A stretch of 64,000 bases of DNA, taken from IMG/VR virus record IMGVR_UViG_3300023174_000036, positions 248,001 to 312,000 of that record. One strand, given 5' to 3'. The translations under genes were made by a program, and so were the position numbers. Numbering within the stretch: the first letter of the stretch is position 1; each line of letters starts with the position of its first letter. This document shows, piece by piece, positions 1 to 64,000 of the stretch. The notes under the pieces were generated by a model. It did no database searches. It was not told the DNA's origin and saw only the letters and a list, made by a program, of their open reading frames with translations. The DNA is from a virus.

Positions 1-380
1 TTGATTGGACAAACAATATTTTTTAAAAGTAATTCTTTAGTATATACATCAAATGAAATAGCAAAATCAAATTCTTTGTGTTCGCCGTATGGTAATGCTA
101 TTACTTTATTTTTATATCTATGTGAAGCAATATATTTCCCCGGAGAATCGAACGGTAACTTAATCTGAGTTATTTCATCATTATCTGTATTAACAATTAA
201 AATACTACATTCGTTGTATGGAAGAAATACTATAAAATTGTCTACTATAGTTCCGTACTGCCATTTTTCAAAACTTTCATCTGCTTCTAAATATATTTTT
301 GTAACATCGAAAGTTACAGGATCAACCTTTATCATATAATCAATACGTTCTTTCAATCCGTACGGAGGTACATAGATCAT
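1..380 (-). CDS. Beta-propeller-like repeat protein (partial)
   Basis: Open frame on the minus strand from an ATG at 380 that runs off the left edge, so the C-terminus is missing (about 126 codons visible). An AGGA lies about 10 nt before the ATG. The visible part has two spaced copies of a short unit: a K-x-tyrosine segment, a hydrophobic strand, a P-Y-G/N turn and an aspartate-containing V-x-D or I-V-N-T-D turn (IYVPPYG, IVFLPYN, VIALPYG). Units like this occur in WD/Kelch-like blades. The function is unknown; a surface or tail-associated propeller is one guess. It is the last visible gene of the minus-strand run that starts at 1888. Confidence 0.6.
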   Translation of the reverse strand, partial: MIYVPPYGLKERIDYMIKVDPVTFDVTKIYLEADESFEKWQYGTIVDNFIVFLPYNECSILIVNTDNDEITQIKLPFDSPGKYIASHRYKNKVIALPYGEHKEFDFAISFDVYTKELLLKNIVCPI

Positions 381-405
381 GTTGTTTTTTCCTACCGTAG
401 GAAAA

Positions 406-861
406 CTAAATGCTTGCGGGGTCAAATTTTTCTCCAAATGCAGATTTAAGGTCGGCATGTAGCTTTATTAATATTTCTTCGTTACTGTACAGTCCCACAT
501 TATCCCAATCTATCATATATATTTTATCATCATCAATTATAATATTACTTAGTACCCAGTCATAGTGAGCATAAGGTGCAGTTTGTTTAATATTATCTAA
601 ACAAAATTTATATATTTTTTTTATGAAATCAGGACTGTGAGGAAATTTGTTGGCAGTAACTCCTGATATTTTTTTAACCTCTACCCACATCGTATCATGT
701 GACCATCCGTATTCCTTTATGTAGTCGGGCCATATTGTCTTCATAATGTTAACATGATTAATTAAAAGATCTATATCTTTATATTTCCAAACTTTTTTAT
801 AAGAATTTGGAAGCTCATATACATCTCTCTGTTTTGCAGGAGTTGATTTAATTAAGACCAT
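406..861 (-). CDS. Small APH/choline-kinase-like protein
   Basis: 151 aa. Residues about 97-122 read H-Y-D-W-x3-N followed 12 residues later by I-D-W-D. This matches the catalytic loop (HxDxxxxN) and metal-binding aspartate of the aminoglycoside phosphotransferase/choline kinase fold. A normal member has about 250-300 aa with an N-lobe carrying a glycine-rich loop and lysine; here almost only the C-lobe is present, so it is a minimal kinase or a degenerate one. Its start overlaps the end of the upstream radical SAM gene by 14 nt, so the two are probably translated together. The substrate is unknown; a small metabolite or sugar would be typical for the fold. Confidence 0.6.
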   Translation of the reverse strand: MVLIKSTPAKQRDVYELPNSYKKVWKYKDIDLLINHVNIMKTIWPDYIKEYGWSHDTMWVEVKKISGVTANKFPHSPDFIKKIYKFCLDNIKQTAPYAHYDWVLSNIIIDDDKIYMIDWDNVGLYSNEEILIKLHADLKSAFGEKFDPASI

Positions 862-1888
862 ATGCTGTTGCTACTTCTGGCAAGTAGTCTCTAATATTAA
901 TTTTCCGCCAACTATCTAATGCTGATATTTTAAATTTAAAATGTTCGATCATTTTTTCATCTGCAACACCCGCAGACCAGTTTCTTACCGAATTACTTTG
1001 ATACTGATCTTTAAGTCGTTGAGGAGCATTTTTGCAACTAAGCCATGCCGGACCATTTAAAATATTTTCATAGTAACCAAAATTATTTTTATCAGCATAT
1101 TCTTTTATATCATCAGTAAAGCTGGCATTGAGAACACTGATAGTAGGAGTTAAATCAACTTTGCAAAAATCTGCGTACCTATGAGCATTTTCATTTATGA
1201 CATCCCAGTTACTTCCGTATCTAATATAATCTATTCGTTTGTCGACTGCATCCAAACTTAATGCCATTAATACATTATTAAATTTCCTAAGAATTTTTTC
1301 AAGTTTTGGATTCCATATTGTACAATTTGTATTAAATCGTAGCGCAACACTGCTATCTAATCTTTCTAAAAATTCTGGTAGATGCCGGACCATCATGGGT
1401 TCGCCACCCGTTAGATAAACTTCTTTCATTTCAGCAGTTTCAATTTTACGAAATGTTTCCTCAGAAGCCCAGTTAAAATTGGGAATTTCTAAAATTCCAT
1501 ATATAGGCGCAGTTCCAGATTGTTGCATATCAATTGCTTCTTCAGCAATACTACTGCTACTCATTTCCCAACAGCTAATACATTTTAAATTACAACTATT
1601 TCCAAATCTCAAATCAAAATGACTCAGCCCGGGCCCATAAGGACGAGTCTTTTGACGTTGACTTTGTATTCCTTTTTCTTCTAAATTTTTACAAGGATGG
1701 CATGCTTCTGGCCAGATTTCGAGATCTAACTGTTTTCTGATATCTGTATGGAAATCACTGTCATGCCACTCTTGGGGAGTATGGGTATGTACAGTTTCTT
1801 TGTTAGTTGATTCTACGCTAACACAGCATAGCCGATATTGTCCGTCGGATCTTATACACGTTTGATGTTCTAAATATTTACATTTCAT
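848..1888 (-). CDS. Radical SAM protein with N-terminal cysteine motif
   Basis: 346 aa. The S-adenosylmethionine/4Fe-4S motif CxxxCxxC is at C99, C103 and C106 (C-N-L-K-C-I-S-C), and the GGEP motif follows near residue 160. Extra cysteines at 11, 21 and 22 and a CxxC at 63-66 could bind an auxiliary cluster, as in 'twitch'-type radical SAM proteins often seen in phages. The reaction is not predictable from sequence. It lies divergently from a 2OG oxygenase gene and overlaps the kinase-like gene downstream. The SD before ATG is CTCCTAATG-like and weak; the ATG at 1888 is the only good start. Confidence 0.85.
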   Translation of the reverse strand: MKCKYLEHQTCIRSDGQYRLCCVSVESTNKETVHTHTPQEWHDSDFHTDIRKQLDLEIWPEACHPCKNLEEKGIQSQRQKTRPYGPGLSHFDLRFGNSCNLKCISCWEMSSSSIAEEAIDMQQSGTAPIYGILEIPNFNWASEETFRKIETAEMKEVYLTGGEPMMVRHLPEFLERLDSSVALRFNTNCTIWNPKLEKILRKFNNVLMALSLDAVDKRIDYIRYGSNWDVINENAHRYADFCKVDLTPTISVLNASFTDDIKEYADKNNFGYYENILNGPAWLSCKNAPQRLKDQYQSNSVRNWSAGVADEKMIEHFKFKISALDSWRKINIRDYLPEVATAYGLN

Positions 1889-1953
1889 TAGGAGTCTTAA
1901 ATTAATATAGCATGGTAGTATTTACATAAGTATTGTGTGCAAGAAAAATAATT

Positions 1954-2664
1954 ATGAAACCACACATCAACCAATTAGAAGAATTTTGGCAAGAAAATTC
2001 TAGCAATTACAGCATACAATACCCTGATATGTTTGATCCAAAATGGATCATAATGGAGTCTGGATGGCCGTGGTTTAGACTCAGTGCATTGGACAACCAG
2101 CCTTGGAAAGAAATGCATGCCGAAGCGGAAGCATTATTGGATAAGTTCCATCCACATAGAGAAGATTACGGCCACGGTTGGGGAAGCCTCACGTTGCACG
2201 GGCTTAACGAAGATACACAAAGTCTAGGCCAGTATGGCGATAATAGAACAGATACATTAAAGCAACTAGAATGGACATGGGTAGCAGATCAGTGTCCGGT
2301 AACTAAAAAATTCTTAACAGATGTTTGGCCAGCAGAATATTTGAATCGAGTTAGATTCATGCTGTTGGAGCCTGGCGGATACATATTGCCTCATCAAGAC
2401 AGACCCAACGATCAAAAAAGGCTCAGTGTGTGCAACATCAGTCTCAACATGCCAGAAGGTTGTGAAATGATTATGAAAGATTTTGGTCGTGTTCCTTTTG
2501 ACAACAATGGTAGTGCATTCTTGATGGACATCAGCAATGTTCATGCTGTGGTTAACAACAGTGATAAACCACGTATACATATGATTATTCATTACGAATT
2601 GGGTAGACGTATAAGAGATTTCTTTTACGTATTAAGAAGCAGTTATTACACTAATAGACAATGA
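1954..2664 (+). CDS. 2OG-Fe(II) oxygenase, Asp/Asn beta-hydroxylase-like
   Basis: 236 aa from ATG 1954; a TTG at 1933 would add seven residues but is less likely. The metal/cosubstrate set is H147-x-D149 (PHQD), H197 and R207, in the double-stranded beta-helix order of aspartyl/asparaginyl hydroxylases. The P-G-G-Y segment just before the HxD is typical. It is the first of a plus-strand run of oxygenases; its TGA overlaps the ATG of the next gene. A T4-late-like box (ATAAGTA, 1926-1932) lies upstream. The substrate is unknown. Confidence 0.85.
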   Translation: MKPHINQLEEFWQENSSNYSIQYPDMFDPKWIIMESGWPWFRLSALDNQPWKEMHAEAEALLDKFHPHREDYGHGWGSLTLHGLNEDTQSLGQYGDNRTDTLKQLEWTWVADQCPVTKKFLTDVWPAEYLNRVRFMLLEPGGYILPHQDRPNDQKRLSVCNISLNMPEGCEMIMKDFGRVPFDNNGSAFLMDISNVHAVVNNSDKPRIHMIIHYELGRRIRDFFYVLRSSYYTNRQ

Positions 2665-4160
2665 CACAAGTACGCGATTGGAATTCTGTTTCTACCGGAG
2701 AACGATATTTTGAATTCTCCCCCAGTAGAGTCTCTACTTTTGTTGGAGTAGGCATGTTGGATCTCAGCCGAGACATTCCCAACAAGTTTGTAAGAAAACG
2801 AACGTTTGATATGACTTACTGGATGCTTAATCAAAGCCTGCAAATCAACTTGTGTAGGTACAGAGGATTTAGCGATAGTGTTAGCAAACTGTTAAACGAC
2901 AGTGCCGCGGCCGGAGATAACATTTGTATTATTGTTGCACAAGGCATGATGTTTCCAAAACTGTATAAGTTTATTGCCAAGGCTGTGGAGTATTTTAAAA
3001 AGAATCCTGAATTTTTTGTCATGGGTCACATCATGGCACGAGAAGATAGGTATCCTGGATTGCATCGCCAGTTGTTGGTAGTCAACATCAAGATGTGGAA
3101 ACAGCTGGGCAAGCCTGAATACTTGGAGCAGGGATATTTTTGGGATAGAAAACCAGAATATCCACAATACACTCTCAGTGAACAGACCATGAGTGCTGAC
3201 TATACTCCGTCTTGGATTCAAGCTGCCACCGGCACCGTAAAACCCACAGTGGTTGAAGAAGGAGCCAATTGGATTGCTCTAGCCCTAGAACATAACATAC
3301 GTATTGATAATTTTGATTTTGAAATGCGGGAGTGCAAAGCATTTTTATATCCGTATGATAATCCTGATTTATTAGAAAAAGTATGGAAAAATCTGCAAGA
3401 CGAAGAATCAGTTGATGCAATAAAAAATTATACTCAACGAGCATGGATACGAAAATTAGCATATCAGGAATATATTGAAAAGAATCGTGTGTATGCTTAT
3501 AATACAGAAAGACTGAGTGGAGAAGGCGTTCGAGCACCTAGTGCAGTTGACAGCATATTTTCAGCGGCAGCAGGATTTAAGACTATTGCATTGTTACGCA
3601 ATAACACATTCCACGAAAACACTGTTGTAAATTATTATGATTGGTGTGAATCCAGTTTGAATTTTAAAAAACATTTGTTAGAAACATGGAATGGTTTAAA
3701 TTTTGACGAGTGGTTGTTAGAGCACGATTTATCATATAATTTTTCCAGCACGTATCGTGGCAACTACAAAGAGTTTTGGCTTAGTGAAATCAAGAAAGAA
3801 TTTGGCAGTGCTGAACAGTTCAAAGAATTATGGGATCGTTATCGAAAACTAAAACATAATTATTTTGTTATTGATCTTGTTAACGAACCTGAAAAATTAT
3901 TCGAAGAAATTAACAAACAGTCCGGAGTCAAAGTATTGTGGACCACTAACATATGGGCCAGTATGATGTTGCATTGGAACGTAGAACCTGAGGTTGTGGA
4001 ACAAAAATATCTAAAATTTCAAAACCTAATACCCAACAATCTTGTGTTGTATGGACAAGATTATCTTGCACAGGATTTAGCTCATAGGATTCGCAGTGAA
4101 CGCTATTCAACACATCCCAGGTATGCAAGTACCAATAAATATGTTAACATGGGGATATGA
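2661..4160 (+). CDS. Unknown 499-aa protein in oxygenase operon
   Basis: Starts with an ATGA overlap with the upstream oxygenase, so probably translationally coupled. No family is certain. Residues about 110-170 hold a conserved-looking block (GHIMAR, then GLHRQ, then LLVVN-x-K-M-W-x-LG-x-P) that has the feel of a nucleotide-sugar-dependent transferase or other Rossmann-like enzyme. The C-terminal third (from about 330) is rich in W/Y and contains a YYDWCESS-N segment with alternating hydrophobic strands. There is no signal peptide or membrane segment. The context (2OG oxygenases before and after) suggests a tailoring pathway acting on a shared substrate. Confidence 0.55.
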   Translation: MTQVRDWNSVSTGERYFEFSPSRVSTFVGVGMLDLSRDIPNKFVRKRTFDMTYWMLNQSLQINLCRYRGFSDSVSKLLNDSAAAGDNICIIVAQGMMFPKLYKFIAKAVEYFKKNPEFFVMGHIMAREDRYPGLHRQLLVVNIKMWKQLGKPEYLEQGYFWDRKPEYPQYTLSEQTMSADYTPSWIQAATGTVKPTVVEEGANWIALALEHNIRIDNFDFEMRECKAFLYPYDNPDLLEKVWKNLQDEESVDAIKNYTQRAWIRKLAYQEYIEKNRVYAYNTERLSGEGVRAPSAVDSIFSAAAGFKTIALLRNNTFHENTVVNYYDWCESSLNFKKHLLETWNGLNFDEWLLEHDLSYNFSSTYRGNYKEFWLSEIKKEFGSAEQFKELWDRYRKLKHNYFVIDLVNEPEKLFEEINKQSGVKVLWTTNIWASMMLHWNVEPEVVEQKYLKFQNLIPNNLVLYGQDYLAQDLAHRIRSERYSTHPRYASTNKYVNMGI

Positions 4161-4161
4161 A

Positions 4162-4887
4162 ATGGAAAGATTCATTAAAAATTACGATCCAAAAGACATA
4201 ACACTTGATTTGCTGTATAACACAAACGACTGGGATCTTATAGAGCTTAACTACGAGCTGGATCCAGATAAACTAACAGAGTGGTGGGCTGATGTGCAAT
4301 CTAAATTCCCGCATTTGTTTTTTGGATTTAATGATAACACACACAAATTGGATTTAGAAAAAAGCAAAGAGTTAGTGGAGCAAGGATATTGCGGTTATTA
4401 TTGCGGGCCAATCGAAGGACTTACACTGGCATGGCCTGTGGATCGAGATGAACCGTTACCTCCTCCCACGCAGGCAAATTTAGAATTATTTCCCGAAGTC
4501 AATAAAGATACATTTTTCCACGATGCTAAAATAATGGAAAAATTTGAATATGGTTACTTTAAAGAAATGATCGAAACACTTGGAAGAGATGCGTTCCGTC
4601 AGGCGATTATAACCTTGCACTATCCTGGTATGTATATCAAACAGCACATTGACAGCAAAGTTTTAAAATTGCATATACCAATTGAAACAAATGAAAATGC
4701 TTGTTTTACATTTGGAGAAAATAGAGAGACTGCTACTTCATATCATTTCAAACTGGGTAAAATTTATATCCTCAATACAGGTGATTGGCACGGCACTAGC
4801 AATGACTCGAAATTTAGACGAGCACATATTATTACACGCATAGCCGATTGGCATATTTTAGATGTAATCAATATGACTAATGAATGA
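4162..4887 (+). CDS. 2OG-Fe(II) oxygenase
   Basis: 241 aa from ATG 4162, one nt after the upstream TGA; an in-frame ATG at 4141 lies inside the upstream gene and a GGGG sits about 10 nt before 4162, so 4162 is preferred. Iron ligands H162-x-D164 and H210, 2OG-binding arginine R219 or R220, and a P-G-M-Y-I before the HxD. It ends in an ATGA overlap with the next oxygenase. It shares its N-terminal D-W-D-x-I pattern with the minus-strand oxygenase at 9231-9962, so the two are likely paralogues. Confidence 0.8.
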   Translation: MERFIKNYDPKDITLDLLYNTNDWDLIELNYELDPDKLTEWWADVQSKFPHLFFGFNDNTHKLDLEKSKELVEQGYCGYYCGPIEGLTLAWPVDRDEPLPPPTQANLELFPEVNKDTFFHDAKIMEKFEYGYFKEMIETLGRDAFRQAIITLHYPGMYIKQHIDSKVLKLHIPIETNENACFTFGENRETATSYHFKLGKIYILNTGDWHGTSNDSKFRRAHIITRIADWHILDVINMTNE

Positions 4888-5534
4888 AACGTTACATAGA
4901 AAAACATCAAGCTGTTGATCTTGGATTCAAAATAAAACCTTGGTTTAAAATAGATATTGATAAACTGAGATCATGGTATATGGATCTTGAAAATAATTAT
5001 GGAAGTTGGAAGTTTATAATGGGCGAACATGAACATGTGTGGCAGGATCCCATTGTAGATATGACTGGAAAAACAGGACATGTTATTCCGGACGATGCTG
5101 GATACTATACACTCTGCTGGGGTAGTGATGTTGAAGGACCACTGCCTTTCGAACAAGGTCAAGCAAAAATTGAATACAGAGACCACAACGACAACGACAT
5201 GCTTAATCCTCGCAAATGCTTTACAGGATATGCATATGATGTTGTTAGTAAACTACCGTTGCGTAGTAAAAAGTGGGTAGTGACTGATCATACACCAGGA
5301 ACTAAATTAATTACACATCAAGATAGTCCTGATAAAATACGTATACACATTCCTATCTATGTTGATAATTCCAGTAACTGGATCGTTGATGGCGAAGAGA
5401 TGTTTATGGAGCCTGGTTGGGTGTATGTTGTCAACACAACATTGCCTCACAGTATAGAAAATAAAGGCACTAGTAACAGGGTGCATTTGTATGGAAAGGT
5501 ATGGACCAAAGATGTACAACAACTTTTTAGTTAA
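4884..5534 (+). CDS. 2OG-Fe(II) oxygenase
   Basis: 216 aa. Ligands H145-x-D147 and H189 and arginine R199, followed by V-H-L. The core P-G-T-x-L-I-T-H-Q-D, the H-I-P-I strand and the E-P-G-W-x-Y-V-V-N turn are the same as in the neighbours at 5512, 6534 and 17249; together they form one paralogous subfamily of about 200 aa, each with an N-terminal helix pair before the beta-helix. Coupled by ATGA to the upstream gene and overlapping the next by 23 nt. Confidence 0.82.
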   Translation: MKRYIEKHQAVDLGFKIKPWFKIDIDKLRSWYMDLENNYGSWKFIMGEHEHVWQDPIVDMTGKTGHVIPDDAGYYTLCWGSDVEGPLPFEQGQAKIEYRDHNDNDMLNPRKCFTGYAYDVVSKLPLRSKKWVVTDHTPGTKLITHQDSPDKIRIHIPIYVDNSSNWIVDGEEMFMEPGWVYVVNTTLPHSIENKGTSNRVHLYGKVWTKDVQQLFS

Positions 5535-6108
5535 ACAACTTGATACTCCAGTCAATATGGATTGGGCCATAGAGTATTTGGATACTGTGGAGTACAAGTA
5601 TACTCATTTAAAATGGACAGCAGACGAAAACTTGTCCAGTGTAAACGATGCAGAATTACAAAATAATATCAAAGGTGTTTACGGATGGGGAGTACAGAGC
5701 AATTTAGAAGATTTGTCCGTACCTTGCCCTCCGTATAATATACACAAACAAGGCGGCGAAGTTTATCGTAATACTGAATTAGTTTTTGGATTTGCTGAAT
5801 GGATACTTGATATATTTCCTTATGCTAGACAAATCAGTATTGCGGCGCATCCTCCAGGTACACGAATCCGAACACACACTGATAGCGATAATTATTTTAA
5901 AATACATATTCCGTTAATTGCTAACGATGCCAGTTATTTTATTTTCAACAACGAGAAGTTTGCTATGAAAACAGGAAAAATGTATCTGGTTAATACATCA
6001 GTTCCTCATAGCACAAGCAACGAAGGAAGTACCACACGGGTACATTTATTTTTTAAAGTTCCAGTAGAAAAGGTAACAGAAATTGTTAACAGTTCAAGTT
6101 TATTCTAG
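5512..6108 (+). CDS. 2OG-Fe(II) oxygenase
   Basis: 198 aa if started at ATG 5512, which aligns its N-terminus with the paralogue at 6534 (both begin M-Y-x and share K-Y-x-H-x-K-W about 30 residues in); an ATG at 5491 would lengthen the overlap with the upstream gene. Ligands H122-x-D124 and H166, arginine R176 before V-H-L. Same operon and subfamily as 4884 and 6534. Confidence 0.8.
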   Translation: MYNNFLVKQLDTPVNMDWAIEYLDTVEYKYTHLKWTADENLSSVNDAELQNNIKGVYGWGVQSNLEDLSVPCPPYNIHKQGGEVYRNTELVFGFAEWILDIFPYARQISIAAHPPGTRIRTHTDSDNYFKIHIPLIANDASYFIFNNEKFAMKTGKMYLVNTSVPHSTSNEGSTTRVHLFFKVPVEKVTEIVNSSSLF

Positions 6109-6541
6109 ATACGGGTTTGAAGAAGTCACTGCATTTACAGACCAGAATGTGGATGAGTTTCCTAACGAATATTTTATTTGCATTCATGCCACTGGCTGGA
6201 TTCATGCTATTCCATATTTTAAACAACCACACAAAAATGTATTAAATCTAGTGTTTGATGATGTTGAAAAAGATAGAAAAAAATGGATTCACGAATATGT
6301 CCCAATACCATATAGTGCAATTGCTTGTACACAAGATCAGGCTAATTTGATGAAACAATTTATTGATAATATACCAGATAACAGCACAGTTCATGTGTAC
6401 TGCGCAAAAGGACAATCTAGGTCGCCAGCTGTGGCATCATTTATTGAAGAACATAAAAATAAAAATGCACACAGTAAATTTCATGATTATAAATATAATC
6501 AGCACGTATACAATTTATTAAGGAATACCGCAAATGTATAA
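6083..6541 (+). CDS. Dual-specificity/tyrosine phosphatase-like protein
   Basis: 152 aa, TTG start at 6083 overlapping the upstream gene by 26 nt; no ATG is available before the catalytic region and an AAAGG precedes the TTG. The cysteine phosphatase P-loop CX5R is seen as H-V-Y-C-A-K-G-Q-S-R-S (about residues 109-118). The length fits compact viral phosphatases. It sits inside an oxygenase operon, and a second phosphatase of this type is at 12872-13339. It could dephosphorylate protein, RNA ends or a small molecule; the sequence does not say. Confidence 0.75.
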   Translation: MLTVQVYSRYGFEEVTAFTDQNVDEFPNEYFICIHATGWIHAIPYFKQPHKNVLNLVFDDVEKDRKKWIHEYVPIPYSAIACTQDQANLMKQFIDNIPDNSTVHVYCAKGQSRSPAVASFIEEHKNKNAHSKFHDYKYNQHVYNLLRNTANV

Positions 6542-7172
6542 ATTTGATTTTAAAATAAAGCGAATGGATAATCTTAAATTTGATTTCCAGGAACTGCTTG
6601 ATTATTACAATACCTTAGAAGAAAAATATCAGCATATGAAATGGGCAGTTGCTGATGTTTACACTCCGGACAGTAATCCTATTGATAAAAGTATTCATCA
6701 TGTGGACGGATTTTACAATTGGGCTATACAAAGCGATTTAAAAGATCCTACTAAACCTTGCCCAGCATACAAAGAAGGTGTGACGGAAGAAATGGCTCGT
6801 ACGCAAATGAGCGGAAATTACGATGTACCAACTGAATTAATATTTGGTTTTGGAAAAAAGATTGTTGATTATTTTGCAAATATACAAGCTACTCAAGCAC
6901 TGATGGTAGTGCATCCACCTGAAACAAGATTGGGGTTTCATGTGGACACCGGCGATTATGTGAAGATTCATTTTCCAGTAAAGACAAATTCTGAAAGTTT
7001 CTTTGAGTACGAGGATGAAAAATTTCTAATGGAGCCTGGATATGCATACTTAACAAATGTATCTGTTCCACATGCAACAATCAACGGAGGAGACACAGAT
7101 CGCGTTCATTTGATTTTTAGAGTTCCTGAAGAATTTACTAGCTATTTAGAAACTCACGAATTTTCAATATAA
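6534..7172 (+). CDS. 2OG-Fe(II) oxygenase
   Basis: 212 aa. Ligands H136-x-D138 and H180, arginine R190 before V-H-L. ATG 6534 overlaps the upstream stop by 8 nt; an internal ATG at 6564 is possible. It is the last gene of the plus-strand run and its 3' end overlaps the convergent GNAT-like gene by 19 nt. Closest sibling in the window: 5512-6108. Confidence 0.8.
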   Translation: MYKFDFKIKRMDNLKFDFQELLDYYNTLEEKYQHMKWAVADVYTPDSNPIDKSIHHVDGFYNWAIQSDLKDPTKPCPAYKEGVTEEMARTQMSGNYDVPTELIFGFGKKIVDYFANIQATQALMVVHPPETRLGFHVDTGDYVKIHFPVKTNSESFFEYEDEKFLMEPGYAYLTNVSVPHATINGGDTDRVHLIFRVPEEFTSYLETHEFSI

Positions 7173-7732
7173 AGATTTCTTTCACGGAGATACGTTTCTG
7201 TGTTTAATTTCCAAATATTTTGTAACGTATTATACAATATTGTGTCTTTACTATGCAATGTAAATATGCCTTGTTTAACTAGCTTAGGCATTATTGTTTT
7301 ATCCAAGCGGGAACTAACTCCTGCTTTTTTATTGTCTACATTTGTGCTAATATAAAAATCAGCATTTGGATCTATCTGTTGCACTAGTTTAATTTGATAA
7401 TACATCAAGTGAGACAAGTGTATCCAACTTTTGAATATATTAACACTCCAGACTGGAGTATAGCCTGGGAGCTGGGCGCCGCGAAACAAACAACGCCATG
7501 CGTTGTTGCCCAGTTCTGGAAGATGATGCACTCCTGCAAAAGTAACAATTGTTGATTGATCTAACCCAACAAAAAATTGACCGTAGGGCATTTTCATTTT
7601 GTCAAGTTTAATTGATTCAAATGATTTGTTATTTTCGTATCCGAGTTTCTCGCACTCTGTACAAAAATTTGCCAGTGCTGGAAGATCGGACTCGACCAAA
7701 GGTCTAAACGTTAGATTTCCAAGTCTTTCCAT
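7154..7732 (-). CDS. GNAT-like acyltransferase
   Basis: 192 aa. The N-terminus L-x-F-R-P-L-x-E-S-D-L-P-A-L is the usual beta1-alpha1 opening of GNAT enzymes, followed by a strand pair around F-V-G-L-D...F-A-G-V-H. The acetyl-CoA pyrophosphate loop (Q/RxxGxG/A) is not obvious, so an acyl donor other than acetyl-CoA (for example an acyl-adenylate or acyl-carrier) or an inactive fold is possible. It overlaps the upstream adenylate-forming gene by 29 nt, so the pair is coupled. Confidence 0.55.
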   Translation of the reverse strand: MERLGNLTFRPLVESDLPALANFCTECEKLGYENNKSFESIKLDKMKMPYGQFFVGLDQSTIVTFAGVHHLPELGNNAWRCLFRGAQLPGYTPVWSVNIFKSWIHLSHLMYYQIKLVQQIDPNADFYISTNVDNKKAGVSSRLDKTIMPKLVKQGIFTLHSKDTILYNTLQNIWKLNTETYLRERNLYIENS

Positions 7733-8354
7733 TTGCTGTATCTTTGCGTTTTAAAAACTTTCTTCCAGCCACATCAAATAAATCACCAGTGTACCAACCG
7801 TTTACAACACATTCGCCTTCATCTGTAAAATCAACATTGTAGTTCTTTTTAGGTTTAAAATCAAATGTTTCAGAATTAATACCCACAAATACAGGCGGCG
7901 GCATCTCAGTCATGCCATACCAGTTTGCCACACACTGCACTCCCCTATCTACAAACGAATCAATCATGGTTTGCGAACATGTGCCGCTTCCTGTTACCAT
8001 GTATCGAACACAACTCATATCAAAGTTTTCCCAGCCTTTGGTTTTTGATAACAACTCCCAGTGTTTTGGAATCAAACTAATGTATGTGGGTTGATATTTG
8101 TTGAATAGTTCAATATATGTGTACGGGTTGAAATTAGCTGATATCAGTTGGGCACCTGCAAGTTGTGCAGGCAATGCTGTAACTGTGAAGTGTGCTATAG
8201 TATTGCCAGGAAATACGTCTAATACCCGATCTTTGCTAGTTAACTTAATTTCTTTAACTGATTGCAATGCTCGATGATGTATAAACACCCAAGGATGCGT
8301 TATCTCTTTAGGTTCAGTAGTACTTCCTGAAGTGAATAAGATTAAATTGCTCAT
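7704..8354 (-). CDS. Very short ANL-type adenylate-forming enzyme
   Basis: 216 aa. It carries the core signatures of acyl-CoA synthetase/NRPS adenylation enzymes in order: the phosphate loop T-S-G-S-T-T-E-P-K-E (about residues 8-17), the aromatic Y-G-M-T-E (about 146-150) and the ribose-binding Y-T-G-D with a downstream G-R-x-x-L-K-R (about 188-202). Normal family members have 500 or more aa; the N-terminal ~150 residues and the C-terminal lid domain with the catalytic lysine are missing, so it may only adenylate, or may act with a partner. ATGA overlap with the SGNH gene upstream and 29-nt overlap with the GNAT-like gene downstream. Confidence 0.8.
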   Translation of the reverse strand: MSNLILFTSGSTTEPKEITHPWVFIHHRALQSVKEIKLTSKDRVLDVFPGNTIAHFTVTALPAQLAGAQLISANFNPYTYIELFNKYQPTYISLIPKHWELLSKTKGWENFDMSCVRYMVTGSGTCSQTMIDSFVDRGVQCVANWYGMTEMPPPVFVGINSETFDFKPKKNYNVDFTDEGECVVNGWYTGDLFDVAGRKFLKRKDTANGKTWKSNV

Positions 8355-9229
8355 ACTTGAGATAGAATTAAGTCGGCTGCTTCTCCATGTAATCCAATTC
8401 CTGGATGAGAATAATACCCTTCTGGCCTTACACGCACGTCTCTACCAAAGCAATAATTTATATCATCACTATGTGAGCTCATGTCAACTCTTTTAATGCC
8501 GTTATCCGAGATAAACGGTTCAGTTGGTTCGTCAAAACTGACCTCTACAAATTTTATTCCTAATCGTTTACAAGTTGATTTCATCATATTGCGATATAAA
8601 TTTGATTCGTGCAGAAAGTGATCAGTTTCCGCTATTTTTTTATAAGATTCTATATGATTGGTAAATTGTTTACCTTCAGGCAAATGTTTTAATGTTCCAT
8701 GCGAGTTATGTATATGCACAAAATTATTATCAGAGTAATATGTCCAACAATTGGTTTTATGATATTCCATAACAAATATTTTAGGCAGCGGCATATCAGT
8801 ATCTAAGAAATTAAAAAACGAAATAGCATTTGTCTTGATTGTGAATGTTGGCCCACCGTGCGGAATAAAATCTAAACCCAGTTCTGCACTTACACGATTA
8901 CAAAATCTATCTTCTTCTGCAACACCTAATCCTTGTGTATAGCTGGTACCTGAAAATAAGATATAGTCTTTATCAACAGCATGTACACTCTTAGGCATTC
9001 TGAGTCCTTGCTCGTTGTAGTTATAGGTAATTTTCTTAGTTCTATAAATCCAGTTCTCAGGCAAATTTCTAAGATTACGTTTATACAATGTTTCGTGATC
9101 AGTTCCGGACCAATCAAAACTTTGATTTGGAATCATAGTAGTATGTCGATACGGCCATAAATCTAACGGATGTGGAACTACTGCATTGAGTTGAAGGGCT
9201 TCTCTTAGTGTTTTACCAGTAACTGTCAT
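8351..9229 (-). CDS. SGNH/GDSL-type hydrolase-like protein
   Basis: 292 aa. Block I is seen as F-S-G-T-S-Y-T-Q-G-L-G-V near residue 93 (serine in G-T-S-x-T) and block V as S-H-P-G-I-G-L-H-G near residue 275 (catalytic histidine before P-G-x-x-x-H-G). This fits esterases/acyltransferases acting on acylated sugars. It is the first gene of a three-gene coupled set with the adenylate-forming enzyme and the GNAT-like protein. AGGATAAC-ATG gives a good ribosome site; the upstream oxygenase stop is 1 nt away. Confidence 0.7.
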   Translation of the reverse strand: MTVTGKTLREALQLNAVVPHPLDLWPYRHTTMIPNQSFDWSGTDHETLYKRNLRNLPENWIYRTKKITYNYNEQGLRMPKSVHAVDKDYILFSGTSYTQGLGVAEEDRFCNRVSAELGLDFIPHGGPTFTIKTNAISFFNFLDTDMPLPKIFVMEYHKTNCWTYYSDNNFVHIHNSHGTLKHLPEGKQFTNHIESYKKIAETDHFLHESNLYRNMMKSTCKRLGIKFVEVSFDEPTEPFISDNGIKRVDMSSHSDDINYCFGRDVRVRPEGYYSHPGIGLHGEAADLILSQV

Positions 9230-9230
9230 G

Positions 9231-9962
9231 TTATCCTATATGCATGGAAGTTTTTAAAAGTTTATCAATTGAATTTGCGGTTGGGTTGTTGTGTAACATT
9301 ATCCATGGGCTTGCGCTTTCATTGCGGGCCGCATGTTTAACTGCTGTGTTATACAAATAAACCCTGCCTTGTTCAAATGTATATTTACGATCCATATCTT
9401 CGCCAAATTTCCACCAGGCGTTGTCATCAATTTGAATTTGCAAATGCATCCTAATTAAAAATTCTGGATTTTGTATGTCCACATGAGTACGCAATCCCAC
9501 GTCTTGATTCATTTTTACCAAACGTGTTACTTCAAAACAATCCGGACCAAATGTATTATAATATGTTTCGTACATTCCAAACAAGTACTTTGGAAGATTC
9601 TTATTAAACTTTTTTTGAAAATCAGTGTCTGAGATTTCTGGAAATTGTGCTGGATCAGCAAGTTGCAAGAATGGAAGTTTTCCTGGTCTATCGTAAGACC
9701 ACTGAAGAGTCCACTGTAGTGGTTGCCCCCACACTAAATTATTTGGCATAAAAGACAGCGCAAATTCTTTTTTAGCTGGGTCGGCTAAATCCATATCATC
9801 CAGAGGGCTGTAACAACAATCGGCAAATTGTTCTTCTATGGCATTGAACCATTCCAACATTTTAGCAGAATCTACTGTGATGTTAGTTTGTATCACATCC
9901 CAGTCATAATTTTGAAGATCATCAAATGTATAATTTTCTGGATCTGTAATAAATCTATTCAT
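9231..9962 (-). CDS. 2OG-Fe(II) oxygenase, arginine position replaced
   Basis: 243 aa. H160-x-D162 and H210 are present, but where siblings have R-V-H-L this one has W220-I-M-L, so the usual 2OG carboxylate-binding arginine is missing at that place. It may use another arginine (R200 precedes V-Y-L-Y-N) or another cosubstrate. N-terminal D-W-D-V-I resembles the gene at 4162. GGGG 8 nt before the ATG and an ATAAATA box at 9984-9990 lie upstream, within the hairpin. Confidence 0.75.
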   Translation of the reverse strand: MNRFITDPENYTFDDLQNYDWDVIQTNITVDSAKMLEWFNAIEEQFADCCYSPLDDMDLADPAKKEFALSFMPNNLVWGQPLQWTLQWSYDRPGKLPFLQLADPAQFPEISDTDFQKKFNKNLPKYLFGMYETYYNTFGPDCFEVTRLVKMNQDVGLRTHVDIQNPEFLIRMHLQIQIDDNAWWKFGEDMDRKYTFEQGRVYLYNTAVKHAARNESASPWIMLHNNPTANSIDKLLKTSMHIG

Positions 9963-9965
9963 TAG

Positions 9966-10014
9966 AAAGCCCCTGTTGTAGGATATTTATTATCCTAACA
10001 TACAAGGGCTTTTA
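9966..10014 (-). terminator. Hairpin/terminator below fibre gene
   Basis: Long interrupted inverted repeat with arms AAAGCCC..GGGCTTTT and TAGGATA..TATCCTA around a TTTAT loop, directly after the stop of the gene at 10024-11277. The loop and inner arm contain an ATAAATA late box on the minus strand (9984-9990), so terminator and downstream promoter are merged. Confidence 0.65.
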
Positions 10015-10023
10015 ATTATGATA

Positions 10024-11277
10024 TTAGGCAGCTACTGATTTTACAACTGCAAAATTCAATACAGGAGCTTCAGCTACTGCAACTGCATTTGGAGTATAAA
10101 CACTGATTGTAAATGAATCCAATGCGGTATTAGTAACACTGACCATATGGAAGCCTGTGGCGGTTTTTACGCTTACTGATACCACATCAGTTGGATCAAC
10201 TATTGTGTTATTGACTGTGAATGTAGTCACTTGTCCAGCAGTGGCAGTTGTATTAAACAACGTGATAGTGCCGCATGGTGCATTGATAGTAACAGGAGTT
10301 GTTCTGCTAGTACCCTGCGATACAGCACTACCAGCACCTGTTCCGTAGCCAATACCAGCCGCTGAAATTTTAGATTTAGAAATAAACGCCGGGGCGGTCC
10401 ACACGCCTGGAGCAGTAAACTCGCTCAAATAAGCAGTTGCAAAATCATTTGGGGTATTGGGATTAACTAAAATAAATTGTAGTTTTCCCGAAGGTGCAAT
10501 GGTAGTGCCGTTACCCATGTTGGTTACATTGCCAACTATTCCAGCAACTGATGTAAAACCGTCCGAAGGAGCTACTGGAGTAGTTGTAAATCTTGCACGG
10601 AATTGTACTGCACCTAACCCGTCACCAACTTGCGAAATTTGTGGAGCTAACAATGTTCCACGCATTCCGCTGAATGACACGCCCTGAGTGAACGGCATTA
10701 TCTGTATGATATCCAATGACGGTTGTCCAGTATTTTGTGGACCAATTTGTACAACCTTTGCATCAGCACCGCCCAGCGAAAAAATAGTTGGGCCGTCAAT
10801 GGTGTTTGTATTTTGGCCGTTTATTTCAAGTTGGGTGCCAGTAAGTCTAGCTCCGGTAAGGTTAGCAGAAAATGTACCTGCTCCAGTGATATCAATGTTA
10901 CCTGTTCCTGTAATGCTTCGTGTATTTAAGTTTAAGTTTGAGCCTAATCCTGTGACAGACAACGTGCCGCTTACTGTGATACTACCTGTTCCGGTGATAT
11001 TTCTGTTGTTTAGATTTAAATTCCCGCCTAATGTTGGGTTAGTGTCTGCTTGTACACTTACAATACCCGTACCAGAACCGTTAAAGTCTAATCTCTGTGT
11101 AACGTTGTTCCAAACAAGTCCAGTGCCTGCACTAGATGCTAAGATGTTTTTGCCGCCAAGATTAACTCCGTCACCAACATATAGTTTATTGGTATCAGTA
11201 GTCCATACTATTTCACCCAAATCAAAGGCGGCGCTCGGTCTTTGAGCTTCTGTTCCTCGTCTAATACGTAGCGACAT
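10024..11277 (-). CDS. Tail/head fibre-type structural protein
   Basis: 417 aa. The N-terminus S-L-R-I-R-R-G-T-x-A-Q-R followed by G-E-I-V-W-T-T-D-T-x-K-L-Y-V-G-D-G is the module that opens many myovirus fibre proteins; the same module starts the tailspike at 57262-59175. Next comes a repetitive G-T-G-x-I/S-x-x-G-T-L region with N-L-N-x-R turns (about 65-140) typical of shaft repeats, then a beta-rich C-terminus. GGAG lies 9 nt before ATG and a late box (ATAAATATACTAT) is at 11321-11333. Confidence 0.85.
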   Translation of the reverse strand: MSLRIRRGTEAQRPSAAFDLGEIVWTTDTNKLYVGDGVNLGGKNILASSAGTGLVWNNVTQRLDFNGSGTGIVSVQADTNPTLGGNLNLNNRNITGTGSITVSGTLSVTGLGSNLNLNTRSITGTGNIDITGAGTFSANLTGARLTGTQLEINGQNTNTIDGPTIFSLGGADAKVVQIGPQNTGQPSLDIIQIMPFTQGVSFSGMRGTLLAPQISQVGDGLGAVQFRARFTTTPVAPSDGFTSVAGIVGNVTNMGNGTTIAPSGKLQFILVNPNTPNDFATAYLSEFTAPGVWTAPAFISKSKISAAGIGYGTGAGSAVSQGTSRTTPVTINAPCGTITLFNTTATAGQVTTFTVNNTIVDPTDVVSVSVKTATGFHMVSVTNTALDSFTISVYTPNAVAVAEAPVLNFAVVKSVAA

Positions 11278-11326
11278 GCGTTTATCTCCAATATGCTGTA
11301 ATCAAAATTGATTGATCATTATAGTA

Positions 11327-11333
11327 TATTTAT
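11327..11333 (-). promoter_or_regulatory. T4-like late promoter box
   Basis: ATAAATA on the minus strand followed by TACTAT, very close to the T4 late consensus TATAAATACTATT; about 50 nt before the fibre gene start at 11277. Confidence 0.6.
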
Positions 11334-11371
11334 TCATTTGAGCTAAACGCTTATGAGTTTAAACTGCTAAG

Positions 11372-11962
11372 TTAACCCAATTGGGCATGACTTCCATCGC
11401 AGATTAACTGAGTTGTTCGTAATCTACACGTACATAACGGTAACGCATCAGTCATATCGGGTACTAAATTATCACTGTTATACAGCATACCCACGCTTAA
11501 TCGGTCCGCCGTGACTGATTTTACTCGATGCCAATATATGCTGGGGAAAATCAAAATTCTACCTGCTCGAAACTCAACAGTATGCAACAACGAATTGTTG
11601 TCATATTCTCCATAAAAATTTAAATCTCCAGCACCTTTGAGCATTACTACAGCGGCCCAGGTGTTAAACATTGGCCAATCCCTATGTATTGTGTTGGACG
11701 GATCCGTGCTTTTTGGCATGTCATGTATGAACATCTGATACATTTCTATGTTGGCATTTGAGTTTATTTCAAAAAACTTACTGTCTACCAAGGACTTTAG
11801 TTCTTTACACCAGTCAGGAGTCCATTCAGCCCACGTATTCCCGTTTGGCAAAAAATATGGCACACTGGTTTTCCAGTCAAGATTCTCCAATATCATCCAT
11901 GGCAGTTTTTCGCTAGTTGGTTGGAAATCAGTATCAAAGACAAAAATATTTTTTAAATCCAT
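11372..11962 (-). CDS. 2OG-Fe(II) oxygenase fused to CDGSH iron-sulfur domain
   Basis: 196 aa. The N-terminal part has H93-x-D95, H145 (Y-W-H) and R154 in 2OG oxygenase order. The C-terminal 20 residues read C177-x-C179-x8-C188-D-G-S-H192, the exact CxCx8CDGxH spacing of a CDGSH 2Fe-2S site (three Cys, one His). A redox cluster attached to an oxygenase suggests self-contained electron supply or redox sensing. ATG at 11962 is preferred over a frame extension to 11992, because an ATAAATA box (11967-11973) ends only 4 nt before it. Confidence 0.78.
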   Translation of the reverse strand: MDLKNIFVFDTDFQPTSEKLPWMILENLDWKTSVPYFLPNGNTWAEWTPDWCKELKSLVDSKFFEINSNANIEMYQMFIHDMPKSTDPSNTIHRDWPMFNTWAAVVMLKGAGDLNFYGEYDNNSLLHTVEFRAGRILIFPSIYWHRVKSVTADRLSVGMLYNSDNLVPDMTDALPLCTCRLRTTQLICDGSHAQLG

Positions 11963-11966
11963 GACA

Positions 11967-11973
11967 TATTTAT
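11967..11973 (-). promoter_or_regulatory. Late promoter box 4 nt before ATG
   Basis: TATAAATA, then TGTC, then ATG on the minus strand. In T4 the start point lies about 5-6 nt after the box, so this mRNA would begin at or within the start codon. Confidence 0.6.
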
Positions 11974-11990
11974 AATGTAAAATTCCAGTC

Positions 11991-12018
11991 AAAAAAATAG
12001 GGCCCTAAGGCCCTATTA
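11991..12018 (-). terminator. Intrinsic terminator of phosphoesterase gene
   Basis: Minus strand hairpin ATAGGGCC-TTAG-GGCCCTAT followed by a T7 run, 10 nt after the stop of the gene at 12030-12635. Confidence 0.9.
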
Positions 12019-12029
12019 AAGTACTACTA

Positions 12030-12635
12030 TTACATTGTGGGTCCGTTACCAGATTTAAATCCTACTGATCCGCCTTCTGCTTCAATGTTACGGATAACAT
12101 CTTCGAACAAGATAGGAGCAAAGTCCGGAGTTTGTTCCACGCATACGCAATGATAACGTGTATCGATATCGTCGCTGTAAAGGATTTCTCCAGTTCTAGC
12201 ATCAACTCCACGAGCCTTTTTCACACGATTTGCGTGTAAGTGTCCGTGAATGTTAACTCCAAAACGACCCATTGAATCTGAGTGTAACGGAATATGACTT
12301 AAGATCATTCCGTTCATAACGTGATAAGCTCTAAGTTCTCTAAAGTGGGCACGGTAGTCCTCATCTTTAAAGATATCGTGATTACCACGAATTAAAACTT
12401 TGTCTCCGTTAAGCCTACGCATGATTGCTAATGCTTTACGGTTGATCACAACATCGCCCAAATGGTACACCTTGTCAGTGGGCTTTACCCGTTCGTTCCA
12501 CGCCTTGACCATTGCTTCGTCCATTTCCTCAGCGGAGTCCCAAGGACGAAGTTTTGTAACACCATCGTTACGTGTGAAGCGGCATACACCTGTGTGTCCA
12601 AAGTGCGTGTCGCTTACTAAGAATACACTTGGCAT
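12030..12635 (-). CDS. Calcineurin-like metallophosphoesterase
   Basis: 201 aa. All metal-binding blocks are present: D-T-H-F-G-H (residues 9-14), G-D-V-V (about 60), G-N-H-D (about 84-87), and G-H-L-H (about 131-134). The length fits single-domain phage phosphoesterases (nucleotide or RNA-end phosphatases/diesterases). AAGGAG 8 nt before ATG. It follows the 57-aa gene at 12651 by 15 nt and probably shares its sigma70 promoter; a strong terminator follows. Confidence 0.88.
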   Translation of the reverse strand: MPSVFLVSDTHFGHTGVCRFTRNDGVTKLRPWDSAEEMDEAMVKAWNERVKPTDKVYHLGDVVINRKALAIMRRLNGDKVLIRGNHDIFKDEDYRAHFRELRAYHVMNGMILSHIPLHSDSMGRFGVNIHGHLHANRVKKARGVDARTGEILYSDDIDTRYHCVCVEQTPDFAPILFEDVIRNIEAEGGSVGFKSGNGPTM

Positions 12636-12650
12636 ATTATGCTCCTTTCT

Positions 12651-12824
12651 TTAATAAGTTTCTTTTACAATATTATACTCTTCGGCGGGCCATTTGGCCT
12701 TAAATTCATCAGACTTTACATACTCATTAAATGATTTAGCATCAAAAAACATTTTATGAAACTCTGTTTTCATTGAACCTTTTTTGGTTACTGTTAAGTA
12801 AACCGATTTTGCTTTGCCAGCCAT
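12651..12824 (-). CDS. Small hypothetical protein, 57 aa
   Basis: ATG at 12824 with AAAGG 9 nt before it. Lysine-rich N-terminus M-A-G-K-A-K-S then a V-Y-L-T-V-T-K-K-G strand pair, an aromatic E-F-H-K-M-F-F-D helix and a W-P-A-E-E-Y tail. The pattern looks like a small alpha/beta DNA- or RNA-binding protein but no family is recognised. First gene after a consensus sigma70 promoter, so probably early. Confidence 0.7.
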   Translation of the reverse strand: MAGKAKSVYLTVTKKGSMKTEFHKMFFDAKSFNEYVKSDEFKAKWPAEEYNIVKETY

Positions 12825-12850
12825 TGAGTACCTTTCTTGTTTAAGTAGTT

Positions 12851-12879
12851 ATTATACTACTTATTCCGCAATCAGTCAA
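12851..12879 (-). promoter_or_regulatory. Sigma70 promoter
   Basis: TTGACT, 17 bp, TATAAT on the minus strand. The -35 box lies on the last codons and stop (GTTGACTGA) of the upstream phosphatase gene. Confidence 0.85.
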
Positions 12880-13339
12880 CCGACCTAAAAGTTCGCCAAT
12901 CATCAATGTTTGGCTTTTCGTCCGTATCATAGGTCCATCCTAAAGCCTTCATCATACGATGTTTGACTAGCAGGTTAGGACTACGGAAACGTTCCGTATC
13001 GTTGAATCCCATCATAACACCAACTTCACAAACCGCACCCGATCTGCAAACGCCAGCATAGCAATGAACCACTACATTCATACGATTTTCCAATGCATGT
13101 TGTAGCAAACGAACTAACTCTGCGGCCTGCTCATGACTACATTTCATTGTTTCCTCTAGCACGGAATCTTTTTCTTCTACATCCAAGAACTCAAAATTGT
13201 GACGCTCTTTGAACTGATGTTTAGGTTCAGGTCGCCAGCTAGCTGGATCAACAATACTGATCAACATGCTATTAGGGCCAGCATCGTGATGAAATCCTGT
13301 TGGAATATCAGCGGCGGCCACATTTTCAATCCAAGGCAT
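12872..13339 (-). CDS. Dual-specificity phosphatase-like protein
   Basis: 155 aa. Catalytic CX5R loop H-C-Y-A-G-V-C-R-S-G near residue 93-102, with an earlier aspartate-rich D-V-E-E-K-D that could supply the general acid. Perfect AAGGAGG ribosome site 6 nt before ATG. It follows the zinc-finger gene at 13349 by 9 nt and lies in the early block between promoters at 14280 and 12851. Substrate unknown; a second CX5R phosphatase is at 6083. Confidence 0.82.
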   Translation of the reverse strand: MPWIENVAAADIPTGFHHDAGPNSMLISIVDPASWRPEPKHQFKERHNFEFLDVEEKDSVLEETMKCSHEQAAELVRLLQHALENRMNVVVHCYAGVCRSGAVCEVGVMMGFNDTERFRSPNLLVKHRMMKALGWTYDTDEKPNIDDWRTFRSVD

Positions 13340-13348
13340 AATGCCTCC

Positions 13349-13594
13349 TTATCTTTTCATTCGTTCGCTTGCAATTTGACAATCAATGCACATCTTGCAA
13401 CCTTTGACTGCTAGTTGTCTTGCTTTGGGAATTTCTTCTCCACATTCATCGCAATGACTTAAACTAGGGCCTGTGGGCAATGCCGCCCTAATCCTTGCTA
13501 CTGCATCAGCGTTCGCAGTAGTTGATAACAGCTGAGCCATATCGGATTCTTCTAAGTTGTCGCCTTGAATGCTTTCATACTCTCTAATGGTCAT
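13349..13594 (-). CDS. DksA/TraR-type zinc-finger protein
   Basis: 81 aa. C-terminal four-cysteine finger C-D-E-C-x17-C-x-x-C (about residues 48-72) with the I-P-x-A-R segment typical of the TraR/DksA family, preceded by an acidic helical N-terminus. Short TraR-like proteins bind the secondary channel of RNA polymerase and change promoter choice. With the phage rpoZ at 16266 this would be a second polymerase-directed factor. AAGGAAAAATT-ATG start. Confidence 0.75.
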   Translation of the reverse strand: MTIREYESIQGDNLEESDMAQLLSTTANADAVARIRAALPTGPSLSHCDECGEEIPKARQLAVKGCKMCIDCQIASERMKR

Positions 13595-13603
13595 AATTTT
13601 TCC

Positions 13604-14065
13604 TTAAACAAACCAAATTTCTTCAAAACCTTCTTTGTTGGTAGGTTCTTCCCAATTGTCAATCATACCTTGTACAACTTCCCAAGGCACATCTTTACCT
13701 GGCCTGCTGGCTAAACGTTCTTTAAGAACGTCTACTGGCGGTGTACGGAACACAACTGCAATGTGCTTGTAATTTGGAAGCATATTAAACTTCCTAGCAC
13801 GACTTTTAACTGTGGTGCTAGTCTGATCCCAAATTACAGTATGTTCATGATCACGTGCAAATACTACTTGTTGAGCCATTAATTCTACTGCTGTAGGCAT
13901 ATAATCCTTAAACACTTCTGTGTAAGTCTTACCCCGTGTCTTTGCATAATCTTCTACAAACGGATCGGTACTGACCACAGTCAAACCCAAAGCCCAAATT
14001 TGATCTTTGATCCAAGTGCTTTTGCCTGCGGCAGGAACGCCAATTAACTGATAGCATACGGGCAT
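13604..14065 (-). CDS. P-loop kinase, polynucleotide-kinase-like
   Basis: 153 aa. Walker A G-V-P-A-A-G-K-S-T (residues 9-17), then the D-x-T-S/T segment W-D-Q-T-S-T-T (about 80-86) and an arginine-rich lid R-L-A-S-R-P-G-K (about 117-124), the layout of the AAA_33/T4 PNK N-terminal kinase group. No phosphatase domain is attached. Likely phosphorylates 5'-OH of RNA or DNA ends or a nucleoside. Its ATG overlaps the stop of the upstream 61-aa gene (TAATG). Confidence 0.8.
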   Translation of the reverse strand: MPVCYQLIGVPAAGKSTWIKDQIWALGLTVVSTDPFVEDYAKTRGKTYTEVFKDYMPTAVELMAQQVVFARDHEHTVIWDQTSTTVKSRARKFNMLPNYKHIAVVFRTPPVDVLKERLASRPGKDVPWEVVQGMIDNWEEPTNKEGFEEIWFV

Positions 14066-14250
14066 TAGATCAACCCTACCATTCTAAAATAATCATCATG
14101 AGCAACATAAAAATCTGTCTTTGGATCCCAGTACTTACCTTCTTTTGGATCATAATACAAAATCCAACCGTTAAAGTTAAACGGGCCCTCCAACTTTGGA
14201 ATTGGACCATAACCCTGCATATCTTGTTTTGGAAGAATCTTAAAACCCAT
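14065..14250 (-). CDS. Hypothetical protein, 61 aa
   Basis: Tryptophan/tyrosine-rich small protein with G-W-I-L-Y-Y-D-P-K-E-G-K-Y-W-D-P-K-T-D-F-Y, like one short WW/propeller-type hairpin. AGGAG before ATG; first gene after the promoter at 14280-14308. No function assigned. Confidence 0.7.
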   Translation of the reverse strand: MGFKILPKQDMQGYGPIPKLEGPFNFNGWILYYDPKEGKYWDPKTDFYVAHDDYFRMVGLI

Positions 14251-14279
14251 TTCTCGCTCCTGTGTGTTTGTATGTATCT

Positions 14280-14308
14280 ATTATAACATCAAAAAGAAAC
14301 CCAGTCAA
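14280..14308 (-). promoter_or_regulatory. Sigma70 promoter
   Basis: TTGACT, 17 bp, TATAAT on the minus strand. The -35 lies inside the 3' arm of the terminator of the upstream DUF2828 gene. Confidence 0.88.
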
Positions 14309-14326
14309 CCTACGCCGACTGGGTTC
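14290..14326 (-). terminator. Intrinsic terminator overlapping promoter
   Basis: Hairpin AACCCAGTC..GACTGGGTT then TTCTTTTT on the minus strand, about 25 nt after the DUF2828 gene stop. Confidence 0.85.
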
Positions 14327-14351
14327 AAAACTGTTGTTTTATAACAACGGT

Positions 14352-15764
14352 TTACAACTTGTAACGATCACTCATTACAGTCTTAAGCATGATGCCTTCT
14401 GGAGTGAATTGATCCATGTCAGCGGCTAGCAAGCTAGTCATGATTGATGGACTGAATCCACTTACCAATGCGGCACCACTCTTGTCTGCCTTAACAGGTA
14501 CGTTATCTGAACTGTTTAGGTTCCAGAAAACAATCTGTGGCACGCTGTAGCCTGCGGCTTCGAACTTGCGTTCGATCATTTCCATTGCGCTGTCGTCGTA
14601 ACGGGCGCATTGGTTGAACTGCATGTCTGACAAGATCAGCAACATGGCTGGCATGTCGCTAGCTGGTACTGAACCCTTAACCGCAACGTCTAGGATCTTG
14701 TCCATAGCCGCATGTAGATTAGTGCTCATGTCCCAATCACTCTTGCTCATTTGAGCAACCTTATCAACAATGTTACCCTTTAGAGTAACAAGTTGTGGCT
14801 TGTCTGAGAAAGTCAAGAATGTGTCCTTGAACACGCCCTTGTTCTTGTCTGCTAGGTACAAGCCCAAGCTGATTGAAACATCCATGCAAGTTACATTAGT
14901 GTTCTTTCCTGCTGGGCAAGACATAGAACCGCTAACGTCTACGATTGGCATGATGCTAGCATCTCCAACGTAGTTTGGCAAGCTGTCCCATTGTGCGATC
15001 ACATGGTCAGTTTCTGTCTTGTCAAACTTTGCACGGTAGCTACCGATCACGCCCTTAAGGACATCGTGTGGGAAAATTGCCGAAGCATTAACCTTCACTG
15101 ATGGATCCTTAGCAATCAGAGCCGCAACATACTCAGCGAATGCTGGGCTGTGACGGTTGAAAGCCTTCTTGTAGATTCGAGAAGCTACAGAAGGAACGTG
15201 ACTGAAGTTGATGTTATCCCAATCTCCTGCACACATTTGGGTTTCAACAACCTTTGTAAGTGCCACAAGGCTTTTACGATATTGCTTTGGAGTCATGCCA
15301 AAGAAGGCACGAACTTCAGCGGCAATTTGACCCTTACGAGGAGTCCACTTTGCGGCCAAACCGTTGTTAGCACGAAGGGCATCACCCAACATGGTATAAG
15401 CGGCTGACTTCAGCACTGGGTTTGAGAAGACAAAGATGTCATCCCAACGGCCCACTTCTGGAACCTTCTTCAACAGGGCCAAAGCGGCGTCTGGGTCACG
15501 CTTTTCTAGGTGTACTAGAATGTCGCGGAACAGTTGACGTTCACCTGCGCCACCACGGACATCACGTGCCCATTGTGCGATGCGTAGTGCAACGTCTTGA
15601 TTTTCCACATAAGCGGCAGTGAAGTCGCCTGTGATGTCCTTACCACGGCTTGCGCCAATGTTATAGAACAAGTCAACACAAGCCGAAGCTGTTGACTTAC
15701 GTGCCTTCATACCGTTTGCGGTACGGGCTTCTTGATTTGCTACTGCTGTTACAAATGCGTTCAT
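14352..15764 (-). CDS. DUF2828/Ro60-like protein with vWA domain
   Basis: 470 aa. The N-terminal half has the R-G-G-A-G-E-R-x-L-F-R-D block and the V-G-R-W-D-D-I block typical of DUF2828, a helical-repeat relative of the TROVE/Ro60 RNA-binding domain. The C-terminal half is a von Willebrand A domain with the MIDAS motif D-V-S-G-S-M-S (about residue 275). Ro-type proteins bind structured non-coding RNA; the tRNA array and structured spacers begin about 350 nt upstream, which suggests an RNA-related role. AAAGG before ATG is partly within a predicted leader stem. Confidence 0.82.
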   Translation of the reverse strand: MNAFVTAVANQEARTANGMKARKSTASACVDLFYNIGASRGKDITGDFTAAYVENQDVALRIAQWARDVRGGAGERQLFRDILVHLEKRDPDAALALLKKVPEVGRWDDIFVFSNPVLKSAAYTMLGDALRANNGLAAKWTPRKGQIAAEVRAFFGMTPKQYRKSLVALTKVVETQMCAGDWDNINFSHVPSVASRIYKKAFNRHSPAFAEYVAALIAKDPSVKVNASAIFPHDVLKGVIGSYRAKFDKTETDHVIAQWDSLPNYVGDASIMPIVDVSGSMSCPAGKNTNVTCMDVSISLGLYLADKNKGVFKDTFLTFSDKPQLVTLKGNIVDKVAQMSKSDWDMSTNLHAAMDKILDVAVKGSVPASDMPAMLLILSDMQFNQCARYDDSAMEMIERKFEAAGYSVPQIVFWNLNSSDNVPVKADKSGAALVSGFSPSIMTSLLAADMDQFTPEGIMLKTVMSDRYKL

Positions 15765-15774
15765 TTTAATTACC

Positions 15775-15838
15775 TTTACAGAATGTGTTGTTTTTCGATT
15801 ATAAGTGAAAAATTGAATTTGCTGTTAACATTCTAAAT
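15775..15838 (-). promoter_or_regulatory. Structured leader element, copy A
   Basis: Minus strand: arm TTTAGAATGT, then AACAGCAAATTCAA, then arm ACATTCTGTAAA, ending on the AAAGG ribosome site of the DUF2828 gene. Copy B at 26749-26806 keeps the central AACAGCAAATTCAA but has AGGATGC/GCATCCT arms, so the stem bases change in compensating pairs. Suggests a cis-acting RNA. A TATAAT at 15798-15803 lies inside. Confidence 0.5.
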
Positions 15839-15905
15839 TTAACAGGATCGTTGTTGACTGCTTTTATTTTACTCAGGCCATCACTCTGAGCTCGTTAGTC
15901 TTGTT

Positions 15906-16022
15906 TCAATAGTTGCCTTCAACGCTCGGTGTTTTTACGCACTCTACTCCACCAACTACCACAGTGTCTAACAATCCATAGTATATGAATGTTGCTGTAC
16001 CGATCCTAAAACTCTTTAGCAT
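15906..16022 (-). CDS. Possible small ORF, 38 aa
   Basis: ATG at 16022 just downstream of a sigma70-type promoter, ending TGA at 15906. Sequence has a hydrophobic centre (F-I-Y-Y-G-L-L-D-T-V-V-V-G-G-V) that could be a short membrane or packed strand segment. The ribosome site is weak. The other content of the 336-nt gap 15765-16101 is leader element A; I see nothing else there. Confidence 0.4.
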   Translation of the reverse strand: MLKSFRIGTATFIYYGLLDTVVVGGVECVKTPSVEGNY

Positions 16023-16041
16023 TGTTACTTGCTATACGACT

Positions 16042-16070
16042 ATTATAGTTGATCTACAATAGTTTGTCAC
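16042..16070 (-). promoter_or_regulatory. Sigma70-type promoter
   Basis: GTGACA, 17 bp, TATAAT on the minus strand, downstream of tRNA-Cys and upstream of the small ORF and the DUF2828 gene. Confidence 0.7.
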
Positions 16071-16101
16071 TATATTTTGGCTAAACTGCTAAAATATATT
16101 T

Positions 16102-16178
16102 TGGAGTGGGTGACAGGACTCGAACCTGCATGGAACGGATTTGCAATCCGGGGCCTAACCATTCAGCGGCACACCCAC
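16102..16178 (-). tRNA. tRNA-Cys(GCA)
   Basis: Acceptor GTGGGTG/CACCCAC, anticodon loop TTGCAAA, T loop TTCGAGT, U73 discriminator as expected for Cys, and an encoded CCA. Last gene of the tRNA array in the direction of transcription. Confidence 0.96.
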
Positions 16179-16183
16179 ATATT

Positions 16184-16258
16184 TGGTACCTGGACACGGT
16201 TTCGAACCGCGGACCCTCTCGGTGTAAACGAGACGCTCTACCCCTGAGCTATCCAGGC
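16184..16258 (-). tRNA. tRNA-Val(UAC)
   Basis: Anticodon stem TCTCG/CGAGA with loop TTTACAC; acceptor GCCTGGA; CCA encoded. Five nt from tRNA-Cys. Confidence 0.96.
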
Positions 16259-16265
16259 AAAATTA

Positions 16266-16526
16266 TTATTTTACTTTGTTAAGATATTTGCGTGGTTCAA
16301 TTTCGCCACGTTGAATTTCTTCAAGCGCAGTAACAATGCTGTGAACATGTTCACGCTTATCACTTTCTTTATTTTGTCTGCGGATTTCTCTTGCACGTTC
16401 ACTTGCGATCAGCACAAGATTAAAACGATTTCCGCCTGCGTGAGCTGTACAAATTTCAGTGTCGATGCCAGGCCCACGACTAAGGTCAAGCGGTTTACGT
16501 ACTTGATTGAATATGCGTTGTTTCAT
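16266..16526 (-). CDS. rpoZ: RNA polymerase omega subunit
   Basis: 86 aa. Residues about 32-47 (G-N-R-F-N-L-V-L-I-A-S-E-R-A-R-E-I) match the conserved NRF-x-L-V-x-x-A-x-x-R-A-R core by which omega clamps the beta-prime C-terminus, followed by K-E-S-D...V-x-x-A-L-E-E-I. Length is normal. A phage copy could replace host omega, stabilise polymerase during takeover, or bias it towards phage promoters. It is driven by its own near-perfect sigma70 promoter and precedes tRNA-Val and tRNA-Cys, with which it is probably cotranscribed. Confidence 0.88.
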   Translation of the reverse strand: MKQRIFNQVRKPLDLSRGPGIDTEICTAHAGGNRFNLVLIASERAREIRRQNKESDKREHVHSIVTALEEIQRGEIEPRKYLNKVK

Positions 16527-16546
16527 ATGTGCTCCGTTAAAATTAT

Positions 16547-16575
16547 ATTATACAGATAGTTTGTGGAAATGTCAA
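16547..16575 (-). promoter_or_regulatory. Consensus sigma70 promoter of rpoZ
   Basis: TTGACA, 17 bp, TATAAT on the minus strand, both hexamers perfect; the -35 abuts the upstream methyltransferase stop (TAATTGACA). Confidence 0.92.
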
Positions 16576-17256
16576 TTACTTCGGCAAGCTCATGGAGTAT
16601 ACAGTTAAGCCACCATTTTTGGCATTGAAAAAATTTCTAAAATCAACTAATTTATTTTGAAAACTTGGATACACTTTGTGGATGCCAAATGTGTCAAATA
16701 AACTTTTAAATTCTTTATCAGTAAAAGATACTTCAAACGGACAATGCTCTTGATCTATGTATAATATATCAGATGAGTATTGTACTTTTACAACACGTTT
16801 TAATAATTTTCCATACTTGTTGTAAATACCAATTACAACTTTGTCAGTTGCCAATTCATGTATTTTACTCACTGCTTGTTTGTATTTGGGCATATGATGT
16901 AGCACACCGTTAGACAACACTAAATCGTAAGTTTTATCAGTATTCCAAGTTAGAAAATCTTCTTTGTAATAGCTGATATTATAGATGCCATGATTGTTAC
17001 TAAACTGTTTGGCAACGTCAATACTGTCACTGAAGTCAACAGCATCAAATAGTATGTTAGGATGCCTACGTGCTAGGAAGTTGATGATAAATCCGCTTCC
17101 GCATCCAATATCTAAAACTGAACTTGACTGTGATACTGCATCATCAAATATTTTTAAATAGTCATTGCACACTGTACTATCGTAAAATTTCAAATCTTCA
17201 ATAGTATATGTTCCTGGAAATTGCAAACGCGAATAAAATTCTTTAACCTCATTCAT
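16576..17256 (-). CDS. Class I SAM-dependent methyltransferase
   Basis: 226 aa. Motif I V-L-D-I-G-C-G-S-G-F (about 43-52), motif II acidic V-D-F-S after the second strand, and motif IV L-V-L-S-N-G-V-L-H-H (about 115-124). The L-H-H is typical of small-molecule/UbiE-like enzymes. It overlaps the upstream oxygenase gene by 8 nt and lies after the B12 radical SAM gene, suggesting a three-step tailoring operon. Confidence 0.88.
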   Translation of the reverse strand: MNEVKEFYSRLQFPGTYTIEDLKFYDSTVCNDYLKIFDDAVSQSSSVLDIGCGSGFIINFLARRHPNILFDAVDFSDSIDVAKQFSNNHGIYNISYYKEDFLTWNTDKTYDLVLSNGVLHHMPKYKQAVSKIHELATDKVVIGIYNKYGKLLKRVVKVQYSSDILYIDQEHCPFEVSFTDKEFKSLFDTFGIHKVYPSFQNKLVDFRNFFNAKNGGLTVYSMSLPK

Positions 17257-17893
17257 CTGTCTTTATTACACCAGTTATACTTTTAATATGTTCTTCATAT
17301 TTTGATTCTATTGCAAATAACAAATGAACTCTGTCCGAATTTCCATCATTGTACACACTGTGAATGTCTCTAGTGTCACACAAATATGCTTGTCCTGGTT
17401 GATCAAGTGGTTGATAACCATTCCATGTTAACCATTTAGCATCCTTGCTGGTGTATATTGGAACATGAACTCTGATTAAGTAATCTTCGTCTTTGTGCGG
17501 AACAATATGCGCACCCGGCACAAACACAGTTAAACTAACTTGTTTGGCATATGGACATATTTCCATCAGTTTTTTGATTATGCCAAACACCATAGGTGTT
17601 TGTTTTTCAGTTGCCAAATGTTCTGAACCGTACACAAAGTCCTTGTGTATATTGGTCCATGGCACTACTTTTTTGTTCTCACTCAGTATTTCAGGAACAG
17701 TGATAGCCCAACCAGATGCATTGCGTTTTTTGTTATATTGATTATTAAAATTATAGATGTCATCTCGAATATCCCCGGGGTTATCCATGTAAGACCAATT
17801 GTATTCTTGGTACGATAATCTAAGTTCGTCGTAGTAAGAACGCAGTTGATTTAAATCAATTTGGAAGTTTAAACGTTCAACAGAATCTTTCAT
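17249..17893 (-). CDS. 2OG-Fe(II) oxygenase
   Basis: 214 aa. H133-x-D135 (P-H-K-D), H178, R188 before V-H-L. Same subfamily as the plus-strand genes at 4884, 5512 and 6534, here on the opposite strand and 8-11 kb away, so copies have been dispersed. Middle gene of an operon with the B12 radical SAM protein and the methyltransferase. Confidence 0.82.
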   Translation of the reverse strand: MKDSVERLNFQIDLNQLRSYYDELRLSYQEYNWSYMDNPGDIRDDIYNFNNQYNKKRNASGWAITVPEILSENKKVVPWTNIHKDFVYGSEHLATEKQTPMVFGIIKKLMEICPYAKQVSLTVFVPGAHIVPHKDEDYLIRVHVPIYTSKDAKWLTWNGYQPLDQPGQAYLCDTRDIHSVYNDGNSDRVHLLFAIESKYEEHIKSITGVIKTDE

Positions 17894-17899
17894 GATAAT

Positions 17900-19792
17900 T
17901 TAAAATTGTACTACTGACCCTAAAATTCTCCGCTCAGCCAATAACAAATTTCCATAAGTGTATTGGTTTGACCGTGTAACATCTTCGTAGAATTCTCTTT
18001 CGTCTTTATATAAATCAAAAGATATCTTTTTAATAAAACCTCTAGAAGTATTCAATCGCTTTGCACTGTAAATTATATTTCCTTCGTTATACACTAACGA
18101 CGGCGTGACACCTTTTTCAACAAACCATTTTTCAACAATAGGTCCAAGATTTTCATAATGTTTGAAATATTCCACAATAAAATAAATGAATCTATGTACC
18201 TGTGGCCCATCGTTGTTTAACCATGTTAAATTATGAAATGTCTCATTTATCTCGTCAGACACGAGTTCATCCAGATGTTTTTCAAAATGAGTGAATGATT
18301 CTAAACTAGCTAATTTTAACAACGGATAGCATTCATTATAAAACTGTCTTAAGAAATCTCCAAATTTTATATTTTTTATTGTTAACAACTGGTTAATAGA
18401 TTTCCGATAGACTCCACTTTGATTAAAGAAAATATATAGTGCATATGCAGTTGTGAATTCTTTATAGTCACTTCTTGTAAATGTACCACCTTCAACAACA
18501 ATTTCACTAGGAATACCATCAGGTGCCTGGTCAGCACGTTTGAGAGCTGTTTTAATACCCCATTTGGCTCTGTATTCTTTTTCATAACTTTCAGCTTCAG
18601 GTAACAGGTACCATTCATATGCTCGCACTAATATTTGTTTTTCGTACGGTATATTAAATTCATTGTACCATGTATCCAACGTGGTACCTGGAAGTCCCAT
18701 AATGATTTCAATAGTGGCTTCGTAACCAAACCCTGTTCGGAGGTAATCTGCTAATTCGAAATGCTCATTGGCTCGTAAGTCTGTGCGCTTGATGTTCTCC
18801 AATATTTCAGGAGTAAACGACTGTTGAGATATCTTATATGCATAAGACAATTTATTAACAGCCTCAATAGTAAAGATACGCTTTAAATAATCAAAGTGTT
18901 TGTTAGTTTTAGCATATCCGCCGTATTGCACATTTGGAAATCGATCTTTTGGATAATTTTGTTTTCTATCCGCAATGTATTGTACTATTTCAACATCGCG
19001 TTCGCCGTTAATTCCAAAATTAGCATCGCACACGTACACACTGCTGATATTATAACTCAGCAATATGTCTAAATCTTTTTTGACACAATCCAAATCTTTT
19101 AGAATTACTTTGGTGCCGATGCCGCCACCCCAATCACAAAATGTGCATTCGTAAGGACAACCCCTAGTTGTTTCAATTTTGCTGTGTAATGTTGGATTTT
19201 CTGAATTTGCATAGTAGTAATTGACATATTCTTGTATGTAATCTTTCTGCGATTCAAAAGCAGAAAAGTTCCATTTGAAATCTCGTTTGTAAGATGCTTT
19301 TGGACTACGCAACATCATGGAACGATCTTTGCTAGGATAAACCATTTGTTCTACAGTGTTCCAATTGATAGTATTTTCATCTGTTAAATTATCTAGTATA
19401 TCAGCAATAGCAATCTCGCCATATACTTCGCTGGGTAAACTTGCATCAATAAACCAATTTTTCTGAAACCAGTCTGCATGATGTTTAAAATATTGGTGGG
19501 GACCGCCTGTAACAATTATACATTTTGGCCATTGTTGTTTTGCCCATTTCAACAATGCCATTGTTCTATCATAATTCCATACATATAAACTCACGCCTAG
19601 AATATCAGGAGGATTTAATGCCAGCACACGTTTGTTATCTTCTATATCATTATGAACTTCAGAAGTTGGCAATATCCAATTGTACTTTTCAGGATGGTTG
19701 CCATACAATTCATAAAATGTTTTTGCACTGGGCCATAATACCGGGATAAAATCATTCCAGCCAGTTAGTGATAAAAGTTGTATGTTTTTCAT
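17900..19792 (-). CDS. B12-binding-domain radical SAM protein
   Basis: 630 aa. N-terminal about 150 residues look like a cobalamin-binding Rossmann domain (P-D-I-L-G-V-S-L-Y-V-W, I-V-T-G-G-P-H). The radical SAM CxxxCxxC is at about residues 213-220 (G-C-P-Y-E-C-T-F-C-D-W-G-G), followed by the strand Y-V-C-D-A-N-F-G-I. The C-terminal 200 aa are helical and unassigned. Such enzymes methylate unactivated carbons or rearrange rings. First gene of the operon with the oxyg­enase and methyltransferase. ATAAGTA ends 5 nt before the ATG. Confidence 0.85.
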   Translation of the reverse strand: MKNIQLLSLTGWNDFIPVLWPSAKTFYELYGNHPEKYNWILPTSEVHNDIEDNKRVLALNPPDILGVSLYVWNYDRTMALLKWAKQQWPKCIIVTGGPHQYFKHHADWFQKNWFIDASLPSEVYGEIAIADILDNLTDENTINWNTVEQMVYPSKDRSMMLRSPKASYKRDFKWNFSAFESQKDYIQEYVNYYYANSENPTLHSKIETTRGCPYECTFCDWGGGIGTKVILKDLDCVKKDLDILLSYNISSVYVCDANFGINGERDVEIVQYIADRKQNYPKDRFPNVQYGGYAKTNKHFDYLKRIFTIEAVNKLSYAYKISQQSFTPEILENIKRTDLRANEHFELADYLRTGFGYEATIEIIMGLPGTTLDTWYNEFNIPYEKQILVRAYEWYLLPEAESYEKEYRAKWGIKTALKRADQAPDGIPSEIVVEGGTFTRSDYKEFTTAYALYIFFNQSGVYRKSINQLLTIKNIKFGDFLRQFYNECYPLLKLASLESFTHFEKHLDELVSDEINETFHNLTWLNNDGPQVHRFIYFIVEYFKHYENLGPIVEKWFVEKGVTPSLVYNEGNIIYSAKRLNTSRGFIKKISFDLYKDEREFYEDVTRSNQYTYGNLLLAERRILGSVVQF

Positions 19793-19823
19793 TCAAATAC
19801 TTATCCTTTAAAAGTGGCCTGCC

Positions 19824-19830
19824 ATAAATA
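19824..19830 (+). promoter_or_regulatory. Late promoter box 4 nt before ATG
   Basis: ATAAATA, TTTC, ATG on the plus strand in front of the gene at 19835; an mRNA starting 5-6 nt after the box would be leaderless. Confidence 0.6.
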
Positions 19831-19834
19831 TTTC

Positions 19835-20506
19835 ATGATTTATATATTTGGTGGAAGTTTTCTTGCTCCTGGAGCGGCTGACAGTTGGATAACGCGACTG
19901 TCTAACAACTATGAGGTGTGCAATCTTGCCAAACAAAACAGTGCTAATCCAAATATATTTTTAACATTTCTATCTGCAAAAGACAAAATGGTTAAAGATG
20001 ATACTGTGATTATTGCATGGGATGATTACATGTTTCCAAATGTTAATAATGTTGACGATATTCCTGCTCGAAAAAGAGACACTGTTATGGGAACATATCT
20101 TGAATATTTTTTCAACAGTGATCTTGCCAAACTTCATTATAACTATTACTTAAATTATGTCAAAGACTATGCTGTTAACAACTCTATAAATTTAATTGTG
20201 TTATGGGCAGTACCAAGTAACTATATTACTACAGATACTTGGGCAAGTCAAGGGCCTTGGAGTTACGATTATCTTAAACCCAATGAATTTCAGTATGCTG
20301 TTAATTTTGATAATGAAATACGACCAGCTCTGATGTATTTTAGTAAAAAAGAACTTGCTGGTATGTCACCCAAAGCACTTGAGAAATATCTAATGGATGA
20401 TCCTCGTCCAAATCATATTAAAGACTTATCTGTGCATGATAAACTTTATTCAGCTGTGGCAGATTTTGTGGATAAAAAACAAACAGGATGTGTTAATTTA
20501 ACATGA
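19835..20506 (+). CDS. SGNH-like protein, paralogue 1
   Basis: 223 aa from ATG 19835 (Y-I-F-G-G-S-F-L-A-P-G). The opening resembles block I of SGNH hydrolases (G-G/D-S-F) and the layout matches the next gene (I-C-G-D-S-F), so the two are likely paralogues. A C-terminal P-N-H-I-K-D-L segment could be block V. The W-D-D-Y strand is like other phage SGNH-fold proteins. Function not known; esterase activity on a glycan is one possibility. Ends in an ATGA-type overlap with the next gene. Confidence 0.6.
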   Translation: MIYIFGGSFLAPGAADSWITRLSNNYEVCNLAKQNSANPNIFLTFLSAKDKMVKDDTVIIAWDDYMFPNVNNVDDIPARKRDTVMGTYLEYFFNSDLAKLHYNYYLNYVKDYAVNNSINLIVLWAVPSNYITTDTWASQGPWSYDYLKPNEFQYAVNFDNEIRPALMYFSKKELAGMSPKALEKYLMDDPRPNHIKDLSVHDKLYSAVADFVDKKQTGCVNLT

Positions 20507-21165
20507 ACATATTAATATGCGGAGACAGTTTTGCCGCCGACTGGACAGTTAAATATTCTGGCCAAGGATGGCCAAATTTATTAGCACAGGAGTTTGCTGT
20601 GACTAATCTAGCACAAGCCGGTTGTAGTGAATACAAAATTCTCAAACAATTGGAATCAGTTGATTTAGCTGTGTATGATAAAATTGTCATTTCGCATACC
20701 AGTCCTTATAGGATTTATATCAAAAAACATCCTATACACTACAACGATCCTCTGCACAAAAATTGTGATTTAATCTATACAGATATAAAAGAACATGTAC
20801 TAAAAGATCAAACATTACAACCTATGGTTGACTATTTTGAAAATCATTTTGATTTTGAACATGCAAAATACATGCATACTTTGTTGTGTGAAAAGATAAT
20901 AAAATTATTGGAACCAGTACAAGATCGTGTGTTGCATATTTCCAATATAGATTGGGAAGACTTGTATCAATTTTCAAACATGGTTAATTTTTCTTATTTG
21001 TTTGAAACAAATAGGGGATTGATGAACCATTTTGATTTGGAGGGCAATCAAATTGTATTTAATAGACTCAAAAATTTATTGCAATTGGTTGCGGGGCTTG
21101 GATTTGAACCAAGGATGGCAATGGCTTATGAGACCACGCTGGTGACCGGACCCTCCCCGCGATAA
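20503..21165 (+). CDS. SGNH-like hydrolase with C-terminus antisense to tRNA
   Basis: 220 aa. Block I is clear: I-L-I-C-G-D-S-F-A-A-D-W (residues 3-14, serine at 9), and N-H-F-D-L-E-G-N near residue 185 is in the block V place. The last ~27 codons lie antisense across the whole tRNA-fMet gene, so that tail is dictated by tRNA sequence; the original stop was probably lost. Coupled to the upstream paralogue. Confidence 0.65.
   Translation: MNILICGDSFAADWTVKYSGQGWPNLLAQEFAVTNLAQAGCSEYKILKQLESVDLAVYDKIVISHTSPYRIYIKKHPIHYNDPLHKNCDLIYTDIKEHVLKDQTLQPMVDYFENHFDFEHAKYMHTLLCEKIIKLLEPVQDRVLHISNIDWEDLYQFSNMVNFSYLFETNRGLMNHFDLEGNQIVFNRLKNLLQLVAGLGFEPRMAMAYETTLVTGPSPR
21086..21161 (-). tRNA. tRNA-fMet(CAU), initiator
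   Basis: Acceptor 5' CGCGGGG against 3' CCCCGCA-ACCA gives the C1xA72 mismatch that marks bacterial initiator tRNA. Loop CTCATAA, anticodon CAT. The anticodon stem has G-C at two places but T.G where initiators usually have a third G-C. CCA encoded. It lies under the 3' end of the plus-strand SGNH gene. Confidence 0.88.
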
Positions 21166-21176
21166 CTTATAGTGGT

Positions 21177-21803
21177 TTATGTTGCAATGTCGTAATCTAA
21201 ATTGCCAGCAATACATATCCTATACTCGTCGCTGGTATAAAACGGATGAACGCTATGTGACATCCTTGATGGAAACATAATCATCCTACCTTCCCAACTA
21301 TTATCAACTGGCATGGCATTTAATTGCACTTGACCTAACACATCTGTGTAATGTATATTGAATGAAGGACCTGTTATTGATGTTTTTTCCGATAAAGTAT
21401 TGTGATTTAATTCGTCTGCCATCATAAATGGTACTCGCAACCAGATTACAAAACTAAGTATTCCTTCATGAAAGTGTGCAGACATAAATTCTGTTTTTTC
21501 TTGAAAATTCACCCAACATTTTGTTATCTTTAATTTTCGATTAGTATTCAAATCTCTATAATTAAATGTTGATTTAAACTCGTTCGTTAATGGAATTATT
21601 TTTGACTCTAGATAACTTAAACAATCTATTATTGCAAATTCTTTTTTTACATTGCCGGCATGAAAATGATTTACAAAACTAGCATTCTCGCTATTGAGAA
21701 TAGAATTAACTTCTTTCCACAGAGGTTTTAATTCATCATCTGAAAGCGAGTTTCCTAAAATACCTATATTGGGAAAATGTAGTTGTAAACTTTGATCTAA
21801 CAT
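21177..21803 (-). CDS. 2OG-Fe(II) oxygenase, HxH variant
   Basis: 208 aa. Of the type with W-V-N-x-x-x-x-x-x-F-M-x-x-H110-F-H112-E, then M-I-M-F-P-S-R-M-S-H183-S-V-H186 and R195, as in the putative phage 2OG oxygenases with an HxH-containing first motif. AAGGAT before ATG 21803. It lies between tRNA-fMet and tRNA-Pro. Related to the gene at 25657. Confidence 0.75.
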   Translation of the reverse strand: MLDQSLQLHFPNIGILGNSLSDDELKPLWKEVNSILNSENASFVNHFHAGNVKKEFAIIDCLSYLESKIIPLTNEFKSTFNYRDLNTNRKLKITKCWVNFQEKTEFMSAHFHEGILSFVIWLRVPFMMADELNHNTLSEKTSITGPSFNIHYTDVLGQVQLNAMPVDNSWEGRMIMFPSRMSHSVHPFYTSDEYRICIAGNLDYDIAT

Positions 21804-21861
21804 TTAAAATCCTTCTACTTGTAAAAATTAATTCCTTATGTTTTTACTTATCAAGTAAATT

Positions 21862-21938
21862 TGGTCGGAGTACAAGGATTCGAACCTTGGACCCCCTGGT
21901 CCCAAACCAGGTGCGCTACCAGACTGCGCTACACTCCG
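21862..21938 (-). tRNA. tRNA-Pro(UGG)
   Basis: Anticodon stem CCTGG/CCAGG with loop TTTGGGA; acceptor CGGAGTG/TACTCCG; CCA encoded. Its 5' end overlaps the stop of the gene at 21929. Confidence 0.96.
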
Positions 21939-22177
21939 AATTGTTTCTTTCTAATCTTCATTCCAACATAAGTGCCACAAAATGCGCCTGCCATTGCTGG
22001 AATAATTAGCCAGTGATTGGTTGTGTAATTTATAACGGCTACACTTCCTAAAATATAGCAGGCTACACTCCATCCGCTGGCTTTTAATACTTGTTCGTAT
22101 TGTATACATCTCAGATAGTATGTGTAAACAATATCAAGTAAAAAAATTGCAAAAAATGTTGTTATGTAATCTATCAT
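21929..22177 (-). CDS. Small membrane protein, 82 aa
   Basis: Three hydrophobic segments (about 6-20, 38-52, 58-76) and a basic C-terminus K-I-R-K-K-Q. The G-A-F-x-G-T-Y-V-G-M-K motif in the last segment suggests packed helices. No family assigned. The last 10 nt overlap tRNA-Pro, so CDS and tRNA share sequence. Confidence 0.65.
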   Translation of the reverse strand: MIDYITTFFAIFLLDIVYTYYLRCIQYEQVLKASGWSVACYILGSVAVINYTTNHWLIIPAMAGAFCGTYVGMKIRKKQFGV

Positions 22178-22181
22178 ATCA

Positions 22182-22255
22182 TGGAGCGGGATAAGAGAAT
22201 CGAACTCTTGACCGAAGATTGGAAATCTGCTGTTTTACCATTAAACTAATCCCGC
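22182..22255 (-). tRNA. tRNA-Gly(UCC)
   Basis: Acceptor GCGGGAT/ATCCCGC, loop TTTCCAA, T arm AGAGTTCGATTCTCT; CCA encoded. One mismatch in the anticodon stem. Confidence 0.93.
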
Positions 22256-22558
22256 ATACTTTATTAGAATACATTTAAGCCTTTTTCATCACGCTGATGG
22301 TGGCCGGTCCTTGCTACTCAAACTATGTTCAAGCTAAATGTACTTTAATAAAGTGTCCGGCTACTCACACCACATGAGCCCCGGACTGAGCGGTTACTCT
22401 GTCCACGTTCTTTTCCATTTAGACGGGCAACGTCCCTGCCTTTGTGATTTCTCAAGTCGTTCCTAAAGAGAACCTTGCGGTAGATCCAACGCACCGTACA
22501 GTTATCGTTACTGTAATGACGCACTTTATTAACGTAAAAGTGTAATCCGGGGTCTTTT
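22256..22558 (-). other. Structured spacer 1 between tRNAs
   Basis: No ORF. A near-perfect long inverted repeat (arms about 22258-22281 and 22331-22353; ACTTTATTA..TAATAAAGT plus TACATTTA..AAATGTA) encloses a loop with GGCCGGTCCTTG and a CATCA/TGATG hairpin; further hairpins follow to 22555. The GGCCGGTCCTTG word recurs in spacer 2. Confidence 0.5.
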
Positions 22559-22634
<76 letters not shown>

Positions 22635-22650
22635 AAGCTATTACTTATTT

Positions 22651-22884
22651 TTAAGTAGTACTAGTACTAGCAGTTCCGGTATCGTTAGTTTGATATCCAG
22701 TAGGGCCGTTTCCACGTAGTGCATTTTTATCACGTGTAGGAGTTTTGATAACAATTTCACTACATAACTGAGCATCAATCATCATTCGCTTGTATTGATT
22801 TCGTTGATCAGCAGTTGCGCCTTTCATCAATCCAATCATGCGTTTTGTTGTTTTACTCAGTTTAAATGTCTTGTTTGGTTTCAT
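22651..22884 (-). CDS. Hypothetical basic protein, 77 aa
   Basis: AAAGG before ATG. Basic N-terminal helix (K-P-N-K-T-F-K-L-S-K-T-T-K-R) and a Ser/Thr-rich tail. Lies between tRNA-Thr and tRNA-Ser. May bind nucleic acid; no family recognised. Confidence 0.65.
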   Translation of the reverse strand: MKPNKTFKLSKTTKRMIGLMKGATADQRNQYKRMMIDAQLCSEIVIKTPTRDKNALRGNGPTGYQTNDTGTASTSTT

Positions 22885-22903
22885 GTTTTACCTTTTAGTT
22901 ATT

Positions 22904-22993
22904 TGGCGGAACGAAAGAGACTCGAACTCTTAAACCGACTTTCGCCGATCGACGGATTAGCAATCCGCTCCAATACCATTATGGGACCGTTCC
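22904..22993 (-). tRNA. tRNA-Ser(GCU)
   Basis: Class II tRNA with long variable arm (CGATCGGCGAAAGTCGG), anticodon loop TTGCTAA, G73 and encoded CCA. Confidence 0.95.
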
Positions 22994-23019
22994 TTGTTCT
23001 TTTACTTATTACTAATACT

Positions 23020-23104
23020 TGGTGCGAGTGGCCGGAATCGAACCGGCACGACCGAAGCCGAGAGATTTTAAGTCTCTTGTGTCTACCTATTTCACCACAC
23101 TCGC
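23020..23104 (-). tRNA. tRNA-Leu(UAA)
   Basis: Class II; stem AGAGA/TCTCT with loop CTTAAAA, variable arm CGGCTTCGGTCG, acceptor GCGAGTG, A73, CCA encoded. Confidence 0.95.
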
Positions 23105-23108
23105 AATT

Positions 23109-23339
23109 TTAAACTCGTTCTCGCTTTGTTCTGCCAATGCGGCTAGCTTTGTTCCAATTGTAAACAGCACCATCCGGGCATTTACCATTTGCAACAGTGT
23201 CTACACCAAATCGTCCCACTACTTCAAAATCTGGACCTTTAATAGTTACAAATACCCCAACGGCCTTGGCGTATGCCATTGCTTCGTTTAAGGTTATAAA
23301 TCTTTCTAATTCTCTGTCATTACATATAACTTTGTACAT
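23109..23339 (-). CDS. Hypothetical protein, 76 aa
   Basis: ATG at 23339. Y-K-V-I-C-N-D-R-E-L-E-R-F...A-M-A-Y-A-K-A-V-G-V-F-V-T-I-K looks like a small alpha/beta fold; basic tail R-I-G-R-T-K-R-E-R-V. No SD is present; the -10 box of a perfect sigma70 promoter is 6 nt upstream, so the mRNA may start at the ATG. Confidence 0.65.
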   Translation of the reverse strand: MYKVICNDRELERFITLNEAMAYAKAVGVFVTIKGPDFEVVGRFGVDTVANGKCPDGAVYNWNKASRIGRTKRERV

Positions 23340-23345
23340 GTTGTT

Positions 23346-23374
23346 ATTATACTCTCTTCTGGTGCTGTTGTCAA
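23346..23374 (-). promoter_or_regulatory. Consensus sigma70 promoter next to ATG
   Basis: TTGACA, 17 bp, TATAAT on the minus strand; start point predicted at or one nt from the ATG at 23339. Could also serve the tRNA genes downstream. Confidence 0.85.
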
Positions 23375-23387
23375 CACTTATTTTATA

Positions 23388-23461
23388 TGGCGTACCCTCA
23401 GGGACTCGAACCCCGACCGACAGTTTTGGAGACTGTAATGCTGCCATTACACTAAGGATAC
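23388..23461 (-). tRNA. tRNA-Trp(CCA)
   Basis: Anticodon stem ACAGT/ACTGT with loop CTCCAAA; acceptor GTATCCT/AGGGTAC, G73, CCA encoded. 5' end overlaps the stop of the gene at 23447 by 15 nt. Confidence 0.95.
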
Positions 23462-24004
23462 ATATTCTTTAAAAATTTCTTCTGCTTGGTTCCAACACAA
23501 TGGTTTGTTATCTTTTATTAATGGAAAAGAAAAACAATACCTTTCAGAATCAACTGCTGATATATTGTGTAACATACCAACATTGACTAAACTTGGTTGT
23601 CCTACTTGGGCCGAATATACTAGCTCGCAATCCTCTTCCTCTGCTAGTATATAATCAGTTCCTGTTGGAGTTTTTAGACATTTTAATTTACTTGGATCTT
23701 TACAAACAAACCAATTCATTTTTGATGGTGTATTGCAATACACAAAATTAATTTTTACATGATTGTCAAAATCTTCATCGTCCAAATGAATTGGTAGTTT
23801 ATTGTATTCGCCCTCATTGGCTGGATTTGATTTTAAATGAAATAGCTCTGCTTTACCAATTTCTATTTGTAGTGATGACAACCAGTCTATCAATTCTTTA
23901 TTGATTAAACTTTTATCGTACATCGATATTACCGGAGCGTTTTCCAGAAAAACTGGCATAAATTTAACCGGAATATTTAAGTTATGATGGAATGTATTTT
24001 TCAT
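23447..24004 (-). CDS. 2OG oxygenase-like protein
   Basis: 185 aa. H73-L-D75, H146 (G-M-L-H-N) and R155 (S-E-R-Y-C-F) are in the 2OG/Fe(II) order, with a shorter beta-helix than the 200-240 aa siblings; more divergent. No ribosome site: an ATAAATA box (24009-24015) is 4 nt before the ATG. C-terminal codons lie within tRNA-Trp. Confidence 0.65.
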   Translation of the reverse strand: MKNTFHHNLNIPVKFMPVFLENAPVISMYDKSLINKELIDWLSSLQIEIGKAELFHLKSNPANEGEYNKLPIHLDDEDFDNHVKINFVYCNTPSKMNWFVCKDPSKLKCLKTPTGTDYILAEEEDCELVYSAQVGQPSLVNVGMLHNISAVDSERYCFSFPLIKDNKPLCWNQAEEIFKEYVSLV

Positions 24005-24008
24005 ACGT

Positions 24009-24015
24009 TATTTAT
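24009..24015 (-). promoter_or_regulatory. Late promoter box 4 nt before ATG
   Basis: ATAAATA, ACGT, ATG on the minus strand for the gene at 24004. Confidence 0.58.
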
Positions 24016-24017
24016 TA

Positions 24018-24107
24018 TGGCGGAAGCGGTGAGATTCGAACTCACGGTGCCTTTCGACACGACAGTTTTCAAGACTGTTGCAATAAGCCGGACTCTGCCA
24101 CGCTTCC
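24018..24107 (-). tRNA. tRNA-Ser(UGA)
   Basis: Class II; stem ACAGT/ACTGT with loop CTTGAAA; acceptor GGAAGCG, G73, CCA encoded. Confidence 0.95.
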
Positions 24108-24112
24108 TAATT

Positions 24113-24197
24113 TGGTGCCCCCCAAGAGACTCGAACTCTCACACCTTTCGATACCAGAACCTAAATCTGGCGCGTCTACCAATTTCGCCAAAGGGGC
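24113..24197 (-). tRNA. tRNA-Leu(UAG)
   Basis: Class II; stem CCAGA/TCTGG with loop TTTAGGT; acceptor GCCCCTT, A73, CCA encoded. Confidence 0.95.
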
Positions 24198-24401
24198 AAA
24201 TAGAAACACACTAAGGGCAATGCCATCTTACTATCCCAGTATGTCGGGTGTTGCTTAGTGTGCTTTTATATACTTCCATATAGGTGCTCTCTGCGGCGCT
24301 TGAATCCTCGGTAGCCCTTCTCTTCATGGCCGGTCCTTGTACATGGTCGACATTGACAAGTATTTCGGTGTTCCACTGTAGCTACTCAAAGAGCACGTAT
24401 A
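24198..24401 (-). other. Structured spacer 2 between tRNAs
   Basis: Two nested-type hairpins and no ORF. First: 9-bp perfect stem CACACTAAG..CTTAGTGTG (about 24206-24262). Second: 18-nt arms CTTCCATATAGGTGCTCT..AGAGCACGTATATGGAAG (about 24271-24407, one mismatch) enclosing GGCCGGTCCTTG as in spacer 1. Confidence 0.5.
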
Positions 24402-24476
24402 TGGAAGAGCCAAGGGGAGTCGAACCCCTCTTCTCAGGATGAAAACCTGATGTCCTAACCGATAGACGATGGCTCC
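24402..24476 (-). tRNA. tRNA-Glu(UUC), copy 1
   Basis: Stem TCAGG/CCTGA with loop TTTTCAT; acceptor GGAGCCA; CCA encoded. Preceded by a sigma70 promoter. Confidence 0.95.
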
Positions 24477-24527
24477 ATATGTAATTTTAATTTTTAATGA
24501 ACGAGACTAATTGCTTAGTATGTGACT

Positions 24528-24556
24528 ATTATATAACAACAATATAAGTTAGTCAA
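24528..24556 (-). promoter_or_regulatory. Sigma70 promoter inside tRNA array
   Basis: TTGACT, 17 bp, TATAAT on the minus strand, about 50 nt before tRNA-Glu copy 1. Confidence 0.85.
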
Positions 24557-24564
24557 CCTTTATC

Positions 24565-24639
24565 TGGCCGGCCATGCAGGAATCGAACCCACACCCTCTG
24601 TTTCGAAGACAGAGATGATATCCATTTCACCAATGGCCG
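24565..24639 (-). tRNA. tRNA-Arg(UCG)
   Basis: Stem TCTGT/ACAGA with loop CTTCGAA; acceptor CGGCCAT/ATGGCCG; CCA encoded. Confidence 0.95.
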
Positions 24640-24653
24640 TAATATATATTTAC

Positions 24654-24728
24654 TGGTCCGGCTAGCAGGAATCGAACCCACATTCATGAGGTAGAAGCTC
24701 ATTGTACTATCCATTGTACTATAGCCAG
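24654..24728 (-). tRNA. tRNA-Arg(UCU)
   Basis: Stem ATGAG/CTCAT with loop CTTCTAC; acceptor CTGGCTA/TAGCCGG; CCA encoded. Confidence 0.95.
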
Positions 24729-24729
24729 C

Positions 24730-24810
24730 TGGTACCCCAGGCGGGATTTGAACCCGCATCTAAATTTCTCCTTTTGAGAGAGACGACTTTGCCAATTTGT
24801 CTACTGGGGC
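24730..24810 (-). tRNA. tRNA-Leu(CAA)-like, short variable arm
   Basis: 81 nt. Acceptor GCCCCAG/CTGGGGT, D arm GAC..GTC, anticodon stem TCTCT/GGAGA with loop CTCAAAA (anticodon CAA), T arm GCGGG/CCCGC, A73, CCA encoded. The variable region is only 9 nt (AATTTAGAT), shorter than usual for Leu, so identity is less sure. Confidence 0.75.
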
Positions 24811-24816
24811 ATTGTT

Positions 24817-24893
24817 TGGTGCAACCTCCAGGAATCGAACCTGGTTCAACGGTTCTTCAGACCGCCGCTATGACCACATCAGCTAAAGTTGCA
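24817..24893 (-). tRNA. tRNA-Phe(GAA)
   Basis: Stem GCGGT/ACCGT with loop CTGAAGA; acceptor TGCAACT; CCA encoded. Confidence 0.94.
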
Positions 24894-24894
24894 T

Positions 24895-24986
24895 TGGTAC
24901 CAGCGGAGGGGATCGAACCCTCTCAAGAACGCTAATCTGGCGCTAAAAGTCTTATAAGGACTCTCTGACTACCAAGTCTCGCTGGC
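24895..24986 (-). tRNA. Class II tRNA with UAU anticodon
   Basis: 92 nt. Acceptor GCCAGCG/CGCTGGT, A73, CCA encoded; anticodon stem GAGTC/GACTT with loop CTTATAA, so anticodon UAU (reads AUA, Ile). But there is a long variable arm with stem AGCGC/GCGTT, found only in Leu, Ser and Tyr tRNAs. A73 and class II shape point to a Leu- or Tyr-type body. Charging identity is unclear. Confidence 0.8.
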
Positions 24987-24994
24987 ATTAAAAT

Positions 24995-25070
24995 TGGGGT
25001 GTTAGATGGGGAACGATCCCATACTATCGCTTTCACAGAGCAATGTGCAGACCACTACACTACTAACACC
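24995..25070 (-). tRNA. tRNA-His(GUG)
   Basis: Loop CTGTGAA; carries the His hallmark extra G-1 opposite C73; CCA encoded. Confidence 0.95.
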
Positions 25071-25075
25071 ATAGA

Positions 25076-25149
25076 TGGCACCCGGACTAGGGATCGAACC
25101 TAGGCTAACAGAGTCAAAGTCTGTTGTGCTACCATTACACAATCCGGGA
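25076..25149 (-). tRNA. tRNA-Gln(UUG)
   Basis: Stem ACAGA/TCTGT with loop CTTTGAC; acceptor TCCCGGA/TCCGGGT; CCA encoded. Confidence 0.95.
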
Positions 25150-25156
25150 ATAAATA
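25150..25156 (+). promoter_or_regulatory. Late promoter box 5 nt before GTG
   Basis: ATAAATA, TTTGT, GTG on the plus strand for the small gene at 25162, directly adjoining the 5' end of tRNA-Gln on the other strand. Confidence 0.55.
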
Positions 25157-25161
25157 TTTGT

Positions 25162-25326
25162 GTGAAGACTTACGAACACATAACACCGCAAGGGTTACAT
25201 TTTCATCTTTGTTTATACGAAGGTGTATGCTGTGTCATGGTACAGGATGTGTACGACAATACATATTTTGAACTACAGTACTTCACTGATGTTAACAAAG
25301 CATTGCGCTTTATCAATAACTTATAA
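25162..25326 (+). CDS. Small hypothetical protein, 54 aa
   Basis: GTG start. Contains G-L-H-F-H-L-C-L-Y-E-G-V-C-C and a Y-F-E-L-Q-Y-F-T-D-V-N-K-A-L-R-F-I helix. His and Cys residues could bind metal. A plus-strand gene inside a minus-strand tRNA array; no ribosome site, only the late box. The next tRNA begins 2 nt after its stop. Confidence 0.6.
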   Translation: MKTYEHITPQGLHFHLCLYEGVCCVMVQDVYDNTYFELQYFTDVNKALRFINNL

Positions 25327-25327
25327 A

Positions 25328-25401
25328 TGGAGCGGGTAGCGAGAATCGAACTCGCGAATAAACCTTGGCAAGGTTTCAGGTTACCATTACATCATACCCG
25401 C
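25328..25401 (-). tRNA. tRNA-Gly(GCC)
   Basis: Stem AAACC/GGTTT with loop TTGCCAA; acceptor GCGGGTA/TACCCGC; CCA encoded. Confidence 0.95.
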
Positions 25402-25656
25402 ATAAGAAATTAGTAAAAAGCTCTGAGAAGTTTTGGTCCGCACTCAAGCGAAACATGGCTACCCGCGGTTCACAGCCGCGCCCTACTTGTCTAGCAAACA
25501 TGGAGTATCACTTACTTTCGAGGATCTCCCGGACTGTAATCCTGATCCACCACCCGGTTGAAGTGCAGTTTATAACTGCAAAATCATTTGAGGCTTCCGA
25601 CCTTTGATGATTACTCTTGCGAGACTTCTCGATACCTTGAGCCTTTTACTAATTGC
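25402..25656 (-). other. Structured spacer 3 between tRNA and CDS
   Basis: No ORF. Outer arms ATTAGTAAAAAGCTC (about 25408-25423) and GAGC-CTTTTACTAAT (about 25638-25652) with inner GAGAAGT..ACTTCTC. Inside are several 5-bp hairpins with 7-nt loops that look like lone anticodon arms (CGCGG-CTGTGAA-CCGCG, TGCAG/CTGCA). Confidence 0.5.
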
Positions 25657-26268
25657 TTATGAAAATTCTGGACGTTTAAAATTTATATTAAACGAAATAC
25701 TTATACGTTCATCATCTGTGTAATTTGCAGGAACACCGTGATTTAACCAGCCCGGAAACAAAATAAATTTACCAATCTTAGGTTCGTAAGATACGTTGTT
25801 TGGAAGATGTTCAAGCAAATATGTTGAAAACTGCGGAACTGGATTCATAAAATTTATGCTGCCGTCATCGCCATTTGTTCTGTAATAATAAACACCTGCA
25901 ATGTCTACACTGCCATGATTGTGTGTATGTGCAAATTCATTTTTTCCAGTATTGGTCATCCAAGATTGTATAATTCTAAATTCTTGTATCTTGCTCACTG
26001 GCACGTCTAGCATTCGCATGTACTCAAACACATGAAACTTCAAAGCGTCAATAAACGCAGTGGTTTGATAGTCCAACAGTAGATTGGATTCGAACGATGT
26101 GTCTGACAATTTGTGTGTGTTTGGCAACCATTGCTCGTTGTGTTTGAACGAATCCTTTGCTTTCAAATCCGCAACTACCCGATCTAATTCTGATTGTACT
26201 GCAATTAATTCGTCGCCCTCAATCACACTGTTATAAATTGGTGTTGCAAAGTATCCATGAACGCTCAT
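25657..26268 (-). CDS. 2OG-Fe(II) oxygenase, HxH variant
   Basis: 203 aa. E-F-A-H114-T-H116-N-H-G, then G-V-Y-Y-Y, F-I-L-F-P-G-W-L-N-H177-G-V and R188, the pattern of the phage HxH-type putative 2OG oxygenases. AAAGGAT ribosome site, with a late box at 26289-26295. Sibling of the gene at 21177. Confidence 0.82.
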   Translation of the reverse strand: MSVHGYFATPIYNSVIEGDELIAVQSELDRVVADLKAKDSFKHNEQWLPNTHKLSDTSFESNLLLDYQTTAFIDALKFHVFEYMRMLDVPVSKIQEFRIIQSWMTNTGKNEFAHTHNHGSVDIAGVYYYRTNGDDGSINFMNPVPQFSTYLLEHLPNNVSYEPKIGKFILFPGWLNHGVPANYTDDERISISFNINFKRPEFS

Positions 26269-26288
26269 ACATATCCTTTATTTTAGAA

Positions 26289-26295
26289 TATTTAT
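26289..26295 (-). promoter_or_regulatory. T4-like late promoter box
   Basis: AATAAATATTCTA on the minus strand about 21 nt before the ATG at 26268, leaving room for the AAAGGAT ribosome site. Confidence 0.55.
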
Positions 26296-26304
26296 TTTTA
26301 TGCT

Positions 26305-26379
26305 TGGTGGTAATAGTAGGATTTGAACCTACACCTTGCTCCGTATGAAGGAGGTGCACTACCGTTATGCTATATTACC
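26305..26379 (-). tRNA. tRNA-Met(CAU), elongator or Ile2
   Basis: Acceptor GGTAATA/TATTACC (fully paired, so not initiator), loop TTCATAC, CCA encoded. A CAU anticodon can also be Ile2 (lysidine); sequence alone does not decide. Confidence 0.88.
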
Positions 26380-26481
26380 ATATGTAAACACACTAAGGTG
26401 TATTAAGTATGCGGGCTATGCCTATCGCAGTGACTGGGATACCAAACCTGATCTTTTTACAGATTAAAGTATGTTTACATA
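26380..26481 (-). other. Structured spacer 4 between tRNAs
   Basis: Perfect 13-bp outer arms CCATATGTAAACA (from 26378) and TGTTTACATATGG (to 26484) enclose about 80 nt with ACCTTAG-like and GCGGGC segments; no ORF. Confidence 0.5.
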
Positions 26482-26556
26482 TGGTAGGGGCACAGGGAAT
26501 CGAACCCTGATAGACTGGTTAAAAGCCAGCTATTCTAGCCGTTGAATTATACCCCC
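26482..26556 (-). tRNA. tRNA-Lys(UUU)
   Basis: Stem GCTGG/CCAGT with loop CTTTTAA; acceptor GGGGGTA; CCA encoded. Confidence 0.95.
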
Positions 26557-26560
26557 ATAT

Positions 26561-26636
26561 TGGTCCACTCAGTCGGATTCGAACCGACACCTCATTGATT
26601 AAGAGTCAAGTGCGCTACCATTAACGCTACAAGTGG
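26561..26636 (-). tRNA. tRNA-Lys(CUU)
   Basis: Loop CTCTTAA; acceptor CCACTTG/TGAGTGG; CCA encoded; one mismatch at the base of the anticodon stem. Confidence 0.9.
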
Positions 26637-26697
26637 TTGGTCGTAATTAAATTGATTTAATGTGCCAACCAGGACCAATACGGGGTCTAGATTGACA

Positions 26698-26718
26698 CTA
26701 ACGTTTAGCACGTTTCAT
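26698..26718 (-). CDS. Possible 6-aa leader ORF
   Basis: M-K-R-A-K-R-stop with a textbook AAGGAG seven nt before the ATG, downstream of leader element B. Too short to be a stable protein; may be a leader peptide controlling the transcript or a remnant of a gene. Confidence 0.35.
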   Translation of the reverse strand: MKRAKR

Positions 26719-26748
26719 GTCGTTCTCCTTATGAACATTTTTAAAAAC

Positions 26749-26806
26749 AGGATGCTTATTTTTCAATTAAAAGTTGAATTTTTGAATTTGCTGTTCGCAT
26801 CCTAAA
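26749..26806 (-). promoter_or_regulatory. Structured leader element, copy B
   Basis: Minus strand: arm TTTAGGATGC, then AACAGCAAATTCAA, then arm GCATCCTG. Same centre as copy A (15775-15838) with paired changes in the stem. Followed by AAGGAG and the 6-aa ORF. Confidence 0.5.
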
Positions 26807-26808
26807 CT

Positions 26809-26883
26809 TGGTACTCCGAACGGGTTTCGATCCCGCTTCTCCAACTTGAAAGGCTGGCGTCCTAGCCACTAGACGACCGGAGT
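26809..26883 (-). tRNA. tRNA-Glu(UUC), copy 2
   Basis: Stem CCAGC/GTTGG with loop CTTTCAA; acceptor ACTCCGG; CCA encoded. The sequence differs from copy 1 at 24402, so it is not a recent duplicate. Confidence 0.95.
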
Positions 26884-26888
26884 ATATT

Positions 26889-26963
26889 TGGTAGCCAATG
26901 ATGGGAACGATCCATCGACCCTCGCCTTATCAAGACGATGCTCTACCACTGAGCTAATTGGCT
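26889..26963 (-). tRNA. tRNA-Ile(GAU)
   Basis: Loop TTGATAA; acceptor AGCCAAT/ATTGGCT; CCA encoded. Confidence 0.94.
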
Positions 26964-26968
26964 ATATT

Positions 26969-27044
26969 TGGTGGAGGTGACAGGGATCGAACCTGCGACA
27001 TCTTGCTTGCAAAGCAAACGCTCTCCCAACTGAGCTACACCCCC
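26969..27044 (-). tRNA. tRNA-Ala(UGC)
   Basis: Loop TTTGCAA; acceptor GGGGGTG; CCA encoded. Confidence 0.95.
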
Positions 27045-27052
27045 ATATTATA

Positions 27053-27802
27053 TTATTTGATGGAGTTTATTTTAACTAGACCAAAAAATTTCAAAATTAA
27101 AATTATCCCATACGCCAGATCAAATTCCCACCATTTTTCTGAAAATTTAGCTTTAGTGGTATCATCATGATGGTTGGCAGCCAACTCTTCGCCGACGTAC
27201 AGCAGTCCTATAGGAAACATGTTCCGAGAACGATCAGCGCCTTTGGCTGGCCTATTTCGATATCCTATTGTGTGACTTAGATAGTTATGCGCACGAAGAT
27301 GGAACTGTGTATATACAAACAAGATAACACCAAATACCACTCCCCATATACCAAACGCAATTAAAGCCAAAATTCCTGCTATTGGATATCTATATTTAGA
27401 ATACTTTACTAATTGATGTTCTAGTTTATCAGTGTATACAGGCACATCGTTACCCCATTTTTCAATTTCCTCAGGAGTCAAATAGTACGCTGGAGTAGCT
27501 GGAGATGGCTCTTGAGTGAAAAACAAATCTATTTTACTGAAGTAAATTGGACTGTGTGGATCATCCGGTGTGTCAGAAGTAGCATGATGCTTTCTATGAC
27601 CCGCAACAAATGCACGGACAGAATCACCAGGATACCAAAAACCTATAAACCATAACCATGTTCTAGAAAAATATTCTAATCTAGTACTTACTATAGAAAC
27701 TGATCGATGGGCCAATATTCTATGAATATAAATTGCATAAACATTGCAAGTTATGAAAAAAATTGTTAGATAACACCACAACATCCACTGATAATCAAGC
27801 AT
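27053..27802 (-). CDS. Membrane fatty-acid desaturase, copy 1
   Basis: 249 aa. Three histidine boxes of the acyl-lipid/acyl-CoA desaturase family: H-R-I-L-A-H-R (about 27-33), H-R-K-H-H (about 69-73) and A-N-H-H (about 213). Four hydrophobic segments surround them. Would introduce a double bond and change membrane fluidity. AAGGAG before ATG and a late box at 27827-27833. A second, diverged desaturase is at 34012 on the plus strand. Confidence 0.88.
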   Translation of the reverse strand: MLDYQWMLWCYLTIFFITCNVYAIYIHRILAHRSVSIVSTRLEYFSRTWLWFIGFWYPGDSVRAFVAGHRKHHATSDTPDDPHSPIYFSKIDLFFTQEPSPATPAYYLTPEEIEKWGNDVPVYTDKLEHQLVKYSKYRYPIAGILALIAFGIWGVVFGVILFVYTQFHLRAHNYLSHTIGYRNRPAKGADRSRNMFPIGLLYVGEELAANHHDDTTKAKFSEKWWEFDLAYGIILILKFFGLVKINSIK

Positions 27803-27826
27803 GTATTGCTCCTTAAATATATTGAA

Positions 27827-27833
27827 TATTTAT
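27827..27833 (-). promoter_or_regulatory. T4-like late promoter box
   Basis: CAATAAATATTCA on the minus strand about 25 nt before the desaturase ATG. Confidence 0.55.
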
Positions 27834-27862
27834 TGATAACTCAGTATGCTTGATTACTTGAT

Positions 27863-27938
27863 TGGCTCCACAGCCTGGGCTCGAACCAGGGACCAAATGA
27901 TTAACAGTCATCTACTCTACCAACTGAGCTACTGCGGA
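27863..27938 (-). tRNA. tRNA-Asn(GUU)
   Basis: Stem ATGA/TCAT with loop CTGTTAA; acceptor TCCGCAG; CCA encoded. Confidence 0.95.
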
Positions 27939-27945
27939 ATAAACT

Positions 27946-28020
27946 TGGCGGTCCCAAGGAGGATCGAACTCCTAACCTCGGCGTGACAAGCCGACATTAT
28001 AACCATTTAACTATGGGACC
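27946..28020 (-). tRNA. tRNA-Asp(GUC)
   Basis: Stem TCGGC/GCCGA with loop TTGTCAC; acceptor GGTCCCA; G73; CCA encoded. Confidence 0.96.
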
Positions 28021-28026
28021 TAAATT

Positions 28027-28112
28027 TGGTGGAGTATCCTGGGATCGAACCAGGCGTGCCATTACGACGGCGGATTTACAGTCCACTGCATCACCATTGA
28101 TGCTTCTACTCC
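28027..28112 (-). tRNA. tRNA-Tyr(GUA)
   Basis: Class II; stem GTGGA/TCCGC with loop CTGTAAA; long variable arm; A73; CCA encoded. First tRNA after the promoter at 28121. Confidence 0.95.
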
Positions 28113-28120
28113 ATGTTTTA

Positions 28121-28149
28121 ATTGTAACACTCTCCTTTGACTATGTCAA
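28121..28149 (-). promoter_or_regulatory. Sigma70 promoter of tRNA array
   Basis: TTGACA, 17 bp, TACAAT on the minus strand, 9 nt before the 5' end of tRNA-Tyr. Confidence 0.88.
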
Positions 28150-28347
28150 GCACTATTTCAGGTAGTGTTGGAAAGTGTGTATTAAAGCACTCTTCATGGA
28201 TGAACCCACTTGCCTTACGGCCTGAGAATGCTTTAATACGCTACCATTTTCTTCACACAAGAGTGAATGCCATCCGGTAGGCCGCCCGTTCGCCCCATGT
28301 TTTACGTGCAGGGCAGAGTCCTCGTTACTCTGTATTCACACGTTGTA
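28150..28347 (-). other. Structured spacer 5
   Basis: No ORF. Contains 11-bp arms GTATTAAAGCA..TGCTTTAATAC (about 28177-28240) and further hairpins (CAGAG/CTCTG; GTGAAT/ATTCAC) up to 28340. Confidence 0.45.
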
Positions 28348-28524
28348 CTAGTTTACACTAAACGTTGGTGCTTTCACTAACGCTTCGTGATATACTCTAG
28401 CACGTTCAAACTTATCTTGAATAAGTTTCTGAAGCTGTTCTTTAGTAAGTGTATCACCAAAAGCAGTTTCATAAGCCTGTTCTACAATTCGTTCATTTAA
28501 TTTTTCATAATCTATCTGATCCAT
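28348..28524 (-). CDS. Small hypothetical protein, 58 aa
   Basis: AAAGGAG before ATG 28524. Helical, charged sequence (D-Y-E-K-L-N-E-R-I-V-E-Q-A-Y-E; L-T-K-E-Q-L-Q-K-L-I-Q-D-K-F-E-R-A-R) that could form a helical hairpin. Follows a terminator, so expression needs read-through or an unseen promoter. No family recognised. Confidence 0.7.
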   Translation of the reverse strand: MDQIDYEKLNERIVEQAYETAFGDTLTKEQLQKLIQDKFERARVYHEALVKAPTFSVN

Positions 28525-28542
28525 TTTTCTCCTTTACAAAAC

Positions 28543-28573
28543 AAAAAACCCCAGGGTTTTTAATCCTAGGGTC
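28543..28573 (-). terminator. Intrinsic terminator
   Basis: Minus-strand hairpin ACCCTAGG..CCTGGGGT followed by T6, after the 48-aa gene. Confidence 0.8.
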
Positions 28574-28600
28574 CTTGAAGTTTGCGGTGTATGTTTTACT

Positions 28601-28747
28601 TTACACTACGTCCTCCCGGACCCTGATAATCTCTGGTGTACGATCATATGATAAACTTCCACAATTAATCGTAGACCAACCAGAGGCTATAACGCCTGCC
28701 AGTTTGGGCATCGTATTAAATTGTTGATGTCTAAAATTCGATTGCAT
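28601..28747 (-). CDS. Small hypothetical protein, 48 aa
   Basis: ATG 28747, stop TAA at 28601. Sits between a perfect sigma70 promoter and a terminator as a one-gene early unit. Polar; L-A-G-V-I-A-S-G-W-S-T-I-N-C-G in the middle, acidic/basic tail. Such isolated small early genes are often host-takeover factors, but nothing here names one. Confidence 0.65.
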   Translation of the reverse strand: MQSNFRHQQFNTMPKLAGVIASGWSTINCGSLSYDRTPEIIRVREDVV

Positions 28748-28806
28748 TTTGTTTTCTCGTTTAACTCTTTAAAAATTTACTAGCGGAATGCTAGCGTCTT
28801 GTGTTA

Positions 28807-28835
28807 ATTATAGTGTCTTTCAACACCACTGTCAA
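28807..28835 (-). promoter_or_regulatory. Perfect consensus sigma70 promoter
   Basis: TTGACA, exactly 17 bp, TATAAT on the minus strand. A CTAGC/GCTAG hairpin follows in the leader. Confidence 0.93.
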
Positions 28836-28903
28836 CAACTTTTGAAATCTTTTTTGTTGTATTTCTACAACGCTTACACAGGCAGTTGCTTGTGCATGTT
28901 CTT

Positions 28904-28932
28904 ATTGTATAGTTATTTAGTCTTTGTGTCAA
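28904..28932 (-). promoter_or_regulatory. Sigma70 promoter
   Basis: TTGACA, 17 bp, TACAAT on the minus strand; -35 adjoins the hairpin 28933-28953. The transcript begins with a 7-aa ORF (MHKQLPV) and a GTTGTA/TACAAC hairpin before the next promoter; purpose unknown. Confidence 0.75.
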
Positions 28933-28957
28933 GACCATATTGGTAATATGGTCTTTT
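28933..28957. terminator. Hairpin after rubredoxin gene
   Basis: GACCATATT-ACC-AATATGGTC perfect hairpin. The T-run follows it on the plus strand; on the minus strand it is followed by TTGACA of the next promoter. Confidence 0.6.
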
Positions 28958-28970
28958 TAACACATTTTAT

Positions 28971-29108
28971 TTAGAAATTGGCATCCATGTAGTCTTCTTT
29001 ACCTACACCACACTCTGGGCAAGTGAAGTCTGCTGGCAAGTCTTCCCATTTACCTTCTAGTTCTTCGTCGTGGACATGTCCACATACAATACATACATGA
29101 TCGTCCAT
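28971..29108 (-). CDS. Rubredoxin
   Basis: 45 aa. Two CxxC knuckles: C-I-V-C-G-H (residues 6-11) and C-P-E-C-G-V (about 32-37), with W-E-D-L-P-A-D-F between, the classic rubredoxin layout minus the usual Y at residue 4. Its ATG overlaps the stop of the rubrerythrin gene (TAATG), so the electron carrier is made with its enzyme. Confidence 0.93.
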   Translation of the reverse strand: MDDHVCIVCGHVHDEELEGKWEDLPADFTCPECGVGKEDYMDANF

Positions 29109-29557
29109 TATAGTGTCTCCAATACTTGTTGATATGCGTGAGCATGACGTTGCTCGACCTTTTGTAGTGCGGCAAAACGTTTTTCAGCTTTGGCTAGTAC
29201 TGCGGCAAATTGTTCAGCATGTTCTTTGCTTTCTTCAATTTGATGGCCTGCTTCAAATGCGGCTTTGGTATTGCCTTCGATCTCTGCGGCACGTTTAAAG
29301 TCTGGATACATTGTAGTGAACTCGTATGTTTCACCTTCGATGGCTTTCTCCAAGCACTCGCGGGTTGATGGCTTGCCAATCAGCAATTCCAAATGTCCCC
29401 AAGCGTGTTTGATTTCTTGATCTGCTGTGTGCTCAAAATGTTTTGCAACATCCTCGAAGCCTTCTTCGCGAGCGATCCGTGCGAAGTAACGATACTTGAT
29501 GTGAGCCATTGACTCACCAGCAAGTGCTGACTCCAAATTTTTCAATGTTATTGACAT
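29108..29557 (-). CDS. Rubrerythrin (diiron domain only)
   Basis: 149 aa. Ferritin-like four-helix protein with E-S-M-A-H-I-K-Y-R-Y-F, A-D-Q-E-I-K-H, E-x-E...E-x-x-H-A ligand sets for a diiron site. The usual C-terminal rubredoxin domain is absent and supplied as a separate gene. Together they reduce H2O2. Sigma70 promoter at 29582 and AAGGAG ribosome site. Confidence 0.92.
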   Translation of the reverse strand: MSITLKNLESALAGESMAHIKYRYFARIAREEGFEDVAKHFEHTADQEIKHAWGHLELLIGKPSTRECLEKAIEGETYEFTTMYPDFKRAAEIEGNTKAAFEAGHQIEESKEHAEQFAAVLAKAEKRFAALQKVEQRHAHAYQQVLETL

Positions 29558-29581
29558 AGTGTCTCCTTGTGTGTTTGTACT

Positions 29582-29611
29582 ATTATATAGCCTATTGGAA
29601 CCTCAGGTCAA
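29582..29611 (-). promoter_or_regulatory. Sigma70 promoter of rubrerythrin operon
   Basis: TTGACC, 18 bp, TATAAT on the minus strand. Confidence 0.8.
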
Positions 29612-29661
29612 TAGATTTTTACAATAATTATTTCTATTACGCTTATTGGTTTTTTCAATAA

Positions 29662-29690
29662 TAAAAAAGGACCCGAAGGTCCTTTTTAAT
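29662..29690 (-). terminator. Intrinsic terminator
   Basis: Minus-strand AAAGGACC-TTCG-GGTCCTTTTTT, just after the outer-membrane protein gene. Confidence 0.95.
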
Positions 29691-29701
29691 CTAACCTAAA
29701 A

Positions 29702-30154
29702 TTAGAATGAGTACTTGGCACCAAACAAAACAGTGCTACCATCAAACGTGTTTACACGAGATTGACCTGCTTGATAACGATAATCAGCAGTTAGGGCAAC
29801 AGTTTTGCTAAGTGGGTAGCTTGCACCTGCGCCAACCAATGCGGCATAACCGTCTGCAACACGACCGGCGTTGTCAAGATATACTGCACCAGCCTTAACT
29901 GCAACGGTAGCACCAGCAACAGTGGCAACATCATATGAACCAACTAGGCTCCATTTGTTTTGATCAGTGTTTTTGGTGTAACGATCAAAGCCTGCTGTTA
30001 CCCCCATCTTGCCAAACTTTTCGCCAATAGTAATACCAGCGCCTGGACGGTCGTTTGCTCCGCCAAAGTCGTAGCTACCATTAACGCCAACTTCTACAGC
30101 ACTGGCTGACAATGCGGCCAAGGCCAACACGGATGCGATTGCTAATTTTTTCAT
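29702..30154 (-). CDS. Small outer-membrane beta-barrel protein
   Basis: 150 aa. Clear signal peptide (M-K-K-L-A-I-A-S-V-L-A-L-A-A-L-S-A-S-A, cleavage after A-S-A). The mature part alternates polar/hydrophobic strands with G-x-G-Y turns and ends in Y-S-F, the terminal aromatic that the BAM complex reads. About eight strands, like OmpW/OmpA-type barrels. Own sigma70 promoter, AAAGGA site and terminator, so a stand-alone unit. In a phage it may block superinfection or change permeability. Composition looks host-like, so recent acquisition is possible. Confidence 0.85.
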   Translation of the reverse strand: MKKLAIASVLALAALSASAVEVGVNGSYDFGGANDRPGAGITIGEKFGKMGVTAGFDRYTKNTDQNKWSLVGSYDVATVAGATVAVKAGAVYLDNAGRVADGYAALVGAGASYPLSKTVALTADYRYQAGQSRVNTFDGSTVLFGAKYSF

Positions 30155-30195
30155 AATATAATTCCTTTTAAAATAATGACATTTGTCATGCTTAT

Positions 30196-30224
30196 AGTAT
30201 ACATTAGTACTATCTATAGGTCAA
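30196..30224 (-). promoter_or_regulatory. Sigma70 promoter
   Basis: TTGACC, 17 bp, TATACT on the minus strand; its -35 lies directly after the T-run of the tmRNA terminator. Confidence 0.82.
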
Positions 30225-30250
30225 GAAAAAAGGCACTCGAAAGTGCCTTC
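30225..30250 (-). terminator. Terminator of tmRNA gene
   Basis: Minus-strand AAGGCACTT-TCG-AGTGCCTTTTTTC. Confidence 0.92.
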
Positions 30251-30606
30251 TTTGGTTATTGGTTTACAAGGCTAACCAGCCCCGGAGTTGCGGTTTCTTA
30301 GGCCGCCATTGCAAAGTCTGCATCATTAGCTGAAAAAGCTACTGAAGCTGGAACTTTGAAATACTCGAATGTATTTGCGTTTGCATTTACGAGTTTTGCT
30401 TGATTTACAGTCATCGCCTACTGAGTTGCCGTCTCCATTATCTCACCCTGTCGAAACCATGGCTGGCCCATCATAAACACATTAATGAGGAATCTAGGCG
30501 GATTGCAAGACCCAATGATTAATATGTTTATGGTGGACCAGGTGGGAGTCGAACCCACGTCCAGAATGCCTTCACTTTGAAGGGATTACAACTATCTCTT
30601 TAACCA
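30228..30606 (-). ncRNA. ssrA: tmRNA, circularly permuted (two-piece) form
   Basis: On the minus strand the acceptor piece comes first (about 30606-30531: GTGGG-TTCGACT-CCCAC T arm, CTGGTCC-A-CCA end), then a 61-nt intervening segment (30530-30470) closed by 14-bp arms ATAAACATATTAAT..ATTAATGTGTTTAT, then the coding piece (30469-about 30228) opening GGGCCAG-CCATGGTTTCGACAGGG. GGGCCAG pairs with CTGGTCC in a 7-bp acceptor stem. The tag frame follows GTAAAT: resume codon GCA, reading ANANTFEYFK... to ANDADFAMAA-TAA (28 codons to GCC, then TAA). The last ten residues resemble a normal 10-11 aa tag. The 5' side runs into the csp stop codon, so both may be on one transcript. Confidence 0.9.
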
Positions 30607-30608
30607 CA

Positions 30609-30812
30609 TTACTGTGGTTGAATATTTGCTGCCTGCAAGCCTTTTTGACCTTGTACTACATCAAATGATACTGATTGATTCTCTTGCAGAACTTTGAATC
30701 CTGATGTCTGAATCGCTGAGTAGTGAGCAAACAAATCCTCACCACCGTTGTCTGGAGTAATAAACCCAAAACCTTTGGTTTCATTAAACCATTTTACTTT
30801 ACCTGTTGCCAT
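30609..30812 (-). CDS. Cold-shock domain protein
   Basis: 67 aa. RNP1 K-G-F-G-F-I (13-18) and RNP2-like D-L-F-A-H-Y (27-32) of CspA-type RNA chaperones; full length. Its stop codon is in CACAGTAATGTG, which begins the tmRNA acceptor region. Sigma70 promoter at 30838 and AGGA site. Confidence 0.95.
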
Positions 30813-30837
30813 TTACTTATTTTCCTATTAAAACACT

Positions 30838-30866
30838 ATTATAGTGCCTTGTATTTAGTATAGCAA
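30838..30866 (-). promoter_or_regulatory. Sigma70 promoter of csp (and tmRNA)
   Basis: TTGCTA, 17 bp, TATAAT on the minus strand. Confidence 0.8.
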
Positions 30867-30963
30867 GTAAAATGGTACTTTAAAAGCTAAATATTATTGT
30901 AGGAACAAGTCGGGAGCGAATCGATTTTTAGCAGTAAACCCTTGAATAAAATGGAGCGAATCA

Positions 30964-31548
30964 ATGTCATTAATAGACTCAGTATTAAACATGGTCAGCA
31001 AGACCCCAAAAGACCCAGACGCACCTAAACCACCGGCTGGTTCACGTAGCGAGCGAGAAGCAAAGATCAAAGACAAAGCAGGTATGGTCATCAACGTTTT
31101 TGCGTTGTTGCTGGCGGTTAATGCTTATTTTGGTGGTACTTATTCCAGTACTATTCTAGGCAACACAATCAAAGCAGGCAGTGAGTGGAGTTTTTATCAA
31201 GCCAAGAGCATTAAGAAAACCGCGGCAGAATATGCGTTATATGATGCACAAAAAGCCAACGACACCAAGCGTGTAGCGGAACTTACTGCCAAAATTGACC
31301 GTTATGAAAATGAACCACATGACGGCATGAAAGACATTATGGCCCGTGCTAAAAAGTTAGAAGCAGACCGTGATGCCGCTAAACTGCGTAGTCCCTGGAT
31401 GAGTTATGCTAGCACAGCATATCAATTGGCAATTGTTTTACTATCCGCAAGTATACTTGCTGTTAGTATGCCGTTGTTCTGGGGAAGTTTTGTAGTTTGT
31501 GGAGCTGGCATTTTTCTAATGAGCCAGGGTCTGTTCCTCTGGTTCTAA
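30964..31548 (+). CDS. DUF4337-type membrane protein
   Basis: 194 aa. Central W-S-F-Y-Q-A-K-S-I-K-K-T signature of DUF4337, with hydrophobic segments at about 41-58, 149-166 and 171-192 and a coiled coil between. GGAG 11 nt before ATG; a CTAAATA box is about 70 nt upstream. Starts a plus-strand run of membrane/coiled-coil genes. Function unknown. Confidence 0.75.
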   Translation: MSLIDSVLNMVSKTPKDPDAPKPPAGSRSEREAKIKDKAGMVINVFALLLAVNAYFGGTYSSTILGNTIKAGSEWSFYQAKSIKKTAAEYALYDAQKANDTKRVAELTAKIDRYENEPHDGMKDIMARAKKLEADRDAAKLRSPWMSYASTAYQLAIVLLSASILAVSMPLFWGSFVVCGAGIFLMSQGLFLWF

Positions 31549-31561
31549 AGGAGCTAGTGGT

Positions 31562-32176
31562 GTGGACCCAATCACAATCGGCCTTGCGTTCACCGCCGCC
31601 CAAACCGCAGTCAGTCACATAAAACAAGCCATTGCCCTGGGCAAAGACATCAACAGTCTTGCAGGGCAATTCGGCAAATTCTTTGAATCATCCGATGCTA
31701 TCCATCGTGAACGGTCAAAGATAAAAGCCAAAGCCAGCCGATTAGGCAAAACAGATGCAGAATTAGGCCACGAAGCTTTACAAATTGCCATGCACAGCGA
31801 TGCTTTAAGACAAGCAGAACGCGAACTCAAAGACATGATCCTTTGGCAATTAGGCAAACCTCAAATCTGGGAACAGATGATTCAGGAACGCACTAGACTG
31901 TTTAAAGAACGTGCAGAAGCAGAACAGGCTGAAGCCGAACGTCAATTAGCACATAAGAAGAAGATGGCAGATATGTTTATATTTGCCATGTATTTTATAG
32001 CAGGGTCTGTTATTTTATTTGCACTTGCTATGGGTGGTGTTGCAATATATGGCGCCGCAGAAGAAAAAAGAATTTATGAACAAAAGGTGGCGGCGAGAAA
32101 CGCACTTGTAAGACAACAACAAAAAGAACGCGAAGCCCGTGAAAAGAAAGAACGCGACGATTACGCTAAAAATTAA
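31562..32176 (+). CDS. Membrane-anchored coiled-coil protein
   Basis: 204 aa, GTG start with AAAGGAG. N-terminus D-P-I-T-I-G-L-A-F-T-A-A-Q-T-A-V-S-H-I-K-Q-A...G-K-D-I resembles the gene at 32451. Long charged coiled coil (about 80-145), one membrane helix (about 147-170), then a basic tail. Virion or membrane scaffold role possible. Confidence 0.75.
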   Translation: MDPITIGLAFTAAQTAVSHIKQAIALGKDINSLAGQFGKFFESSDAIHRERSKIKAKASRLGKTDAELGHEALQIAMHSDALRQAERELKDMILWQLGKPQIWEQMIQERTRLFKERAEAEQAEAERQLAHKKKMADMFIFAMYFIAGSVILFALAMGGVAIYGAAEEKRIYEQKVAARNALVRQQQKEREAREKKERDDYAKN

Positions 32177-32186
32177 AGGATAAATT

Positions 32187-32300
32187 ATGTATTTTAATAT
32201 AATCATTACAATGAACGACATAATATTTTTCTTATGCATGATACCTTTGTTAATGGTTTTTAGTGTCATGTTCAAAGACTGGCTGAAAGATCGGAAATAA
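32187..32300 (+). CDS. Small membrane peptide, 37 aa
   Basis: AAAGGAT before ATG; one hydrophobic helix (I-I-F-F-L-C-M-I-P-L-L-M-V-F-S-V-M-F) followed by a basic end K-D-W-L-K-D-R-K. Sits in a tightly spaced operon. Confidence 0.65.
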   Translation: MYFNIIITMNDIIFFLCMIPLLMVFSVMFKDWLKDRK

Positions 32301-32304
32301 CCAT

Positions 32305-32463
32305 ATGCTTGAATGGATCTTAGCATTAGCACTAGCCAAGGAACCAGACGTTAAAAAATGGCCTGAGTGGGAGTGTGTGCGATGGACATGGTCAGGCGAT
32401 GTTTATAATCGGCGTGTAGTTTGCTTAGAATGGAGAAAACGGGAGAATAGATGGATCCCTTAA
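32305..32463 (+). CDS. Small Trp-rich protein, 52 aa
   Basis: Starts 5 nt after the previous stop and overlaps the next gene by 13 nt. Hydrophobic start (L-E-W-I-L-A-L-A-L-A) then W-P-E-W-E-C-V-R-W-T-W and a basic C-V-C-L-E-W-R-K-R. Two cysteines could form a disulfide. Unknown function. Confidence 0.6.
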   Translation: MLEWILALALAKEPDVKKWPEWECVRWTWSGDVYNRRVVCLEWRKRENRWIP

Positions 32464-33233
32464 CATTATTTGCACTTGCCAACGGAGCTGTGTCCGCAGT
32501 TAAGGCCGGCTGTAAACTTTACAAGGACATCAAAGGCGCGGCTGGCGATGTTAAAGACGTACTCAAAGATCTTGATGCACAGTTTCAAAAATTACACCCT
32601 CCTGAAAAACCCCCTACGGTAGCACAGAAGAATGCCTACATAGAAGAAAAAAATCGTGTAATAGCATTAAACAAAAAAGCTAATGCAGATGAACACACTA
32701 ATATCTACACAGAAATTGGCAATCATTTAGGTACATACTATGACAACTTTTACAAGTGTATGGCAGTGTTTGAGGAAGAAGAGCGCCGTGCTAAAACTGA
32801 AGTCTATACTGGTGACGACAGCATAGGCAAACGTGCTTTACAGCGTGTGTTAATGAAAAAACAATTAGAACAAATGGGCACTGAACTCCGTGAAATAATG
32901 GTATATCAAAGCCCGAAAGAACTTGGCGCATTATATACCGAAGTTGAAGAAATGATGAAACAAATGGGGAAGGAACAAAAAGTTCTGATTACTCAGCAAA
33001 TGCAACGTCAAGCTATAGAAAAAAAACGTAAAGCCGCAAAGAGAAAACAACTTAATATTCAGTTTGCTTGGGGGATAAGTGTGCTGTTTATAATCTTTTT
33101 TTTCTTTTTTGTCATGATGTTAGTAGCACAAAGTCGACAACAAATGTACCCACAATACGGTAACGATTTTTTTCCAAAAACTGAGGAAGAACGACGACGA
33201 GAAGCCCAACCGCAAATCTACATAGGTAGATAA
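32451..33233 (+). CDS. Membrane-anchored coiled-coil protein
   Basis: 260 aa. Paralogue in layout of 31562: N-terminal D-P-L-T-L...G-C-K-L-Y-K-D-I-K-G, long charged coiled coil, a membrane helix at about 206-228 (F-A-W-G-I-S-V-L-F-I-I-F-F-F-F-F-V-M-M), then a short polar tail. Its TAA overlaps a late box. Confidence 0.75.
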   Translation: MDPLTLFALANGAVSAVKAGCKLYKDIKGAAGDVKDVLKDLDAQFQKLHPPEKPPTVAQKNAYIEEKNRVIALNKKANADEHTNIYTEIGNHLGTYYDNFYKCMAVFEEEERRAKTEVYTGDDSIGKRALQRVLMKKQLEQMGTELREIMVYQSPKELGALYTEVEEMMKQMGKEQKVLITQQMQRQAIEKKRKAAKRKQLNIQFAWGISVLFIIFFFFFVMMLVAQSRQQMYPQYGNDFFPKTEEERRREAQPQIYIGR

Positions 33234-33345
33234 ATATTTGTAACAAAGAACACACTACCTTAGGACCTTATGGTTACTTGTGTGCGCCGGCTGCTGGCGC
33301 GAAGGGCTAGGCCGGGAATCTTAGACTTTCGAAAGTGAGCATTTT
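33230..33345 (+). ncRNA. Candidate structured small RNA
   Basis: A late box GATAAATATTTG (33229-33240) is followed by about 100 nt without ORF that can fold: ACACAC..GTGTGT, GCGCC-GGCTGCT-GGCGC, and a final ACTTTC/GAAAGT hairpin followed by T6 (33312-33340). Promoter, structure and terminator in that order suggest an independent RNA. Convergent with the gene at 33346. Confidence 0.45.
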
Positions 33346-33984
33346 TTATTTCATTAAATTGTTAACAAACTCAAGCAGTAATGAGTGATGACGACCTTGA
33401 TGATATTTTCCCTTCAACCAACTATAACCATCGTACCAAAATTGTTCGCTTTCTGGATGACATCCAATTAAGCCAATATTGTTTTGTACAATAGCCATAG
33501 GGTCACCATTTGCATAAGTAGCAATTGTTGTAAATTTATTACTATTGCCTACCAATGCGCACCCGTCATAGAAGAACATCTTATCTTGCACACCATTCCA
33601 TGTTACATCAATCGCTTTGGCATGTGGTCGTCTTGTATCTGTTTCTGGCTGTGTAATATATTGTACAGCATCAACGTTATCTAATATATTAAGATAGTGA
33701 CTCCCAGCCCAGTATGCACCCATACAAATACCTAGATATTTGCCGCCTTTACTAACAAAGTGACGGATTAGATCTCCGTTATTTCTAAGCAAATATCGAA
33801 AAGATTCAGAATCTCCAATTCCTCCAGGAACTGCTATCATATCAACATCATCAAAAAATACGTCTTCTAATGGGTTTTTTCCAAATATTTTAAATCTGTA
33901 ATGCGGGCTTAATGCCCGAATAATGCCGTTTGCGCTCTGAACTGAGCATTTTGGGTCGTGTACAAACAATGCTATGGTTTTCAT
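33346..33984 (-). CDS. Class I glutamine-amidotransferase-like (BPL_N) protein
   Basis: 212 aa from ATG 33984. Nucleophile elbow Y-L-G-I-C-M-G-A (cysteine about residue 88), A-V-P-G-G-I-G-D before it, and G-C-H-P-E-S with the catalytic-type histidine near residue 181. This is the BPL_N/GATase1-like fold. Divergent from the desaturase at 34012 with only 27 nt between starts. Substrate unknown. Confidence 0.75.
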   Translation of the reverse strand: MKTIALFVHDPKCSVQSANGIIRALSPHYRFKIFGKNPLEDVFFDDVDMIAVPGGIGDSESFRYLLRNNGDLIRHFVSKGGKYLGICMGAYWAGSHYLNILDNVDAVQYITQPETDTRRPHAKAIDVTWNGVQDKMFFYDGCALVGNSNKFTTIATYANGDPMAIVQNNIGLIGCHPESEQFWYDGYSWLKGKYHQGRHHSLLLEFVNNLMK

Positions 33985-34000
33985 AGTAGTCTTTATTAAG

Positions 34001-34007
34001 ATAAATA
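34001..34007 (+). promoter_or_regulatory. Late promoter box 4 nt before ATG
   Basis: ATAAATA, TTGC, ATG on the plus strand for the desaturase at 34012. Confidence 0.6.
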
Positions 34008-34011
34008 TTGC

Positions 34012-34713
34012 ATGATAGAACTTATAGCAACTTTGGCAATGACTCATATTACAATAATATGCGTCACTCTGTATTTACACAGAGGACAAGCTCACAGGGG
34101 AATTATATTCCACCCAATTTTAGAGCATTTTATGAGATTTTGTCTTTGGTTAACAACCGGGCAAGTTACCAAACAATGGGTAGCTATTCACAGAAAACAC
34201 CACAGATTTAGCGATGTTGAAGGCGATCCGCATACTCCACACGTTTTTGGCATATGGCGTGTGCTATTTAAAGGTGCAATATTGTACCACAAAGCCAGTA
34301 AAGATAAAGAAATGATTCAACAATACGGAGTAGGAACTCCGGACGATTGGATTGAACGTAATTTGTACACTCCGCACAGTCGCCTTGGTATTCTTCTAAT
34401 GCTAGTCATAGACTTACTGTTCTTTGGACCATGGGGCTTAATCGTGTGGGGTGTGCAAATGCTATGGATTCCGTTTTGGGCCGCTGGTGTTATTAACGGA
34501 CTAGGACATTGGATAGGATACAGAAATGGCGAAACTAAAGATCAAAGTCGCAATATTAGTCCTTGGGGTATTATTATTGGCGGTGAATGTTTACATAACA
34601 ATCATCATCTCGAACCTGCAAATCCCAAACTGAGTAGACGCTGGTTTGAATTTGATATTGGTTGGATGTGGCTAAGTTTATTTAGGCTAGTGGGTTTGGC
34701 ACGTTTGAGGTAA
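34012..34713 (+). CDS. Membrane fatty-acid desaturase, copy 2
   Basis: 233 aa. Histidine boxes H-R-G-Q-A-H-R (about 22-28), H-R-K-H-H (about 61-65), N-N-H-H (about 203-206). Hydrophobic helices before, between and after. Only moderately similar to copy 1 at 27053, so the two may differ in substrate or double-bond position. No ribosome site; late box 4 nt upstream. Confidence 0.88.
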   Translation: MIELIATLAMTHITIICVTLYLHRGQAHRGIIFHPILEHFMRFCLWLTTGQVTKQWVAIHRKHHRFSDVEGDPHTPHVFGIWRVLFKGAILYHKASKDKEMIQQYGVGTPDDWIERNLYTPHSRLGILLMLVIDLLFFGPWGLIVWGVQMLWIPFWAAGVINGLGHWIGYRNGETKDQSRNISPWGIIIGGECLHNNHHLEPANPKLSRRWFEFDIGWMWLSLFRLVGLARLR

Positions 34714-34714
34714 A

Positions 34715-34795
34715 TTACTTTACTTGCCACTCTAGCCACATCAAAAACATGATGGCTAACAAAGTTACTGTTAGAACAATTTGCGGTAATCTCAT
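34715..34795 (-). CDS. Small membrane peptide, 26 aa
   Basis: ATG overlaps the TGA of the upstream gene (ATGA coupling). One membrane helix (I-V-L-T-V-T-L-L-A-I-M-F-L-M-W-L). Stop 2 nt from the convergent desaturase stop. Confidence 0.5.
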   Translation of the reverse strand: MRLPQIVLTVTLLAIMFLMWLEWQVK

Positions 34796-35223
34796 AATTT
34801 ATATAATTTAAAAAAGTAAGTTATTAGTGCGCCAGCAGTAAAACACCAGCAGAGCAAATCAACTTGCTTTTGTCTATCGTGATCCATAGCTGACATTTCA
34901 GCTTGGCGTTCTTTTTCCATAAGAGCTTTTTCTGCTTCCACTTTGATCCAAGCATCCTTGCCGTGCTTGCGAATAGTTTCTGCTTTTAGTCTAGCCACAT
35001 CTTGCTCGTACTTTATCTTAGACTCAAACTTTTCAAGAGCTCTATATTCAAGGGTTGATTTTCGTTGTTCTTCTGCCAGTTTGGCTGTTATCCTGGCCTT
35101 ATGATCGCGCTGAACAATAGCTTCTATATCAGCTTGCTGGCTTGATACAACTGCTCCTAGCTCCTTACCTGCGCTTTGTGCCGTCTTAAGGGCAGTCGTG
35201 GCGGATTTGACTCCGTCTATCAT
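34792..35223 (-). CDS. Coiled-coil protein with C-terminal membrane helix
   Basis: 143 aa. Ala/Gln/Lys-rich coiled coil from 1 to about 120, then a membrane segment L-L-C-W-C-F-T-A-G-A-L-I-T-Y-F-F. Late box at 35249-35255. Same general design as genes at 31562, 32451 and 63555. Confidence 0.7.
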   Translation of the reverse strand: MIDGVKSATTALKTAQSAGKELGAVVSSQQADIEAIVQRDHKARITAKLAEEQRKSTLEYRALEKFESKIKYEQDVARLKAETIRKHGKDAWIKVEAEKALMEKERQAEMSAMDHDRQKQVDLLCWCFTAGALITYFFKLYKL

Positions 35224-35247
35224 ATATTCGCTCTCGTCTCTACTATG

Positions 35248-35685
35248 TTATTTATTCGCTAATGGATTATCTAAAGCCTGCTTGATCTTGGCATCCATTT
35301 CCTTGCGTAAAGCTCGCACATCTTGTTCAGTTTCACGCTGACTCTGCTTGCTTGTGCGCTCAACTTGCTCGACTACCTTTTCCATTCTACGTAGGTCATC
35401 TTTTAAATCGTTCTTAATATCACGAGTGTAGTCCGCAGTTTTTTGGCTATTTTCTTCTACTACAGCAAGACGTTTGTCAAAAGAGGATAAATCTGGTGCT
35501 ACATACTTTTGAATCTTGGCTTTCATATCTGTATAATCTTTGTAAAACTCAAATGCACCCCACATGGCTCCACCCACTGTTGTAGCAACGGGTATTGCCA
35601 TGGCTAAAAATGCACTGTTTAATTTTAATTTAAATCCTGCAACACTAAATTCATACGCTTCTTTCTTCTCACTATCCGCCATCAC
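35248..35685 (-). CDS. Membrane/coiled-coil protein, paralogue A
   Basis: 145 aa. One membrane helix near 25-45, F-Y-K-D-Y-x-D-M-K-x-K-I-x-K-Y-V-x-P-D-L, then a coiled coil ending K-Q-A-L-D-N-P-L-A-N-K. Clear paralogue of the next gene upstream (35692). The stop region doubles as the late box of the gene at 35223. Confidence 0.75.
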   Translation of the reverse strand: MMADSEKKEAYEFSVAGFKLKLNSAFLAMAIPVATTVGGAMWGAFEFYKDYTDMKAKIQKYVAPDLSSFDKRLAVVEENSQKTADYTRDIKNDLKDDLRRMEKVVEQVERTSKQSQRETEQDVRALRKEMDAKIKQALDNPLANK

Positions 35686-35691
35686 CTTTCC

Positions 35692-36291
35692 TTATTTGTT
35701 ATTCAATGGATTGTCTAACGCTTTTTTAACTTTGTCATCCACTTCTGCTCTCAATGCTCTAATTTCAGCCTGAGTGTCTTTTTGATTTTTAACTAACTCT
35801 CTGTTAACTTCTTTTAGTGTGTTATCAACGTCACGTTTGATTTCTTTCACAGTGCCATCAACATCACGTTTGATTTCCTTCATGCCTGTGTCTGTCAAGC
35901 GTTGATCAGTTTTGCTTGAACGCTCGACATTTTCAACAACGCCCTCTAATCTACGAACATCACCTTTAAGATCGTTCTTAATATTGTTAGTGTACTCTGT
36001 CATTTTGGTAGTGTTGGCATCTAACACTTCCATTTTCTTGTAGATTTCAGTTAAGTCAGGTGTAACATACTTGGCAATTTTATCTTTCATCCCCATGTAG
36101 TCTTTGTACACTTCAAAACATCCGTATAGTCCGCCAAGTAATGACGATACTAACGTGAATGCCACCATCAGTTTAGCTGGAGTAAATTCATACCCGCCAA
36201 TACTGATAACAGTATCTTTACTGGCATACTTCTTTGCGGCCGCTTCAAGTTCATCAACTTTTGCGTTTACGTCTTTGATTTCTTCTGTCAT
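35692..36291 (-). CDS. Membrane/coiled-coil protein, paralogue B
   Basis: 199 aa. Shares with paralogue A the membrane helix, Y-K-D-Y-M-G-M-K-D-K-I-A-K-Y-V-T-P-D-L, the N-D-L-K-x-D-x-R-R-x-E-x-V-V-E-x-V-E-R block and the same end; it has an extra N-terminal helix and two copies of E-I-K-R-D-V-D-x-T, an internal duplication. AGGAG before ATG. Confidence 0.75.
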   Translation of the reverse strand: MTEEIKDVNAKVDELEAAAKKYASKDTVISIGGYEFTPAKLMVAFTLVSSLLGGLYGCFEVYKDYMGMKDKIAKYVTPDLTEIYKKMEVLDANTTKMTEYTNNIKNDLKGDVRRLEGVVENVERSSKTDQRLTDTGMKEIKRDVDGTVKEIKRDVDNTLKEVNRELVKNQKDTQAEIRALRAEVDDKVKKALDNPLNNK

Positions 36292-36303
36292 AGTTCGCTC
36301 CTA

Positions 36304-36399
36304 TTATTTTAAAATTAGAAAATATATTGCAATTCCAATCAGCGACACGATTAGTAAAGCGCCGCATACCAATTGATAAATGTATTCTTCTTTATCCAC
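36304..36399 (-). CDS. Small membrane peptide, 31 aa
   Basis: GTG start one nt after the stop of the upstream gene, AGGA eight nt before it. Single membrane helix (L-V-C-G-A-L-L-I-V-S-L-I-G-I-A-I-Y-F-L-I-L). Fits the local cluster of membrane genes. Confidence 0.55.
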   Translation of the reverse strand: MDKEEYIYQLVCGALLIVSLIGIAIYFLILK

Positions 36400-36400
36400 A

Positions 36401-38365
36401 TTAGTTTCCTAATTTGTATTGACTATCAACCATTTGTTGATGTTTGGCATCACTGCCGCCTGATAATCCTCGCAATAGTCTTGCGTTGTCCACTATTGTT
36501 TGATTTTTGTATATTGTTTCAGGTTTATAAAATGGTACATCGCGTAGAACAACTAGACTATACGCTTCGTAACCTTTTGGTATCTGCGCCATAGCGGCAA
36601 CGTCAACACCCCCGGCTAACTCATTTGGTTGCACATTCTTTTTTACAGTGTCTACACGTTGTTCTATGTTGGTTTGTAGCATGTCCATTCTTTGGTTCAT
36701 TAAATCTGATAATGGATTGCCTGCTTTACCCATGCTACCAAAACTGGCAATTTGCATTGGCGGTGTTTCTACTTCTATTTGACGTGTCTCTATCTTAGGT
36801 TGATACACAGGTGCTGTTTGTACAGGCACTGGCAACATACTATTAGAATTTATTGAATTAAAAGGGCTATAACTGTTAAATGTATTTTTACTAACTGTTA
36901 ATCCTGTGCCCGTATATTGTTGCTGTGTATCTTGTTGACCCGTTGATGTAGCTTGTTGTAGTTGTTGGACGCCTTTGTTAACTTGTTGCTGTTGAGAAGT
37001 TGACTGAACAGTTTGTTGTGATCCTTGAATCGATTGTACAGAAGTCTGCATACTTGTTTGTGTTGATTGACTGGAGAACTGCGCGGCCGCAGTAGCACTG
37101 TTAGCACTCATATCTTGATTCATACTGATTGCGGCATTGCTAGCCGCTTGTGACGATTGTTGAGTTCCTTCAAATGCTTTGGCCGCATTTTGTACGGCCA
37201 TCTGTTGCATTGCTTGTTCTTTGGCCTGTGCTGATTTAACTACACTCATTGCTAACTTACTAGGACCGCCACCACTGGTTGCTGGGCCTGCTTGTTGTGA
37301 GCCTGCACTTGGCGGAGGTGTAGATTGTGCTGTTTGCGGAGGGCCTCCAGCAGGTTGCGGACTTGTAGGTGCAGGGCCTGCTTGTTGCGGACTAGGCTGT
37401 GCTGGATTGTCCTGTGCTATACTAGGATTCTGATTTGCGTCTTGTTGTGTAGGCATTGGACTAGACTGTGCTTGGGGTTGTGCTTGCTGTTGAGGACTTG
37501 CTTGTGCCAATGCGGGTGCCGCATCTGCTATACCAGGAGCCGCCGCAGGAGCAGGTTGTGAGTAGTTCATTGACGGCACAAATGAAGTAGCACTTGCATT
37601 TGATACAGTAGATCCTAATATTGAATTCTTAACAGTGGCTAAGGCATATCCCGGACAAGTTGGGCTGGATAGTGGATCACTAATGCATGGATCAGGTTTA
37701 ACTGTGTATTTCAAACTAAAATTCACATTCATAATTTCTGGGCCGTAAGGTCCGACCCAGTAATTATTATCTCTACCTACAAACCCATACTCGGCCTTAC
37801 TAAAGGTAGTAGCCGCAACTGGGCTAGAAAAAGTTTCGCTGAAATTAAAAGTAGTCCAGTTATATTTTCTATTTGTTTGACTTGTATAATCATACAGTGA
37901 TGCCAAGCCGGTGGCGCTATTAGAAAACTTAACAAACGCACCTAAGTAATCTTGTTGTCCGTTGTCCCAACCGTTGCCGTTTTTAGCAGTGAATCCAAAA
38001 TTAAATCCGCTAAGTTGTACACCACTGCCGCCAATAGCCAACGCCTTGTTTATATCGACCACTTGGTTCAAGTTCACAGTACCGTAGGAGAAATTGATAA
38101 CATTACTTCCAGCACCCCATGCACTTACTCGAGGATTAGGACCGCAGTATCCCGGATCACCGCCACGCCAACATGTCAACGGCGCTCCTACACTGCCTGC
38201 GCCATTCCAATTGGATGTCGTATCGGTAGGGCTACCGGTAAAATTTACTAAATCACCGGTAGTACTAATAGTACCTGTCGCTGTATTTAAACTTTGACTA
38301 TTAGAATAACTTGAAGATAAGAGCACCAAGCAAAGCGCCAATGCCAACTTTCTTATATGTATCAT
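36401..38365 (-). CDS. Large secreted Pro/Gln-rich protein
   Basis: 654 aa. Signal peptide (K-L-A-L-A-L-C-L-V-L-L-S-S-S). Residues about 25-225 form a beta-rich globular domain with W/Y/G-rich strands and a C-x-S-D-P...C-P-G-Y pair; 255-480 are Pro/Gln/Ala/Ser low complexity; the C-terminus has a predicted coiled coil and a globular end. Overlaps the upstream Asn-rich protein gene by 65 nt. Likely exported or envelope-associated; may be a virion or host-surface component. Confidence 0.7.
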   Translation of the reverse strand: MIHIRKLALALCLVLLSSSYSNSQSLNTATGTISTTGDLVNFTGSPTDTTSNWNGAGSVGAPLTCWRGGDPGYCGPNPRVSAWGAGSNVINFSYGTVNLNQVVDINKALAIGGSGVQLSGFNFGFTAKNGNGWDNGQQDYLGAFVKFSNSATGLASLYDYTSQTNRKYNWTTFNFSETFSSPVAATTFSKAEYGFVGRDNNYWVGPYGPEIMNVNFSLKYTVKPDPCISDPLSSPTCPGYALATVKNSILGSTVSNASATSFVPSMNYSQPAPAAAPGIADAAPALAQASPQQQAQPQAQSSPMPTQQDANQNPSIAQDNPAQPSPQQAGPAPTSPQPAGGPPQTAQSTPPPSAGSQQAGPATSGGGPSKLAMSVVKSAQAKEQAMQQMAVQNAAKAFEGTQQSSQAASNAAISMNQDMSANSATAAAQFSSQSTQTSMQTSVQSIQGSQQTVQSTSQQQQVNKGVQQLQQATSTGQQDTQQQYTGTGLTVSKNTFNSYSPFNSINSNSMLPVPVQTAPVYQPKIETRQIEVETPPMQIASFGSMGKAGNPLSDLMNQRMDMLQTNIEQRVDTVKKNVQPNELAGGVDVAAMAQIPKGYEAYSLVVLRDVPFYKPETIYKNQTIVDNARLLRGLSGGSDAKHQQMVDSQYKLGN

Positions 38366-39530
38366 CTATTTTTACCTCGTCAACTGCTGGTACTTTTTCT
38401 GGATTTGCTTCCCATGATGCTTTGGCCTGAGCACCAATCTGTCCTTCGTACGGACAAGGTGTACCTGCTGCCATCATGGCATCAAATACTCGGCGATCCT
38501 GGCACATGGTGGCAACTGCGGCAACTTTCATTCCCATGTCATACAAAGTTTTACTCAATTTTAAGCGTTCACAATTCATGTCTCGAACAGTTCCGCCACT
38601 GCTTACACCAAAAATTTGTGTTTGTACACTGCCACTAGTGCCAGTTGAGCATAGGTCAGCATTGCCACCACTCATCATGGTTGGAGCAACTGCGGTTGGG
38701 GGAGGTTGAATAATACGCTGTGTAATATCTGACGTATTGATATTTCGATTAGTCATGTCGCCGCTATTGACATTGTTATTTTGATTAACGTTTTGATTAG
38801 TGCTAGTGCTAGTGCTGGCATTGTTATTATTGTTGTTATTGGTCATTGTACCAGTATTAACATTATTGTTATTATTAGTCATTGTGCCGCTATTAATATT
38901 TGTGTTAGTGTTGTTTGAAGTAGATGTATTAATATTACGATTAGTCATATCACCTGTATTAATATTATTGTTGGTATTTGTACTAGTGCTGACGTTATTG
39001 TTGTTGTTTGTATTCAAACTGGTGCTGGTACTAACATTATTGTTATTATAAGTCATTGTACCAGAATTGATGTTATTATTAGTATTAACACTGGTGCTGG
39101 TGCTGGTATTGACATTATTGTTATTATTGGTCATTGTACCAGTATTGACGTTATTGTTATTAAACGTCTGTGTACCACTATTAACATTGTTATTGTTGTT
39201 AGTATAGGTTACTGACCCACTCATAACATTATTGTTGTTGTTGTTATTGGTCATTGTGCCACTGTTAACATTATTGTTGTTATTAGTGTTGGTTGTGCCA
39301 CCACTTAACACAGTATTGTTATTGCTAGTGGTAGTACCACTGTTCACGTTGTTGGTGTTAATAGTACTGGTACTGGTGCTAGTACTATTAGTGTCAACAA
39401 GTGATTTAGAGTCATAGCCACCTTGATTGATGACTGTTTGTGCCATACTTGTGGTAGACACAAATGCCGTGATTAGTAATGTGGTGAGTAATTTTCTCGG
39501 CAACACACCGACGCCTGTCGTGCTTTTCAT
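38301..39530 (-). CDS. Secreted Asn/Thr-rich tandem-repeat protein
   Basis: 409 aa. Signal peptide ending S-M-A-Q. Residues about 45-260 consist of irregular repeats of N-N-N-N-V-N-S/T-G-T-M-T and S-T-S-T. The C-terminal domain has four cysteines (D-L-C, M-N-C, M-C-Q, P-C-P) and ends in a hydrophobic helix G-I-G-A-L-L-G-A-L-I-F. The repeat pattern resembles curlin-like or prion-like stacking sequences. AGGAG before ATG; a GTAAATA box at 39572. Overlaps the next gene by 65 nt. Confidence 0.7.
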   Translation of the reverse strand: MKSTTGVGVLPRKLLTTLLITAFVSTTSMAQTVINQGGYDSKSLVDTNSTSTSTSTINTNNVNSGTTTSNNNTVLSGGTTNTNNNNNVNSGTMTNNNNNNNVMSGSVTYTNNNNNVNSGTQTFNNNNVNTGTMTNNNNNVNTSTSTSVNTNNNINSGTMTYNNNNVSTSTSLNTNNNNNVSTSTNTNNNINTGDMTNRNINTSTSNNTNTNINSGTMTNNNNNVNTGTMTNNNNNNNASTSTSTNQNVNQNNNVNSGDMTNRNINTSDITQRIIQPPPTAVAPTMMSGGNADLCSTGTSGSVQTQIFGVSSGGTVRDMNCERLKLSKTLYDMGMKVAAVATMCQDRRVFDAMMAAGTPCPYEGQIGAQAKASWEANPEKVPAVDEVKIDDTYKKVGIGALLGALIFKLF

Positions 39531-39664
39531 ATTGTCGCTCCTGATTTGACTATACCTCTTTTAGTCCAAAGTATTTACATTGGTTACAAATTTAATAAAA
39601 CTACGCTGTTATTATTACAACATGTTAATTTTTCAACAGTGTTATTTTTCCAACACTTAGTCGT

Positions 39665-39690
39665 GAAAATAGGACCTAAGTCCTATTTTG
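39665..39690. terminator. Bidirectional-type hairpin
   Basis: AAAATAGGAC-TTAG-GTCCTATTTT perfect hairpin, between the Asn-rich gene and the gene at 39711. The rest of the 180-nt gap holds only the GTAAATA box. Confidence 0.7.
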
Positions 39691-39710
39691 TATACTTTAT
39701 AGTTAATTTA

Positions 39711-41429
39711 TTAAAACTTTAGATGCACTATCTTTTGTTCCATCATAGCAGGTTCTTCCTTTTCTGGCATGCCTACTTGTCTAGGTGCTGGTGAAGTAAA
39801 TTCACTACCTTGTAATGTAGTAGTTGTGGGTGCTGTAGTTGTAGTATCTACAGGAGTTACATCTACTGGTGGAACTGCATGTTTTTTACGTGCAACTGGT
39901 TGTTTTGCAGTTGGTTTAATTTCTGTACTTGTTACTTGTTTGGGTTTATCTGCCGCAACTGATGTTTTTTGATATGTTAAGGTTGTTAGTTCCTTTAACA
40001 GATCTTTCATTTCAATTGTGTTCCAAATTTTATCGCCTGTTTGTGTAGAACTGTATCTAATAAACAACACAGGCTTGCCGCTGTTCTTGTCAACGATTCT
40101 AATTTCAGGACGCACTTCTGTACCGTCTTTGGACATGCCTTCTCTATGTATACATTCTAAATCAATGTGTTTAGCAACTAACTTTCTTTCAAGCCCTTTG
40201 AAGCTATGTACAGTACTGATATTTTTTGTTCCTAATGATACTAATTTGATATTAGGATCACCACTAGTTCCATGTTGTATTACTTGATTGGCTATTCTAT
40301 ATATCAAACCTGCTTCACTACGAACATCGTCGGCCGCTAGCATTTCAGTAAATTGATCAGCCGCTTCTTGATAAGCCTTTTGCCAAAAATCAACTTTGCT
40401 GGTTAATTTAATTGGCTGTCCATTTTCGTCAATTGGCTTGGATATTTGTACACCAAATGGTCCAAACAACTTATTAGCGGCAGTCCAAATACCAATCTGA
40501 CCTTTCATTTTGCCGGGTTTCTTAGGATCAGGATATTGATCAGCAAACGGATTCCATAACACACCTGCACCCACTTGACCAATGTGCGGACTACCAGCTT
40601 TTAAGCTGATGTTTAAGTTTTTAAGTTGACGACGATTGCCTTCGTCGTCTGTAACTATGGCTTCTAAGTCAGTTTTACGATCCTTAGATTCGCTTACTCC
40701 ATCACTTTTTACATTGATAGTATCTACACGACCATTTTTATAAAAGTAATCTGCGTAGCGGTCAATCTGTCCGCTGTTAGCATAATGCACCACTGAACCT
40801 AACAATGGATCGTAGCTGTCCCAAAACCCTGGACTTTTTAAGAAACCTAAGATTGGTTCTTTAACCACAATAGTAAATCTTATAACATCGGAAATTGTGC
40901 TGTTTTTATCTTCTACAACATATTCTAAATTAGGATCTTTCAATGCTTCGTCGAATACAAATTTAACATCGTCAGCTGTGATATCTTCAATGTTGTCGGC
41001 ACCACGTTTGATCAACTTGGCAACCACTGCGGCACTTAATACAGGTTCACTAGCATCGCCTTTGTTTTCAGCAGTACTGCCCTTTTCACCAGGAGCATGA
41101 TTCAGCATGCCTTGCAAGCTGCCGTCTGCACCTATCACTGTGAAGATACTGCCGTTTGGTCTACTGAACCAGCGACCGTTGCCCGACGATGCACGGCCTA
41201 TTTGAATCACTGGTATAGTGCCTTGGTCTTGTCTTACTTGCCCAATATCCGATGGCGGCGCAATCCAAGTTAGATCCTCAGTAGGATCAAAGTCTGGTAT
41301 TTGAGCTTGTATCCCACTCATTAAGGGAATACCTGCTTTTGCAGTTTTCACACGAACTTTGTGTCCAAAGGTATATTGCTTTGGTTTGGTGAATATACTG
41401 GCTTCTGATAAAATGTCAATTACACGCAT
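39711..41429 (-). CDS. Unknown 572-aa phage protein
   Basis: Starts at ATG 41429 (M-R-V-I-D-I-L-S-E-A-S), an I-x-E-A-x opening common to T4-like structural or packaged proteins; a frame extension upstream to 41465 is unlikely because a late box (41438-41444) lies in it. Alpha/beta body with N-T-I/F-x-K repeats; C-terminal 90 aa are Pro/Thr-rich and end K-I-V-H-L-K-F. Possibly a virion-internal protein. No family recognised. Confidence 0.65.
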   Translation of the reverse strand: MRVIDILSEASIFTKPKQYTFGHKVRVKTAKAGIPLMSGIQAQIPDFDPTEDLTWIAPPSDIGQVRQDQGTIPVIQIGRASSGNGRWFSRPNGSIFTVIGADGSLQGMLNHAPGEKGSTAENKGDASEPVLSAAVVAKLIKRGADNIEDITADDVKFVFDEALKDPNLEYVVEDKNSTISDVIRFTIVVKEPILGFLKSPGFWDSYDPLLGSVVHYANSGQIDRYADYFYKNGRVDTINVKSDGVSESKDRKTDLEAIVTDDEGNRRQLKNLNISLKAGSPHIGQVGAGVLWNPFADQYPDPKKPGKMKGQIGIWTAANKLFGPFGVQISKPIDENGQPIKLTSKVDFWQKAYQEAADQFTEMLAADDVRSEAGLIYRIANQVIQHGTSGDPNIKLVSLGTKNISTVHSFKGLERKLVAKHIDLECIHREGMSKDGTEVRPEIRIVDKNSGKPVLFIRYSSTQTGDKIWNTIEMKDLLKELTTLTYQKTSVAADKPKQVTSTEIKPTAKQPVARKKHAVPPVDVTPVDTTTTAPTTTTLQGSEFTSPAPRQVGMPEKEEPAMMEQKIVHLKF

Positions 41430-41437
41430 AGTGTAAA

Positions 41438-41444
41438 TATTTAT
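41438..41444 (-). promoter_or_regulatory. Late promoter box 8 nt before ATG
   Basis: CGATAAATA then TTTACACT then ATG on the minus strand. Confidence 0.5.
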
Positions 41445-42124
41445 CGTATTTCGGGGAACAAGCAATCCTGAATGAACACTTGCACATCTTCTTCACTTAG
41501 CCCTAAACTAACCATAACTTTGGGGGTATGCGGGTTTTGTTTTTGATTTTCACAGTAGTAATTCTGTGCTTCCGTGGTATCGTTGGCAGTGTTATTGGTT
41601 TCATCCACAGTTTCCAAGTAATGATTAACTAGAATATGTGCTAAACTTGCAATTTGTTTTAATTCGTTTTCATCGCTTACATTACCAGCGGCCACCATGT
41701 GTTCACTGAAAATACGTTCTGCCCAGTCGGGTAATTTGCGTTTTTTGTTCCATTCATAGCGACCAACTTCTTCGCCAAAATATTCAATCATGTGATGTTC
41801 TTTATCGCCAGCTGGGCTGTAGTCAATAAAGCATCCGGTAATTTTGTTCTTACCTGCTACGACATCAAATCCAAAGATAGGTGCTGGATTATGTGTATGT
41901 GGAAAAATGCAACAGTGCATCATCCACAACCCCTTGGTCTCACGAGCATCTACAACATCAATGTGTGCTCTGCGATAACGACTACTGGCCCATACTTTGT
42001 TAACCCATCCTGGTTGATTAAAACGATCCATACTGGGTTCGTTAATAATACTGCCAGTTGCATAAAACTGACTTTCAAAGTACTGTTCAATTTTGATCAG
42101 TGTATCCCATACATTACTCTCCAT
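41441..42124 (-). CDS. Ferredoxin-dependent bilin reductase (PcyX/PebS-like)
   Basis: 227 aa. The family core P-I-F-G-F-D-V-V-A-G-K-N-K-I-T-G-C-F-I-D-Y-S-P lies at about residues 78-100 (the aspartate in F-x-D is the catalytic-type residue), followed by the W-A-E-R-I-F-S region. Reduces biliverdin to a phyco-bilin using reduced ferredoxin. Directly downstream of, and overlapping by 11 nt, the heme oxygenase gene that makes biliverdin. Phage bilin reductases are known from cyanophages (PebS) and uncultured oceanic phages (PcyX); which product this one makes cannot be read by eye. Confidence 0.85.
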   Translation of the reverse strand: MESNVWDTLIKIEQYFESQFYATGSIINEPSMDRFNQPGWVNKVWASSRYRRAHIDVVDARETKGLWMMHCCIFPHTHNPAPIFGFDVVAGKNKITGCFIDYSPAGDKEHHMIEYFGEEVGRYEWNKKRKLPDWAERIFSEHMVAAGNVSDENELKQIASLAHILVNHYLETVDETNNTANDTTEAQNYYCENQKQNPHTPKVMVSLGLSEEDVQVFIQDCLFPEIR

Positions 42125-42656
42125 GATAAAGATCCTTCATCATTTTAATAGCGTATTCAAACGCCACACGAGCTTCGTCTCCAAGGTCGTCCGTGAGTTC
42201 TGCACGAATTGCGGCTTTGAGTGCATCAGCATCTTCAAACTGATAAAACTTACCGCTAGTATAAGGCACTTGTTTGGCAATAATTTGTCCGCCAAACAAG
42301 TCGCCCATGTGTCTGCAATACAAGTGTGCTTTGACCAAATGCTTACGTGCTGGATCGTTACACAATGCATGTAGATACGTTTGATACTCTAATGTGGCCG
42401 GAGTCAGATAGTGATAACTGCCATCGTCTAATTCATTAAAGTCTTGAACAATTGCCCGTAGTCTTGGTAATGTTGGCATGTTGTCAAAAAAACCTTGACG
42501 CTTGCCGTACCATTCGATTGGGTCGTAGATTGCTAGAAGATTGTACAAATAGTTTCTGTAGTCTGCTTTTTGAATTTTGCCACTTAGTAGTAACTGTGCA
42601 AATTTGGTTGTTTCTGCCTCATGATGGAGGTCTTTGGTAATTTCTCGTAAGCTCAT
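42114..42656 (-). CDS. ho1: Heme oxygenase
   Basis: 180 aa, shorter than the about 210-240 aa of bacterial/cyanobacterial enzymes. Proximal heme ligand in D-L-H-H-E-A-E (about residues 10-16) and the distal helix H-L-Y-C-R-H-M-G-D-L-F-G-G-Q (G-D-x-x-G-G-Q signature, about 113-124). Cleaves heme to biliverdin, iron and CO. Overlaps clpS upstream by 4 nt (ATGA type) and the bilin reductase downstream. Confidence 0.92.
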   Translation of the reverse strand: MSLREITKDLHHEAETTKFAQLLLSGKIQKADYRNYLYNLLAIYDPIEWYGKRQGFFDNMPTLPRLRAIVQDFNELDDGSYHYLTPATLEYQTYLHALCNDPARKHLVKAHLYCRHMGDLFGGQIIAKQVPYTSGKFYQFEDADALKAAIRAELTDDLGDEARVAFEYAIKMMKDLYHGE

Positions 42657-42955
42657 TCTTCTTCCAATTTGATTTGGAGAGGATGATTATTAGTACGAGC
42701 TTGATTGGTTGCTTCAACTGCTTTGGCTTCAGCAATTTCAAAACTATAAACACCAGCAATTCCGCTACCAGTTTCATGCACTTCTGCCATCACATGATGT
42801 GCAGTATCTGGATTATGTTTAAAAATTTCAATCAATACCGAAACAACAAAATCCATTGGAGTTGAATCATCGTTGAGCAGGATAACCTTCCATCTTTTAG
42901 GTTCGCTTACTACTACTTTAATTTTCTCATCTAGTTGAATATCCGTGCCTGCCAT
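42653..42955 (-). CDS. clpS: ClpS adaptor
   Basis: 100 aa. Core K-V-I-L-L-N-D-D-x-T-P-M-D-F-V-V-x-V-L (about 24-42) with the N-D-D motif and a hydrophobic pocket residue set for N-degron recognition; A-H-x-V-M-x-E-V-H follows. Delivers N-end-rule substrates to ClpAP. With tmRNA and DnaK/Hsp20 it forms a phage-encoded protein-quality set. It heads the clpS-ho1-bilin reductase overlap chain. Confidence 0.9.
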   Translation of the reverse strand: MAGTDIQLDEKIKVVVSEPKRWKVILLNDDSTPMDFVVSVLIEIFKHNPDTAHHVMAEVHETGSGIAGVYSFEIAEAKAVEATNQARTNNHPLQIKLEEE

Positions 42956-43003
42956 TTAGTTCTCCAAAGTTGGGGGAGTTTCCTCCCCCATTGTTATTTA
43001 CAA

Positions 43004-43429
43004 TTATTTAATTTCAATAGTGCGTGGTTTGAGCGCATCTGGTACAACTCGTTTGATATCGATTTGTAACATACCGTTATCAACTTTTGCACCTACAACT
43101 TCCATATACTCGGCAAGAGTAAATGTTTGCTCAAAGTCACGAGCTGCCAATCCACGATGCAAGTATTCAATACCCACATCTTTGTTTGGACGATTCATAA
43201 CTCCTCTAATTGTCAGTTGATCTTGATCAACTTCAACTGCAATTTCTTCCTTGGTAAAACCTGCGACCGCAACTTCAATTGCATAGCTGGTATCGCTATA
43301 CTTAACAATGTTGTGGGGAGGGTAGTTACCATTTTGGTGACTTGGTACGTTAAAGTAACGATCAAATCCTACCAGTGCTTTGCTCAGTTGTGCCAAAGCG
43401 GCTGTGTCTATAGTTCTAAGTTGGTTCAT
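43004..43429 (-). CDS. Small heat-shock protein (Hsp20/IbpA-like)
   Basis: 141 aa. Alpha-crystallin domain: A-V-A-G-F-T-K-E-E-I-A-V-E-V-D, G-I/L-A-A-R-D-F-E-Q-T-F, and V-D-N-G-M-L-Q-I-D-I near the C-terminus, of the IbpA subgroup; ends with a R-T-I-E-I-K (I-x-I anchor). Holds unfolded proteins for DnaK. The leader shares a module with dnaK (see 43434-43482). Confidence 0.93.
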   Translation of the reverse strand: MNQLRTIDTAALAQLSKALVGFDRYFNVPSHQNGNYPPHNIVKYSDTSYAIEVAVAGFTKEEIAVEVDQDQLTIRGVMNRPNKDVGIEYLHRGLAARDFEQTFTLAEYMEVVGAKVDNGMLQIDIKRVVPDALKPRTIEIK

Positions 43430-43433
43430 AATT

Positions 43434-43482
43434 TTCTCCTTTAAATAAGCAAGAACCTCGCAGGACCCCGAAGGCGTCCTGC
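43434..43482 (-). promoter_or_regulatory. hsp20 5' leader module
   Basis: Hairpin GCAGGAC..GTCCTGC (43460-43482), then TTCTTGCTTATTTAAAGGAGAA: TTCTT can pair with GGAGAA and cover the ribosome site. Almost the same module precedes dnaK (45406-45450). Confidence 0.5.
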
Positions 43483-43496
43483 ATGTTTATATTATA

Positions 43497-45401
43497 TTAC
43501 TTCTTGTCTGCGGGGTCAACCTCTGTGAAGGCCGCATCCACAGTTTGTTCACCACCTTCAGTTTGTGGTGCATTTTTGGCCTGCTCAGCGGCTTGTTTTT
43601 TAGACATAACCGGATTGGCCGCTTCAAAAAATGCAGTTAACGAAGTAGTGATAGCTTCTACATCTTCACCAGCAATTGCTGTTTGCACAGATGCCAATGC
43701 TGTTTCGTATGCAGTCTTTTCTTCTTCAGTCAACTGATCTTTGAATTCTTCAAAGTCTTTCTTAACACCGTGCGTGGTAGATTCTGCATTGTTACGTGCA
43801 TCAATCAACTCACGAGCTTTTTTATCAGACTCTGCATTTTCTTCAGCTTCCTGTACCATGCGTTGGATCTCAGCTTCGGTTAATCCCGAGTCTGACTTAA
43901 TAGTGATATTGTTTTCTTTACCAGTATTTTTATCTTTAGCACTGATTTTCATAATGCCGTTGGCATCGATATCAAATGTAACTTCAATTTGTGGCATACC
44001 GCGTGGTGCAGGAGCAATGCCATCCAACTTGAACTCACCCAATGCTTTGTTGTATTTGAACAATTCACGTTCACCTTGTGCTACCTTGATGTCAACAGCT
44101 GGTTGATTGTCGTCCGCAGTACTGAATGTTTGACTAGCTTTGGTTGGGATAGTTGTGTTCTTTTGAATCAACTTGGTAAACACACCACCCATTGTTTCAA
44201 TACCTAGTGATAATGGAGTAACGTCCAACAATAGAACGTCTGTCTTATCGCCTGCCAACACAGCACCTTGTACTGCGGCACCAGCGGCAACTGCTTCGTC
44301 TGGGTTAACATCTTTGCGTGGCGCCTTGCCAAACAGTTTCTCAACTGCTTCTTGTACTTTAGGCATACGTGTTTGTCCGCCAACTAGGATAACTTCATCA
44401 ATGTCAGCGGAAGTCACTTTAGCGTCCTTCATAGCAATCTTACATGGCTCAATTGATCGCTCGATAAGTTGCTCAACCATTGATTCAAACTTAGCACGAC
44501 TAATAGTTACATTCATGTGCTTAGGACCGCTTGCATCTGCGGTAATGTACGGCAAGTTAACACTGGTACTTGCTGTGCTAGACAACTCAATCTTGGCTTT
44601 CTCAGCTGATTCTTTCAAGCGTTGCAGAGCCAACATGTCTTTCTTCAAATCAATGCCAGAATCTTTCTTAAACTCGTCAACCAAATGATCCATGATAACT
44701 TGGTCAAAGTCTTCACCACCTAGGAATGTGTCGCCGTTTGTGCTTAGTACTTCGATTTGTTTATCGCCGTCGATATTCGCGATTTCAATGATCGAGATGT
44801 CGAAAGTACCACCACCAAGGTCGTAAACAGCAATTTTCCTATCTCTTTTATCAGCTTTATCAACGCCATAAGCAAGAGCTGCCGCAGTAGGCTCATTAAT
44901 AATACGGAGTACTTCCAAACCGGCAATGCGGCCAGCATCTTTAGTTGCTTGTCTTTGGCTGTCGTTAAAGTACGCAGGAACTGTGATAACTGCTTGGGTA
45001 ACTTCATGACCTAAATAGTCCTCCGCGGTCTTTTTCATTTTACGCAACACTTCAGCTGACACTTGCTGTGGTGCAAGTTTCTCGCCGTTAGCTTCGATCC
45101 ACGCATCACCGTTGTCAGCTTTGATGATTGAATAAGGCATTAGATCAATATCTTTTTGCACAGCTGATTCGTCAAACTTGCGGCCAATGAGACGCTTGCT
45201 TGCGTAGATTGTGTTTTTGGGGTTTGTGACTGATTGTCGTTTTGCTGTGGCACCTACTAGAATTTCTTTTTCTGTATATGCAACGATTGATGGTGTTGTT
45301 CTAGCACCTTCGCTGTTTGGGATTACTTTAGCAACTCCGCCTTCTAGGATTGCTACACAGCTATTTGTTGTACCTAAATCGATACCGATGATTTTGCTCA
45401 T
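43497..45401 (-). CDS. dnaK: Hsp70 chaperone DnaK
   Basis: 634 aa from ATG 45401 ([13 protein letters not shown]); an upstream frame extension is not needed, AAAGGAG is 6-7 nt away. ATPase phosphate loops G-I-D-L-G-T-T and [10 protein letters not shown], linker [13 protein letters not shown], substrate domain and helical lid with Q-A/K-rich end. Complete and full length, unlike truncated viral versions. No DnaJ or GrpE in the window, so host cochaperones would be used. Confidence 0.97.
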
Positions 45402-45405
45402 AATT

Positions 45406-45450
45406 TTCTCCTTTAAATTAAGCAAGAATATGTAAAACCCTTACGGCGTT
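45406..45450 (-). promoter_or_regulatory. dnaK 5' leader module
   Basis: Hairpin GTAAAAC..GTTTTAC (about 45431-45453) then ATTCTTGCTTAATTTAAAGGAGAA, the same layout as the hsp20 leader. A late-like box ATAAATA lies at 45460-45466. Confidence 0.5.
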
Positions 45451-45467
45451 TTACAAATTTATTTATC

Positions 45468-45752
45468 TCAGATATTCTCTAAATTCTGAATATTTGACCA
45501 TTTTTTTAGTTTTTCAATCTTAGCTTCTTGGGCACGTTCAATGTTAGTATAGCTAACAATATCCATGCTTTGTAAGATATCAATCATGGCCAGCATATCG
45601 CCCAATTCTTCTTCAAGATGTTCTCTGTTAGTTTTGGGCTTTCCTGGTTTGAAATTATCTAGTCCAAAGCGGCTGATTTTACTTACCGCTTGTATAACTT
45701 CAGCACATTCTTCTTGGAGAATATCCATTACTTCTTTAGTTTGACTGTCCAT
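45468..45752 (-). CDS. MazG-like NTP pyrophosphohydrolase
   Basis: 94 aa. E-E-C-A-E-V-I-Q-A (about 13-21) and E-E-E-L-G-D-M-L-A-M-I-D (about 47-58) form the ExxE...ExxD metal sites of all-alpha NTPases. Small single-domain phage type, possibly acting on dNTPs or (p)ppGpp-related nucleotides. Stop and dnaK late box overlap. Confidence 0.82.
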   Translation of the reverse strand: MDSQTKEVMDILQEECAEVIQAVSKISRFGLDNFKPGKPKTNREHLEEELGDMLAMIDILQSMDIVSYTNIERAQEAKIEKLKKWSNIQNLENI

Positions 45753-45755
45753 ATA

Positions 45756-46340
45756 TTACCTTTGATTTGCAAATGGTGCGATATAATCGCCTGCACTGGT
45801 TGTGCTAGTGCGTAGTGTATTGTAGACATTTTGAATACCCACTGCTTGATTCCAAGCATCTTCCAATGCATGGTGGGCAGTAACTGGTGGGCGTTGTGGG
45901 TTGATACCTAAATCAAATGCTGTACGCACATCACGCACTTCCCAAAATTTCCAAGGAATAGCACGATTAATTTTGCGGTAAACATGCTCGCAAATGATGA
46001 TATCAAAGCAACTGCCATTTGCCCAAACACGTTTAGCACCCCAACAGAATTTATACAAGCGAGCAAATGCTTCTTCTATATCAAGTCTGTCAGTAGGATC
46101 AAAAGCCGCATCCTGGGCTTCTTTGCTTTGGCTAGCCCACCAAGCAATAGTATCATCGTTAGTGGTTAGTCCAATTCGGTCACAGCTATCTGTGTCTACC
46201 TTACAATAAAAACTATCCATTTTTGGCTCTTGTAATTCTCTGCCGAACGGATCAAATTTTACTGCGCCGATTGTAAGTATGGTTGCATCTGGAGTAGTGT
46301 TAAGCGTCTCCAAATCAATCATAACGTCTGTATTTGCCAT
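45756..46340 (-). CDS. DEDDh-type 3'-5' exonuclease
   Basis: 194 aa. Exo I D-L-E-T-L (residues 9-13), Exo II N-G-S-x-F-D (about 109-114), Exo III H-H-A-L-E-D-A (about 156-162) with the histidine of the DEDDh class. Resembles RNase T-like phage exonucleases. Consensus sigma70 promoter at 46369, 3 nt from the MazG-like gene downstream. Confidence 0.88.
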   Translation of the reverse strand: MANTDVMIDLETLNTTPDATILTIGAVKFDPFGRELQEPKMDSFYCKVDTDSCDRIGLTTNDDTIAWWASQSKEAQDAAFDPTDRLDIEEAFARLYKFCWGAKRVWANGSCFDIIICEHVYRKINRAIPWKFWEVRDVRTAFDLGINPQRPPVTAHHALEDAWNQAVGIQNVYNTLRTSTTSAGDYIAPFANQR

Positions 46341-46368
46341 TTAAGTTCTTTCTTTATTAGGAACTTAA

Positions 46369-46397
46369 ATTATAGCATAACACAGACGTTATGTCAA
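46369..46397 (-). promoter_or_regulatory. Consensus sigma70 promoter
   Basis: TTGACA, 17 bp, TATAAT on the minus strand. The -35 contains the TGA stop of rpsU (TATTGACA). Confidence 0.92.
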
Positions 46398-46624
46398 TAC
46401 ATTTTTTTAGGTAATTGTTGACTTTCGAGTTTCTTGCGCCAACGAGCTTTGGCCGCACCTTTTTTACGTTTGCGTTCTGTCGTTGGTTTTTCATAAAACT
46501 CATGCTTTCTAAGGTCGTCTAGAATACCTGCTTCCTCAATCTTTTTCTTAAATCTTCTCAAAGATTGATTAATATTTTCGTTATCTCTAACAGTAATCCC
46601 TGTGCCTTTACTCTTCTTCAACAT
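46394..46624 (-). CDS. rpsU: Ribosomal protein bS21
   Basis: 76 aa from ATG 46624 (an in-frame TTG at 46657 would add 11). [17 protein letters not shown], then [17 protein letters not shown], the near-invariant S21 core, and a basic tail. S21 sits by the anti-SD of 16S rRNA and affects start-site choice; phage copies are known. Overlaps the upstream gene by 17 nt. Confidence 0.93.
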
Positions 46625-47018
46625 CTGTGTCGTCCTCGTCTTGTTTGATTTTTTCAATAATCCAGTCTAAATTATAAATTCTATTTTTACTAATCAACTT
46701 ATAAGGAATGGTATCATCGTTAGTTATATAGTAAGAATTAGGATGAGCCAATAAAAATGTAATAAAGTGACTTGTGATTAAATCACAATTATCAACATCA
46801 ATAATTATAACTTCAACTTGTTGTGCAATACTCAGTAACCAACCAATATCGTGATCGTCTTCGTCGTACACAAATACATTTACATCATCTAAAATCTGGC
46901 TTAAAATAATTTGAAACTGCTCTTTAACTTGAGTAGATGGTTTGATTAACAGATAGCTAAGGTTCATATTGAACAACTTATCCGGCGGTGTTATCAGGGT
47001 AATTTTTCCTAAGTTCAT
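46608..47018 (-). CDS. Hypothetical protein, 136 aa
   Basis: Starts [16 protein letters not shown], then a Rossmann-like strand-helix pattern with D-D-V-N-V-F-V-Y-D and [12 protein letters not shown]; very acidic end (E-D-D-T-D-V-E-E-E). Overlaps genes on both sides, so coupled with the 71-aa gene and rpsU. No function assigned. Confidence 0.7.
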
Positions 47019-47193
47019 ATATCCTTCTTGCGAAATATTCCAGTTTATCTTTTGGATAACTATTAAACCTTGGACCGTCTGTGTTAGTTTTCTCTAAGAA
47101 ATCTGCCAATTCAGGTTCCGCGATATTATCTACTGCAACTTGTTCAAATGCACCTTGTGAATAATAAGTGTACAATTCGTCGATGGGTTTCAT
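46978..47193 (-). CDS. Hypothetical protein, 71 aa
   Basis: Helical, with Y-T-Y-Y-S-Q-G-A-F-E-Q and [12 protein letters not shown]. Overlaps the next gene by 41 nt. First of the three-gene chain to rpsU. No family recognised. Confidence 0.65.
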   Translation of the reverse strand: MKPIDELYTYYSQGAFEQVAVDNIAEPELADFLEKTNTDGPRFNSYPKDKLEYFARRIYELRKNYPDNTAG

Positions 47194-47261
47194 CTCGGGT
47201 CTTGCTATTATTCTATTCCAAATTGAGTTTGATTCTTGTTGTTCTTCGTTTTGTATGTAGC

Positions 47262-48512
47262 CTATTCTCGAGCCTTGATCTGTATCGTCCCTGTTTCGTC
47301 CTTGATCATGTAAGTCTTTTTTTTTGACTCTTCTGATGCGGGCTCAATAACTTCTGTCAAATCAGGTTTGATTCTGTCACCTGTTACTTCTATGAAAGTA
47401 TTGTCAGCAGTTATTGTTTCAGGATGATAGCGTTTTGCCTCTTCTTGTTTTATAGCTTCATGTTCCAACTCGCGTTCAGCTTGTTCGATCATCTTGTTCC
47501 ATTTTTCTAGCTCTGACTCTTCAGTGAATGGTACTGAAGGTTCCTCCGATGCTGTTATATCACCTCCTAGTGCAGTCAACGGTGTTTCGCTTGGAACTTC
47601 TGTGTGTGTGGGTTCTATGACAGTAGGTTCGATAACTATGCTATTTCCGCTCTCCGTAGTCAGGCTGTCATCCTCTGCTGATTCTTCTTTGGGAATATAT
47701 TCTTGTGGTTGAGGTACAATGTCGTTAATACTTACAGGTACTGGTTCGACTTCTTCTTTCTTCCAACCAAAAGTCATCTGTGCGGCCAGCAACATGATAA
47801 CTGCTAGCGGATCAAACACAACAACAATAAGAACAATGATCCATGTTACTGCTTTTTCCAACATGTTTTCATCTGCGCCATGATCGCCGTAGATGAATTT
47901 AGCAATATATTTTATCGGACCAACTTCCGCTTCAACTTTTCGAACTTCGGCCGCAATTGGCGCACGTTCTTCGTTGAGTCCGGCGATTTTCTTTTGAGAC
48001 TCTGCAATGTCTTGAGCGATGCGACTACGTTCTTTCTGCTGGGCTTTTCGAATGGCAACGGCTTTTTCTGCGCCCTTTTCATCCGAACTGCGACCCATAA
48101 CTTGGTCCACCGATTCATCAAGCTGTTTGAGCACTTTGCGATTAGCATCTATGTTTTCTTTTTCTGTTTTGATTTTTTCGTCGTATATGGCAATCTTACT
48201 TTGAACATCGCCGCTGACTAAATTTTGATCATTGTGTGCTTTACTTAGGAATCCAAAGATGCCCATCGATGTTATAATCATTAACACAATCACCGCAGTG
48301 ATCATATAATATTTTATAAAACGTGGAGCACGTTCCCAATTGGCTTTTAACCAAGAGGCACACACAAGTTTACCAACTTCCAAAGCTGAACCCATAATGA
48401 TAATTGGAATTACTGCCGCTGAAAATATTGCGGTAAGACCTACTACTGAGTAATAGATCGCTACCGCAGATATTGTTAAGCCAGTAAGAAGTAGTAACCA
48501 GGCTAAAATCAT
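47262..48512 (-). CDS. Large membrane/coiled-coil protein
   Basis: 416 aa. Two helices at the N-terminus (5-24, 30-45) and one at 68-88, a long coiled coil (about 105-190), a fourth helix about 220-245 (W-I-I-V-L-I-V-V-V-F-D-P-L-A-V-I-M-L-L-A-A) and a Pro/Glu-rich cytoplasmic-type tail. Common in large aquatic phages; role unknown, perhaps membrane remodelling or exclusion. Confidence 0.7.
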   Translation of the reverse strand: MILAWLLLLTGLTISAVAIYYSVVGLTAIFSAAVIPIIIMGSALEVGKLVCASWLKANWERAPRFIKYYMITAVIVLMIITSMGIFGFLSKAHNDQNLVSGDVQSKIAIYDEKIKTEKENIDANRKVLKQLDESVDQVMGRSSDEKGAEKAVAIRKAQQKERSRIAQDIAESQKKIAGLNEERAPIAAEVRKVEAEVGPIKYIAKFIYGDHGADENMLEKAVTWIIVLIVVVFDPLAVIMLLAAQMTFGWKKEEVEPVPVSINDIVPQPQEYIPKEESAEDDSLTTESGNSIVIEPTVIEPTHTEVPSETPLTALGGDITASEEPSVPFTEESELEKWNKMIEQAERELEHEAIKQEEAKRYHPETITADNTFIEVTGDRIKPDLTEVIEPASEESKKKTYMIKDETGTIQIKARE

Positions 48513-48521
48513 TCGATAATC

Positions 48522-49097
48522 TTAATCAAAAAGTGTTGCTTCGTCAATAATTGAAACTGCAACAGTTCCAAACTGTTGTGTGGCTGTTGCACCTGTTGTT
48601 GTTACTGTAAGAGACATTTGGGTGTCTTCTGCTGTGGCACCGTTGTATACACGAACGTTGGCAACAGTTACATCTCTAATGCCACGTGTAATTGCATCTC
48701 TAATGGCCAATGCAGTTGTAGTAATTGCGGTAGATCCATCGACTGCTGTTCCGCTAACAGTAATTAAAGCAGGTCTGTCATACGCAACTGTAAATGCCAA
48801 ACTGGTTGCTTGAGCATCGCCGTTGGTTTCGGTAATGGTGATATCGCGAATTTGACAATCACCCAATCCTGTCAAACGATTAACTACGTTACGGAAACGC
48901 ATGTTTCCTCTAGCACGGGCTTTGCCTTTGGCCAGTGTGGTTGGCAATGTGGCAAAACTGTCCGATGCGCTTGGAGTAACTCCACCGTTATCGTCGCTAT
49001 CTGCGGTTGGGTAATATGTGCTATTACTCATTGTAATAGTGGCTCTATACATTTCAGCTTGTAGCTGATTTGCGTCGTTTTGAAATCCTGATGGCAT
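48522..49097 (-). CDS. Beta-rich structural-type protein
   Basis: 191 aa. M-P-S-G-F-Q-N-D-A-N-Q-L-Q start, strand-rich with Thr/Val/Ala repeats, no membrane segment. Late box at 49121-49127 and AAGGAG site. Probably a virion component; not identified more exactly. Confidence 0.65.
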   Translation of the reverse strand: MPSGFQNDANQLQAEMYRATITMSNSTYYPTADSDDNGGVTPSASDSFATLPTTLAKGKARARGNMRFRNVVNRLTGLGDCQIRDITITETNGDAQATSLAFTVAYDRPALITVSGTAVDGSTAITTTALAIRDAITRGIRDVTVANVRVYNGATAEDTQMSLTVTTTGATATQQFGTVAVSIIDEATLFD

Positions 49098-49120
49098 TTT
49101 ATGTGCTCCTTAATATCTAA

Positions 49121-49127
49121 TATTTAT
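49121..49127 (-). promoter_or_regulatory. T4-like late promoter box
   Basis: CGATAAATATTAG on the minus strand about 24 nt before the ATG at 49097. Confidence 0.55.
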
Positions 49128-49129
49128 CG

Positions 49130-49465
49130 TTACTTGAACACTATTAGTGCTAAAAGAGCGGCCTGAACAAAGAATCCAAACCCAATTGTAACAATGTTTA
49201 ATACATCTTTTTGTATAGTGGCTTTGACAAAAAAGCAAAATAACCCACTCCATGCAAACAGTACCAAATCAACAGGAGGCATTTTCTCAGTTAATCCCGT
49301 TAATACTGCCAATAAAGTTGGAAGTGTAGCAAGATGCATGAGAACCACAGCAATCCATCCCATGGTTTCTGCTGAAATGTTGGGTGCGTGTTCTTTGATG
49401 TTTTTAACTAACAAATTTAAATCAAATGCATCGTGCGCAATTTTTTTAATGTGTTCAATATTCAT
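49130..49465 (-). CDS. Holin-like membrane protein
   Basis: 111 aa with three or four hydrophobic helices (about 36-60, 64-82, 88-110) and a short charged N-terminus. It lies 8 nt downstream of the cell-wall hydrolase gene, so a holin is a reasonable guess from position and shape. Confidence 0.6.
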   Translation of the reverse strand: MNIEHIKKIAHDAFDLNLLVKNIKEHAPNISAETMGWIAVVLMHLATLPTLLAVLTGLTEKMPPVDLVLFAWSGLFCFFVKATIQKDVLNIVTIGFGFFVQAALLALIVFK

Positions 49466-49473
49466 ACTAGTCC

Positions 49474-50004
49474 TTAATTATAAAAAATGTGACGGCCAAT
49501 CTTGGCCACAGGTTGTTTGCCCCATTTTGGGTTAATATAATCGCCATGGAAATAAAGTGCATGTTTTATTGATGGCAATCTAAATCCTTCCAGCAATACT
49601 TTTTTGGCTACTTCCATACTTTCCGTGTACACCGGACCATTCATAGGCTTTTTAGCACTAGGGCCGTCACAATACCAACTGAATTGGCAAAGGACTTTTT
49701 CGTACACTACATTCTTTTGATATACTACTTGGCAGATGTCCGACGGAAATTGTCCACTTTCTGCTCTATTGATTGTTACTTGAGCAACAGCTACTTTGCC
49801 TTCGAAAGACTCGTAACCTGCTTCATGGTATATGTTACGAGCAAGACAGTCTAGTTGTTTTTGTCTTAATTGTGCTGTAACTGGGCTCGCTTGTTCACGA
49901 GCTGATTTCAAGGTATCGAATTTATAATTAACTGCTCTATACCCTGCAAATACTACTAGCGATATTGCTAGTAAAAATACTACTGCTTTTATGATGCGTA
50001 TCAT
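49474..50004 (-). CDS. SleB-type cell-wall hydrolase (signal-anchored)
   Basis: 176 aa. N-terminal uncleaved-looking signal anchor (I-I-K-A-V-V-F-L-L-A-I-S-L-V-V-F-A-G-Y), then L-A-R-N-I-Y-H-E-A (glutamate, catalytic), G-K-V-A-V-A-Q-V-T-I-N-R and Q-F-S-W-Y-C-D of the Hydrolase_2/SleB family. Would cut peptidoglycan at lysis; the anchor suggests SAR-endolysin release. AAAGGAG site. Confidence 0.88.
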   Translation of the reverse strand: MIRIIKAVVFLLAISLVVFAGYRAVNYKFDTLKSAREQASPVTAQLRQKQLDCLARNIYHEAGYESFEGKVAVAQVTINRAESGQFPSDICQVVYQKNVVYEKVLCQFSWYCDGPSAKKPMNGPVYTESMEVAKKVLLEGFRLPSIKHALYFHGDYINPKWGKQPVAKIGRHIFYN

Positions 50005-50172
50005 TTTATTTCTCCTTTACGCTGGATCACGGAATTGCTAGTCCCGCTGTTACAAATGGCTTCGATACATCTCCTTGTGCGTTAAAAGCCTACTGCTTAA
50101 TTGCCCTAAAACCTATTAGGGCAATATATAATTATCATCTGTGTACATGGTACAAAATACTAAGTTTATAGT
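50005..50172 (-). other. Spacer with hairpin
   Basis: Contains ATTGCCCTAA-TAGG-TTTTAGGGCAAT hairpin and no supported ORF. One frame reads F-N-A-Q-G-D-V-S-K-P-F without a start, possibly a gene remnant. Confidence 0.4.
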
Positions 50173-50559
50173 TTAACGTCTCATACGACTAATGTCAACA
50201 GCTTGTTCATCGCTAAACACCGGTACTGCGTTGCTTTTATGCATGGTTGCAATGCCTTTAACCATTGTGCCTGTATAAACTTTGGATGGAGCAAGTGTAG
50301 CATTGCCACCTGTGTCTCTACTAGGAATATGTGACGTGCCACGACCTTCTGGAATAGACAAACTATAATGACCTTTTAAGGGTTCAGCTGTTAAGCCTCT
50401 CTTACGTTTTTTATCCTCAGCTTCAATAGCCCAACGTTTTTGTAATTCTTTCCAAGACTCATCCAATTCTCTAGCCTTTCTGGCATGCTCTGCCGAAGCA
50501 AATTTCTTTTTACCTTTTTTCTTGCCAGTGGTACTTAGCCACGGACCTTCTAAATGCAT
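50173..50559 (-). CDS. Conserved-type basic phage protein
   Basis: 128 aa from ATG 50559 (M-H-L-E-G-P-W-L-S-T-T-G-K-K-K-G-K-K-K-F); GGAG 12 nt upstream. Lysine-rich N-terminal helix, then P-E-G-R-G-T-S...I-P-S-R-D-T-G-G-N-A and the tail H-K-S-N-A-V-P-V-F-S-D-E-Q-A-x-D-I-S-x-M-R-R. I recall this layout from T4-like aquatic phages as an uncharacterised conserved protein. Sigma70 promoter at 50597. Confidence 0.7.
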   Translation of the reverse strand: MHLEGPWLSTTGKKKGKKKFASAEHARKARELDESWKELQKRWAIEAEDKKRKRGLTAEPLKGHYSLSIPEGRGTSHIPSRDTGGNATLAPSKVYTGTMVKGIATMHKSNAVPVFSDEQAVDISRMRR

Positions 50560-50596
50560 ACTCAAAATAATCTCCAAAAATAATAACGATACTAGT

Positions 50597-50625
50597 ATTA
50601 TACTAATAAAATTCGACTAAGTCAA
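50597..50625 (-). promoter_or_regulatory. Sigma70 promoter
   Basis: TTGACT, 17 bp, TATAAT on the minus strand, 38 nt before the ATG at 50559. Confidence 0.87.
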
Positions 50626-50631
50626 AGGTTG

Positions 50632-50958
50632 TTATACTCGAAATGATTCACCGCATCCACAACGATCTCGTTCGTTGGGATTGATGAAATCAAAACCTTC
50701 ATTGAGTCCATTGCGAACCCAATCCATTGTCAAGCCATTTAGATAAGCTAGACTTTTGGCATCTATTAATACCACAAAGTCTTTTTGAGCAAAGTTGGTT
50801 ACACCCACTTCGGCAGTGTACTCGTCCACGTATTCCATAGTGTAGGCCAATCCACTACAACCAGTGGTTCTTACACCTATACGAATACCAACACCCTTGC
50901 CGCGTTTGAGTAAATTTTGTTTTATTTTTTTAGACGCTGTGTCGGTTACGGTAATCAT
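50632..50958 (-). CDS. iscA: Iron-sulfur assembly protein IscA
   Basis: 108 aa. A-type carrier with G-V-R-T-T-G-C-S-G-L-A-Y (first cysteine about 34) and C-terminal C-G-C-G-E-S-F (two cysteines). Receives clusters from IscU and passes them on. Overlaps iscU by 29 nt. Confidence 0.94.
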   Translation of the reverse strand: MITVTDTASKKIKQNLLKRGKGVGIRIGVRTTGCSGLAYTMEYVDEYTAEVGVTNFAQKDFVVLIDAKSLAYLNGLTMDWVRNGLNEGFDFINPNERDRCGCGESFRV

Positions 50959-51313
50959 TTACAGCCGCTTTGATAGCATCTTCTGCTAGAATAGAACAAT
51001 GTATTTTAACTGGAGGCAATGCTAGTTCTTCTGCAATTTGACTGTTCTTGAGATTAATAGCATCATTGATGTGCATACCTTTGACCCACTCCGTAACCAA
51101 ACTTGAACTGGCAATTGCTGAACCACAGCCGTATGTTTTGAATTTGGCATCAGTAATGATGCCATCTTCGTCTACTTTTATCTGTAGTTTCATTACATCG
51201 CCACATGCCGGAGCACCAACCATGCCAGTACCCACGGTGGGATCATCTTTTTCAAATGATCCCACATTGCGTGGATTTTCGTAGTGGTCGATTACTTTTT
51301 CTGAATATGCCAT
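50930..51313 (-). CDS. iscU: Iron-sulfur scaffold IscU
   Basis: 127 aa. V-I-D-H-Y-E-N-P-R-N-V-G, G-A-P-A-C-G-D-V, Y-G-C-G-S-A-I-A-S-S and L-P-P-V-K-x-H-C-S (the Hsp70-binding LPPVK motif and third cysteine). Both the scaffold and, elsewhere, DnaK are phage-encoded; HscA/HscB and IscS are not seen. Likely supports the phage's Fe-S enzymes (radical SAM, CDGSH). Confidence 0.95.
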   Translation of the reverse strand: MAYSEKVIDHYENPRNVGSFEKDDPTVGTGMVGAPACGDVMKLQIKVDEDGIITDAKFKTYGCGSAIASSSLVTEWVKGMHINDAINLKNSQIAEELALPPVKIHCSILAEDAIKAAVNDYRNRHSV

Positions 51314-51314
51314 A

Positions 51315-51626
51315 TTATTGTATACAGGTCCTAGTTCTAGTTATTGTGCCATCTGAGTGCTGGGTTTCCGTCCATACTGTACAGCTTGGTTGCGGAGTTA
51401 CTGAATACACGGGTTGCGACTGTATGATAACTGGTTGTTGTACAACCACAGGAGGTTCATAGTAACGTGGACGATTTAACTCGTATCCAATTACTCCTCC
51501 AATAATCACAGGTGCAATCCAATTGTTATTATAGCCGCCGCGATAGTGTCCACCATGATGATGCCATTGTGCATTGGCCGTGCCTACCATTGCCAACATT
51601 GAGATTGCTAGTAATATCTGTTTCAT
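51315..51626 (-). CDS. Small secreted glycine-zipper-like protein
   Basis: 103 aa. Signal peptide M-K-Q-I-L-L-A-I-S-M-L-A-M-V-G-T-A-N-A. His/Gly/Tyr/Asn-rich stretch (W-H-H-H-G-G-H-Y-R-G-G-Y), G-G-V-I-G-Y hydrophobic segment, Pro/Gln/Val region and a two-cysteine C-T-V-W-T...C end. Probably periplasmic or outer-membrane attached. Confidence 0.7.
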   Translation of the reverse strand: MKQILLAISMLAMVGTANAQWHHHGGHYRGGYNNNWIAPVIIGGVIGYELNRPRYYEPPVVVQQPVIIQSQPVYSVTPQPSCTVWTETQHSDGTITRTRTCIQ

Positions 51627-51674
51627 AATAGTCTCCAGGCTATACTAATATAACGCCTTAGGCGCTAGTTTCGT

Positions 51675-51794
51675 TTACTCTGCCTTCTTAAACATACCCA
51701 TTACTTTTGCTTGAATATTTTTGGCAAAATTTGGCTGAGGAAAGTTCCAGCCGATAAAAGCACCCAGTGCTAACCAAAATAAAGTTTCTAACAT
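51675..51794 (-). CDS. Small membrane peptide, 39 aa
   Basis: AGGAGGT ribosome site, late box at 51822. L-F-W-L-A-L-G-A-F-I-G-W-N-F helix then basic tail. Clear start and stop; function unknown. Confidence 0.65.
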   Translation of the reverse strand: MLETLFWLALGAFIGWNFPQPNFAKNIQAKVMGMFKKAE

Positions 51795-51821
51795 AATACA
51801 CCTCCTAAAAAGAGCGTACTA

Positions 51822-51828
51822 TATTTAT
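51822..51828 (-). promoter_or_regulatory. T4-like late promoter box
   Basis: TGATAAATATAGTA on the minus strand about 28 nt before the ATG at 51794. Confidence 0.55.
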
Positions 51829-51832
51829 CAAA

Positions 51833-52036
51833 TTATTTTGCAACTTTTGCTTCAGATCTTGCGTTCTTAACTGCGGTAACATCGTTACGAGTTTCTTTGC
51901 ACAACTTGGCCAAATCTTGACAATGTTTACGTACACGGGTGCCGGCAGCGCCAACTTCCTTGTCATAAAACTTTTCGAAGTCTGCTTCCATTGCTTCTAC
52001 GATCTTTGTAAATTCTGCGTGTTTGTTTGTAGCCAT
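51833..52036 (-). CDS. Histone H1-like (Hc1-type) protein
   Basis: 67 aa. A-G-T-R-V-R-K-H-C-Q-D-L-A-K-L-C-K-E-T-R with flanking K/R resembles the R-V-R-x-x-x-x-x-L-x-K-x-x-K-x-x-R core of bacterial Hc1-like histones; the acidic N-terminal half is less typical. May compact DNA. AAAGGAT site, TATAAGTA box upstream. Confidence 0.55.
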   Translation of the reverse strand: MATNKHAEFTKIVEAMEADFEKFYDKEVGAAGTRVRKHCQDLAKLCKETRNDVTAVKNARSEAKVAK

Positions 52037-52107
52037 TTTTAATAATCCTTTATATGAAGTACAGAGTACTTATACCTAGTGTACAAGGGTTAAAAATAAA
52101 TGTCTAG

Positions 52108-52413
52108 TTAATTGGCAATAACGTTTGGAGAACCGGCAGTAATGGCACCGGCATCGGTAGAATCGCCCACCCGAGCAACACCAATACCGCCAACAAACAC
52201 ATTACCCGAACCAGCATTGATAGCCGCGCCATGTGGTACACAATTCCTTCCACTTTTGATTGTGTGAGCGGCTGTGGGGTTACCAATGCATTCAACAGCA
52301 ATACCATTTGCAAACACTTTGGCGCCAGCGCCAGTAGGACCAGTCACAGTTGTTGTACCGTCACAACCGTGACCTGTGGTAGTTGGATCTCCGTCTCTGG
52401 CTATTGCTGGCAT
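52108..52413 (-). CDS. PAAR-repeat spike-tip protein
   Basis: 101 aa. M-P-A-I-A-R-D-G-D-P-T-T-T-G-H...G-A-A-I-N-A-G-S-G-N-V-F-V-G-G-I-G-V-A-R-V-G-D, the PAAR layout with His/Cys metal ligands (H15, C17, C42, H50 or nearby). Caps the tail spike, as gp5.4 in T4. Follows the 96-aa gene by 8 nt. Confidence 0.88.
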   Translation of the reverse strand: MPAIARDGDPTTTGHGCDGTTTVTGPTGAGAKVFANGIAVECIGNPTAAHTIKSGRNCVPHGAAINAGSGNVFVGGIGVARVGDSTDAGAITAGSPNVIAN

Positions 52414-52421
52414 AATACTAT

Positions 52422-52712
52422 TTATTTTAAAGCAATGCCGGTAGTATTTTGAATATACTGATCCGAAGCATCTTTAGCAGTTGGTGCTAGCACCATAATA
52501 GTTGAACGCGAAATACTAACATTAGTATCCATTTCAACTGTAAACAAAAATGGCACAAGTGCAATACCTTTTTGACCTGCTGTTAACACCAATGGCTTAT
52601 TCACTGTAACTGACATTGGATTCTCGTCAACTAATTTAGCAACGATTTCTTCGCCTGCTGTTGTTTTGATTGTTACTACTTCGCCCGTTGCGATACCTTT
52701 ATTGATTAGCAT
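52422..52712 (-). CDS. Sm-like small protein
   Basis: 96 aa. G-E-V-V-T-I-K-T-T-A-G-E-E-I-V-A-K-L-V-D-E-N, V-T-V-N-K-P-L-V-L gives the Sm1-type strand order (beta1-beta3 with G-E-E turn), then P-F-L-F-T-V. Possibly a conserved structural or RNA-binding phage protein. Between the spike tip and glutaredoxin genes. Confidence 0.55.
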   Translation of the reverse strand: MLINKGIATGEVVTIKTTAGEEIVAKLVDENPMSVTVNKPLVLTAGQKGIALVPFLFTVEMDTNVSISRSTIMVLAPTAKDASDQYIQNTTGIALK

Positions 52713-52714
52713 GT

Positions 52715-52957
52715 TTACCCTTTGAGTGTGTTAAAAAATTCTTCGTCTTTACCTGCAAGGCCTTGAAAGCCGCCAGGAAGGAGAACGCCATCCTTGAAAA
52801 TTTGTGGAACACTACGCAGTCCCTGATCCATCAAGAACTCACGTGCAGTTGGTTCATCTTCCATTTTAATAACTGTGAACGGAACATCTTTACTTTCTAA
52901 TAATGCTTTGGCTCTGTCACAAAACGGACAGTTGTTTTTTGAATATACTGTGATCAT
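52715..52957 (-). CDS. grx: Glutaredoxin
   Basis: 80 aa. C-P-F-C active site (10-13), S-V-P-Q-I-F (cis-Pro) and G-G-F-Q-G-L near the end. Supplies electrons to the class I ribonucleotide reductase encoded just upstream. Confidence 0.93.
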   Translation of the reverse strand: MITVYSKNNCPFCDRAKALLESKDVPFTVIKMEDEPTAREFLMDQGLRSVPQIFKDGVLLPGGFQGLAGKDEEFFNTLKG

Positions 52958-52966
52958 TGTTTTCTC

Positions 52967-54067
52967 TTATAATTCTGGTAATGCATCATACTCTAATGTC
53001 TCGCTCATTACACCTAGTACGTAGTTAGTACTTTCGTTTTCTTGTAATGCAGTTTGTTTCTTGCTGGTATCACTGTGTTTGTTGAACCAAGGAATTGGTG
53101 TTGACTTTGGAGCACTTGATTGATATTTGATCCCAATTTGTTTAAGCGCATCAACTGCTGTGTAGTCCACAAAGTCACGAAGGATGTTTGCATTGAGTCC
53201 AATGACTGGCCCCATCTTGAACAGATAACTGGCCCAATCTTTTTCTTCACGAATCACATCCATGTACAGTGCGTAGACTTCTGCTTCACATTCTGTTTTG
53301 GCTTCAACAAAGCGTGGATCTTCTTTGACTACTTGATTGATCAAATACGCAGTCCAACCTTTGTGCAACAGTTCGTCTTGCAAGATCAAACTGATAATAT
53401 TACCATTGCCAATAAAGATTTTATTCTCAACCATGGCCAAACTAGTGGCAAACGATGTCATAAATCGAAACGCTTCCAAAGCATAGCTGGCATGCAATGC
53501 CATCCAAATGGCTCGAATATGTTCTTTCTCTGTGACTTCCATACCAAGTTCTTTACGACAATTAATTTGATGTAATGCATCGTAGTAATTACCCACACTA
53601 CTAGCCATGTCAATAATTTCTTTAGTGTCGTGGATTGTGTTGAACACATCCTTAGGCACGTTGTAAATGTTACGGATAATATGACTATAACTTTTGCTGT
53701 GAATATTGGTTTCAAAAAATCCCCAGTTGTACATCAATGCCTCAACTTCAGGCAAGCTACACACTGGTGTGAACACTTGTGTTGGCCCACGGCCTTGCAA
53801 ACTATCCAACGCTGTTTGACGTAACAAGTTGCTGGTAAAAATATGTTTCACAGCATCACTTGCTTCTTTGAAGTCGTTTGAATCTTTGGTAAGACTTACT
53901 TCTTCCGGTTGCCAAAAGAAGCCACGTGCAGTAGCATCAAAGTCTGCAATCTTTTTGTATTTGACTTCTTCAAAGCGTTGGATAGTCACCGGACCTGCTG
54001 GATCCAGAAACATCTTACGGCTTAGGTAGTCTGTTTTTGTTGTTAAGTTATATTGTGCGGTGCTCAT
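52967..54067 (-). CDS. nrdB: Ribonucleotide reductase small subunit
   Basis: 366 aa from ATG 54067, which overlaps the upstream aldolase stop (TAATG). Iron ligands in E-x-x-x-E/H-K-S-Y-S-H and D-E-x-L-H helices are seen (D-E-L-L-H, about 235), radical-type tyrosine region Y-E/A-L-E-A-F. Diiron/tyrosyl radical subunit paired with NrdA. Confidence 0.93.
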   Translation of the reverse strand: MSTAQYNLTTKTDYLSRKMFLDPAGPVTIQRFEEVKYKKIADFDATARGFFWQPEEVSLTKDSNDFKEASDAVKHIFTSNLLRQTALDSLQGRGPTQVFTPVCSLPEVEALMYNWGFFETNIHSKSYSHIIRNIYNVPKDVFNTIHDTKEIIDMASSVGNYYDALHQINCRKELGMEVTEKEHIRAIWMALHASYALEAFRFMTSFATSLAMVENKIFIGNGNIISLILQDELLHKGWTAYLINQVVKEDPRFVEAKTECEAEVYALYMDVIREEKDWASYLFKMGPVIGLNANILRDFVDYTAVDALKQIGIKYQSSAPKSTPIPWFNKHSDTSKKQTALQENESTNYVLGVMSETLEYDALPEL

Positions 54068-54723
54068 TAATATTTTCCTGATGCAAGTACTATCTTGCAA
54101 ATATGTTCTAATCTTTCTATGTGCTCATATGCACGCCAAGGACTAGTGTCAATAGCAACAACTCCGTGTCCTTTGATGCCTACAATGTCATAGGCAATGT
54201 TTCCCATCTTGTCTAATTGTAACATCTTATGACACTGATCCGCAAGCTCTTGACTGATAGGAGGTACATCTCCCACATTGGGTGCAACCTTGGTATAACG
54301 ATTCAATTCTGGAAACGCATCGCTAATAGTGCTGAGATCGATACCGGCATGCATTGCGGCAATACAGTAAGTAGGATGAACATGTACTACTACTCGAACT
54401 TCTCCACTGTGCTGGCCCATTTCTTTTTGTAAGCCAAAATGTAATGGAATCTCACCGCTGGGTACTAGATTTTTACTGATATCGGTATACGGCAAATCTC
54501 TCCAACTATAACCAAAGATGCCTGTGCCGTTGCCACTATTGATAGTTCTATCAATTGCAATTTTTTTGAACTGATCAGGTTGTAGAGTTTGTTTACGTAC
54601 ACCGCTTGGTGTAATGTAAAAGTGATCACGGTCGTGATGACGAATACTCACGTTACCATCACGACTGGTAATCCAGTTACGCTTGTAAGCGTCTACCATT
54701 ATGTCACATATTGTTTCTAACAT
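54067..54723 (-). CDS. Class II aldolase/epimerase-like protein
   Basis: 218 aa. G-N-V-S-I-R (about 24-29), T-P-S-G (about 40-43), H-V-H-P (zinc ligands, about 103-106) and G-H-G-V (about 177-180) as in L-fuculose/ribulose-phosphate aldolases. Lies between nrdA and nrdB, with the stop of nrdA and start of nrdB overlapping its ends. Could feed sugar phosphates to nucleotide pools; placement is unusual. Confidence 0.88.
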   Translation of the reverse strand: MLETICDIMVDAYKRNWITSRDGNVSIRHHDRDHFYITPSGVRKQTLQPDQFKKIAIDRTINSGNGTGIFGYSWRDLPYTDISKNLVPSGEIPLHFGLQKEMGQHSGEVRVVVHVHPTYCIAAMHAGIDLSTISDAFPELNRYTKVAPNVGDVPPISQELADQCHKMLQLDKMGNIAYDIVGIKGHGVVAIDTSPWRAYEHIERLEHICKIVLASGKY

Positions 54724-57044
54724 TACAGTTTACAAGACTCGCAGTCTTCCTCGCTATCAAAATCTATTGGCTCCAGCATTGTAGGAGCTTCTTCTGCTTT
54801 CATCTTACTGCCTGCTTTGTTAATCAAACTATAGTAAAATGTTTTTAAACCCCACATGTGTGCTTGCATCAAATTCTTAGCAATCAATGTGGTTGGCACT
54901 TTGCGATCTGCAAAATGTGCTGGATTATAGAATGTGTTGGTGCTGATACTTTGATCCACATATGCCGCAAGCACTGCACTGGTTTTCAAATAACCGTCAC
55001 AGTCTTTTTGATCCCACATCATTTGATACTTGTTCTTGAGTTTGTGATATTCTGGTACCACTTGCACAAACGATCCTGCTTTGGATTCTTTCACACTGAT
55101 CAAGCTCATTGGCATTTCGATACCGTTAGTACTGTTGATAACAACGCTTGAACTTTCTACCGGAGCGATAGCCATCAGTGTAGCATTGCGAACACCGTAC
55201 TGTTTCATATTGACTCGTAGGGTTTCCCAATCTAGTTCTGGGGTAAAGTCAGCTAGTTCATTTACACCGTTGGCTCGTAACTCCCACGGAAACGTACCCT
55301 GGCCGTATCGTGTGTGTGAGCTATGCTGACAAGCACCACGCTCTCGGGCCAACTCAACTGTTGCTTCCGTTAAGTAAAACGCTTGATGTTCCATCCATGC
55401 TTTAACGTCTTGTAATGCATCTTTTTCGCCGTAGCGTAACCCACGCTTGGCATGCCAGTAGGCAAGGTTAGTAACACCAATGCCCAATGGTTGTATTTCA
55501 TCATTGCTTAACTTAGACTGGATAGATAAGAAGTCTTGGTAATCAAGTATGTTGCATAGACTACGCTGTAAAATGCGGCAAGCACGGCGCATGTCTTCTG
55601 GATTACGGAATGCTCCCCAGTTGATCGAGCCGAGTGTGCAAAGAGCAATGCGGCCATCAGCATCATCAAGACGCTTGAAAGATTTAGTAGGTAATAGTAT
55701 TTCACAGCATAAGTTACTTTGGTAAATTGTATGATACTCTGGGTCGAATGGTCCTTGTTTCATTACATTGTCAATAAACACAAGATAGATACGTCCTGTA
55801 TCAGTGCGCTCTTTCAGTATGCCCGACTTGAACACTTCTTCGGCTGACATTGTTTTCTTGCGAAAACCTTTTTGTTTTTCATATTTTACGTACAATTCTT
55901 CAAACAGTTGTGTATTTGCATAAAAGGCTTCGTACAAGTCAGGTACTTCATTGGGGTCAAAGAATGTTATGTCTTCTTTGTTTTTAAATCGTCTCCAGAA
56001 GAAAGCACTAAGCACAACCCCATAATCCATATGACGGACTCGGGTTTCTTCTGTTCCTTGGTTGTTTTTAAGAACAATAAGATCATCAAACTGATGATGC
56101 CAAATAGGATAGAATACAGTAGCACTTGCATTGCGAATACCTCCTTGTGAACATGATCGCAAATCACCAAACCATTTCTTCAAGAAAGGTATCATACCAG
56201 TGTGCATGATTTCGCCGCCGCGAATCGGGGAGCCCAATGGGCGTAAGCGACCGATTTCCAATCCGATCCCCGCACGTTTACTGGCATACTTGGCCATCAT
56301 TTCGCCTGACGCGAAAATACTGTCCAAATCATCATCCGAGCGAATAAGAACGCAACTACTAAATTGCTTAGTAGGCGTACCAAGCCCTGCCAACACTGGC
56401 GTGGCCAATGTAAATAGTCCGTCACTTGCGGCATTGTAATACTCCTTAATGTAACGCATACGAGCTGTATTAGGCTCTTCTTTGTGAAAGATTGTTGCTG
56501 ATGCAATCATGTACCTAATTTGTGGAGTTTCGTAAGTTTGTTTAGTACTGCGGTTTTTAACAAGATACTTTTCAATCAATTGTTCAATGGCCGCATACGA
56601 ATATGTTTCGTCCTTTTCGTGATCCAACATATCGTCCATTCGATTCCAATCTTCTTCGGTATACCATTCCAGAAGTTCACTGGTATACAAACCAGTTGCT
56701 ACATTTTTCTGCACAATGGAATATAAACTGGGAACTTCATAATGACCATACACATCTTTGCGTAGCATACTCAGTCGTTGTTTGCCTGCCACATATTGAT
56801 AATTAGTGTGACCAACATCTGGATTATTTTCTACATCAATAAGGTCTACTATAGCACGGAGTGTTATACCATCAATTTCTTCTGTAGTGATTCCATCATA
56901 GAAGTGAGGCTGTGCTTTGATTTCTATCATACTCTGACTGACGTCAGCTATACCTTTACAGACTTTGGCCACCTGCGCTTGCCATTTTTCAATGGTCAAC
57001 GGTTCTTTTTCACCGTTTCTTTTTATTACTGTAATTTTATTCAT
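54723..57044 (-). CDS. nrdA: Ribonucleotide reductase large subunit
   Basis: 773 aa. N-terminal ATP-cone (T-V-I-K-R-N-G-E-K-E-P), catalytic cysteines in S-S-C-V-L-I and L-C-C-E-I-L, N-L-A and E finger N-x-C-x-E region, and C-terminal redox end D-C-E-S-C-K-L. Full length. Preceded by a long leader with a sigma70 promoter inside an inverted repeat. Confidence 0.95.
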   Translation of the reverse strand: MNKITVIKRNGEKEPLTIEKWQAQVAKVCKGIADVSQSMIEIKAQPHFYDGITTEEIDGITLRAIVDLIDVENNPDVGHTNYQYVAGKQRLSMLRKDVYGHYEVPSLYSIVQKNVATGLYTSELLEWYTEEDWNRMDDMLDHEKDETYSYAAIEQLIEKYLVKNRSTKQTYETPQIRYMIASATIFHKEEPNTARMRYIKEYYNAASDGLFTLATPVLAGLGTPTKQFSSCVLIRSDDDLDSIFASGEMMAKYASKRAGIGLEIGRLRPLGSPIRGGEIMHTGMIPFLKKWFGDLRSCSQGGIRNASATVFYPIWHHQFDDLIVLKNNQGTEETRVRHMDYGVVLSAFFWRRFKNKEDITFFDPNEVPDLYEAFYANTQLFEELYVKYEKQKGFRKKTMSAEEVFKSGILKERTDTGRIYLVFIDNVMKQGPFDPEYHTIYQSNLCCEILLPTKSFKRLDDADGRIALCTLGSINWGAFRNPEDMRRACRILQRSLCNILDYQDFLSIQSKLSNDEIQPLGIGVTNLAYWHAKRGLRYGEKDALQDVKAWMEHQAFYLTEATVELARERGACQHSSHTRYGQGTFPWELRANGVNELADFTPELDWETLRVNMKQYGVRNATLMAIAPVESSSVVINSTNGIEMPMSLISVKESKAGSFVQVVPEYHKLKNKYQMMWDQKDCDGYLKTSAVLAAYVDQSISTNTFYNPAHFADRKVPTTLIAKNLMQAHMWGLKTFYYSLINKAGSKMKAEEAPTMLEPIDFDSEEDCESCKL

Positions 57045-57173
57045 TATTGTCGAAACCTAACATTCATCTTGTAATTAACCTTACGAGGAAGTATTTAGTG
57101 AGAAAATCTTATTCGAATATTCTTCTTCGTATACACCGTTTTATGGGTGTTTTAAGGCACTAACAAAATGACA

Positions 57174-57245
57174 TTGGGCTAGAAAAGTCCTTATCATTAG
57201 CGTAAACTAAATTATATACGCATTTTTTAAACTTGTCTAGCCCAA
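57174..57245 (-). promoter_or_regulatory. nrd promoter within 10-bp inverted repeat
   Basis: TAGACA, 17 bp, TATAAT on the minus strand (57211-57239). Perfect 10-bp arms TTGGGCTAGA (57174-57183) and TCTAGCCCAA (57236-57245) flank it; the upstream arm covers the -35, the other lies in the first 30 nt of RNA. The remaining leader to 57045 has no ORF. Confidence 0.65.
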
Positions 57246-57261
57246 CGGCGGAAATATTTGA

Positions 57262-59175
57262 TTATAGGTAGCTGGAATAAGAATAGTTAAAATAACCCTG
57301 ATCAGTTTGGTTACCCCAAGCAAGATTGGTGTAATAAATTCCAATTGATGTTGGTACTTGTCCTGGTGCGCCCGTGAATACAACACCGGCAGCATCAATA
57401 AACTGAGCTTTGAAATCCAATAACATTTGGTTATTACCAGACGGGTCAGTGCCAGCAAAGTTATAGTCATCACTCAACTGTAATTTGGCATTTAGAACAT
57501 CAGCCACTATTTGAATAGTGCCTTGTCTAGTGAAATTTTGTGCTGTGCTTTTATAAAAATATTTGATAGTGTGTGTAATACTTTCTGTGGGAACTCCAAA
57601 TGCATCAGTTGAACATGGCAATCTAAAAGCCAAGTCAGCAGTGGTTCGATAACCTAAAATAATTTTATTAAACATTTGAGGAGCGTAACTACCATGTCCA
57701 GCAAACTCAGGCACATACTGAGTAGTCAGCACCAAAGAAGTTGCCATCTCAATGTGTCTATCAGATATATCATTCACACTGCCGTTGCCATATGTGGCAA
57801 AATATATTTGCGGATATCGGGCGCTGAGACTACTGGTGCCACCGTCATTGCCTACATTTTTGTATATGCAATTTCTAGTGGTATTGTTAGTGCCAAGACC
57901 TAGATACACTGCATGTCTTTTAATGTTGTTGAATCTGCAATTGGTAATATTGGTGTTGCGCGGTCCGTACTGTTGTCCCACGGTCTGTCCATCGGCACCT
58001 TCTCCAAACACAAAACTTTGATAACCGTTATCAAAGAAACAGTTTTCAAAATCGTTATCAATTATGTCTTGTTTTGCGTATACTGCGTATGTAAAGTTTG
58101 TAAATCGAATATTTTTAAACAAGTTAGCAGAGCAAGTGACCAAACTGCTAAAACTGTTCAATGCAATACCAACGTTTTTAGTATTGGTTACTCCGCCCCA
58201 ATCGCCTTGTAAATTTAAATCCGTAAACTTACTGTCTTTGACACAGTTCAAAGTCAAACATCCGTTTTTACCAGTAGGTGCATGAATAGTCATGCCTTCT
58301 AATTCAATGTTACGTGGTTGATTACTGTTGGTGGTTGATGAGATGATGGACGGATTTCCAACTGTTGATGTATCATTAACAAACTCTATGGCAGACTTGG
58401 TCAATGTAACAGTAAATGTTATGGCAGTTTGTGTGACTGTGGCGTTGGCGCTCAGCGTTACACTAACGTTGGGAACAACACTAACAATAGTAGCTCCAGC
58501 AGGAATTCCGTTGCCGGTTATCAATGCACCGACCATACGTGCATTTGCTCCGCTGGTAGTTAATAAAGACTGTCCATTAGTAGTTGCACCTGTAACAGTA
58601 GATACTGGATTATAATATATGAAAGTCTTATCGGCGCCTGCACCTACTATGCTTGCATATGCCGGAACATATAATGTAGACGATATGTTATATACACCAG
58701 GTTGTAGTACCAATGTTACTCTAGTTCGTTTGGCAATAACCGATGTACCTGACGATTTGGTAGTGGGATTTAAAAATAACTGATTGATAGCACGTTGTAG
58801 TGTAACAGTATCGTCCGCAACTCCATTGCCAGTTACACCAAAATCGTAAGCTGAAACAACATCATCTAATTTGTCTTGTAGTAATCGTGTAGTGGGATTA
58901 TTGGCTGTGGGACCAGTAGTTATGCTGGAATCGGTAGCATGATAAATGTGTTTGATAGTGTTAAGAATGTTGAATTGTGTTTCAAGATCCTTTTGCGTAA
59001 GAATTTTTGTATTTCCTACTGCCGGACTGCCTTCGCTGACAGCTCCGTTGCCAATGTACAATTCCTGACTATCAATGGCCCACGCCATTTCGCCCGATGC
59101 CAATTGAGGTAGCCCAGTACCACTATTAATTTTACCGCGTCGAACTTGAATTCGACTAATTTGAACCACAGCCAT
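57262..59175 (-). CDS. Tailspike/fibre with beta-helix domain
   Basis: 637 aa. N-terminal R-I-Q-V-R-R-G...G-E-M-A-W-A-I-D-S-Q-E-L-Y-I-G-N-G module as in the 10024 fibre; then D-D-V-V-S-A-Y-D-F-G-V-T-G-N-G-V-A-D-D-T (about 105-124), the standard opening of right-handed pectate-lyase-like helices, followed by N-I-T-N-C-R-F-N-N-type coils to about 420 and a beta C-terminus. May bind or cut host glycan. Late box at 59197. Confidence 0.9.
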   Translation of the reverse strand: MAVVQISRIQVRRGKINSGTGLPQLASGEMAWAIDSQELYIGNGAVSEGSPAVGNTKILTQKDLETQFNILNTIKHIYHATDSSITTGPTANNPTTRLLQDKLDDVVSAYDFGVTGNGVADDTVTLQRAINQLFLNPTTKSSGTSVIAKRTRVTLVLQPGVYNISSTLYVPAYASIVGAGADKTFIYYNPVSTVTGATTNGQSLLTTSGANARMVGALITGNGIPAGATIVSVVPNVSVTLSANATVTQTAITFTVTLTKSAIEFVNDTSTVGNPSIISSTTNSNQPRNIELEGMTIHAPTGKNGCLTLNCVKDSKFTDLNLQGDWGGVTNTKNVGIALNSFSSLVTCSANLFKNIRFTNFTYAVYAKQDIIDNDFENCFFDNGYQSFVFGEGADGQTVGQQYGPRNTNITNCRFNNIKRHAVYLGLGTNNTTRNCIYKNVGNDGGTSSLSARYPQIYFATYGNGSVNDISDRHIEMATSLVLTTQYVPEFAGHGSYAPQMFNKIILGYRTTADLAFRLPCSTDAFGVPTESITHTIKYFYKSTAQNFTRQGTIQIVADVLNAKLQLSDDYNFAGTDPSGNNQMLLDFKAQFIDAAGVVFTGAPGQVPTSIGIYYTNLAWGNQTDQGYFNYSYSSYL

Positions 59176-59196
59176 GAGAATATCCTCTATATAGGA

Positions 59197-59203
59197 TATT
59201 TAT
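59197..59203 (-). promoter_or_regulatory. T4-like late promoter box
   Basis: TGATAAATATCCTATATA on the minus strand about 21 nt before the tailspike ATG; an ATATCCT..AGGATAT palindrome follows. Confidence 0.55.
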
Positions 59204-59919
59204 CAGTTTTCTCTGTAGTACTGCTCCACCCTATTCCACCACTGCTTTTCCCAGTGAGCAAACATGTCTGGGGTAAGAATAAACTCCTGATAAGCCGGTT
59301 CTCCCCAAACCATAGGTGTAATTTCGGGAGGTTTTACGCACATGAATACTACACCTTTGCGAATGTTGGTCTTATGTACTTCGTTATGAGCCAGCGCATA
59401 AGCCACCATTTGCAAGTAATAGTCTTCAATCCACTCTTCTTTTTTGGGTTTGTTGGTTTGTTTATGGTCCATGATTGCACCCTCATTCAAATGAAGTCCT
59501 ACACAATCAGTAGTTCCCGCATATAAACCTGGATAATACAAACCAACTTCAACACCCCACACTTCGTTAACGTTTTTAAGTCCATGTTCGATAATGTGTT
59601 TGGCCATCTTGTGACTTTGCACACTGTATGGATTTGATCCTGGATCGTTGAGTGTGCCTTGCACAATGTAATCTTCCAAATACTTGTGCATACGTGTACC
59701 GCGGCTGGCAGCTTCGGTAACAATCTCAGTGGCTTTCTTTTCGCCCACAGATCGCCGCCATGCTTGTAAGGCGGCAACTTTTTCTGCTGGTTTGGTTTTG
59801 TCTAGTATTGTTGTAACGGATGGCAGTTTGCCACCGTCTGGCGTGGCGTATAAACGCTTGCCTTCTACACTTTCTCTGTTTAGGGGAGTGTAGTCATATC
59901 TTTCAGTTAATAAGGTCAT
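59203..59919 (-). CDS. PD-(D/E)XK nuclease (RecB/MGME1-like)
   Basis: 238 aa. L-P-S-V-T-T-I-L (about 32-39), A-S-R-G-T-x-M-H-K-Y-L-E (about 70-81), G-T-T-D-C-V-G (catalytic Asp about 144) and I-M-D-H-K-Q (D-x-K, about 156-161), Q-M-V-A-Y-A-L-A. Exonuclease of the Cas4/MGME1 type, for recombination or DNA degradation. Its stop overlaps the tailspike late box. Confidence 0.85.
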   Translation of the reverse strand: MTLLTERYDYTPLNRESVEGKRLYATPDGGKLPSVTTILDKTKPAEKVAALQAWRRSVGEKKATEIVTEAASRGTRMHKYLEDYIVQGTLNDPGSNPYSVQSHKMAKHIIEHGLKNVNEVWGVEVGLYYPGLYAGTTDCVGLHLNEGAIMDHKQTNKPKKEEWIEDYYLQMVAYALAHNEVHKTNIRKGVVFMCVKPPEITPMVWGEPAYQEFILTPDMFAHWEKQWWNRVEQYYREN

Positions 59920-59956
59920 ACAGTATGTTAAACTATATGACCTTATTTGTCAATGC

Positions 59957-60310
59957 TTATTTGCCTAATTTGGTTGCACGTTTTGCCATTTTCTCAACTT
60001 CGCCGGTTTTTTCTCCGCCTTGTTGTTGTCTGTTTTGTTGATTATTGGTTTTTAACACAATGCCTTGACCATCAAATCGATCAATGAACTTTTTCAGTAA
60101 TGGGCCTTCTTGTGGATCATCCCAACGGGCAACAAATGCATCATATGCTTCAGCATCACTGTCACCCAGTGTGGGCATGTCTCTATTGGCCAATTCAGTG
60201 TTTAATGTATCCCATCGAAGATTGCCTTCGATTCCGTTAGGGCCTTGATTGTTTGCGTCTGATTGAAGAACCCAAAGAATACGTTCTAAGGGTTCTATGT
60301 TCTCAATTAT
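59957..60310 (-). CDS. Downstream frame joined by probable -1 frameshift
   Basis: 117 codons open from 60310 to the stop at 59957 with no ATG in the first 44 codons (an internal ATG lies at 60178). It begins inside the A10 tract that ends the gene at 60307-61302 and is in the -1 frame. Sequence looks coding (I-E-P-L-E-R-I-L-W-V-L-Q-S, then D-S-D-A-E-A-Y-D-A-F-V-A-R-W-D-D-P, Gln/Asn tract, basic end). Likely the C-terminal part of a fusion of about 448 aa; alternatively an indel split one gene. Confidence 0.65.
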   Translation of the reverse strand: MIENIEPLERILWVLQSDANNQGPNGIEGNLRWDTLNTELANRDMPTLGDSDAEAYDAFVARWDDPQEGPLLKKFIDRFDGQGIVLKTNNQQNRQQQGGEKTGEVEKMAKRATKLGK

Positions 60311-61302
60311 TTTTTTTTTGAAGCTAACAACATGCCCAACTTGCGGCTATAGTCAATGCTTTCACGCTTCTCACGACCCACTTCAGGTGCTGGAGGAGTT
60401 TCTTCTGCTGGTGCGGCGCCTGACATGTCAGCGGCCATGCCTGCCATTGCATCACCTCCCATGGAAGGCAATCCGCCTGTTGGTGCAGGTGCGCCCATTG
60501 TTGGTGCTTCACCGCCTGATACTAAAGATAAGCCTGTTGATAGACCGGTTCTTGAAGTTTCTAATGCTGTGTATACTGCCTCTAATGCAGGTTTAACTGC
60601 ATCTTGATATTGTTGTGCAACATCACTTCCTTGAGTTTCTCTTATAGAGTCCATTAGTTCAAGCAATTGTTCTGCTTTCATTGCGGCCACATCTTCTAGC
60701 CAGCCTGTAATACGGTCTACCATGTCTTTTGTAGCCATGATGATTTCGGCCTTGTCTTCTTCGCCTTCAGCAAGAATATAACTTGCTTGTGATTCTGTTA
60801 AGTCGTAACGAATTGATAATTCTGCTTTGAGTTCTGCGTTGTCGCTTTCGCCCAATGTCATTCGTTGAATTGCACTGTTGATCCAATTTGATGGAACTGA
60901 AAACCCTTTAGCACGTTGTCCAATAATGGTTGCTTTGTATTGGTTAACACTTTCATTTTTCTTTTGTTTTTTCATTGTTTCTTCTTCGTCTTGTGATTCA
61001 TCAAGATCGCACTCACATGGCGCTTTGTGGCAATCACTGCATTTGCCTTCTTCGCGTTCCATGATTTCTTGATTGATAACATCAAGCAAAGCACGAGTCT
61101 TTTGATAAGCTGGACTTCCACTCAATGAGTCAAAACTTTCATTCATTTCGAGTTGGCTCATTTCAGTGCGTAGTTTGTTTTGCACGTCTGAAAGCTGAAC
61201 ATCGTTGAATTGTTCCAGTTTCAATTTGTATCCAAAGTTCTTAGCTAGACTTTCGTTGAGTCTTTTGCTAGTAACAGGTTTTGATAGTTCTCTAATTTGC
61301 AT
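60307..61302 (-). CDS. Structural/assembly-type phage protein, frame 0
   Basis: 331 aa, ending S-K-K-K-stop in TC-A10-TAA. Helical N-terminus with a C-x-x-C...C-E-C cysteine group (C-S-D-C, C-E-C, about 88-97), a central helical block (E-S-D-N-A-E-L-K-A-E-L...G-W-L-E-D-V-A-A-M) and a Gly/Ala/Pro/Met-rich C-terminal stretch. Resembles uncharacterised T4-like aquatic phage proteins of the head/prohead region. Late box TATAAATACACA at 61329-61336. Confidence 0.7.
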   Translation of the reverse strand: MQIRELSKPVTSKRLNESLAKNFGYKLKLEQFNDVQLSDVQNKLRTEMSQLEMNESFDSLSGSPAYQKTRALLDVINQEIMEREEGKCSDCHKAPCECDLDESQDEEETMKKQKKNESVNQYKATIIGQRAKGFSVPSNWINSAIQRMTLGESDNAELKAELSIRYDLTESQASYILAEGEEDKAEIIMATKDMVDRITGWLEDVAAMKAEQLLELMDSIRETQGSDVAQQYQDAVKPALEAVYTALETSRTGLSTGLSLVSGGEAPTMGAPAPTGGLPSMGGDAMAGMAADMSGAAPAEETPPAPEVGREKRESIDYSRKLGMLLASKKK

Positions 61303-61329
61303 GATGGCGTCCTAAGATATCTTATTGTG

Positions 61330-61336
61330 TATTTAT
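61330..61336 (-). promoter_or_regulatory. T4-like late promoter box
   Basis: TATAAATACACA on the minus strand, the best match to the T4 late consensus in the window, 28 nt before the ATG at 61302. Confidence 0.65.
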
Positions 61337-61341
61337 ACTTT

Positions 61342-61797
61342 TCAGCTGGCGAAAGTCCATTTAAAAGACTGTGATATTTGATTCTTGTAATGATCCGACC
61401 TATCCTGACTGTATTCCAACTTATTTAACAATATCAAATACCTATCATAATCAATAGACTTCTTGGCAATGTTGTTTTTGAATACTAGTGTATCACAATA
61501 ATGCGTCCAATAGTGCCTATCCAACTGCTTGATACTGTTGAATTTATTAAGGTCTAATCGATGATATGCTTTTGCGGCCATAAGAGCACAGGTTTTGAGA
61601 TAAAACTGTTCTATGAATGGCCCGGATTTGTAATGTAGTGCCCAGTTTTTAAATTTGTCTAATTTAATTACAAATTCTTTATAAACAATGTCGCCGTTAG
61701 GCTGTATGCTTATAGGCAGAGTTTTTGCAAGGTCTACTTCAAACTGTCCAGCAAGTTCTTTGATAAATTTAGGTTTGGGTTTATTTGATTTTTTCAT
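61342..61797 (-). CDS. Hypothetical protein, 151 aa
   Basis: ATG 61797 (M-K-K-S-N-K-P-K-P-K); overlaps the 84-aa gene by 17 nt. Basic, with W-A-L-H-Y-K-S-G-P-F-I-E-Q-F-Y and a Tyr/His-rich second half. No family recognised. Confidence 0.7.
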   Translation of the reverse strand: MKKSNKPKPKFIKELAGQFEVDLAKTLPISIQPNGDIVYKEFVIKLDKFKNWALHYKSGPFIEQFYLKTCALMAAKAYHRLDLNKFNSIKQLDRHYWTHYCDTLVFKNNIAKKSIDYDRYLILLNKLEYSQDRSDHYKNQISQSFKWTFAS

Positions 61798-62035
61798 TTG
61801 CAACTACACTAGGATCGTTCATTCCTATTTTAGTTATCAAACTCTTGCGTATCATGACCTGAACTTTGAATTGATCTTGCTCACTCAGCTGACTGAGTTT
61901 AACTGGTTGTTTTAAACGTGCTAAGAGTTTAGCTTCTTCACGGGTAGTCCAAATATCAAATCCGTCAAGGATATTGTATATTTTTTCGTTCTTTGGACTG
62001 TGTTCGTAGCCGTCTAAAAGTTCGCTTATTTTCAT
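61781..62035 (-). CDS. Hypothetical protein, 84 aa
   Basis: M-K-I-S-E-L-L-D-G-Y-E; F-D-I-W-T-T-R-E-E-A-K-L-L-A-R-L; helical. ATGA-type 4-nt overlap with the upstream gene. No function assigned. Confidence 0.7.
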   Translation of the reverse strand: MKISELLDGYEHSPKNEKIYNILDGFDIWTTREEAKLLARLKQPVKLSQLSEQDQFKVQVMIRKSLITKIGMNDPSVVANEKIK

Positions 62036-62838
62036 CTTAAGCCTGCGATAGTTCTCATTTTTTCTAGTAACTCATCATCAGCTTGTTTGGCCGCAGTGTC
62101 TGCACTTGGCGTCACCGGCTTAATAGATTGTGGTCTATCCGATGGTTGCTGACTTGTTGGCATATTGTCTGCTTGAGCCGCTAGTGATTTTAAGTCGTCA
62201 ATCATTTTTAAAAATTCTGGATCATTAAAAACCTGAGACATTTTTTGCATAGTCAACACTATATCAACATTACCATGCCCGTCTGGAACTATGAATTTCT
62301 TTGCAGATTCCATATCAGCTGGACTTAGATCCGTATCGTTTTCACGTGCTGTTTGTGCCAACCCTGCCATAAACTCTTCAGGAGTCATACTGAAACTGTC
62401 GTCTTGATCTTCGTAATTATAACTGCCTGTCACATGTGGTTTCACACTGACATCTTTGATAAAGTCATCAGTAGGATCTCCGCCGATATCTTCTGCGGCC
62501 GCAAGTTCAACATTCGCTCCTATTGCCGGACCCATTGGTTTATTAGGATCTTGATTGGCATCAGCTACTGCATCGGGATTCAAAGTAAACTTGTTAGGGT
62601 CAGTGGGATCAGCCATGACAGACGCTACTTTCTCTGGAGGCAGTATGAGTTGTGTGCCGTCTGGTTTGGCCAAAGTCAAACCAGTGTTGGGGTCGTTTTG
62701 TGTAACTTTGTATGCTTCACCATCTTCGTTGACATCAGCTTGAGGCATGCCGGGTTTGGTAGTTTGTTGTTGTGGCTTTTTGGTATAGAGCTTGGCTCTG
62801 TGGCCTTTTTTATGTTCTACAATATCTTTAATCTTCAT
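62032..62838 (-). CDS. Hypothetical acidic protein, 268 aa
   Basis: Basic start (M-K-I-K-D-I-V-E-H-K-K-G-H-R-A-K-L-Y), Pro/Asp/Asn-rich loops around D-P-T-D-P-N-K, helical C-terminus L-L-E-K-M-R-T-I-A-G-L-R. Short overlaps on both sides, part of a coupled minus-strand run. Possibly structural. Confidence 0.7.
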   Translation of the reverse strand: MKIKDIVEHKKGHRAKLYTKKPQQQTTKPGMPQADVNEDGEAYKVTQNDPNTGLTLAKPDGTQLILPPEKVASVMADPTDPNKFTLNPDAVADANQDPNKPMGPAIGANVELAAAEDIGGDPTDDFIKDVSVKPHVTGSYNYEDQDDSFSMTPEEFMAGLAQTARENDTDLSPADMESAKKFIVPDGHGNVDIVLTMQKMSQVFNDPEFLKMIDDLKSLAAQADNMPTSQQPSDRPQSIKPVTPSADTAAKQADDELLEKMRTIAGLR

Positions 62839-63535
62839 CTTGTTCCCCGAGGCTTAGTTGTTTGCTTTGTAAGTGATCAATGCGTTTGCGCAATTTGTCT
62901 ATCTGTCCCCTGGAACGCAATAGCTTAAATGCCAAATTCTCAATGCTGTATTCGCCGCCAGATTCTAATCCAGCTTTGCGTAAACGATAGATGTGATCCA
63001 TTGTTTCTTCAGCAGTATTTAAGTCATTTGACCGTAGAGATTGGTTTATCTTTCCTGCGTAGTTGCGGGCTTTCTTTTTGATTTCTTTAGGATCTACATC
63101 AGGAGTAAGTTCTTTAGGCTCACTCAGCCATTTGCTGTCTAATACACTATAAATGCCTGCGCTATGATGTGGCTCTGCGGCATCTTGCACATACACTTCT
63201 ACAGGTATATCTTTAAGTGTAATTCGGTATTGGCTGTTGTACTGATTTTTCTTAGCATTGAACAGCTCCTTGAGATCTGGATGATCCTTGGGCATGTTGG
63301 CTATCAAGTGTAGATCTATGTCGCTGTGCTTGCTGTAACCAAAGCTGGCATTGCTGCCGCTGATGGTAATGTCAGTAAGATCCAAATTGGGTATGTTGAT
63401 GTAGTCTATAAAGTGCTTGGCAATTTGTAGCAGTTTATAACGGATTTCCAGTTTGAGTTCGGTGCCGTCCCACAGGCTGGGGTTTAGCTTGTTGTGCGTG
63501 GGTGCAAATTCTGATTGAGTTTCTTGAGCATACAT
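62828..63535 (-). CDS. Nucleotidyltransferase-fold protein
   Basis: 235 aa. I-S-G-S-N-A-S-F-G-Y-S-K-H-S-D-I-D-L-H-L (about 58-77) is the G-S-x11-D-x-D motif of the pol-beta-type nucleotidyltransferases, and a third acidic residue can come from V-E-V-Y-V-Q-D. Target (tRNA, protein or antibiotic-like molecule) unknown. TTAAATA box 7 nt before ATG. Confidence 0.75.
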   Translation of the reverse strand: MYAQETQSEFAPTHNKLNPSLWDGTELKLEIRYKLLQIAKHFIDYINIPNLDLTDITISGSNASFGYSKHSDIDLHLIANMPKDHPDLKELFNAKKNQYNSQYRITLKDIPVEVYVQDAAEPHHSAGIYSVLDSKWLSEPKELTPDVDPKEIKKKARNYAGKINQSLRSNDLNTAEETMDHIYRLRKAGLESGGEYSIENLAFKLLRSRGQIDKLRKRIDHLQSKQLSLGEQDED

Positions 63536-63554
63536 GGTACTGTATTTAACAGAA

Positions 63555-63902
63555 TCACAAGCCTAGGAACTTTAATACATGTGGAAAATTAATAGCGTTG
63601 ATCCAACCAGCACCTGCGGCAAATGCCAAACCTACCATGGCATACATGGTGTATTTGTTTTTGATCTTTTCTAAGCTGGTGATTTTGTCAGCTAGTTCTG
63701 CATGTTGCGTGTTACTGGCTGTGGCCATTTCACACAGTTTTGTGTCTAGCAAATCACGAGTGTTGTCTAGACAGTCGTGCATTTCTTTGACGCCTACTTT
63801 GAGTTCGTCAAGTTTTTCTTCTATTTGATGTACTTTGGTTTCAACTACTGCTACACGCTCTGGTAACAGTGCTAACTGTGCTACTGCTTCTTTTGTGGCC
63901 AT
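63555..63902 (-). CDS. Coiled-coil protein with C-terminal membrane helix
   Basis: 115 aa. Heptad-rich coiled coil (about 15-85), then A-M-V-G-L-A-F-A-A-G-A-G-W-I membrane segment and F-P-H-V-L-K-F-L-G-L end. GGAG before ATG. Similar in design to genes at 34792 and 35248. Confidence 0.7.
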   Translation of the reverse strand: MATKEAVAQLALLPERVAVVETKVHQIEEKLDELKVGVKEMHDCLDNTRDLLDTKLCEMATASNTQHAELADKITSLEKIKNKYTMYAMVGLAFAAGAGWINAINFPHVLKFLGL

Positions 63903-64000
63903 TATTAGGCTTCTCCAATGTTATAAGTCAGGGACTCGCTCCGAGTCATGTGCCTAGTGTATGATTGAATGCCTAAGTGTTTACGTGGATAAATTGCCTA

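Follow-up and report, generated by a model that had tools for sequence, protein, structure and literature searches.

The minus strand of a 356-kb phage genome carries, at ~30226-30623 of the window, a circularly permuted (two-piece) tmRNA gene of betaproteobacterial type. As a rule, ssrA tags are degrons that are short and near-universal; the tag frame of this gene comprises 28 codons. We consider it likely that the gene is a functional phage ssrA, that the proteins it tags are degraded partly by the ClpA-ClpP protease of the phage, and that the extended part of the tag is a recognition element. The window is the whole 64,000-nucleotide stretch that was analyzed, corresponding to positions 248001-312000 of a virus record of 356,312 bp (labeled G000).

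Structure of the permuted tmRNA gene

ARAGORN calls a permuted tmRNA with the tag ANANTFEYFKVPASVAFSANDADFAMAA at 30207-30623 on the minus strand. In agreement with this call, the Rfam model RF04321 (tmRNA_permuted) matches over its full length (model positions 1-213) with 136.4 bits against a gathering cut-off of 47, and RF01850 (beta_tmRNA) matches with 126.4 bits against a cut-off of 84. The sequence-only reading of this DNA had proposed that the phage encodes a circularly permuted tmRNA whose tag has 28 residues, and had suggested a search with covariance models as a check; the identification is thus confirmed, with both models far over their cut-offs. In one trait the gene departs from the beta_tmRNA class, since the tag is ~10 residues long in the model consensus and 28 residues long here. 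The alanine identity pair G3:U70 and the encoded CCA are both present in the tmRNA sequence, and the tag frame is open, with a resume context and a stop codon. The locus comprises the following features:

30609..30812, minus strand: gene for a cold-shock domain protein, immediately 5' of the tmRNA (PF00313, 8e-30)
30602..30619, minus strand: hairpin AACCACA-GUAA-UGUGGUU between the cold-shock stop codon and the tmRNA 5' end (z -3.05)
30531..30593, minus strand: acceptor piece with the T arm and the acceptor-stem 3' half CTGGTCC (RF04321 model positions from 1; sequence)
30534-30531, minus strand: encoded ACCA of the acceptor piece (sequence)
30470..30530, minus strand: intervening segment of 61 nt with a long closing helix, predicted to be cut out (z -6.05)
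30250..30469, minus strand: coding piece with the acceptor-stem 5' half, pseudoknot region, tag frame and 3' domain (RF01850, RF04321 and an alignment of 11 relatives; 3' limit approximate)
30469-30463, minus strand: acceptor-stem 5' half GGGCCAG, start of the coding piece
30298..30384, minus strand: tag frame ANANTFEYFKVPASVAFSANDADFAMAA, 28 codons and UAA (ARAGORN; first GCA preceded by A at -4; relatives)
30226..30252, minus strand: intrinsic terminator AGGCACT-TTCG-AGTGCCT followed by a T run (fold z -5.41)

The intervening segment and its closing arms had been noticed before; the segment lies at 30530-30470, and the arms AUAAACAUAUUAAU and AUUAAUGUGUUUAU form a long helix that none of 200 shuffles equaled (z = -6.05). 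A terminator-like stem was separately called at 30230-30249. The gap between the end of the cold-shock gene and the acceptor piece is ~15 bases, and a promoter-like TTGCTA-17-TATAAT lies upstream of the cold-shock gene at 30866-30838. A cold-shock gene is likewise directly upstream of the tmRNA in one related genome (G005), and it is probable that the two genes are on one shared transcript. Elsewhere in the window, ARAGORN finds 27 tRNA genes on the minus strand between 16105 and 28112, and two further tRNAs (16105-16178 and 28030-28112) are called by Rfam only.

The acceptor stem across the permutation covaries in relatives. In the window phage it was found as expected, with seven base pairs (GGGCCAG/CTGGTCC) that include the G3:U70 wobble typical of alanine acceptors. 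Among phage relatives, 15 distinct stem combinations are paired at all variable positions (1.00), compared with a mean of 0.48 and a maximum of 0.73 when the 5' halves were re-dealt in 1,000 shuffles; the pattern used to collect these relatives fixed only the stem ends (GGG/TCC and one G-C pair) and left three positions free. The earlier reading had named two outcomes that would refute it, the lack of a covariance-model match and the lack of pairing in relatives; both were examined and neither refuted it. One viral gene (L221) is almost identical to window positions 30210-30600 in the tag and 3' domain and has a different tRNA-like domain, whose acceptor stem GGGGATG/CATCTCC remains paired throughout. 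It is a mosaic indicating exchange between the gene's two halves, with the stem kept.

Long tags form viral families

Over 60 distinct tmRNA genes from viruses encode tags of about 22-33 residues. These tags fall into three families, which we designate by their motifs as TFEYF, TFDF...FTGN (family 2) and GEVTV (family 3). The window phage belongs to the first (A[NKT]A[NS]TFEYF...), while the other two start with ANADTFDFSAMSFTGNTV... and AKASTGEVTVSGKNVKFSAR... The long tags are in-frame length variants with the C-termini A[ILM]AA, LVAA or LAV. A tag-blind scan for permuted tRNA-like domains across 2.9 million viral contigs detected at least 101 distinct tmRNA genes. Among the matches listed, tag lengths are bimodal, with 75 tags of 10-15 residues and 26 tags of 21-33 residues, two of which (L028 and L077) look like ARAGORN frame errors. 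Additional long-tag genes came from a separate motif scan.

The long-tag DNA motif was also searched in 84,980 bacterial and archaeal genomes, one per species. This main negative result, which is specific to the motif and so leaves room for other bacterial long tags, yielded 12 matches, none of them a tmRNA. None of the 12 sites receives a tmRNA call from ARAGORN, and a whole-genome search with RF04321 exceeded the cut-off only in Roseibium, at a different site and with a short tag. No match was obtained in a class-level pattern scan of 369 gammaproteobacterial genomes, in a search of viral contigs for the exact back-translated C-terminal tag (GCTAAYGAY...), or in a tblastn comparison of the 28-residue tag with annotated phages. 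The whole tmRNA had only partial blastn matches in annotated phages, the best being XacN1.

In the TFDF...FTGN family, which has the best sampling, synonymous changes greatly exceed amino-acid changes: the ratio pN/pS is 0.18 (0.06-0.35, codon resampling) for codons 8-18, which lay outside the search pattern, indicating that the extension is translated and constrained as a peptide. The ratio is not clearly below 1 in the family of the window phage (0.50, 0.20-1.08, from few sequences) or in the GEVTV family (0.64, 0.39-1.11).

Two further occurrences of permuted tmRNAs were recorded. In one gammaproteobacterial order the permuted form is patchy, with a strong match in five of 85 genomes (G050, G478, G440, G443 and G436) and the ARAGORN tag ANDDNFEVALAA in two of the five. 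Sinorhizobium phage Phosso (L325, 1501-2103, minus strand) has a permuted alpha-type tmRNA that was missed by ARAGORN; its intervening segment spans several hundred bases, and its tag is apparently ANDNVSTKVALAA.

Reading frame of the tag

In E. coli, U85/A86 set the frame of the tag, and the A sits four bases before the resume codon (PMC2481249). In the phage gene the first GCA is preceded by UAAAU, with A at -4, whereas the internal GCU that would open a tag of ANDADFAMAA is preceded by UUUCA and lacks this A; hence the 28-codon frame is the expected one, and the alternative resume codon considered in the sequence-only reading is disfavored. All 67 distinct long-tag genes have this A at -4 (UAAAU in 64, UAAAA in three); since GUAAA belonged to the collecting pattern, the count serves as an illustration of the rule, not as separate proof.

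The addition of only the last ten residues, with the upstream 18 codons acting as an RNA spacer or structure, is suggested by the resemblance of ANDADFAMAA to a complete betaproteobacterial tag (the consensus frame of RF01850 is ANDEHFAMAA). However, relatives keep UAAAU(GCA) before the first codon, many long tags have no embedded short tag (the GEVTV family and TFDF...SGKSKVALAA), family 2 shows protein-level constraint on the frame, and the tag region folds weakly (z -1.57). We therefore regard a ten-residue tag as very unlikely. A hairpin within the tag frame (AAATAC/GTATTT) is disrupted in relatives without compensation and was dropped as a candidate.

Clp proteins and chaperones of the jumbo-phage clade

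The sequence-only reading had correctly listed a phage ClpS; ClpA and ClpP of the same phage were overlooked there. The respective genes are as follows:

42653..42955, minus strand: ClpS adaptor (PF02617, 2e-29; N-degron residues NDD and H conserved relative to E. coli ClpS)
43004..43429, minus strand: Hsp20 small heat-shock protein of the ClpS cluster (PF00011, 3e-16)
43497..45425, minus strand: DnaK chaperone of the ClpS cluster (PF00012, 4e-258; NCBIfam DnaK over cut-off)
G000:172688-174961 (record coordinates): ClpA, 758 aa (TIGR02639, 885 bits, under the NCBI equivalog cut-off of 993 bits)
G000:225627-226235 (record coordinates): ClpP (NF001368, 299 bits, over cut-off; catalytic Ser and His motifs conserved)

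ClpA contains both sets of Walker A/B motifs, the KYRG and GYVG pore loops and the IGF loop. One genome thus combines the tmRNA with a complete ClpA (ATPase and pore motifs) and a ClpP with its catalytic residues. The DnaK-Hsp20-ClpS cluster is conserved in four genomes (G000, G001, G005 and G007). Two overlapping minus-strand genes beside ClpS encode a ferredoxin-dependent bilin reductase (41441-42124) and a heme oxygenase (42114-42656); this pair is kept beside ClpS in G001, G005 and G007, so that a phage bilin pathway sits inside the proteostasis cluster.

In the terminase tree, G000-G007 and G404 form one clade of jumbo phages (records of 265-383 kb), while short-tag phages of 100-170 kb fall outside it; the phages with long tags thus group in a single jumbo clade, with XacN1 as a distant relation. 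Across eight clade genomes, whose records may be incomplete, ClpP was found in all eight (divergent in G005), ClpS in seven and ClpA in six; a search with the E. coli SspB detected no homolog in these genomes. ClpX, searched with the E. coli protein, occurs only in G002 (12857-14068), G004 (182393-183610) and G404 (146183-147403), in each case beside Hsp20 and ClpS. ClpX is thereby confined to the GEVTV/short-tag subclade, and the TFEYF subclade is without ClpX and mostly has ClpA. ClpS co-occurs with the tmRNA in 14 of 20 long-tag and four of 20 short-tag records, a difference in which genome size and ancestry are confounding factors and which is no proof of a link. We found no SmpB gene in the record of the window or in 14 others with such tmRNAs (records may be incomplete), in line with the earlier proposal that the tmRNA rides on SmpB of the host, which it must borrow if the phage has none.

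The long-tag trait can be lost or replaced, as seen in G404, which lies inside the clade and has Clp genes but encodes the short tag ANDEQFLMVA. XacN1 (AP018399; 384 kb; host Xanthomonas citri), a long-branched relative in the terminase tree, has a permuted tmRNA (RF04321, 123 bits) that is not annotated in its record. Like the window phage it is a jumbo phage, and its tag ANANTFDYALAA begins with the same ANANTF[DE]Y motif; unlike the window phage, it has a tag of only 12 residues and a distant terminase, and no ClpS was found in it. This comparison suggests, without proving it, an old ANANTF[DE]Y start, with the longer tails arising later. The analyzed stretch of XacN1 (L235) holds the permuted tmRNA at 2828-3127 and a GOLLD RNA at 4167-4580, both unannotated.

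Proposed function and alternative explanations

In trans-translation, SmpB and EF-Tu accompany alanine-charged tmRNA into stalled ribosomes, where it appends a C-terminal degron that is taken by ClpXP and ClpAP. For the phage gene we infer the following processing, charging, tagging and degradation route. A precursor, probably common with the cold-shock gene, would be cut into the acceptor and coding pieces, which would stay joined by pairing of the acceptor stem, and the product would be charged by the host alanyl-tRNA synthetase (G3:U70 is present). Stalling of ribosomes on broken mRNA is common while a phage degrades host transcripts, and host EF-Tu and SmpB would deliver the tmRNA to such ribosomes. 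Translation would resume at the first GCA, add 28 residues and stop at UAA; the C-terminal ...FAMAA would act as the degron, and the tagged fragments would pass to Clp proteases, at least partly to the phage's own ClpA-ClpP. In such a division of labor the phage would provide the tmRNA and the protease, borrow SmpB and the charging enzyme, and regain ribosomes and amino acids. The conserved N-terminal extension may be a lineage-specific element that tunes the choice of protease or adaptor; it most likely serves in recognition by an unfoldase or an adaptor. In E. coli, ssrA-tagged proteins are taken by both ClpAP and ClpXP, and ClpS diverts ClpAP from them in E. coli and Leptospira (PMC12493166), so that the phage ClpS may oppose degradation of the tagged products. 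A bolder proposal, that the clade runs a private quality control in which the virus-only long tag of its own tmRNA is read better by phage ClpA-ClpP than by host proteases, is tentative and rather doubtful; if true, the phage would decide which truncated proteins get recycled during infection.

The extension might instead send tagged proteins to another host protease, such as Lon, and not to ClpAP or ClpXP. In Mesoplasma florum an atypical, longer tag of different sequence shifts protease specificity and is read by Lon (PMC8138137), which provides a precedent for tag-protease co-evolution, and aromatic and beta-branched residues abound in the phage extensions. That system, however, is bacterial and belongs to an organism without ClpXP (PMC8138137), whereas the window phage encodes ClpA and ClpP. 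Moreover, the phage tags retain Clp-type C-termini (AMAA, ALAA, AIAA), and an E. coli Lon query of the eight clade genomes (records may be incomplete) picked up nothing beyond ClpA, through weak AAA+ similarity. Routing to Lon or a similar protease is therefore unlikely. We give still less credence to a main role in interference with host trans-translation by titration of SmpB, with tagging secondary. The tmRNA of phage DS6A, which consists of a tRNA-like domain only, inhibits endogenous tmRNA (PMC11915505; PMC4131195), and the lack of a detected phage SmpB would suit such a decoy, but a decoy needs neither the full constrained tag frame nor the Clp-type C-terminus and 3' domain that are retained here. 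The betaproteobacterial type of the tmRNA could also point to a neutral passenger or a misassembled host ssrA. This explanation is barely credible and already contradicted by conservation across viral contigs: one tag family recurs in many independent contigs and tracks the terminase clade, and its motif is absent from tmRNAs of the 84,980 species.

Relation to known systems and significance

The phage gene resembles betaproteobacterial permuted ssrA (RF01850/RF04321) in gene order, the acceptor stem across the permutation, the UAAAUGC resume context, the pseudoknot region and the terminator; it differs in being carried by a phage and in its 28-residue tag versus about 10. Two-piece tmRNAs are likewise phage-borne in methylophage Melnitz and Pelagibacter phages, where they are of alphaproteobacterial type, unlike that of the window, and 53 of 133 phage tmRNA structures are two-piece (PMC9004378). 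The tmRNA of Pelagibacter phage Mosig encodes the short tag GEDNFALAA. Huge phages with both tmRNA and SmpB have been reported (PMC7162821), and according to the tmRNA database paper the most frequent tag length is 10 residues, with tags of 2 residues also noted there. ClpA, ClpP and ClpS are already known in jumbo phages (PMC7824862, PMC6102473), including Agrobacterium phage Atu_ph07, which shares all three with the window phage and also encodes ClpX and ClpB (PMC6102473); these two papers make no mention of tmRNA. In a literature search that covered few subscription papers, we came across no description of conserved phage tags of 22-33 residues, nor of such tags combined with Clp proteins of a phage. 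Two-piece tmRNAs and Clp proteins of phages were each known before; what appear to be new are the conserved long tags and the presence of a phage Clp protease set alongside them.

The long tags would help to trace this jumbo-phage lineage and would be potential new degrons for synthetic biology. The occurrence of virus-only tag families of 22-33 residues together with ClpA, ClpP and ClpS makes it a testable question whether phages rewrite the degradation code during infection.
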